From positions 1-24,706 of the IMG/VR virus record IMGVR_UViG_3300010160_000212: a stretch of 24,706 nucleotides of DNA. One strand, 5' to 3'. The notes under the pieces were generated by a model, which ran no database searches, had not been told where the DNA came from, and saw nothing but the letters and a program-made list of their open reading frames with translations. Below are positions 1 through 24,706 of this stretch, one piece after another (positions within the stretch are counted from its first letter, which is position 1; each line of letters starts with the position of its first letter). This DNA is from a virus. The position numbers and the translations under genes were made by a program.

Positions 1-249
1 ATAGATTCCACCAATTGGACATCGGGAACGCAAGAATATCCAGTTAGTTTATTTAATCAATCAAGGCCCATTTCAAAATATAAATTAAGTGCAGATGGCA
101 CAGAGGCATTAGTTATTATTTACAATGGATTTAATAATGGCTATACAAAAGTAACTCATACTTTACGATTGCCGGACAAGGCTAATTATCAATTTACGGT
201 TGACACATGGGGAAGTTTTACAACGGTTTTACGTTTAAGTGGTTTATAA
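1..249 (+). CDS. C-terminal part of a probable tail protein
   Basis: An open frame runs in from the left edge and stops at 247-249, leaving 82 residues of a protein whose start lies outside the window. The fragment is polar, rich in Asn, Thr and Tyr, with alternating hydrophobic residues and no membrane segment, as expected for a beta-rich virion protein. I do not recognise the family. A distal tail or baseplate role is inferred only from position: it is followed by a tape-measure-like gene, and the right end of the window runs into the tail genes of what is probably the same circular map. The next start is one base after its stop. Confidence 0.6.
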   Translation: MDSTNWTSGTQEYPVSLFNQSRPISKYKLSADGTEALVIIYNGFNNGYTKVTHTLRLPDKANYQFTVDTWGSFTTVLRLSGL

Positions 250-250
250 G

Positions 251-397
251 ATGATAAAAAATGTATTAAGAATGTTGATGTCTGCGGATCACTACGGAAA
301 GAGTGATTTGATTGAAATAGCTAAAGGAAAATACGAATTACAAACTACTTTGAAAGGTGGATTAAAGCAAATGAAAAGGATATGGAAGATAAAATAA
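251..397 (+). CDS. Small basic hypothetical protein, 48 aa
   Basis: This short frame starts at an ATG directly after the preceding stop and overlaps the next gene by 16 bp in another frame. The product is basic (many Lys, ending KRIWKIK), has no hydrophobic segment and no recognisable domain. The main argument for it is that it fills the space between two clear genes with the tight packing seen throughout this genome. A virion-associated or tail-assembly role would be a guess from location. The downstream gene could instead use a later start, which would not affect this frame. Confidence 0.45.
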   Translation: MIKNVLRMLMSADHYGKSDLIEIAKGKYELQTTLKGGLKQMKRIWKIK

Positions 398-1866
398 TTG
401 AGTTAAAGGTTAAACATAATTTGGATGACGTTGCTACAAAGGTAGACAAGGTTAATCATAAGTTAGAGGAAACCGATAAAAAGGTAGATGAGATATCTGA
501 ATCCACAAAAAAAGCGGAATCCGGAATAGATAAAATGACTAAGTCATTTACCGGTTTAGGCTTGGCTATTAAGGGTGCCGGTATTGGTTTAGCTGTTGAG
601 GGTTTTCAGATGTTCAAAGATACATTGATGTCAAATCAAAAAGTCTTGGATACGTTTAATTCTTCATTAAATGCTACAAGATTAATTTTTTCGGATGTCA
701 TAAAAGTTGTTTCCGGCGATTTATCAATTAGTGAATTCGTTGGAAATCTAGGAAATGTATGGAGTAAAGCAACAGATAAAACAAAATTAGTAAACGATGC
801 AAAATTAGCTGAGGCAGTACAACAAGGATTAGTTGCAAAATATAATCGCTTAGCGGAATTACAAAGGCAAATTAGAGATGATGAATCATTAACATTTGCA
901 CAACGAATAAAAGCTAATGATAAATTAGGAGAAACGCTAAAACAACAAGGTGCAGAGATGGAAAAACTTGCACAGACTCAAATTGATGCAGCGCAAGCAA
1001 ATTTAAATCTAAGTCCGGACAATATTGATTATAAGGTTGCTTTACAACTTGCTAAAAATAATTTAGCTGATATTCAAGATCAAATTACCGGTTTTTATAG
1101 TGAGCAAAAAACCAATAAGATTTCTTTATTAAAAGAACAACAAGCAATTGATAACGAAGGATTGACTGCAGAAATTGATCGAGTTCAAGCAAAGTTTGAT
1201 GCAATGAAAGCGATTGAGGAAAAATATATTACTGAAATCCAAGATTTAAAAGCAAATACAGATCAAGCATCTTTAGACCAATGGACAAAGAGAAGGGAAA
1301 AAGAAATTGATTTATTAGAAGAAGACTTTGCAACTAAAGCAAATTTATATCAATTATTATATACAGAAAAAGCCATTAAACAAACTGCAATTGATAAAAA
1401 ATTAACATTAGAAAGGATTGATCATTTAAATGCTTACGCAGATGCATCTATGGCTGTTGCTCAATTAATAGGACAACAAACTGCAGAAGGAAAGGCTTTA
1501 GCTATTGCTGCATCTTTAATTGCTACTTATGCTGCAATCGCAAAACAATTAGAAACATTTTCCGGTGCCGGAGTTGCAATTCCGGGTTGGGCAATTGCAC
1601 AAGCAATAGCTACCGGAGCAGTAGGATTTGCTCAGGTTCAAAATATTATTGCAACAAATGTACCAGGGGAATCTAATGTCGGTTATACTATGGCAAATAC
1701 TCCTTCCGCACCAAGATTTAATGTAGTTGGAGCAAGTCCAATAAATCAAATTGCACAATCATTAGGTGGGGAAATACCACCAGTAAAGGCTTATGTGGTA
1801 GCTAGTGATGTAACAAGTCAACAAGCATTAGACCGAAATCGGGTAAGTGCCGCAACATTAGGATAA
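382..1866 (+). CDS. Tape-measure-like tail protein (short form)
   Basis: The 494-residue protein is mostly helical and coiled-coil, built like a phage tape measure. A charged heptad-rich N-terminus (about 1-55) is followed by a Gly/Ala hydrophobic stretch (about 58-80, GLGLAIKGAGIGLAVEG), a long charged coiled coil (about 140-360) and a second Ala-rich hydrophobic region (about 370-430). The C-terminus reads AYVVASDVTSQQ, an ending I associate with tape-measure or minor tail proteins of Bacteroidota phages. Such proteins line the tail tube and set its length, but 494 residues is short for the family, so it may be a minor tail protein or one of two tape-measure-like genes. It sits between tail genes and the head protease. 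Confidence 0.6.
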   Translation: MEDKIIELKVKHNLDDVATKVDKVNHKLEETDKKVDEISESTKKAESGIDKMTKSFTGLGLAIKGAGIGLAVEGFQMFKDTLMSNQKVLDTFNSSLNATRLIFSDVIKVVSGDLSISEFVGNLGNVWSKATDKTKLVNDAKLAEAVQQGLVAKYNRLAELQRQIRDDESLTFAQRIKANDKLGETLKQQGAEMEKLAQTQIDAAQANLNLSPDNIDYKVALQLAKNNLADIQDQITGFYSEQKTNKISLLKEQQAIDNEGLTAEIDRVQAKFDAMKAIEEKYITEIQDLKANTDQASLDQWTKRREKEIDLLEEDFATKANLYQLLYTEKAIKQTAIDKKLTLERIDHLNAYADASMAVAQLIGQQTAEGKALAIAASLIATYAAIAKQLETFSGAGVAIPGWAIAQAIATGAVGFAQVQNIIATNVPGESNVGYTMANTPSAPRFNVVGASPINQIAQSLGGEIPPVKAYVVASDVTSQQALDRNRVSAATLG

Positions 1867-1906
1867 TCGAAAATACAACAAAGCAAAATTTAAAGGTTTA
1901 TTGGAT

Positions 1907-2455
1907 ATGAAAATAATCGAATTGATTATCGAAAACGATTTGGATGGAATTGAGGCGATCTCCTTGGTTGAAAAACCGGCGATTGAATCAAATTTTATCA
2001 CATTGGCTAAGGAGTACGAAATGAATTTGGCAGAAGTTGATGGCGAAAAGCACATATTAATGGGCCCGGCATTGATTCCTAATAAAATGATTTTTAGAAA
2101 AGAAGGCGATTTGAAATACCAGGTTTATTTTTCTGAGGCTACGGTAGAGCAAGCAAGCCAAATGTATTTAAAAGCGGGCAATCAATCAAACGCAACATTG
2201 CACCACAAAACAAAGATTGATGGTATGTCCTTAGTTGAATCGTGGATCATTACAAATCCCGAAATGGATAAGTCTAAAGCCTACGGGTTTGATTTACCTA
2301 AGGGAACGTGGATGGTATCAATGAAAGCCGATAATGAAGAAATGTGGCAGAAAGCAAAAAGCGGAGAAGTTAAAGGTTTCTCGATTGAGGGATATTTTGC
2401 GGACAAATTAAGTTTGGAATTATTGCCACAGATTAACGATGAAGATTTAGTTTAA
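1907..2455 (+). CDS. Prohead maturation protease, XkdF-like (S78-type)
   Basis: This 182-residue protein matches the plan of XkdF-like putative phage serine proteases, which cleave scaffold and capsid proteins during head maturation. A short N-terminal ELIIENDLDGIEAISLVEKP segment is typical of the family. A His pair at residues 99-100 precedes a SLVESW motif (about 108-113), and a Ser at 159 lies in GFSIEGYF; His and Ser are the likely catalytic residues. I chose the ATG at 1907 over the in-frame TTG at 1901. The neighbours fit: a coiled-coil protein, a scaffold-like protein and the major capsid protein follow. The family is clear; the catalytic assignment is by position only. Confidence 0.75.
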   Translation: MKIIELIIENDLDGIEAISLVEKPAIESNFITLAKEYEMNLAEVDGEKHILMGPALIPNKMIFRKEGDLKYQVYFSEATVEQASQMYLKAGNQSNATLHHKTKIDGMSLVESWIITNPEMDKSKAYGFDLPKGTWMVSMKADNEEMWQKAKSGEVKGFSIEGYFADKLSLELLPQINDEDLV

Positions 2456-2477
2456 CACATTTTAAATATTTTAGAAG

Positions 2478-2666
2478 ATGGCGAAAAATAGTTACACAAG
2501 TCCAAAAAGCGGTAAACGTGGATGCTTATGCAAAGATGAAACGTATTCACCTGATTGTTGCGATGGCGAGATAATCTCGCAAGGTGTTGGGGCCTTAGTT
2601 GATCAAGTTGTTTCAAATGTAAACAACACGAATGTACCGAGAACATTAGTAACAACAAGTAATTAA
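2478..2666 (+). CDS. Small Cys-rich structural-module protein, 62 aa
   Basis: A short protein with an N-terminal SPKSGKRGCLCKDETYSPDC segment, in which four Cys (CLC and CC pairs) are clustered in the first half and could bind metal or form disulphides. The second half is polar and Val/Asn-rich. Similar small 'GCLC...CC' proteins recur beside head genes in Bacteroidota phages as I remember them, but I know of no defined function. It lies between the protease and the coiled-coil/scaffold genes, with a clean ATG and A-rich leader, so a virion or assembly-factor role is likely. Confidence 0.65.
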   Translation: MAKNSYTSPKSGKRGCLCKDETYSPDCCDGEIISQGVGALVDQVVSNVNNTNVPRTLVTTSN

Positions 2667-2673
2667 AATAAAT

Positions 2674-3036
2674 ATGCAAACAGAAAAATTAGTATTTGAA
2701 AAATTATTTTCTGCTGATAAAGTTGAATTGGAATCGCAGAGAATTGAATTAGGAATAATTCAAGATGCTATACAAAACAGTCAAGATGCTATAAAGGAAT
2801 TTCAAACTGCGTCTTCAATTATTAGCAATGCAAAAAGTAAAGCAGATGTTAATTTAAAAAAATCTATTGCTTTAGGAAATGCTTTTTTAAATGGTGTAAA
2901 TGAAATTAAAAAAACAGCTAAAGCATTCGGAATTGATGTACCTCAAGAAATTTTAAGAGAAGAAAAATTTGCAAATGCAACAATAGTAAGTTCTCAAAAT
3001 TTATTAAAATTTTTAAATCAATTAGAAAAAGAATAA
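2674..3036 (+). CDS. Coiled-coil protein of the head-assembly module
   Basis: The 120-residue protein is almost entirely predicted helix: charged heptads with many Lys, Glu, Gln and Ala, and no Cys, signal or membrane segment. It starts eight bases after the preceding stop and is followed 15 bp later by the scaffold-like gene. A scaffolding-accessory or internal head protein is the natural guess. The gene is visibly more AT-rich than its neighbours, with long runs of Lys AAA and Asn AAT codons, which may mean separate origin. No family recognised. Confidence 0.6.
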   Translation: MQTEKLVFEKLFSADKVELESQRIELGIIQDAIQNSQDAIKEFQTASSIISNAKSKADVNLKKSIALGNAFLNGVNEIKKTAKAFGIDVPQEILREEKFANATIVSSQNLLKFLNQLEKE

Positions 3037-3051
3037 TTAACAAAAATAAAT

Positions 3052-3645
3052 ATGGAATATAAAAGCAAAAAAAACTTGATTAAGGCCGCATTAGGTTTCC
3101 AAGTTAATCTTGCACAAATGAAGTTAGAGGATGGAGTTACCATCGTTGAAGCGGAAGCATTTGAGCCTGATTACTCAATCGGAATCGTAACGGCTGACGG
3201 AATTGTACCGTTACCAGTAGGCGAATACACTTTGGAGGATGGAAAGATTTTATCCGTAAAAGTTGAAGGAATTATTTCAGAGGTAAAAGATGCAATGCCT
3301 GGGGAAGCACCTATGCCAGAGGCACCAGTAGAAATTAATGTCGAAGCAGATTCACAAGCACCACAACCAAAAAGAGTGGTTGAATCGGTTAGCAAAGAAA
3401 CATTTTTTGCAGAAATCGAGAAGTTACGCACGGAATTATCGGCACAAATTAACGAAGTTAAAGCGGAAAATGAATCGTTAAAAGCCGAAAAATTAGCATT
3501 AGAAGTAAAATTAAATAGTCAAGAAGAAGGAGCCGAGCCAATTGTTCAAAATCCTGAAGCTGAAGTAAAAGTACAAGGATTTGCGTACGGACAAAATCAT
3601 CCCGAAACAATTCTTGATAATGTGTTTTCAAAAATATTTTCATAA
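3052..3645 (+). CDS. Probable capsid scaffolding protein
   Basis: This 197-residue acidic protein precedes the major capsid gene by 21 bp, the usual site of a scaffold gene. It has three parts: a folded N-terminal domain (about 1-90), a Pro/Ala/Glu-rich linker (about 80-115) and a coiled coil (about 120-165, with ELSAQINEVKAENESLKAEK). The C-terminal tail, about 185-197, is short and may bind capsid protein. The first domain includes a TLEDGKILSV-type segment also seen in other Bacteroidota phage head proteins. The function is inferred from architecture, acidity and position; scaffold sequences are poorly conserved. It is a likely substrate of the upstream protease. Confidence 0.6.
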   Translation: MEYKSKKNLIKAALGFQVNLAQMKLEDGVTIVEAEAFEPDYSIGIVTADGIVPLPVGEYTLEDGKILSVKVEGIISEVKDAMPGEAPMPEAPVEINVEADSQAPQPKRVVESVSKETFFAEIEKLRTELSAQINEVKAENESLKAEKLALEVKLNSQEEGAEPIVQNPEAEVKVQGFAYGQNHPETILDNVFSKIFS

Positions 3646-3666
3646 CTAATTAAATTAATTTAAAGA

Positions 3667-4620
3667 ATGGCTACTACAACTAGCATTACCACAACCTATG
3701 CCGGTCAATACGCAAATAAGATTATTGCGGCATCATTGCTTTCATCTCCTACCATTGATCGTGGTGGTATTGAGGTAAAACCTAATGTAAATTACAAGCA
3801 AGTTATCAAGCGTGTTGCTACTGATGCAATTTTAAAGGATGCAACATGTGATTTTGATGCAACATCGACAATCACATTAACAGAGAAAATCTTACAACCG
3901 GAAGAATTTCAAGTTAACCTTCAATTGTGCAAAAAAGATTTTGTATCGGACTGGCTTGGCTTGGAGCAAGGATTTTCAGCATTTAAAGTATTGCCTAAAT
4001 CATTCCAAGAGTTCTTAGTAGCTCATGTTGCTGCAAAAGTTGCTGCAAAAAATGAAACTAACATTTGGGAAGGTGTAACGGCTAACGCTGGAGAATTTAA
4101 TGGTTTAACTACATTATTAACAACAGATGCTGCTTTGCCAACTGCTCAAGAAGTTGCAGGAACTACGGTAACGGCTTCTAACGTAATTACTGAACTTGGT
4201 AAAATTGTTGACGCTATTCCAGCTTCATTGTACACAAAGGATGATCTTTACATCTACGTTTCTCAGTCAATTGCTCGTTCTTATGTTCGTGCTTTGGGTG
4301 GTTTTGGTTCTTCGGGCTTAGGTGCTAATGGTACTAACGCAATGGGTACACAATGGTACAATAATGGATCATTAACATTTGACGGAATCAAAATTTTTGT
4401 TGCTGATGGTCTTGCATCTACTAAGGCAATTGCGACACAAAAATCAAACCTTTATTTTGGTACTGATTTATTATCTGATTTGGCTGAAGTTCAAGTGATT
4501 GATATGTCTCCAATGGATGGATCACAAAACGTGCGTATCGTAATGCGTATGACGGCTGGAGTTCAATACGGATTTGCATCTGATATTGTTACTTACGGAA
4601 TTACAAACTCCGCTAACTAA
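3667..4620 (+). CDS. Major capsid protein (HK97-fold type)
   Basis: This 317-residue protein has the features of major capsid proteins of Bacteroidota siphoviruses: a Thr-rich N-terminus (MATTTSITTTYAG), an early IAASLLSSPTIDRGGIEV segment, then mixed alpha/beta domains and a C-terminal MRMTAGVQYGFASDIVTYGI strand region. It has no signal or membrane segment. Its length is in the usual range for an unfused HK97-fold capsid. It follows the protease and scaffold genes and is ended by a strong intrinsic terminator, as expected for the most abundant transcript of the late region. No long cleaved N-terminal delta domain is visible, since the scaffold is a separate gene. Confidence 0.8.
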   Translation: MATTTSITTTYAGQYANKIIAASLLSSPTIDRGGIEVKPNVNYKQVIKRVATDAILKDATCDFDATSTITLTEKILQPEEFQVNLQLCKKDFVSDWLGLEQGFSAFKVLPKSFQEFLVAHVAAKVAAKNETNIWEGVTANAGEFNGLTTLLTTDAALPTAQEVAGTTVTASNVITELGKIVDAIPASLYTKDDLYIYVSQSIARSYVRALGGFGSSGLGANGTNAMGTQWYNNGSLTFDGIKIFVADGLASTKAIATQKSNLYFGTDLLSDLAEVQVIDMSPMDGSQNVRIVMRMTAGVQYGFASDIVTYGITNSAN

Positions 4621-4627
4621 TTAGTTT

Positions 4628-4659
4628 AAAGCACCTCGTTAATTCGGGGTGCTTATTTT
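4628..4659 (+). terminator. Intrinsic terminator after the major capsid gene
   Basis: GCACCTCG (4631-4638) pairs with CGGGGTGC (4645-4652) to give an 8-bp stem with one T-G wobble and a 6-nt loop. The stem is extended by flanking A-T pairs and followed by a T-rich tract. It lies 10 bp after the capsid stop. Confidence 0.85.
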
Positions 4660-4680
4660 TCACATTTAAATACATTCAAT

Positions 4681-5208
4681 ATGCCTTGCGATATTAGTTT
4701 AGGACGGTTAGAGCCTTGCAAAACCAGCGTCGGTGGATTGAGAGCAGTTTACATAATGAACGAAGGTGACGCAACAACGGTCACCTACGATGCAACTGAT
4801 ACGGATGCGATAACTGCAATTGCAGGTACTCCAATCGGTTACAAATACGATTTGAAGGGTTCAAGTTCATTTGAGCAAACCATTAATTCATCTCGTGCAA
4901 ATGGAACTACTTTTTTTACGCAAACGCTTAATTTATCTCTTAAAGGGATTACAAAAAAAGACTTGAAACAAATCAAGTTATTAGCCTATACACGGCCACA
5001 GGTTATCATCGAGGACAATAACGGAAATTTCTTTTATGCCGGATTAAAAAACGGAATGGAAGTAACGGGCGGTTCAATTGTTACGGGTGCTGCAATGGGC
5101 GATTTATCAGGTTTCACGATTACATTAGTTGGCGAGGAGCCGGTACCTGCAAACATCATTACAACATCATTGACATCTGCGGGTGTTACGATTACAGTTG
5201 GAACCTAA
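4681..5208 (+). CDS. Probable tail tube or head-tail structural protein
   Basis: The 175-residue protein begins MPCDISLGRLEPCKTSVGGL, an N-terminus I associate with a conserved structural protein of Bacteroidota phages. It is rich in Thr, Gly and Ile with strongly alternating beta patterns, has no coiled coil or membrane segment, and has a Thr/Val-rich tail (about 155-175) like a small Ig-like or tail-tube extension. Its own terminator follows, and one precedes it after the capsid gene, so it probably forms a separately balanced, abundant transcript. A tail tube protein is the best guess; a head decoration protein is the alternative. Confidence 0.5.
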   Translation: MPCDISLGRLEPCKTSVGGLRAVYIMNEGDATTVTYDATDTDAITAIAGTPIGYKYDLKGSSSFEQTINSSRANGTTFFTQTLNLSLKGITKKDLKQIKLLAYTRPQVIIEDNNGNFFYAGLKNGMEVTGGSIVTGAAMGDLSGFTITLVGEEPVPANIITTSLTSAGVTITVGT

Positions 5209-5230
5209 TTAGGTTTAATTTTAAGAAGTT

Positions 5231-5265
5231 GGAAGGCCGGGCAGAGTTCCCGGTCTTTCCATTTT
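5231..5265 (+). terminator. Intrinsic terminator after the probable tube protein gene
   Basis: GGAAGGCCGGG (5231-5241) pairs with CCCGGTCTTTCC (5249-5260) around a 7-nt loop. The stem is about 11 bp with one bulged base and is followed by ATTTT. It stands 22 bp after the preceding stop. Confidence 0.8.
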
Positions 5266-5297
5266 AAAACAAAATCAGTTTTTTCGGTTTATAGTAT

Positions 5298-5732
5298 ATG
5301 ATTCTATTGAAGCAAATTGCAACGGCCCAACAAATTAAGTTTATTCCGACACGGAGTGGAAGGCCGAATGAGTTAATATTGAAAAATGAAACGACTAGCG
5401 TGCAAAGTCAGTATTATATTGATTGCACGACTGAATCGTTTTACACTAAATTTTCGAAAATTCTTGATTTAAAAGAAGGCCATTTTTATACGTTGACGAT
5501 CAACGAAAATTCCGACAAAACTAATATTGATAATTTTGCGTCGAGGGTTGTGGCGGATGGTGGAACGTATGAAGGGGAATCGTGTTTATACTCGTTTTAC
5601 TCATTGTTTGCCCATACAACTACTTCGGTACACTTGGACAAGGTATTTGTCACAAATCAAGTTATCGACGATTATAGCATAAATAAAAACGAATATCTAC
5701 AAAATTCGTCAAATATAATTTTCTATGAATAG
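5298..5732 (+). CDS. Hypothetical protein upstream of portal, 144 aa
   Basis: A 144-residue soluble protein of mixed alpha/beta character, beginning MILLKQIATAQQIKFIPTR, with several Tyr/Phe-rich strands (about 38-60 and 95-120) and no signal or membrane segment. I do not recognise the family. It overlaps the portal gene by 8 bp, suggesting translational coupling, so a head or neck component (decoration or tail-completion) is plausible. It is the first gene after the second terminator. No convincing promoter is visible in the 32 bp between them, so read-through from upstream or an unrecognised late promoter must serve it. Confidence 0.6.
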   Translation: MILLKQIATAQQIKFIPTRSGRPNELILKNETTSVQSQYYIDCTTESFYTKFSKILDLKEGHFYTLTINENSDKTNIDNFASRVVADGGTYEGESCLYSFYSLFAHTTTSVHLDKVFVTNQVIDDYSINKNEYLQNSSNIIFYE

Positions 5733-7482
5733 GAAAAAAGAAAATAGCGGTTTACATTTTGTTCAATTAGAGGCTTATTCAGCCCCTAAGATGACGGAAA
5801 ACAACCGTGATGCGTGGGTTGGATTTGGCGAGGATAACAATTTCTTTCAGTTTTTGATTGATCGATACAACGGATCAACGACAAATAATGCCGTTATTAA
5901 TAACGTAATAAAATTGATCTACGGACGTGGCTTAGATGCTACGGATTCAAGCAAAAAGCCCAACGAATATGCTCAAATGATGATGCTATTTCGAAAGGAT
6001 ATTGTTAAAAAAGGAGTGGCAGACCTTAAAATGTTGGGCCAATATGCCTATCAATTAATTTACAACAAGTCAAAGGATGCCATCATTCGGGTTGAGCATA
6101 TTCCAGTACAATTATTAAGGGCCGAGAAGTGTAATAAAAAAGGAGAAATTGAAGCGTATTATTATTCTGATAATTGGGAGGATACAAAGAAATTTGTACC
6201 TAAACGCATTTCGGCTTTTGGTTATGGCGATAAAACCTTGGAAATCCTTTATATTGGAAATTATACGGTAGGTCAAAAGTATTATTCAAATGTTGATTAC
6301 ATAGGTGCGATTCCCTATGCTAAATTAGAGGAAGAAATTGCGGATTATTTGATTAACGATGTTCAAAACGGATTCAGCCCGACAAGCGTTGTTAACTTTA
6401 ATAATGGAATACCTGATGAAGAAAAAAGGGAATTAATTAGTCGACAAGTTTCTGCGACATTAACCGGATCGAAGGGTAAAAAAGTTGTCGTTTCATTTAA
6501 TAATGATGAAACCAAAAAGACTACGGTAGATTCTATTCCGCTAAATGATGCGCCGGCACATTATCAATATTTAAGTGAAGAATCAAGGTCGAAAATTTTG
6601 TTAGGTCATGGTGTTGTTAGTGGTTTGCAGTTTGGAATTCCTTCCGCAAATGGATTTAGTTCAAATGCGGATGAACTAAAAAATGCAATTACCTTATTTG
6701 ACAACATGGTAATTCGTTATTTTCAAGATACGTTTCTAGATGGAATTGATAAAGTATTGGCATTTAATGGAATTGCTTTAAATCTATATTTTAGAACTTT
6801 GCAACCTTTGGATTTTGTTGATTTAAACCCTATTGCCGATAAAGCTACGGCTGAGGAAGCTACCGGAGTAAAGTTATCTGAGCATATTGACGAATTAGAA
6901 TTAGAGGAATTTGGCGAATATATTGACCTTAATGAATGGGAATTAATTGATGCAAGGGTTGTTGAAGACATAGATGAAGATACTAGGTTAGATATTGAAT
7001 TGGAGGCAATGAATAACCCTAAAAAATCATTATTTTCAAAATTGTATAATTTTGTAACTACCGGAGTTGCACGACCTGATTTAAAATCTGAGCAAGACGG
7101 TAAATTGTTTATCTCTAGGTATCGTTATGCCGGAGAAACTACGGATAAAAGCCGTCCTTTTTGTGTAAAGATGACACGATTAAACAAACTTTATAGAAAA
7201 GAGGACATTAAATTAATGAGTGATAAAGCAAGTACAAATCCGGGATGGGCACCGAAAGGAAAGAAGACCTATGACATATTTTTGTACAAGGGTGGAGGCG
7301 CTTGCCATCATTTTTGGGTTCGAGAAACCTATAAAAGATTTACTGATCCACGAAAAAAGGGAAGCGAGCAAATAACACCGGCACAAGCAAGGAAGCAAGG
7401 AGAGATATTGCCAACAAATAACAAGTTAGTTTATACGAAGCCGATAGATATGCCCAATAAAGGATTTTTACCAAAAGGATAA
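5725..7482 (+). CDS. Portal protein with a C-terminal accessory domain
   Basis: The 585-residue protein has a portal-like core: an early WVGFGEDNNFFQFLIDRYNG segment (about 31-50), a central region ending in a crown/stem-like SRSKILLGHGVVSGLQFGIP (about 288-307), and a helical stretch to about 430. Portals form the dodecameric ring through which DNA is packaged. After about residue 450 comes a separate basic domain with SRPFC (about 475-480) and a GGGACHHFWVRETY segment (about 520-535). This resembles the Cys/His-rich end of Mu F-like head morphogenesis proteins, and suggests a fusion that replaces a separate F-like gene. The order is unusual: portal follows the capsid gene and is far from terminase. 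Confidence 0.75.
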   Translation: MNRKKENSGLHFVQLEAYSAPKMTENNRDAWVGFGEDNNFFQFLIDRYNGSTTNNAVINNVIKLIYGRGLDATDSSKKPNEYAQMMMLFRKDIVKKGVADLKMLGQYAYQLIYNKSKDAIIRVEHIPVQLLRAEKCNKKGEIEAYYYSDNWEDTKKFVPKRISAFGYGDKTLEILYIGNYTVGQKYYSNVDYIGAIPYAKLEEEIADYLINDVQNGFSPTSVVNFNNGIPDEEKRELISRQVSATLTGSKGKKVVVSFNNDETKKTTVDSIPLNDAPAHYQYLSEESRSKILLGHGVVSGLQFGIPSANGFSSNADELKNAITLFDNMVIRYFQDTFLDGIDKVLAFNGIALNLYFRTLQPLDFVDLNPIADKATAEEATGVKLSEHIDELELEEFGEYIDLNEWELIDARVVEDIDEDTRLDIELEAMNNPKKSLFSKLYNFVTTGVARPDLKSEQDGKLFISRYRYAGETTDKSRPFCVKMTRLNKLYRKEDIKLMSDKASTNPGWAPKGKKTYDIFLYKGGGACHHFWVRETYKRFTDPRKKGSEQITPAQARKQGEILPTNNKLVYTKPIDMPNKGFLPKG

Positions 7483-7485
7483 AAT

Positions 7486-7986
7486 ATGGCAACTGCACTA
7501 TTTGTAAGTCGAGATGAGGTTATAAAGTTTACTGCATTAAATGGGAACATTGATACGGACAACTTTATTCAATGGGTTAAGGTCGCACAAGATATTCACA
7601 TTCAGAATTATCTTGGAACAAAATTATTTAAGAAAATCAATGACGATTTGGTTGCCGGTACATTAACCGGAAACTATTTAACATTAACAAATGTGTTTAT
7701 AAAACCAATGTTGATACATTGGACTATGGTGGAGTATTTACCATTTGCTGCATACACTATTTCAAACAAAGGTGTCTACAAACATAACTCAGAAAATAGT
7801 GATACAGTAATAAAAGACGAAATTGATTTTTTAATTGAAAAAGAAAGGTCAATAGCTGAAAATTACACTAGGCGATTTATTGATCACATGAGTTTTAATA
7901 TGTCATTATATCCGGAATATAACACAAATAGCAATGCAGATGTCTACCCTGATAAAGAATCAAATTTTATCTCATGGCAATTGTAG
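7486..7986 (+). CDS. Head-tail connector / adaptor (gp6-like, DUF6712-type)
   Basis: This 166-residue protein starts 3 bp after the portal stop. It has the all-helical plan of head-tail adaptors: an N-terminal ALFVSRDEVIKFTALNGNID, helices around DNFIQWVKVAQDIHIQNYLG (about 26-45), then a hydrophobic helix at about 68-92. This matches my memory of DUF6712 connector-like proteins of Bacteroidota phages. Adaptors of this kind dock onto the portal ring and close the head before tail attachment. Position directly after portal supports this. The C-terminal 30 residues are polar and probably flexible. Confidence 0.6.
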   Translation: MATALFVSRDEVIKFTALNGNIDTDNFIQWVKVAQDIHIQNYLGTKLFKKINDDLVAGTLTGNYLTLTNVFIKPMLIHWTMVEYLPFAAYTISNKGVYKHNSENSDTVIKDEIDFLIEKERSIAENYTRRFIDHMSFNMSLYPEYNTNSNADVYPDKESNFISWQL

Positions 7987-8062
7987 GGGAAGCTACAAGC
8001 CAAAAGAAGAAAACATTAAAAAATTAAAGGTCTATCTTAATAAATTAGAAAATGGCAAATAG
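7940..8062 (+). CDS. Possible small basic protein, 40 aa, nested between two genes
   Basis: An ATG at 7940 opens a frame ending at 8062 that bridges the otherwise empty 65 bp after the connector gene, overlapping it by 47 bp and the next gene by 11 bp. The product is Lys-rich and ends in a helix (SYKPKEENIKKLKVYLNKLE) with heptad-like leucines. Bridging of the gap and the coherent amphipathic helix favour a real gene; the short length and large overlap argue against it. Its neighbours are structural, so a small virion component is possible. Confidence 0.4.
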   Translation: MSTLIKNQILSHGNCRGSYKPKEENIKKLKVYLNKLENGK

Positions 8063-8294
8063 CATAGGATGGGGCCAAGGTGCTGGAAATAACGCAATCG
8101 GTTGGGGCCAAGGTGCTGCCAATAACCTAATTTCATGGGGTAAATCACAAATTACATCACCATCTGGCGAAACAGATATAGTAGGTGGGGTTTATGCTTT
8201 ATCTTTTAATTTTCAAACTCGAATTTCAACGGATTCTGGTACCTTTGAAGCACCAACGTGCTTAATAACAACATTAAACACATTTAAAATATAG
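8052..8294 (+). CDS. Small repeat protein (GWGQG repeats), 80 aa
   Basis: The N-terminal half holds two complete 11-residue repeats of the type IGWGQGAxNNx and a degenerate third (ISWGKSQ), followed by a polar, beta-prone C-terminal half. Short proteins with these Gly/Trp/Asn repeats recur beside fibre genes of Bacteroidota phages as I remember them; their function is unknown. The repeats suggest a fibrous or beta-solenoid-like element or a fibre-tip cap. It lies 4 bp upstream of the fibre-type gene, so a role in host adsorption is the reasonable inference. Confidence 0.7.
   Translation: MANSIGWGQGAGNNAIGWGQGAANNLISWGKSQITSPSGETDIVGGVYALSFNFQTRISTDSGTFEAPTCLITTLNTFKI
8064..8150 (+). repeat. 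33-bp in-frame tandem repeat (GWGQG-coding)
   Basis: Two 33-bp units (8064-8096 and 8097-8129) share the block TGGGGCCAAGGTGCTG and differ at a few bases; a partial third unit runs to about 8150. The period is 11 codons, so the repeat is maintained at protein level. Near-identity suggests recent duplication or gene conversion. Confidence 0.8.
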
Positions 8295-8298
8295 AAAT

Positions 8299-9474
8299 AT
8301 GGCATTATTAGATACTGCGTCCTTAATTGTCACGCCAAACGGTTATAAAGCATCCAAATTATATTCCATTGTTCCTAGTGATGGAACGGGGGATATGGCA
8401 TTTTCAAGAACCGGTAACACGGCTACACGAGTTAATTCAAGTGGTTTGATTGAAGGAGTTAACGCAAATATTCCAAGACTTGATTATACGGATGGAACTT
8501 GTCCTAAATTGTTGCTTGAGCCACAAAGAACAAATTTACTTACTTATTCAAATAATTTTGATAATGCAGATTGGGTAAAAGGTGCAATTACTGTAACATC
8601 AAGTTCAGGATCAAGTCCAGATGGAACAAATAATGCTTTTTTAATTGATGCAACAAATAATAATGGAAATATTAAAGAGATTAAAACAGTAACTTCTTCA
8701 ACTGCATATGTTTTTAGTTTTTATGCAAAACGAGGTACCGCAACAAATCATAAATATTCAATTTACAATCAAACCGGTGCTTCCGAAATTATTGCACCAA
8801 CAAGTTACTATTCCCAAACAAATTCATCTACTTGGGTAAGAATAATTATTCCATTTACTACACCTGTTGGATGTACAAGCGTTGCAGTTTATACGCATCG
8901 GGATTCATTAGCAACCGGTACAACATTAATATATGGCGCACAATTAGAAGCAGGAGCCTTTGCAACATCATACATTCCAACGACTACGGCAAGCGTTACA
9001 AGGAATGCGGATATAAGCAATAATGTTAATTTGCAAACTAATTCAATTTTAGGTACAACCGCAAACACATATTTTTTTGATTATACTTGCCCAACGGAAT
9101 CAAGGGCAGCTGCATTTTTCACAACATTACATCTATCATCAGTTGCATCTAATTCGTTAGCAATGTCAATGGGTTCATCTTCTTATTCTATCAGAGTTTA
9201 TAATGGGGGAACGTTACTTTTAAATTATACATTTCCAACAAATCCGATTAATATTAAATGTGCATTGGTTTATAGTATTTCTGCTGGAACATTAAAAATA
9301 TTTTTAAATGGTAGTTTAATTAACACGGTAACCGGTTTGTCTTTTGCTAATTATTCAAATCTGACTTTTAATGATGCCAATTCAGCAAGTATTTCGGCAA
9401 GATATTTGCTAAATAAATTAGCAATTTGGAAAACTGCTTTATCGGATTCAGAATGTGTAACATTAACAACATAA
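8299..9474 (+). CDS. Fibre / receptor-binding type protein with lectin-like domains
   Basis: This 391-residue Ser/Thr/Asn-rich protein has features of phage appendage proteins. An N-terminal FSRTGNTATRVNSSG and LLLEPQRTNLL segment (about 30-85) is followed by a carbohydrate-binding-like beta-sandwich (about 85-235, ending SYIPTTTASVTRNAD) and a second concanavalin-like region (about 240-391, with LKIFLNGSLIN). The EPQRTNLL...YIPTT...TRNAD pattern is common in phage head spikes and tail fibres. It likely binds surface glycans. The middle and end are AT-rich relative to the core genes, as expected for a fast-exchanging adhesin. Whether it is mounted on head or tail cannot be seen. Confidence 0.65.
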   Translation: MALLDTASLIVTPNGYKASKLYSIVPSDGTGDMAFSRTGNTATRVNSSGLIEGVNANIPRLDYTDGTCPKLLLEPQRTNLLTYSNNFDNADWVKGAITVTSSSGSSPDGTNNAFLIDATNNNGNIKEIKTVTSSTAYVFSFYAKRGTATNHKYSIYNQTGASEIIAPTSYYSQTNSSTWVRIIIPFTTPVGCTSVAVYTHRDSLATGTTLIYGAQLEAGAFATSYIPTTTASVTRNADISNNVNLQTNSILGTTANTYFFDYTCPTESRAAAFFTTLHLSSVASNSLAMSMGSSSYSIRVYNGGTLLLNYTFPTNPINIKCALVYSISAGTLKIFLNGSLINTVTGLSFANYSNLTFNDANSASISARYLLNKLAIWKTALSDSECVTLTT

Positions 9475-9478
9475 AAAT

Positions 9479-9835
9479 ATGAAATTTTTAAAATACGAAT
9501 TTGATCCTAAGCAATGGGATAAATTAAAACCCGAAATACAAATTAGTTATGGATTAGACGATGAGAAATCAATCGGATATAATCACGAATTAATCGAATC
9601 AGTTGTGGAAATTGGTCACATTATGACTAAGCCACCAGTATTCGATGAGGAAATGAATATGATAAATACACCGATTTTATCTGATAAATATTCAGTTGAT
9701 ATTCTTTGGAAAAATGAGGAAATACCATCGTTTGAATCATTTAAAATTTGGTGCGATCCGATTGGTATTCATTCTTTTGGTGATTCAATTGATGCTGATT
9801 ATATCGAGGCTTATAACGAACAAAAGACTAATTAA
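9479..9835 (+). CDS. Hypothetical protein downstream of fibre gene, 118 aa
   Basis: A soluble acidic protein of 118 residues with a mixed alpha/beta pattern and no signal or membrane segment. A charged N-terminus MKFLKYEFDPKQWDKLKP is followed by a patch with several Met/Pro (about 48-62) and an Asp/Glu-rich C-terminus. It lies 4 bp after the fibre gene and its stop overlaps the next start by one base. A fibre-assembly chaperone or structural accessory is possible by location; nothing in the sequence proves it. No family recognised. Confidence 0.6.
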   Translation: MKFLKYEFDPKQWDKLKPEIQISYGLDDEKSIGYNHELIESVVEIGHIMTKPPVFDEEMNMINTPILSDKYSVDILWKNEEIPSFESFKIWCDPIGIHSFGDSIDADYIEAYNEQKTN

Positions 9836-10158
9836 TGAATTTTGACGATATTATAGTACCTTCTTTGACTGGAGCCATTGGTGCTTTTATTTCTTGGTTA
9901 ATTGGACGCAAAAAAGAAATAGTCGAGGTTCAAGGAAACGAGATAACAAATACACAAGAAGCTATTAAGATTTGGCGAGAAATGGCTGAGGATATGTCGA
10001 ATAAGGTTAAGGAGTTAAGTGATAAAGTTGATGCACTAACAACGGAAGTACAAAATTTACGTGGAGAAAATGCAGAATTAAAAAATAAACTTGGATTAGA
10101 TGGTAACGAGCCAACAAGCATTAAAAAAGTACGGATCACCAAGCCAAAGCAATCCTAA
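9835..10158 (+). CDS. Membrane-anchored coiled-coil protein, holin candidate
   Basis: The 107-residue protein has one N-terminal transmembrane segment (about 6-23, VPSLTGAIGAFISWLIG), then RKK, which would place the rest in the cytoplasm. A long coiled coil follows (about 45-90) and a basic tail ends KKVRITKPKQS. It heads a three-gene lysis cassette, overlapping the endolysin by 59 bp, so it is the likely holin or another lysis regulator. A single N-terminal anchor is not the commonest holin layout, and the family is not recognised with certainty. Function rests on position and topology. Confidence 0.5.
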   Translation: MNFDDIIVPSLTGAIGAFISWLIGRKKEIVEVQGNEITNTQEAIKIWREMAEDMSNKVKELSDKVDALTTEVQNLRGENAELKNKLGLDGNEPTSIKKVRITKPKQS

Positions 10159-10519
10159 TTTAATTCTTTGGGATGTACCTTCTGAATTAGAAATTGGTAT
10201 TATACCTAAAAAGATTTATTGTAATAAGGATTTGGTTGGGCCTTTGACAAACGCATTTAAAAAACTTATTTCCTCTGGTGCAGTAAATGAATTAGTAACG
10301 TGGGATGGATGCTTTAATATTCGAAATAAAAGGGGCTTATCTTCAATGTCATTACATTCTTGGGCCATTGCAATAGATGTCAATGCTTTTGAGAATGGAT
10401 TAAATCAAATACCTAAATTATCTAAAGAATTTGTCGATTGTTTTATCTCATCTGGATTTGATTGGGGTGGAACGTGGACAAGAAAAGATGGAATGCATTT
10501 TCAACTATCAAAAATATGA
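10100..10519 (+). CDS. Endolysin, M15 zinc peptidase (VanY/L-Ala-D-Glu type)
   Basis: This 139-residue protein is a compact M15-family peptidase that would cut peptide stems of host peptidoglycan. The zinc ligands are visible: His86 and Asp93 in SLHSWAIAIDVNA, and His133 in DGMHFQ, with Asp130 in the position of the acidic catalytic residue. The fold context (VTWDGCFNIRNKRG before the first His) also fits. There is no signal peptide, so export needs a holin, for which the upstream membrane protein is the candidate. The start lies within the upstream gene; the stop forms an ATGA overlap with the spanin gene. Confidence 0.8.
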   Translation: MVTSQQALKKYGSPSQSNPNLILWDVPSELEIGIIPKKIYCNKDLVGPLTNAFKKLISSGAVNELVTWDGCFNIRNKRGLSSMSLHSWAIAIDVNAFENGLNQIPKLSKEFVDCFISSGFDWGGTWTRKDGMHFQLSKI

Positions 10520-10971
10520 AATATCTAAATCTCCTTATTTTTTCGTCGATTATTTTCTCAAGTTGCGTACGAAACAAGTCAATTAATACCGAAGTAGAAA
10601 AAATTCGAATTGATACAGTTCGTGATTATAAAGTAATTACAAAATTCAAACCGATTCACGACACATTAACAATTGAAAATGTTTGCGATTCTTCGGGCAT
10701 ATTGACACGATTTTATAGCAGTCTAACCATTCCATCAGGCAGGTTAACAATAAGGTCAGAGAATGGAAGTATTAAAGCCACAATTGATTTAGATTCAGTT
10801 GCGAATGTGTACGATTCTAAGTACAAAGCAAAATATAAAAACGAAGTCAAGTTTGTTGAAAAAATAGTGGTCAAAAAAGTGGTTCCGGTATGGGCCATAG
10901 TTACGATTTTGATTCAGTCGTTCATCATAATTCTATACTTTTATTTTAAATTTATAAACCCATTCAAATGA
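10516..10971 (+). CDS. Unimolecular spanin (u-spanin) candidate
   Basis: The 151-residue protein begins at the ATG of an ATGA overlap with the endolysin. It has a lipoprotein signal (MKYLNLLIFSSIIFSSC; acylated Cys17), a periplasmic, beta-prone region (about 18-118) and a C-terminal membrane helix (about 122-147, VVPVWAIVTILIQSFIIILY). An outer-membrane lipoprotein N-end with an inner-membrane C-end in one chain is the defining layout of u-spanins such as T1 gp11, which fuse the two membranes in the last step of lysis. The lipobox has Phe at -3, tolerated in Bacteroidota. A longer in-frame start at 10462 would hide the signal and is rejected. Confidence 0.75.
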   Translation: MKYLNLLIFSSIIFSSCVRNKSINTEVEKIRIDTVRDYKVITKFKPIHDTLTIENVCDSSGILTRFYSSLTIPSGRLTIRSENGSIKATIDLDSVANVYDSKYKAKYKNEVKFVEKIVVKKVVPVWAIVTILIQSFIIILYFYFKFINPFK

Positions 10972-12110
10972 GGCCACGTTTTAAACAAATGGTAATCGAA
11001 GCCATTGAGTTAATGAATGATGGCAAAGCCAAATCAAAAGGCGAAGCGACAAGAATAATCGGCAAGAAATATGATTACAATTCTGAGAATCTACGAAAGG
11101 CCTGGAACAATTACGTTGACCTTGCTAAAATTAAAGAAGATCATAAGGGTCTTGCGAATCATTGCGAGGAAAGGGGAATAAATGTTAGTGATGTTTCTTT
11201 GTATTGGGATAAGACAAAAGAATATTCAATAGCGGTTAAATTGGATAAAGTCCAAAAGACCTACGAAAATTTAAGGGATGCCATTGTAGAATCGATGAAT
11301 GAGCATTCGCCTAATTACATACCGGTTGTTTATAAAGATTATAATGATGGGCATTTGTTGGTTGTTGATCCGGCAGACATTCACATTGGTAAATTAGCCA
11401 CGGCCTTCGAAACTGGCGAAGATTACAATAGTAATATAGCAGTTCAAAGAGTACACGAAGGAGTTGAGGGAATTTTAAATAAGGTTAAAGGTTTTGAGAT
11501 AGATCAAATTCTTTTGATTATTGGCAATGATATTCTGCACATTGACACACCTAAAAGAACAACTACCAGCGGAACTTTACAAGATACGGATGGAATGTGG
11601 TATACTAATTTTTTGATGGCCAAGCAGTTGTACGTTGATGTAATTGAGAAGCTGCGATTAATTGCAAAGGTTCATATCACTTATAATCCATCAAATCACG
11701 ATTATACTAATGGATTCTTTTTGGCGGATGCTATTCAGTCTTGGTTTCGGTTAGATGGATCGATTACATTTGATTGCTCTATTAGTCATCGCAAGTATTA
11801 CCGGTACCATAACAATTTGATTGGAACCACGCACGGTGATGGGGCCAAGATTACAGATTTAGGTTTGTTAATGGCTGAGGAGGCAAAACAAAATTGGGCC
11901 GATACAAAGCACCGGTATGTTTACACCCATCACGTTCATCATAAAACAAGCAAAGATTTTATCGGTGTAACAGTTGAAAGTCTTCGCAGTCCATCAGGTG
12001 CCGACTCGTGGCATCATCGTAATGGCTATGTTCACGCACCAAAAGCCATAGAAGCTTTTTTACATTCAAAAAATTATGGGCAGATTGCTCGCATTACTCA
12101 TATTTTTTAA
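10968..12110 (+). CDS. Calcineurin-like metallophosphoesterase / putative nuclease
   Basis: The 380-residue protein contains the metal-binding motifs of the calcineurin-like superfamily: DPADIHIG (Asp137, His139), IIGNDI (Gly186-Asn187-Asp188), PSNHD (Asn243-His244-Asp245), THGD (His289, Asp291) and THHVHH (about 320-325). The first 110 residues are helical and include a GKAKSKGEATRIIGKKY segment that could bind DNA as a helix-turn-helix. Related phage proteins are annotated as SbcD-like exonucleases or phosphoesterases. Substrate is unknown. It is coupled to the spanin gene by ATGA and ends the late operon before a terminator. An alternative is a phosphatase unrelated to DNA. Confidence 0.7.
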   Translation: MRPRFKQMVIEAIELMNDGKAKSKGEATRIIGKKYDYNSENLRKAWNNYVDLAKIKEDHKGLANHCEERGINVSDVSLYWDKTKEYSIAVKLDKVQKTYENLRDAIVESMNEHSPNYIPVVYKDYNDGHLLVVDPADIHIGKLATAFETGEDYNSNIAVQRVHEGVEGILNKVKGFEIDQILLIIGNDILHIDTPKRTTTSGTLQDTDGMWYTNFLMAKQLYVDVIEKLRLIAKVHITYNPSNHDYTNGFFLADAIQSWFRLDGSITFDCSISHRKYYRYHNNLIGTTHGDGAKITDLGLLMAEEAKQNWADTKHRYVYTHHVHHKTSKDFIGVTVESLRSPSGADSWHHRNGYVHAPKAIEAFLHSKNYGQIARITHIF

Positions 12111-12144
12111 TATATTTGTTCATAAGTTGTTTTCATAAGTTTGT
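12111..12144 (+). promoter_or_regulatory. Promoter-like box followed by a direct repeat
   Basis: TATATTTG at 12111-12118 matches the Bacteroidota -7 consensus TAnnTTTG exactly, but the best -33 TTG (12085-12087) is 23 bp away, slightly long. It is followed by a direct repeat of TTCATAAGTT (12119-12128 and 12132-12141, 13-bp period), which could be an operator. Such boxes are expected by chance in AT-rich DNA. Confidence 0.25.
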
Positions 12145-12167
12145 TTAGATAGGTTTAAAGTGAAGCG

Positions 12168-12204
12168 AATCCCTTCCGGTATTACTGGAGGGGATTTTTG
12201 TTTT
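12168..12204 (+). terminator. Intrinsic terminator between late and early regions
   Basis: AATCCCTTCC (12168-12177) pairs with GGAGGGGATT (12187-12196), a 10-bp stem with one T-G wobble and a 9-nt loop, followed by TTTGTTTTG. It closes the structural/lysis operon. Confidence 0.85.
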
Positions 12205-12236
12205 GATTGAAAAAAAAGATAGAAAAGTTTTTTTTA

Positions 12237-12258
12237 TTGAAAAGTTTTTCTAATTTTA
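12237..12258 (+). promoter_or_regulatory. Candidate promoter for the early operon
   Basis: TAATTTTA at 12251-12258 matches seven of eight positions of the -7 consensus TAnnTTTG. It lies between the late terminator and the first early gene, where a promoter is needed. The nearest TTG (12237-12239) is too close for a standard -33 box, and the region upstream is A/T runs, so the -33 element is unclear. Confidence 0.35.
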
Positions 12259-12300
12259 CATCACGATGGCAACGAAGCTATTTAATAAACCTTTTAAACA

Positions 12301-12459
12301 ATGTCAAAATTTAAAATTTCTTTCGAAGATGCACAAGAAAACGATGTGTATTCAATTACAAAACAATTTGAGGATTTGCAAGAAGCTACAAAGTATGCCG
12401 AATTAATTTTGGCAACTACTTCCGATGATTGCATTTCTTTTAATATTTATCAATTTTAA
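12301..12459 (+). CDS. Small acidic early protein, 52 aa
   Basis: A 52-residue soluble protein, MSKFKISFEDAQENDVYSI..., acidic and amphipathic, starting 96 bp after the late terminator. It has the look of a small early phage protein (many bind and redirect host proteins), but no family is recognised. The leader before its ATG is A/T-rich with no Shine-Dalgarno. An overlapping frame starting at 12266 is rejected because it is basic, Cys-containing and of poor composition. Confidence 0.55.
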   Translation: MSKFKISFEDAQENDVYSITKQFEDLQEATKYAELILATTSDDCISFNIYQF

Positions 12460-12472
12460 ACCTTATCAAAAA

Positions 12473-12607
12473 ATGAAAAAAACTTTTAAGTACATCATTG
12501 AACGGCACAAGGAAGATCCTGAGTGCTTATTTATGGCCCTTGGCTTCATTATTTTCTGCACGGTGGCCTTTTTTCTATTACCTTACTTTTATATCCTTTT
12601 AAAATGA
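12473..12607 (+). CDS. Small single-pass membrane protein, 44 aa
   Basis: Start chosen at the ATG 12473 (preceded by AAAAA) over the longer in-frame start at 12425, which lies inside the preceding gene. The 44-residue product has a basic, charged N-terminal third (MKKTFKYIIERHKEDPEC) and one membrane helix (about 19-41, LFMALGFIIFCTVAFFLLPYFYILL). It overlaps the next gene through ATGA. The topology and early location suit a small inner-membrane effector such as a superinfection-exclusion or anti-defence protein, but this is only a guess. Confidence 0.5.
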   Translation: MKKTFKYIIERHKEDPECLFMALGFIIFCTVAFFLLPYFYILLK

Positions 12608-12771
12608 TTTGGCGGATGAGATTCCGGTATCACGGTACTGGCACTTATTTCATTACAATGAAATTTGCAGACATAAGAGAAGCAAATCGCTACATCAAGC
12701 AAGAGGAGGCAAGAGAGAAATCAGAATTTTTAGACTTTAAAATCTTGGAACGTTATGGCCTACAAAACTGA
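12604..12771 (+). CDS. Small basic early protein, 55 aa
   Basis: Start at the ATG of the ATGA overlap with the membrane protein gene; the longer reading from 12523 would overlap that gene entirely and is rejected. The 55-residue product MIWRMRFRYHGTGTYFIT... begins with a beta-like basic stretch and continues into a charged helix (about 22-45) rich in Lys, Glu and Arg. It overlaps the next gene by 17 bp. No family recognised. Confidence 0.5.
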   Translation: MIWRMRFRYHGTGTYFITMKFADIREANRYIKQEEAREKSEFLDFKILERYGLQN

Positions 12772-12946
12772 ATTTCCTTGCGTGTTACATTGCAGATTGC
12801 ACGATGGTCGTGGCAACTGGTGGAATACAACTCAAATGTTTAAGACCGAGCAACAATTCGAGCAATTCCTAAAAGATGGAATGCGAGATGGGTACGATGT
12901 TGATGATTGGTCATACATCGAAGGTTATTTTGATCGTAAAAATTAA
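12755..12946 (+). CDS. Small hypothetical early protein, 63 aa
   Basis: A 63-residue soluble protein, MAYKTEFPCVLHCRLHDGRG..., with two Cys and several aromatic residues near the N-terminus (WW at about 22-23) and an acidic C-terminal half (DGYDVDDWSYIEGYFD). It is the last of a run of four overlapping small early genes and stands 20 bp upstream of the ERF gene. Conserved-looking composition and good packing favour a real gene; no function can be assigned. Confidence 0.55.
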   Translation: MAYKTEFPCVLHCRLHDGRGNWWNTTQMFKTEQQFEQFLKDGMRDGYDVDDWSYIEGYFDRKN

Positions 12947-12966
12947 TTAATTTAAAACAAACACAA

Positions 12967-13515
12967 ATGAAAAACCTGATTAAAAGTTTATCAGCATTTC
13001 AGAACGAATGCCCGATAATACACAAAGACACGAAGGGCCATAATTACACTTATGCCGACCTTCCGCAGATTTTTAATACCATTAATCCGTTAATGAAGAA
13101 GCACGGATTATGTTTCAGCCAACTATTGGAAAACGATGGAATAAGAACTATTCTTTTCCATGTTGAAAGTGGAGAGCAGTTAGAAAGCTTCACAGTAATT
13201 CCTAAAGTAAAACTTGGTTCGATGAATGATTACCAGGCTTATGGATCCGGTGTGACTTATTTTCGTAGGTATGCGATCAGTTCTATTCTTGGATTGGTTA
13301 CCGATAAGGACACGGATGCAGCCGGTACCCAGGTGGCAAGCCCGAATAATTCAAGCCTAACAACAAAAGACTTGAAAGAATTAGAATCAGTTTTAAATGA
13401 TTGCCAATCGGTGGAGGCAGTTAAAGAAATTTGGGATACTATCGAAGATGTTTTTAAAACTGATAAAAGAGTAATTAAATTAGTTACGGATCGTAAAAAT
13501 CAATTAAATAAATAA
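12967..13515 (+). CDS. erf: ERF-family single-strand annealing protein
   Basis: The 182-residue protein fits the ERF superfamily of phage recombinases (P22 Erf type), which anneal complementary single strands for recombination and genome circularisation. Seen in the sequence: an N-terminal helix LIKSLSAFQNECPIIHKDTK, YTYADLPQIFNTINPLMKKHGL (about 26-48), and the signature FRRYAISSILGLVTDKDTDA (about 98-117). The C-terminal 60 residues form a helical, less conserved tail. The SSB-like gene follows by 2 bp, a common pairing because these annealases work with single-strand binding proteins. Confidence 0.8.
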   Translation: MKNLIKSLSAFQNECPIIHKDTKGHNYTYADLPQIFNTINPLMKKHGLCFSQLLENDGIRTILFHVESGEQLESFTVIPKVKLGSMNDYQAYGSGVTYFRRYAISSILGLVTDKDTDAAGTQVASPNNSSLTTKDLKELESVLNDCQSVEAVKEIWDTIEDVFKTDKRVIKLVTDRKNQLNK

Positions 13516-13517
13516 TT

Positions 13518-13811
13518 ATGAGCAAACCAGAAAAAATATTTGCAAAGGGGTTCAATTTCAAAAGAAATGAGAACGCACCCGAATGGGTAGTCGGTCGGCT
13601 ATCCTTAAAGAAAGATGAAGCGATCGCCTTCATACAAAGTCAAGGCAATGAGTGGATTAATCTAAACATTGCACGGGGCCAACAAGGTAATTTCTATGTC
13701 GAACTCGATACCTGGAAGCCTACCAACCAACAAAATCCTAGTTCTAATCAGTCCAGTAATATTCCACAATTTAAACCTCAACCAAATGCAAGCAATGATC
13801 TCCCCTTCTAA
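13518..13811 (+). CDS. SSB-like single-strand DNA binding protein
   Basis: The 97-residue protein has a compact N-terminal domain (about 1-70, with FKRNENAPEWVVGRLSLKKDEAIAF) and a flexible Gln/Asn/Pro/Ser-rich tail (about 70-92). It ends in SNDLPF, which mimics the acidic DDIPF tip by which bacterial SSBs recruit repair and replication proteins. The domain is shorter than a classical OB-fold SSB (about 110 residues), so this would be a minimal phage version. Location right after the ERF gene supports the role. The tip is the best evidence; DNA binding itself is inferred. Confidence 0.6.
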   Translation: MSKPEKIFAKGFNFKRNENAPEWVVGRLSLKKDEAIAFIQSQGNEWINLNIARGQQGNFYVELDTWKPTNQQNPSSNQSSNIPQFKPQPNASNDLPF

Positions 13812-14001
13812 AGTAGTTTTAACTCAAAAGCAGAACGAAGAGTGTTTTGCATTCAGTTGCTTCCAGCACATAATGAAAAGCAATATGGCTTTGAATGTTG
13901 ACACACGGCGGATCATTATGGATATGGCTGCGACCGAAGTTATCAAGGGCAAGATGAGTGAAGAATTTTTTAACTCCTTATTCCCGAACGATGATAATTA
14001 A
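13795..14001 (+). CDS. Small hypothetical protein, 68 aa
   Basis: The frame continues upstream, but most of that lies inside the SSB-like gene, so I place the start at the ATG 13795 (an ATG at 13786 is equally possible), giving a 17-bp overlap. The product has a basic/polar N-terminus with a few Cys (ECFAFSCFQ, about 14-22) and a helical, Met-rich middle, and it ends EEFFNSLFPNDDN. No domain recognised. It overlaps the next gene by 11 bp. The acidic/aromatic C-terminus could be a protein-binding tail, but that is speculation. Confidence 0.5.
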   Translation: MISPSKVVLTQKQNEECFAFSCFQHIMKSNMALNVDTRRIIMDMAATEVIKGKMSEEFFNSLFPNDDN

Positions 14002-14224
14002 GGAGATAGACAAATATCAAATGACTGCGGAGATACTAAACGAGAGGGGCATTAAGCCTTTCTCGGCCCGCAGTTGGAACTGGGAAAACATACGTTCAAT
14101 TGCGTATTATAATAAAAAAAACGCAAAAGCTGGGTTTATGAAAAGGCCCGATGTAATGGAAGTAATTAGAGAAGTAACTATAAAAATGCTTGAAGATGCA
14201 AAGGAAAGACAAACAGTCGATTGA
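13991..14224 (+). CDS. Small protein with recombinase-type HTH, 77 aa
   Basis: Start chosen at the ATG 13991 over an in-frame 13958, which lies deep inside the upstream gene. Residues about 11-40 (MTAEILNERGIKPFSARSWN followed by WENIRSI) resemble the winged-helix segment of serine recombinases, where a 'LNxxG...xxxxW...tVrxI' pattern binds DNA. Without a catalytic domain this is likely a small DNA-binding protein, perhaps a regulator of the early or replication genes. The C-terminal 25 residues form a charged helix that could dimerise. The similarity is by motif only. Confidence 0.5.
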   Translation: MIIKEIDKYQMTAEILNERGIKPFSARSWNWENIRSIAYYNKKNAKAGFMKRPDVMEVIREVTIKMLEDAKERQTVD

Positions 14225-14243
14225 TAATGCAAATTTTTTAATA

Positions 14244-14303
14244 ATGGTTGGCCTCATTGGATTCATTGCTTGCTGGGTATTTTTCTTAATCAGATTAATA
14301 TGA
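14244..14303 (+). CDS. Possible 19-aa membrane microprotein
   Basis: An ATG at 14244 opens a 19-codon frame, MVGLIGFIACWVFFLIRLI, which is almost wholly one transmembrane helix. Its TGA (14301-14303) overlaps the next ATG as ATGA, the coupling used elsewhere in this genome. That overlap and the coherent hydrophobic product are the evidence; chance is not excluded at this length. Confidence 0.35.
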   Translation: MVGLIGFIACWVFFLIRLI

Positions 14304-14464
14304 AAGAATTAACTTTTAACGAGTGGCAAGACCATATCGCACGGCAATTAGAAGCCGATTATAACAAAATTTTTAATCAACCTAAATTACAAATTAATGA
14401 AAAGTTTTATCAAATTTCACGAAGAAAATCCAAAAATTTACGATCAGTTCAAGGAAATCGCTAA
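14300..14464 (+). CDS. Small basic hypothetical protein, 54 aa
   Basis: Start at the ATG coupled to the preceding microprotein stop; the longer frame from 14270 has a poor N-terminus. The 54-residue product MKELTFNEWQDHIARQLEAD... has an acidic helical N-terminal half and a very basic C-terminal end (KFYQISRRKSKNLRSVQGNR). The last 68 bp overlap the next gene in another frame, which is long for this genome, so the true end of function may be upstream or one of the two frames may be wrong. No family recognised. Confidence 0.4.
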   Translation: MKELTFNEWQDHIARQLEADYNKIFNQPKLQINEKFYQISRRKSKNLRSVQGNR

Positions 14465-14669
14465 CCTTTATATTAGCAAAGGCGAAAGGCGAATCAAGGC
14501 CGAAACAATCTGCGAGATCATTCGATTTCAATTGATTAAGGAGTTTAACGATGGGCATAAATTCATCAGGTTTTTTGCCCAAGATTATGCAAAGAAGTTT
14601 GAAAATGATTATCCGCAACACGTTGGAATCTTTACAAAACGATTGGTAAATTTTGAACTTGAAGATTAA
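14397..14669 (+). CDS. Conserved-type phage protein of unknown function, 90 aa
   Basis: A 90-residue helical protein beginning MKSFIKFHEENPKIYDQFKE, a pattern ('F.KFH..NP..Y..F') I recall from small early phage proteins of several host groups, with an IRFQLI segment (about 42-47) and a C-terminal YAKKFENDYPQHVGIFTKRL. The family is widespread but uncharacterised as far as I know. It is the last gene before the replication-locus promoter and leader. A DNA- or replication-associated role is possible by location. Confidence 0.6.
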   Translation: MKSFIKFHEENPKIYDQFKEIANLYISKGERRIKAETICEIIRFQLIKEFNDGHKFIRFFAQDYAKKFENDYPQHVGIFTKRLVNFELED

Positions 14670-14682
14670 TTTGCTATATTGC
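14653..14682 (+). promoter_or_regulatory. Candidate promoter of the replication locus
   Basis: TTG at 14653-14655 and TATATTGC at 14675-14682 are separated by 19 bp, close to the Bacteroidota layout (TTG, 17-23 bp, TAnnTTTG; the -7 box is one base short of consensus). Transcription would begin near 14689, giving a leader of about 100 nt that holds the structure at 14702-14774. Confidence 0.4.
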
Positions 14683-14701
14683 AATACAATAAGTTAAGAG
14701 G

Positions 14702-14779
14702 GTCGGAGTTCTTAATTTGTTCTAAAGGTTTATAAAACCCGAAGCCTGTTTGCACTCCGACGCATTCAGGCTTTTTTTT
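14702..14779 (+). promoter_or_regulatory. Structured leader: terminator with interleaved upstream stem
   Basis: AAGCCTG (14742-14748) pairs with CAGGCTT (14767-14773), followed by a run of T (14772-14779): an intrinsic terminator with an 18-nt loop. GTCGGAGT (14702-14709) is perfectly complementary to ACTCCGAC (14754-14761), which lies inside that loop. The two helices interleave, so the RNA could form an H-type pseudoknot or switch between exclusive folds. A small hairpin GGTTT/AAACC (14727-14731, 14735-14739) sits between. Located just upstream of the replication initiator gene, it may attenuate its expression. Confidence 0.65.
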
Positions 14780-14788
14780 ATTTTCAAT

Positions 14789-15580
14789 ATGGAAAAAGAA
14801 TCATTTTATTTCCCACATTTCTGTAATGCTAGGCACGATCGAAAGATTCGCAGAATGAGAAAAGAATTAGGCACGGAAGGTTACGGAATTTATTTTATGT
14901 TACTGGAGACATTAAGAGAGCAACACGATTTAATGTATCCAATGGAGGACATTGATTTATTAGCCGAGGAGTTTGATGTATCAGAAGCAAAGGTTAGAGT
15001 TATAATTTGTAATTATGGACTTTTTGCAATTGATGAGGATGAAAAGTTTTTCAGTCCTAAAATGTTACTTTACTTGGAACCTTATTTTAAAATGAAGGAA
15101 CAAAGGAAGTTAGCCGGACAAAAGAGTGCTGCTAAACGAATGTTAAACGAAAGTTCAACGACTGTTCAACAATCGTTCAACGACCGTTCAACAAAGGAAA
15201 GTAAAGTAAAAGAAAGTAAAGTAAAAGAAAGTAAAGTAAATGAAATTAAAGAAAAAGAAAGTAAAGAGAGTTTTAGCGAAATGCTTTCGCCATATATTCA
15301 AGAATTAAATTCTGAATATGATAATTTCTTTTTATACTGGACTGAAAAAAATTCAGTTGGCAAAGAACGATGGCAATCTGAAAAGTTTTTTGATATTAGC
15401 AGAAGGATTAAAACTTGGATGCAAAATCAAAATAAATTTGGAAACAAAAAACCTTTAACAAATTCAGAACCGGCACCTGGTAAGATGACTAAGAATCTTA
15501 ATCAGATGCAAGAAATTTACGAAGAAACTTTAGAACAAATAGCAAATGGAACTTATCACAATCCCTTCATCCGGAAATAG
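14789..15580 (+). CDS. Replication initiator (DUF4373 / Lin1244-Lin1753 N-terminal type)
   Basis: The 263-residue protein begins MEKESFYFPHFCNARHDRKI, followed by RRMRKELGTEGYGIYFMLLE, the hallmark of the Lin1244/Lin1753-like (DUF4373) winged-helix domain found at the start of phage replication proteins (about 1-105). A linker follows (about 110-165) with SSTTVQQS and the low-complexity KESKVK repeats, then a second helical domain (about 165-225) and a tail ending NPFIRK. I place the start at 14789, not the in-frame 14750 inside the terminator. The gene body holds iterons and an AT-rich tract, so it may both encode the initiator and contain the origin. The next gene overlaps by 35 bp. Confidence 0.7.
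   Translation: MEKESFYFPHFCNARHDRKIRRMRKELGTEGYGIYFMLLETLREQHDLMYPMEDIDLLAEEFDVSEAKVRVIICNYGLFAIDEDEKFFSPKMLLYLEPYFKMKEQRKLAGQKSAAKRMLNESSTTVQQSFNDRSTKESKVKESKVKESKVNEIKEKESKESFSEMLSPYIQELNSEYDNFFLYWTEKNSVGKERWQSEKFFDISRRIKTWMQNQNKFGNKKPLTNSEPAPGKMTKNLNQMQEIYEETLEQIANGTYHNPFIRK
15131..15196 (+). repeat. Six 11-bp iterons (GTTCAAC core), candidate replication origin
   Basis: GTTCAAC occurs at 15153, 15164, 15175 and 15186, exactly 11 bp apart. GTTAAAC (15142) and GCTAAAC (15131) extend the same register to six units. The core is a symmetric GTTnAAC site, so each unit is a small palindrome and all face the same side of the helix. The period is not a multiple of three and the codons read the core in all three frames, so the protein does not repeat: the pattern is kept at DNA level. 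The position inside the initiator gene mirrors lambda O. Confidence 0.8.
15197..15271 (+). repeat. AT-rich 15-bp tandem repeat next to the iterons
   Basis: Units of the type GAAAGTAAAGTAAAA start at 15197, 15212 and 15227 with one or no change, followed by two degenerate units (15242, 15257). One strand is purine-rich and lacks C. The 15-bp period equals five codons (ESKVK). The tract begins where the iterons end, as an origin unwinding element would. A simple protein linker repeat is the alternative. Confidence 0.7.
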
Positions 15581-16361
15581 TATTGATAAATACTCTAAAC
15601 CGATTTTAGCCGATAGTAAATTAACTAAAAGCGAAATTATTATTTACGATGCCAGTACAAAACAAAAAATTATGTACTTGTCAGAGGCAGAAAAAGCACG
15701 GATAGCCAATACAATCATTTCGATGGCTAAAGTACGTTTAAGCCTAAAGGATAGAGCCAAGCACGAAGATGCAGTAGAAAGCCAAATGATTTTTAGCGAT
15801 CTAAACAAATTTGATCATTTAACGGAAGCCGAAGTATTATTGGCCCTTGAAAATGGACTTGATGGTAACTACCTTAAAGAACACGAATCGAATGTGTTTT
15901 GGAACCCATCAAATTTTGTTCTTTGGATAAAGCGTTATTTGCTCGAGAAAAACGATGTGATGCGGAAGGTAACAAATGCCAAGCCAGCAGATCACATTCG
16001 ACATACTCCAAAGGATGAAGAAATTAAGCAGCAAGGAATACTTTGTGCCAATGATTATGCGGATCTTTATGCACGGACTAAAGATGCAGATCGAACATTT
16101 AAATATCCAGCCGGTTTAAATTTCCTTTATGATCTTGGTGTTCAATACGGATGGCTTCATTTGGATGAGGAAATAATAGATCAAATCAAGATGGAAGTTG
16201 CACCAAAGTTTTTACATTTGGTTAAAAATCTAGCAGATGTTTTTGAGAATACGGAATTTATTTGGGCCTATAAAGCTGAATGTTACAAAAGGTTTATTAA
16301 AGACCTGGTAACGTTTGAAGTTCGAATTGATACAAACGGAAAAATTAAACCTATAGCATAA
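15546..16361 (+). CDS. Replication-associated hypothetical protein, 271 aa
   Basis: The gene overlaps the initiator by 35 bp and ends with a 1-bp overlap on the methyltransferase start. The product is soluble and helical, with MYLSEAEKARIANTIISMAK (about 43-62), an acidic middle (LTEAEVLLALENGLDG, about 91-106) and a C-terminal helical region with aromatic residues. No Walker motif or known domain is visible, so it is not an ATPase-type helicase loader. Its position matches lambda P, so a partner that recruits host helicase is possible, but this rests on position alone. A later start at 15672 would remove a Ser/Lys-rich N-terminus. Confidence 0.6.
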   Translation: MELITIPSSGNSIDKYSKPILADSKLTKSEIIIYDASTKQKIMYLSEAEKARIANTIISMAKVRLSLKDRAKHEDAVESQMIFSDLNKFDHLTEAEVLLALENGLDGNYLKEHESNVFWNPSNFVLWIKRYLLEKNDVMRKVTNAKPADHIRHTPKDEEIKQQGILCANDYADLYARTKDADRTFKYPAGLNFLYDLGVQYGWLHLDEEIIDQIKMEVAPKFLHLVKNLADVFENTEFIWAYKAECYKRFIKDLVTFEVRIDTNGKIKPIA

Positions 16362-17425
16362 TGAATGTTTTAAGTTTATTTGACGGAATGTCTTGTGGAC
16401 AACAAGCCTTGGAACGTGCAGGAATAAAAGTAGACAATTACTTTGCATCTGAAATTGATAAGTATGCAATTCAAGTAACGATGGCAAATTATCCTTCTAC
16501 TGTCCAGCTTGGTTCGGTTGTAGATGTTGATGGCTACTCATTGTCCAAGATTGATTTATTAATGGGCGGTTCACCTTGTCAATCATTCAGTTTTGCTGGA
16601 AAACGTAAAGGAATGTCAACAAAGGATGAACAAGAAATTTTAACCCTTGAACATTATTTACAATTAAAGCAAGAAGGATTTGAGTTTGAAGGTCAATCAT
16701 ATTTGTTTTGGGAATATATGAGATTACTCAATGAGGTTAAACCAAAATATTTTCTGCTTGAAAATGTAATGATGGGGGAAAAATGGGAAAAAATACTTTC
16801 AAAAGCAATTGGAGTAAAACCTATTATGATTAATTCAGCTTTAATTTCTGCACAAAATCGACAAAGATTGTATTGGACTAATATTGGATTAAAGCCACAA
16901 GGTTTATTTGGGGATTTGGAATCAATTATTGAACAACCTAAAGACAAAGTAATTTTGTTAAAGGATATTTTAGAAAAAAATGTTTCTGATAAATATTTTA
17001 TAAGTCAAAAAATGATAACTGGATTTATAAAACATACGGAAAAACACGAAGAAAAAGGAACTGGTTTTGGATGGAAACCTACTGAAGGAAATAAAAAAGC
17101 AAATTGTTTAAGAGCTAATGCAGCTTTAAATGCTACTGATAATTCAATAATTGTAGGAGATCAAAAAATTTTTGGTGGAGATTTTAGATATGATGAAGGA
17201 TATAGATGGCGCGAAGGAGGAAAATCAGGCACCTTATGTACCAATGCCGACAGCTTTGCAAAGATAAATTCACAGATTAGAAGACTTACTCCAATAGAAT
17301 GTGAAAGATTACAAACAGTTAAAGACAATTACACAGCTCACGTTTCCGATTCACAACGTTACAAAATGCTTGGAAATGGTTGGACAGTTGATGTCATAGT
17401 TCATATTTTAAGTTACATTTATTAA
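16361..17425 (+). CDS. DNA (cytosine-5) methyltransferase
   Basis: The 354-residue enzyme transfers a methyl group from S-adenosylmethionine to C5 of cytosine in DNA. Motifs are in order: I (LSLFDGMSCGQQAL, 4-17), IV with catalytic Cys73 (GGSPCQSFS), VI (ENV, 134-136), VIII (QNRQRLYW, 165-172), IX (RRLTPIECERLQ) and X (RYKMLGNGWTVDVI near the end). A variable target-recognition region lies between VIII and IX, about residues 185-310. No restriction partner is adjacent, so it looks like an orphan phage enzyme for protection against host restriction or as the first step of further modification. Its middle is clearly more AT-rich than its ends. Confidence 0.9.
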   Translation: MNVLSLFDGMSCGQQALERAGIKVDNYFASEIDKYAIQVTMANYPSTVQLGSVVDVDGYSLSKIDLLMGGSPCQSFSFAGKRKGMSTKDEQEILTLEHYLQLKQEGFEFEGQSYLFWEYMRLLNEVKPKYFLLENVMMGEKWEKILSKAIGVKPIMINSALISAQNRQRLYWTNIGLKPQGLFGDLESIIEQPKDKVILLKDILEKNVSDKYFISQKMITGFIKHTEKHEEKGTGFGWKPTEGNKKANCLRANAALNATDNSIIVGDQKIFGGDFRYDEGYRWREGGKSGTLCTNADSFAKINSQIRRLTPIECERLQTVKDNYTAHVSDSQRYKMLGNGWTVDVIVHILSYIY

Positions 17426-17477
17426 CAACAATTATCATACACTAAAAAATTTATTCAACTTTTAAAAAAAATCAAAA

Positions 17478-17861
17478 ATGAAAATTTATTTACATTACTC
17501 GAAAATTAATACGACTGGAGACATTCCTGTAATTGAATTTGATGAAATATCACATATTTGTGATTTTATTGAAGAACTCGAAATTCAAGATAAATCATCT
17601 GAATTACTTTTTGAGGGATTTAGAAAAATATTTTTACTAACTGATGGTTTAGAAATTTTTGTAACACAAGAATATTATATTTTATTAGATGTATTTCGCT
17701 ATGAATTATTTGCCTTATTTGAAGAAATTGATTTAAATCACGTTCATTTATTTGAATGTGGATCATATAATGAAGCCTATGATTTAGCATTAATGATCAA
17801 AGAAAATGAAAATTTAAGTGAAAGTTTACAAACTGGAGTTGTTGGTCAAAAAATTGGATAA
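17478..17861 (+). CDS. Acidic hypothetical protein, 127 aa
   Basis: A strongly acidic, AT-rich-coded protein of 127 residues, MKIYLHYSKINTTGDIPVIE..., with a mixed alpha/beta pattern and an acidic helix near the C-terminus. It has no signal, membrane helix or known motif. The 52-bp leader is A/T-rich. Its acidity and position between the methyltransferase and the membrane protein raise the possibility of a DNA-mimic or anti-restriction factor, but no defined motif supports it. Its stop overlaps the next ATG by one base. Confidence 0.6.
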   Translation: MKIYLHYSKINTTGDIPVIEFDEISHICDFIEELEIQDKSSELLFEGFRKIFLLTDGLEIFVTQEYYILLDVFRYELFALFEEIDLNHVHLFECGSYNEAYDLALMIKENENLSESLQTGVVGQKIG

Positions 17862-18214
17862 TGAAAAAAATAATTATTACAACGATTTGCTTTGCATTGC
17901 TTACGCAGATCACGCACGCATCTGATGTTTTCTTTAATATCTCTCGGCAGACAACACTCGACTATTTAATTAGTTGGGTGTTTGCCTTTTCTTTGGAATC
18001 ATCCATCTTGATTTTTACCTTGCTTGGAAAACGAAATACTGCTATCTTTTTTGGCCTTATTTCGTGGCTTATAAATCTTCTTTATTACTGGGTAGAAATC
18101 GGAATGACTCAGAAGTTTGTGGCGATGAATATTATTTCATTGATTATACCGGTGACCATCTTTTTTTATTCGGAACTAATTAAAACTGACAAACGTAAAA
18201 ACTTATTAAAGTGA
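17861..18214 (+). CDS. Small integral membrane protein with signal peptide, 117 aa
   Basis: The 117-residue protein begins with a signal-like segment (MKKIIITTICFALLTQITHA, likely cut after Ala20). About three membrane helices follow (35-53, 60-80, 88-107) and a basic end KTDKRKNLLK. The function is unknown; possibilities include a holin-like protein, a superinfection-exclusion factor or an inner-membrane anti-defence protein. Its stop overlaps the GTG start of the VRR-NUC gene (GTGA). Confidence 0.6.
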   Translation: MKKIIITTICFALLTQITHASDVFFNISRQTTLDYLISWVFAFSLESSILIFTLLGKRNTAIFFGLISWLINLLYYWVEIGMTQKFVAMNIISLIIPVTIFFYSELIKTDKRKNLLK

Positions 18215-18558
18215 AACAAGATGAACATCTCCTCCAGGTTTCAATTTGTAAATGGTTGGATTTAACACAAGAATTTCCATATTTTGCAATTCCAAACGGT
18301 GGCCTAAGACATAAATTAGTGGCCATTAAATTAAAAAGAGAAGGAGCAAAATCAGGAGTTGCTGATATGTTTTGGATGGTGTCGAATAATACCTGGAAAG
18401 GTTTATTTGTCGAGGTTAAAATCGAGAATGGTAAGCAATCACAAAGCCAAAAGGATTTTGAGTTCGTAGCGTTAAAGCACGGGTACTATTACGCAGTTGT
18501 AAGAAGTATTGATGATTGTATTTCTTTAATTAACCGGTTTAAAAAAAATGAAATATGA
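18211..18558 (+). CDS. VRR-NUC endonuclease
   Basis: The 115-residue protein is a stand-alone VRR-NUC domain, a PD-(D/E)XK-fold nuclease found in phages and FAN1-type repair enzymes. Key residues are in IPNGG (28-31), GAKSGVADMF (Asp52), LFVEVK (Glu68-Val-Lys70) and QSQSQ (Gln80), with a C-terminal GYYYAVVRS strand. It may resolve branched DNA during replication, recombination or packaging. The start is a GTG overlapping the upstream TGA; the nearby ATG at 18221 is in another frame. Its stop overlaps the next ATG (ATGA). Confidence 0.85.
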   Translation: MKQDEHLLQVSICKWLDLTQEFPYFAIPNGGLRHKLVAIKLKREGAKSGVADMFWMVSNNTWKGLFVEVKIENGKQSQSQKDFEFVALKHGYYYAVVRSIDDCISLINRFKKNEI

Positions 18559-19370
18559 AAACAATTAATTCTTTAAGTGGTGGCAAAACATCAAGTTATC
18601 TTGCTTATCATTATCCAGCAGATTATAATATTTTTGCATTGGTAAAAATAGATGACATTAATTGTAAACCTAAAGACAAAAAACTTATACAATTAGTATC
18701 TGATAAAATTGGGGAAGATTTTATAGCAAGTGCAGAATCAGATTTGACACTTAAAGTAATTTTAGATTTAGAACAATTAATAGGTAAAAATATAATATGG
18801 GTAAGTGGCTTGTCATTTGATAAATTAATTAAAAAGCAAACAATTTTACCAAATAGCCTTAGAAGATTTTGTACACAAGAAATGAAGATGCGACCTATTT
18901 GGGATTGGTGGTATAAAAATATTAATCAAAAAGTAAAAATGGGTATTGGATTTCGTTATGATGAATTAGAAAGAGCAGAAAGATTTACTGTATCATTTAA
19001 GGGAATAGTAGGTAAGCAAGGGGGAGGAGTACGAAACAAGTGGGAAGAAATAGAATGGAGAGAAGGTCATTTTCCTTTGATTGAAAATAAAATTACTCAT
19101 TATCAAATTAAGCAATGGGCATTAAAAACTGATTTAATTTTTCCAGATGATTCAAATTGTGTTGGATGCTTTCATAAGCCATTGCAACAATTAAGAAAAA
19201 ATTATGATGATTATCCAGAAAAGATGCAATGGTTTAATAATATCGAAAAAAATATGAAAGGTACTTGGAAACAAGATGTTACTTATGAACAAATTTATAA
19301 ACTTGGATTACAAATGGATTTCTTTTTTGGAACTGGAAGTGGTTGTCAAGCAGGATTTTGTACTGACTAA
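18555..19370 (+). CDS. PP-loop / PAPS-reductase-like enzyme
   Basis: The 271-residue protein starts MKTINSLSGGKTSSYLAY, the PP-loop (SGGxxS) that binds the pyrophosphate of ATP or PAPS, and belongs to a widespread phage family annotated as phosphoadenosine phosphosulfate reductase-like. It also has LRRFCTQEMKMRP (Cys106), IGFRYDELER (131-140), a CVGC pair (202, 205) and CQAGFC near the end (264, 269). The Cys residues could bind a metal or iron-sulfur cluster or carry sulfur. Family members include sulfate reductases and DndC of DNA phosphorothioation; the phage versions' substrate is not established. Its low GC content sets it apart from the nuclease before it. Confidence 0.75.
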   Translation: MKTINSLSGGKTSSYLAYHYPADYNIFALVKIDDINCKPKDKKLIQLVSDKIGEDFIASAESDLTLKVILDLEQLIGKNIIWVSGLSFDKLIKKQTILPNSLRRFCTQEMKMRPIWDWWYKNINQKVKMGIGFRYDELERAERFTVSFKGIVGKQGGGVRNKWEEIEWREGHFPLIENKITHYQIKQWALKTDLIFPDDSNCVGCFHKPLQQLRKNYDDYPEKMQWFNNIEKNMKGTWKQDVTYEQIYKLGLQMDFFFGTGSGCQAGFCTD

Positions 19371-19583
19371 ATGAAATCTAATTATCTTGATGCCATCGCC
19401 TGGATTGATCAGCAGTTAACAAAGCCGACAAGACAAATAAAAGTTGGATGTGAAACTATTCTTGATTTGAACTATTCTTTGGCCTTAAATCGAAAACACA
19501 TTTTAGAAAATTCGGGGCAATTATCTTATTCAGCATTCGGGCGAACTAAAAAAATAAAAGATTTCTTGCAATTATCAAAATAA
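19371..19583 (+). CDS. Small hypothetical protein, 70 aa
   Basis: A 70-residue basic, soluble protein whose ATG follows the PP-loop stop directly. The middle is helical (VGCETILDLNYSLALNRKHI), with one Cys and many Lys in the C-terminal part (FGRTKKIKDFLQLSK). No family recognised. Its GC content returns to core-gene level. The direct junction suggests co-translation with the PP-loop gene; whether it works with that enzyme is unknown. Confidence 0.5.
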   Translation: MKSNYLDAIAWIDQQLTKPTRQIKVGCETILDLNYSLALNRKHILENSGQLSYSAFGRTKKIKDFLQLSK

Positions 19584-19597
19584 AAAAGTAAACTTTG
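19566..19597 (+). promoter_or_regulatory. Candidate promoter of the sigma-like gene
   Basis: TTG at 19566-19568 and AAACTTTG at 19590-19597 (seven of eight positions of TAnnTTTG) are 21 bp apart, a fitting distance. The sigma-like gene starts 58 bp further on. A 16-codon frame starts at 19601, too short and too near the probable start site to call as a gene. Confidence 0.3.
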
Positions 19598-19654
19598 TAA
19601 ATGGCCCAATGGTATCTAAAAAGGGAAATAGAAAAGTTTAAAGGATCATAAAAC

Positions 19655-20122
19655 GTGGTAAGCATTAACCACCTTATTGACAAACATAAACATTGGATAA
19701 CCGTAGTAAAAAGATTCGGGGAAAATACCTACGCCGAGGATATAGTCCAGGAAGCCTACATAAAAATCATTCAATCTAACAAAAATGTAAATTTTGCCTA
19801 TTTCTATTTTACTTTGCGATCATTGACAATGAATCTGCATAACAAGAAAGTTATCAAGATAGAAATCACAAAAGACATTGAATATTTATTGAGCGATTCC
19901 ATTGAAGAAGATATAGTTTTAGAATTGGCTCAACCGTTTATTGACTACATTCAGACCTGGGAAGATTACGAAAGAATGCTATTTATGGTTTATGTTAATA
20001 AGGGAGTTTCAATGAGGAAAATGGCAAGGGAATCAGGAATAAGTTTTACAAGCATTTATAACACAATAAGAAACTGCAAATTAAAATTAATACAATGGCA
20101 AAAAGAAAACCAAAAGGATTAG
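19655..20122 (+). CDS. Sigma-70-family (ECF-like) sigma factor candidate
   Basis: The 155-residue protein has the compact layout of ECF sigma factors. A region-2-like segment WITVVKRFGENTYAEDIVQE with AYIKI (about 14-38) would bind core RNA polymerase and the -10 element. A C-terminal region-4-like helix-turn-helix follows (MVYVNKGVSMRKMARESGIS, about 108-127), then SFTSIYNTIRN. The start is a GTG at 19655; no better ATG is in frame. It may redirect host RNA polymerase to late phage promoters. It overlaps the next gene by 28 bp. Confidence 0.65.
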   Translation: MVSINHLIDKHKHWITVVKRFGENTYAEDIVQEAYIKIIQSNKNVNFAYFYFTLRSLTMNLHNKKVIKIEITKDIEYLLSDSIEEDIVLELAQPFIDYIQTWEDYERMLFMVYVNKGVSMRKMARESGISFTSIYNTIRNCKLKLIQWQKENQKD

Positions 20123-20481
20123 GCGATACTATCGAGCAATTCACGGAGGCAACCGGCATCAAGGCTGGTGTTGAAAAATTAGCGGAGGCAATCGGTTGGG
20201 ATTGTGGATGCGACAAAAGAAAAGAAGCATTGAATCAAATGTTTCCTTACCGAAAAATCAATTGTTTAAATGAAGAAGATTACGAATACCTTAATTATTG
20301 GTTTAGCGTTGATCGCCATCAGGTTTCAATCTTGGAGCAAACAAAACTCCGTGAAATTTATTACAATGTTTTTGAGGAACGATTAGAGCAAACGAGTTGT
20401 GATTCGTGTTGGAGGGATTACATTAGTCGCATTCGTAAAGTTTACATCGAGTATAAAAACAATCAAGATGCCAATATTTAA
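20095..20481 (+). CDS. Cys-containing hypothetical protein, possible zinc binder, 128 aa
   Basis: The 128-residue protein begins MAKRKPKGLGDTIEQFTEAT, an N-terminus I recall from Bacteroidota phage proteins. WDCGCDKRKEALNQMFPYRK (about 35-54) provides one Cys pair and SCDSCW (about 101-106) a second, a plausible four-Cys metal site. The rest is helical and acidic, with LNEEDYEYLNYWFS between the pairs. Its location between a sigma-like factor and a HAD hydrolase gives no firm clue. It overlaps both neighbours (28 and 14 bp). Confidence 0.6.
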   Translation: MAKRKPKGLGDTIEQFTEATGIKAGVEKLAEAIGWDCGCDKRKEALNQMFPYRKINCLNEEDYEYLNYWFSVDRHQVSILEQTKLREIYYNVFEERLEQTSCDSCWRDYISRIRKVYIEYKNNQDANI

Positions 20482-20899
20482 ATGTTCAAACGATAAATGG
20501 CGAATAGGTACCGGCGATTGTATTTATGAAACGAAAGAAAAAGCAACCGAAGTTTATCAAGCAATTATCTCCAGCGGTAAGTATGCAGCGGAAGCTAATA
20601 AAGTTTCTTTTGACTTTGATGATACGTTGTCAACCAAGAGAGGGCAAACGTTAGCCAAGCGATTAATAACGCAAGGAAAGGATGTTTACATCGTTACACG
20701 AAGGCAAGAATCAGCATCGGCAGAAGTTTACAAAGTTGCGGATGAATTAGGCATACCAAAATCAAAAGTTTATTTCACAAATGGTAAGATGAAATGGGAA
20801 ACAATTAAGCGTTTGGGTATTGATATTCATTATGATAATAATCAAGATGAAATTGATTTGATTGATAAGAACACAGATGCAGTTGGTATAAAATTTTAA
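20468..20899 (+). CDS. HAD-superfamily hydrolase with N-terminal accessory segment
   Basis: I use the ATG at 20468 and not the in-frame 20399 inside the upstream gene, giving 143 residues. The first 42 (KWRIGTGDCIYETKEKATEV and following) form a small domain resembling short 'G.G..IY.sKekA' modules of other phage proteins. The rest has HAD motifs: I (SFDFDDTLS; nucleophile Asp49, Asp51), II (VTRR, Thr77), III (Lys near 107-109) and IV (DNNQDEID, Asp123/Asp127). Small phage HADs can be nucleotide phosphatases or polynucleotide 3'-phosphatases. The substrate is unknown. The ParB-like gene follows by 3 bp. Confidence 0.7.
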   Translation: MPIFKCSNDKWRIGTGDCIYETKEKATEVYQAIISSGKYAAEANKVSFDFDDTLSTKRGQTLAKRLITQGKDVYIVTRRQESASAEVYKVADELGIPKSKVYFTNGKMKWETIKRLGIDIHYDNNQDEIDLIDKNTDAVGIKF

Positions 20900-20902
20900 A
20901 TT

Positions 20903-21469
20903 ATGGAGTTAAAAAAAATTTCAGATATTAAATTGAATCCTAATAATCCTAGATTAATTAAGGACGATAAGTTTAAAAAGTTAGTTCAGTCAATTAAGGA
21001 TTTCCCTGAGATGCTGAACATTAGGCCCATAGTTGTTAATAAGGATATGATTATCTTGGGGGGCAATATGAGGTACAGAGCTTGCAAAGAAGCAGGCATA
21101 AAAGAAATACCGGTTATCATTACTGATTTATCAGAGGAGAAACAAAGAGAATTTTTAATTAAGGACAATACAAGCGGAGGCGAATGGGATTGGAATATGT
21201 TAGCCAATGAATGGGAAGAAGATCAATTAAATGAATGGGGTATTGATATTCCTAATTGGTCTTTAGGATTAAGTGAAAATGATATGTCTGAATTTGATTT
21301 AGATATGAATGAAGAATTTGATACAATGGGAATAAAATCAGATATGAAAAATGTAACATTTGTTTTTAATTCTGAAAATGATGCTAAAAGTTATTGTGAA
21401 AATAATGGATTTAAAATAGTAATTAAAGGTGAATTATGGAAAGTAGAAATAGATTCCCAGTTTATATAA
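20903..21469 (+). CDS. ParB-like N-terminal domain protein
   Basis: The 188-residue protein has a ParB/Sulfiredoxin-type domain: ISDIKLNPNNPR (6-17), then LILGG-type turn and the signature IILGGNMRYRACKEAGIKEI (about 50-69) and IPVIITDLSEE. In ParB relatives the R-Y-R region binds nucleotide (CTP) or DNA; stand-alone phage versions often sit beside DNA methylases. The acidic middle (EWEEDQLNEWGID) and the C-terminal FNSENDAKSYCENNGFKIVI domain are also typical. GC content falls sharply from about 21240 on. It overlaps the glycosyltransferase gene by 34 bp, so the two are probably co-translated. Confidence 0.75.
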   Translation: MELKKISDIKLNPNNPRLIKDDKFKKLVQSIKDFPEMLNIRPIVVNKDMIILGGNMRYRACKEAGIKEIPVIITDLSEEKQREFLIKDNTSGGEWDWNMLANEWEEDQLNEWGIDIPNWSLGLSENDMSEFDLDMNEEFDTMGIKSDMKNVTFVFNSENDAKSYCENNGFKIVIKGELWKVEIDSQFI

Positions 21470-22212
21470 TTTCAAAAGGCAGATGGAAAAATCCATTAAC
21501 TGCAAATTCATTCGAAAAATATGGCATTGATTATTTAATTGTAGTTGAACCACAAGAAAAAGATAATTATATAAAAAAATTGGGTAAAAATAGAGTTATT
21601 GTTTTACCATTTTCAAATCTTGGATTAGGAAGTTATCCAGCAAGGAATTTTTGTTGGGAACATTCAAAATCTTTAGGTTATAAATATCATTGGTTATTTG
21701 ATGACAATATAAGAGGTTTTGATAAATGGATTAATGGTAAAAGAACTAAAATTGAAGATGGTCAATCAGCTTTAAAATATGTTGAGAATTACAGTTTAAA
21801 AAAAAATATAGATATTTCTGGATTTGAATATGATGGATTTGTAAGAAATATTCCAAAAACTCCATTTAAATATAATTGCCACGTTTATTCAGCAATGTTA
21901 ATTAAAAATGAATTACAATTTAGATGGAGATTAAAATATAATGAAGATGTAGATTTATGTTTACAAGTATTACACAATAATGGAACAACTGCAAGTTGTG
22001 TTTATTATATGATAAATAAAACAAGCACTACATCAAAAATGAAAGGAGGAAATCAAGATGAATTATATAAAGGAAATGATCCACGAAAAAAATTATTAAA
22101 ATCTAAAATGTTAGAAACTGTTTGGCCACAATATGCCAAAACAGTTATAAGATTTAATAGGTATCATCATTATGTGGATTGGAAAGTATTTAAAAATAAA
22201 ACAATTGTATAA
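21436..22212 (+). CDS. TAGT-like glycosyltransferase
   Basis: The 258-residue protein starts MESRNRFPVYIISKGRW and continues with LTANSFEKYGIDYLIVVEP, LGLGSYPARNFCWEH (about 62-76) and HWLFDDNIRGF (Asp89-Asp90-Asn91, a DxD-like metal site), plus a NEDVDLCLQVL acidic motif (about 169-179). This order matches my recollection of TET/JBP-associated glycosyltransferases (TAGT), GT-A-fold enzymes proposed to glycosylate modified DNA bases in phages. A TET dioxygenase would be expected to make the base; none is visible in this window. The start is fixed by the conserved FPVYI near the N-terminus. The gene is very AT-rich and uses AGA for nearly all Arg. Confidence 0.7.
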   Translation: MESRNRFPVYIISKGRWKNPLTANSFEKYGIDYLIVVEPQEKDNYIKKLGKNRVIVLPFSNLGLGSYPARNFCWEHSKSLGYKYHWLFDDNIRGFDKWINGKRTKIEDGQSALKYVENYSLKKNIDISGFEYDGFVRNIPKTPFKYNCHVYSAMLIKNELQFRWRLKYNEDVDLCLQVLHNNGTTASCVYYMINKTSTTSKMKGGNQDELYKGNDPRKKLLKSKMLETVWPQYAKTVIRFNRYHHYVDWKVFKNKTIV

Positions 22213-22584
22213 ATGGCATATAATCCAAAGGATTTAGAAAAGAAAGCACTGGAAGCAATAGAGAAAAACAAACTATTCTTTATTGACGATGTCATCGCTT
22301 ACCTTCCGTGTTCAAGGGCAACGTTTTACAATCTTGAATTGGAAAAATTAGACACTATAAAAGATGCGTTAACAAAAGTAAAAACAGAAATTAAAGTTTC
22401 TATGCGTTCAAAGTGGTACAAGTCAGAGAATCCAACGTTACAAATGGGATTAATGAAACTGATTGCATCGCCAGAGGAATTGAAGCAGTTATCAATGACA
22501 CACGTTGAAAGTAATAATACGCACGAAGTAAAAGATTTTAACCTAAGTGATTTGGTAAAATTTAAGAATGATTCTTCTAAATGA
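22213..22584 (+). CDS. Small terminase subunit
   Basis: A 123-residue protein that starts directly after the glycosyltransferase stop and overlaps the large terminase gene by 17 bp. It has a helix-turn-helix-like segment (DDVIAYLPCSRATFYNLELE, about 25-44) for recognising the packaging site, then a charged oligomerisation helix and a C-terminal region with SMRSKWYKSENPTLQMGLMK. This fits small terminases, which form rings at the DNA end and stimulate the large subunit. Assignment rests on size, HTH and position. Confidence 0.75.
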   Translation: MAYNPKDLEKKALEAIEKNKLFFIDDVIAYLPCSRATFYNLELEKLDTIKDALTKVKTEIKVSMRSKWYKSENPTLQMGLMKLIASPEELKQLSMTHVESNNTHEVKDFNLSDLVKFKNDSSK

Positions 22585-23770
22585 TAAGTGGAAAGCGTTA
22601 TTTAATGATACACGATATTTTATAATTTCGGGGGGCCGTGGTTCCTCTAAATCGTTCGGAGTAGGAACGTTTATAAGTATTTTATCATTCGAAAAGGGCC
22701 ACAAGATTTTATTTACAAGACAGACAATGACATCAGCGCACTTGTCAATTATTCCAGAGTTTCAGCAAAAAATCGAGTTACTAGAATCAGAAGACAAATT
22801 TGAAATAACAAAAACTGATATAATAAATAAACTATCAGGAAGCGAGATAATATTTAGGGGTTTAAAGACATCGTCAGGCGATCAAACTGCAAATTTAAAG
22901 TCGTTACAAGGTGTAACGGATTGGGTGCTCGAGGAGGCAGAGGAATTGACGGACGAGGCTACATTTGACAAGATTAACTTATCGGTTCGTCAAAAAGGAG
23001 TTCAGAATAGAATCATTATTATTTTTAATCCAACAACAAAAGAACATTGGATTTATAAACGATTCTTTGAGCAGGAAGGAGTTGAAGGTGGATTCAATGG
23101 GGTAAAAGGAAATACAACCTACATTCATACAACCTATGAAGATAATATTGAGCATTTAGATCAATCATTCTTAGATGAGGTACAAAGGATTAAAGAAACC
23201 AATCCTAAAAAATATCAGCACGCAATATTAGGGGGATGGTTGGACAAAGCGGAAGGGGTTGTGTTTACTAATTGGCAATTCGGCCCATTCAATCCAAATG
23301 GTTTACAAACATCTTTTGGAATGGACTTTGGATTCTCCATTGATCCCGACGCATTGACGGAAGTGGCAATTGACAAGACCAAAAAAATCATTTATATCAA
23401 AGAGGTAATTTATGAACGTGGTTTAAAAACTCACGTTTTGGCTAAGTTGATGAAAGACAAAGTTGGGGGCGGTTTGATTATTGCAGATTCAGCAGAGCCA
23501 AGATTAATAGATGATTTAAAGTATCAGGGAATTAATATTCAACCAGTAAAGAAAGGTACAATTGAATCGGGTATAGTTAGGATGCAAGACTATCAAATTA
23601 TTCTTGATCCGCAGTCGACCAATTTAGCAAAGGAGTTCAATAATTATTGCTATTTGAATAAAGCAAGTAAGTTATACATTGATGATTGGAATCACGGCAT
23701 TGACTCTGCAAGATATAATATCATTTATCACTTAGATAATCCAAACCAAGGCAATTATCACATTTATTAA
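22568..23770 (+). CDS. terL: Large terminase subunit (ATPase-nuclease)
   Basis: The 400-residue packaging motor has an N-terminal ATPase with Walker A GGRGSSKS (22-29) and Walker B WVLEEAEE (119-126), and a coupling-like FNPTTKEHWIY (about 153-163). The C-terminal RNase H-like nuclease has acidic residues at GMDFGFSID (Asp253), IIADSAEP (Asp307) and HGIDSARY (Asp379). It belongs to the Terminase_3/PBSX-like group and is near full length for it. It pumps DNA into the prohead and cuts concatemers. Unusually, tail genes follow directly; portal is elsewhere in the window. Confidence 0.95.
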   Translation: MILLNDKWKALFNDTRYFIISGGRGSSKSFGVGTFISILSFEKGHKILFTRQTMTSAHLSIIPEFQQKIELLESEDKFEITKTDIINKLSGSEIIFRGLKTSSGDQTANLKSLQGVTDWVLEEAEELTDEATFDKINLSVRQKGVQNRIIIIFNPTTKEHWIYKRFFEQEGVEGGFNGVKGNTTYIHTTYEDNIEHLDQSFLDEVQRIKETNPKKYQHAILGGWLDKAEGVVFTNWQFGPFNPNGLQTSFGMDFGFSIDPDALTEVAIDKTKKIIYIKEVIYERGLKTHVLAKLMKDKVGGGLIIADSAEPRLIDDLKYQGINIQPVKKGTIESGIVRMQDYQIILDPQSTNLAKEFNNYCYLNKASKLYIDDWNHGIDSARYNIIYHLDNPNQGNYHIY

Positions 23771-23801
23771 GACGAAATATTAACAAATTTGTTTATACCA
23801 T

Positions 23802-24485
23802 ATGAAAGTAAAAATTTTAATCCCGACAGATTTAAGTGAGATTAAATTAAGTCAGTACCAAAAGTTCTTAAAGATTGTAAAGGAAAACGAGGAATCTGAT
23901 TTCTTAAATCATAAAATGATTCAAATCTTTTGCAATATTGATTTGAACGTAGTTGATGCAATGAAGCAAAAGGATGTCGAGGACGCAGTTAATACAATTG
24001 GAAGTTTATTTAAGCAATTGCCACCACTATCTCAAAAGTTTGAATTGAACGGAACGACATTTGGATTTATTCCGAACTTGGATGATATGTCTGCTGGGGA
24101 GTATATGGATTTAGATAATTATGCAATCAATTGGGATGAGATGCACAAGGCTATGGCGGTATTATATCGACCAATAAAGCAAAAGTTAGGGGAGAAGTAT
24201 TTAATTGAAGATTACGAGGGAACGGACAAGTATTCCGAACTAATGAAGGATGCACCTTTAAACGTAGTTCTTGGGGCAATGGTTTTTTTTTGGCATTTAG
24301 GGAAAGAATTATTAACAAGTACGATTCATTATTTGGAACAGAGCCCGGCAATAGTTTCGATGAACAAAGCCAATTTGGAAAGCGGTGGGGTTGGTATTCT
24401 AGCATCTATGGACTTGCTCAGGGAGATGTTAGACGATTCGATGAAGTCACTAAACTTTCCATTAACCAATGCCTTACCTTCCTAA
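23802..24485 (+). CDS. Tail assembly chaperone, short form (gpG-like)
   Basis: This 227-residue helical protein is the unshifted product of a tail assembly chaperone gene. It starts MKVKILIPTDLSEIKLSQYQ and contains FGFIPNLDDMSAGEYMDLDN (about 87-106), a pattern of Bacteroidota phage chaperones. At about residues 160-163 (VFFW) the ribosome meets the slippery run and can shift to the longer product. Such chaperones coat the tape-measure protein during tail tube growth and are absent from mature virions. Position before a tail-completion gene supports it. The last 64 residues overlap the shifted frame. Confidence 0.75.
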   Translation: MKVKILIPTDLSEIKLSQYQKFLKIVKENEESDFLNHKMIQIFCNIDLNVVDAMKQKDVEDAVNTIGSLFKQLPPLSQKFELNGTTFGFIPNLDDMSAGEYMDLDNYAINWDEMHKAMAVLYRPIKQKLGEKYLIEDYEGTDKYSELMKDAPLNVVLGAMVFFWHLGKELLTSTIHYLEQSPAIVSMNKANLESGGVGILASMDLLREMLDDSMKSLNFPLTNALPS

Positions 24486-24544
24486 CATTTGAGAAACAAA
24501 AGAATGATTTGGAAATGAAGATGATAAAACAAAATAGACAATGA
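23802..24544 (+). CDS. Tail assembly chaperone, -1 frameshift product (gpGT-like)
   Basis: A frame without an ATG start, open at 24290-24544 in the -1 register, encodes a typical chaperone T-domain: FGKRWGWYSSIYGLAQGD followed by VRRFDEVTKLSINQCLTFLT and EKQKNDLE. Joined at the T-run 24283-24291 it gives a product of about 247 residues, with VVLGAMVFF followed by LAFRERIINKYD. The G/GT pair made by programmed -1 slippage is established for lambda and many siphophages. Seen: the overlap, the slippery run and the conserved T-domain. Inferred: that the shift is used and its rate. Confidence 0.75.
24283..24291 (+). other. Slippery run for -1 ribosomal frameshift
   Basis: Nine consecutive T (24283-24291) are read GTT TTT TTT TGG in the zero frame. 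The heptamer T TTT TTT (24284-24290) has the X XXY YYZ form for simultaneous -1 slippage, after which the next codon is TTG (24290-24292). A run this long could also be a sequencing-error site. Confidence 0.7.
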
Positions 24545-24706
24545 ACGGATTTTATTACGCAGTAGGTACACTTAGGGATTATCTGAAAGCAAATGGCTTT
24601 ATAAATACGGTTAGCACTGGGGATATTTATGATGTTGATTTGGCTAAACAAACGATCTATCCTTATTGCCATATCATTGTAAATAATGCGACACCAAAGG
24701 AAAATA
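24541..24706 (+). CDS. N-terminal part of a probable tail-completion/terminator protein
   Basis: The gene starts at the ATG of an ATGA overlap with the chaperone T-domain stop and runs off the window edge after 55 complete codons. It begins MNGFYYAVGTLRDYLKANGF and contains DIYDVDLAKQTIYPYCHIIV, a pattern I recall from conserved tail-completion or tail-terminator-like proteins of Bacteroidota phages, which close the head-proximal end of the tail. Its position in the tail module supports this. The fold cannot be judged from the fragment. Confidence 0.6.
   Translation, partial: MNGFYYAVGTLRDYLKANGFINTVSTGDIYDVDLAKQTIYPYCHIIVNNATPKEN

Follow-up and report, generated by a model that had tools for sequence, protein, structure and literature searches.

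The window analysed here is an entire virus contig of 24.7 kb, whose terminase is 67.7% identical to that of Nonlabens phage P12024S. This identity and the promoter type point to a Bacteroidota-type host group. At 19655-20122 the window also codes for a sigma-70 region 2-like protein that has an annotated counterpart in Nonlabens phage P12024 (gp33). The region of interest (Table 1) extends from a small gene, whose protein model gave no clear fold match, through a promoter and a structured leader to the gene of a replication initiator. Arrays of iteron-like repeats lie inside the latter, the 15-bp array encoding a KESKV peptide repeat. The arrays are the probable replication origin, so that transcription proceeding past the leader would cross it.

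Table 1. Coordinates of the leader, its flanking genes and the corresponding element of a cultured phage (window positions except in the last line)
Feature	Position	Strand	Composition	Basis or remark
Upstream small gene (phrog_13625)	14397-14669	+		neighbour in classes A, B and D
Promoter	14652-14682	+	-33-like TTTG 14652-14655; 19-bp spacer; -7 element TATATTGC 14675-14682	Bacteroidota consensus TAnnTTTG
P1 hairpin	14688-14721	+	stem 14688-14699/14710-14721; 10-nt loop GGGTCGGAGT 14700-14709	fold; double compensatory changes
Kissing helix, 5' half	14702-14708	+	GTCGGAG	100% paired in 43 sequences; 36/36 in the unbiased set
P2 weak hairpin, between P1 and terminator	14727-14739	+	GGTTT/AAACC	fold; class A only
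P3 intrinsic-terminator-like hairpin	14741-14779	+	basal stem 14743-14748/14767-14772; apical TGC/GCA 14751-14753/14762-14764; T-run 14772-14779	sequence; fold, predicted -14.3 kcal/mol
Kissing helix, 3' half, in terminator loop	14755-14761	+	CTCCGAC	sequence and covariation
Replication initiation gene (Lin1244_N, PF14297; phrog_2562)	14789-15580	+		ATG 9 nt past the T-run
Iteron-like repeats inside the initiator gene	15135-15267	+	11-bp units 15135-15189; 15-bp units 15193-15267	putative origin role
Element of Tenacibaculum phage JQ (MT002873.2)	P1 near 35959; kiss at 35967 and 36025; terminator end near 36055		P1 GTTAC..GTAAC; kiss AGCATCCTAC/GTAGGATGCT	

The segments GTCGGAGT (14702-14709) and ACTCCGAC (14754-14761) are perfect reverse complements, the latter being located inside the loop of the terminator-like hairpin. 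This loop has 18 nt (14749-14766) and is closed by the stem AGCCTG/CAGGCT, of up to 7-8 bp, followed directly by 8 T (14772-14779). These letters, the small hairpin placed between the two helices and the promoter-like pair upstream are all present as given in a preliminary description of this DNA. The crossing helices had been read there as an H-type pseudoknot, an assignment that does not hold: the outside segment is part of the loop of a 12-bp hairpin, P1, whose stem covaries strongly and which is the dominant feature of the minimum-energy fold (z = -2.8). This makes the crossing helix a loop-loop (kissing) interaction, to which T14709 can give an eighth pair. The proposal of a structured leader of the initiator mRNA ending in a terminator stands, and the leader is conserved; its coordinates were too narrow, the whole element spanning 14688-14779 plus the promoter and corresponding to an RNA of ~90 nt. 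The layout is that of an intrinsic terminator in a leader attenuator, with a G+C-rich stem running directly into a U-run between promoter and start codon. Among 2000 dinucleotide-shuffled versions of the region, 16 contain some element with complementarity between a hairpin loop and a terminator loop, and a chance explanation is excluded because the element is conserved across phages.

Relatives were fetched with the downstream initiator protein (Lin1244_N) as query, which gave 79 viral loci, and by a strict pattern scan, which gave 83 loci overlapping in part with the protein-selected set. The regions upstream of the initiator in the protein-selected loci have the same arrangement with many letters changed. 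The alignment of class A comprises 43 non-redundant sequences, some of them picked by the kiss pattern itself. Double compensatory changes are found in 11 of 12 P1 pairs and in three of the 7 positions of the kissing helix, which is paired in all 43 sequences. Paired cells amount to 94.6% (77.9% when shuffled) and double-change cells to 136 (39 when shuffled); slid registers collapse to 4-17 and no shuffle attains any of the observed measures. At the P1 position 14693/14716 most class A relatives feature a G.G mismatch where the window has G.U. In most relatives 3-5 nt separate P1 from the end of the -7 element (TAnnTTTG or TATATTGC), which is found within one mismatch in 35 of the 43, versus 28% of shuffles. 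Start sites of F. johnsoniae lie 4-5 nt past the -7 element (PMC6847099), and with this spacing the transcript would begin at the base of P1, at about 14687-14689. The first ATG in class A is found 0-12 nt past the T-run, leaving no space for a second promoter, and P3 ends about 15-19 nt upstream of it. A look by eye for a leader peptide revealed no conserved start codon.

Because part of the 43-sequence set was selected by the kiss pattern, an unbiased test was made in which a covariance model without the kissing pairs was run on loci picked by two other initiator proteins. A perfect 7-bp kiss is present in 36/36 distinct class A elements of this set, distributed among six types (GTAGGAG, GTGAGAG, GTCGGAG, GTCAGAG, GTGGTAG and GTCGTAG, the last one only in the unbiased set). 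The preliminary description had expected both helices to be conserved with compensatory changes across related phages and had named as its refutation phages that keep the gene and lose the complementarity: P1 and the kissing helix do covary, and the complementarity is kept in each of the 36 elements. As judged by these alignments, P1, the kissing helix, the terminator-like P3, the promoter and the spacing to the ATG are shown to be conserved.

The wobble pairs of P1 in the unbiased class A set are distributed unevenly, 19 G.U versus 3 A.C, which indicates that the plus-strand RNA is under selection. This bears on whether the element acts as DNA, that is, as a cruciform, origin or primer-RNA structure for replication initiation. 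Its inverted repeats and its position next to the initiator gene would suit such a role, which is nevertheless highly improbable as only one strand tolerates G.U pairs, the element is framed by promoter and terminator, and the origin-like iterons are found elsewhere, inside the initiator gene. On the wobble asymmetry and the location of the iterons, a DNA origin or cruciform was rejected.

Leaders of unrelated sequence occupy the same place upstream of other initiators. Their P1 lies at the 5' end and its loop complements the apical loop in a compound terminator hairpin, after which come the U-run and the ATG. Class B has five kiss types (CTCTCGAC, CTCACTAC, CTTCTCAC, GTTCTCAC and CTCCTTAC) and class C the kiss ATGGTAC. 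Those of class D/E are GTCGCAT, GTCGTAT, GTCGGAT, GTAGGAT, GTTGCAG and GTACCAG; here 14 of 18 pairs have double changes, pairing amounts to 96.3% and the score is unreached by any shuffle. Class F, read by eye, features AACACAC and a related 6-bp variant, CAGCAC. Further single cases are L370, also read by eye, and L377, upstream of whose position 1293 the complementarity between the 5' part of the leader and the terminator loop reaches 13 nt (AAAACTGAGCGAC), an extreme version. More than 20 different kiss sequences are found over all classes, which have a common architecture and no common sequence motif. Among the protein-selected loci the element is present in 159 of 178 distinct regions of ≤900 nt upstream of initiators (including a handful of weak low-complexity matches, while the true cases L236, L290 and L367 were missed by the script) versus 10 of 178 downstream controls. 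The count of 57 in a reverse-strand control is too high, since a kissing pair read as its reverse complement remains a kissing pair. A local test of greater stringency yielded 88/102 versus 20/1020 shuffles.

The internal loop of class D/E (e.g., L380 1430-1470) has conserved GAUGAA/GGAUUC strands flanking the apical stem, which could form tandem G.A pairs in a loop-E or kink-turn-like motif. Upstream of a distant initiator, L095 carries at 2840-3000 a terminator-like inverted repeat with CTCCTACC inside, for which no P1 partner was found; it is possibly a degenerate or different leader. Two contigs, IMGVR_UViG_3300027969_000114 (59 kb) and IMGVR_UViG_3300043436_001856 (63 kb), have two leader plus initiator modules each, about 31 kb apart. 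Both module copies of the former are common with two separate ~30-kb contigs, and the two-module contigs are probably two phage genomes joined in assembly.

The gene that follows the leader codes for a replication initiator, with one of several amino-terminal domains, or else a small or HNH-like gene intervenes. In L008 a gene similar to HNH homing endonucleases (5306-5845) separates leader and initiator, and small ORFs are found in the same slot in many phages. The upstream neighbour also varies, being DnaA-domain-IV-like in classes C and E (by sequence reading) and winged-helix-like in class F. The DnaA domain-IV-like genes are placed just upstream of the class C/E leaders, as in L293, L290 and L318 (2542-2904 in L318). 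The phrog_13625 protein is ruled out as a universal partner since its place is taken by other DNA-binding-type genes in classes C, E and F.

In a cultured phage, Tenacibaculum phage JQ, a version with a 10-bp kiss is located upstream of the initiator operon; such a kiss was found in 0 of 2000 shuffles. No element is found at the initiator of the related Nonlabens phages P12024S/L, which have a different replication module, nor at that of Vibrio, Geobacillus, Riemerella and Porphyromonas phages. Matches to 15-mers in viral contigs were mostly due to chance, only the one in L008 being genuine; blastn with the element as query found no match among named phages, and a prophage search in 84,980 genomes found none.

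We regard it as probable that the element works in cis as a transcription attenuator within the ~100-nt leader of the initiator operon and that an intramolecular kissing loop controls its terminator. RNA polymerase would start at the base of P1, the putative start site, and P1 would fold first. Its loop would then pair over 7-8 bp with the P3 loop emerging from the same molecule. Depending on whether the basal stem of P3 closes over the U-run in time, transcription would end in a ~90-nt RNA or read through into the initiator gene, whose ATG lies within ~10 nt, and into the iterons inside that gene. The kiss could be modulated by the speed of the polymerase, by a protein that recognizes the kissing complex, by a ligand, or by further leader RNA molecules acting in trans. 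Termination and read-through are inferred, as is the direction in which the kiss acts. We lean slightly to a kiss that favours read-through, on a purely evolutionary argument: P3 is predicted to be strong by itself (median -15.9 kcal/mol across relatives), which would make a termination-aiding kiss dispensable, yet the kiss is strictly conserved. The opposite sign is quite possible by analogy with the metE corrinoid riboswitch, in which the kiss promotes the terminator (PMC10653944). No mutually exclusive antiterminator stem was found in the minimum-energy folds of several classes.

Two points speak against an attenuator. The kiss and the closed terminator are in principle sterically compatible, unlike in classical attenuators, and the closeness of P3 to the start codon would also fit a translational or mRNA-stability role. 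The kissing structure would then shield the 5' end and set ribosome access, with the U-run as an unstructured spacer. Such a role, which would agree with a 5' end located at P1 and with the end of P3 ~15-19 nt before the ATG, at the border of the zone of low structure (-20 to +20) in F. johnsoniae (PMC6847099), is quite unlikely: all classes keep the stem with an immediate U-run that characterizes intrinsic terminators, and in Bacteroidota an A-rich spacer would work better.

The preliminary description could place the element in no known class, and indeed no Rfam family matches. Rfam 15 at the gathering score gave no match for the window, for loci of classes A, B, C, D, E and F, or for phage JQ; at E≤5 there was nothing but one chance match elsewhere, and no Rfam cobalamin match, as a cobalamin aptamer would give, is found in the element. 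The HMP-PP (thiS) riboswitch is not known to have a kissing partner hairpin. Its sensing structure and terminator form one hairpin unit (PMC6478431), a likeness to the phage leader, from which it differs as a bacterial metabolite riboswitch placed upstream of thiamin genes. Corrinoid riboswitches have an L5-L13 kissing loop between an upstream hairpin and the expression-platform hairpin that controls a terminator or RBS hairpin (PMC10653944). The phage leader likewise has an upstream hairpin loop that kisses an expression-platform hairpin, but it is half the size, has no aptamer or Rfam match, carries the partner loop inside the terminator hairpin, and revealed no alternative antiterminator.

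This precedent of a switch built on a kiss between aptamer and expression platform (PMC10653944) could suggest a leader in which the P1-P3 kissing complex is recognized by a small molecule, or by a protein of phage or host origin, that determines the state of the terminator. The G.G mismatch in class A P1 and the tandem-GA-like internal loop of class D/E, suggestive of structured non-canonical motifs, would be consistent with it. We consider a sensing leader of this kind somewhat unlikely: no sequence motif is common to the classes, no Rfam aptamer matches, and the adjacent gene varies by class, leaving no common protein candidate.

In pT181-type attenuators, which are also found in the leader of a replication initiator gene, a kissing hairpin starts attenuation (PMC4878617). 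Their kiss is made with a separate antisense RNA and they have exclusive terminator and antiterminator stems, whereas the phage leader holds both kiss partners. The phage element could nevertheless act in trans as a self-kissing copy-number RNA: the terminated ~90-nt leader would accumulate with genome copies and its loops would pair with the complementary loops of leaders being transcribed from other genomes, which would shift the attenuator and exert negative feedback on the initiator. In line with this, the element invariably precedes a replication initiator, kissing loops are a hallmark of plasmid copy control as in the pT181 attenuator (PMC4878617), promoter and terminator define a discrete small RNA, and the more than 20 kiss sequences are reminiscent of incompatibility groups. 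This diversity is, however, also expected from neutral compensatory change, and an intramolecular kiss should beat an intermolecular one, so that action in trans is unlikely. A broader proposal that we hold with as little confidence is a leader superfamily of one architecture, evolved several times or diverged beyond recognition, which would time and dose the initiator and whose terminated leader would serve as copy-number signal in trans without a separate antisense gene.

The put RNA of phage HK022, of ~70 nt, forms two stem-loops directly after an early promoter and acts in cis on termination (PMC9378689). The phage leader resembles it in having RNA hairpins right after the promoter and, putatively, a cis effect on termination; put differs in that it has no terminator of its own or reported loop-loop helix, binds the zinc-binding domain of RNAP beta' and acts on distant terminators. 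The papers found describe kissing loops in riboswitches and in antisense attenuators and not the present arrangement; as the search covered the literature incompletely, an earlier description is possible. Of the three roles considered in the preliminary description, attenuator, copy-number RNA and riboswitch-like element, the first fits best: a leader attenuator with a tertiary loop-loop contact that belongs to no named family.

The element thus appears to be a hitherto undescribed RNA switch for the control of phage replication. To our knowledge, replication timing in Bacteroidota phages is essentially unknown and the regulatory RNAs of Bacteroidota are under-described. If the proposed mechanism is true, an intramolecular kiss acting on the terminator itself would be a compact, simple and engineerable switch. 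That the arrangement recurs at one gene in classes unrelated in sequence suggests that control of initiators by loop-loop contacts reaches from plasmids to phages.
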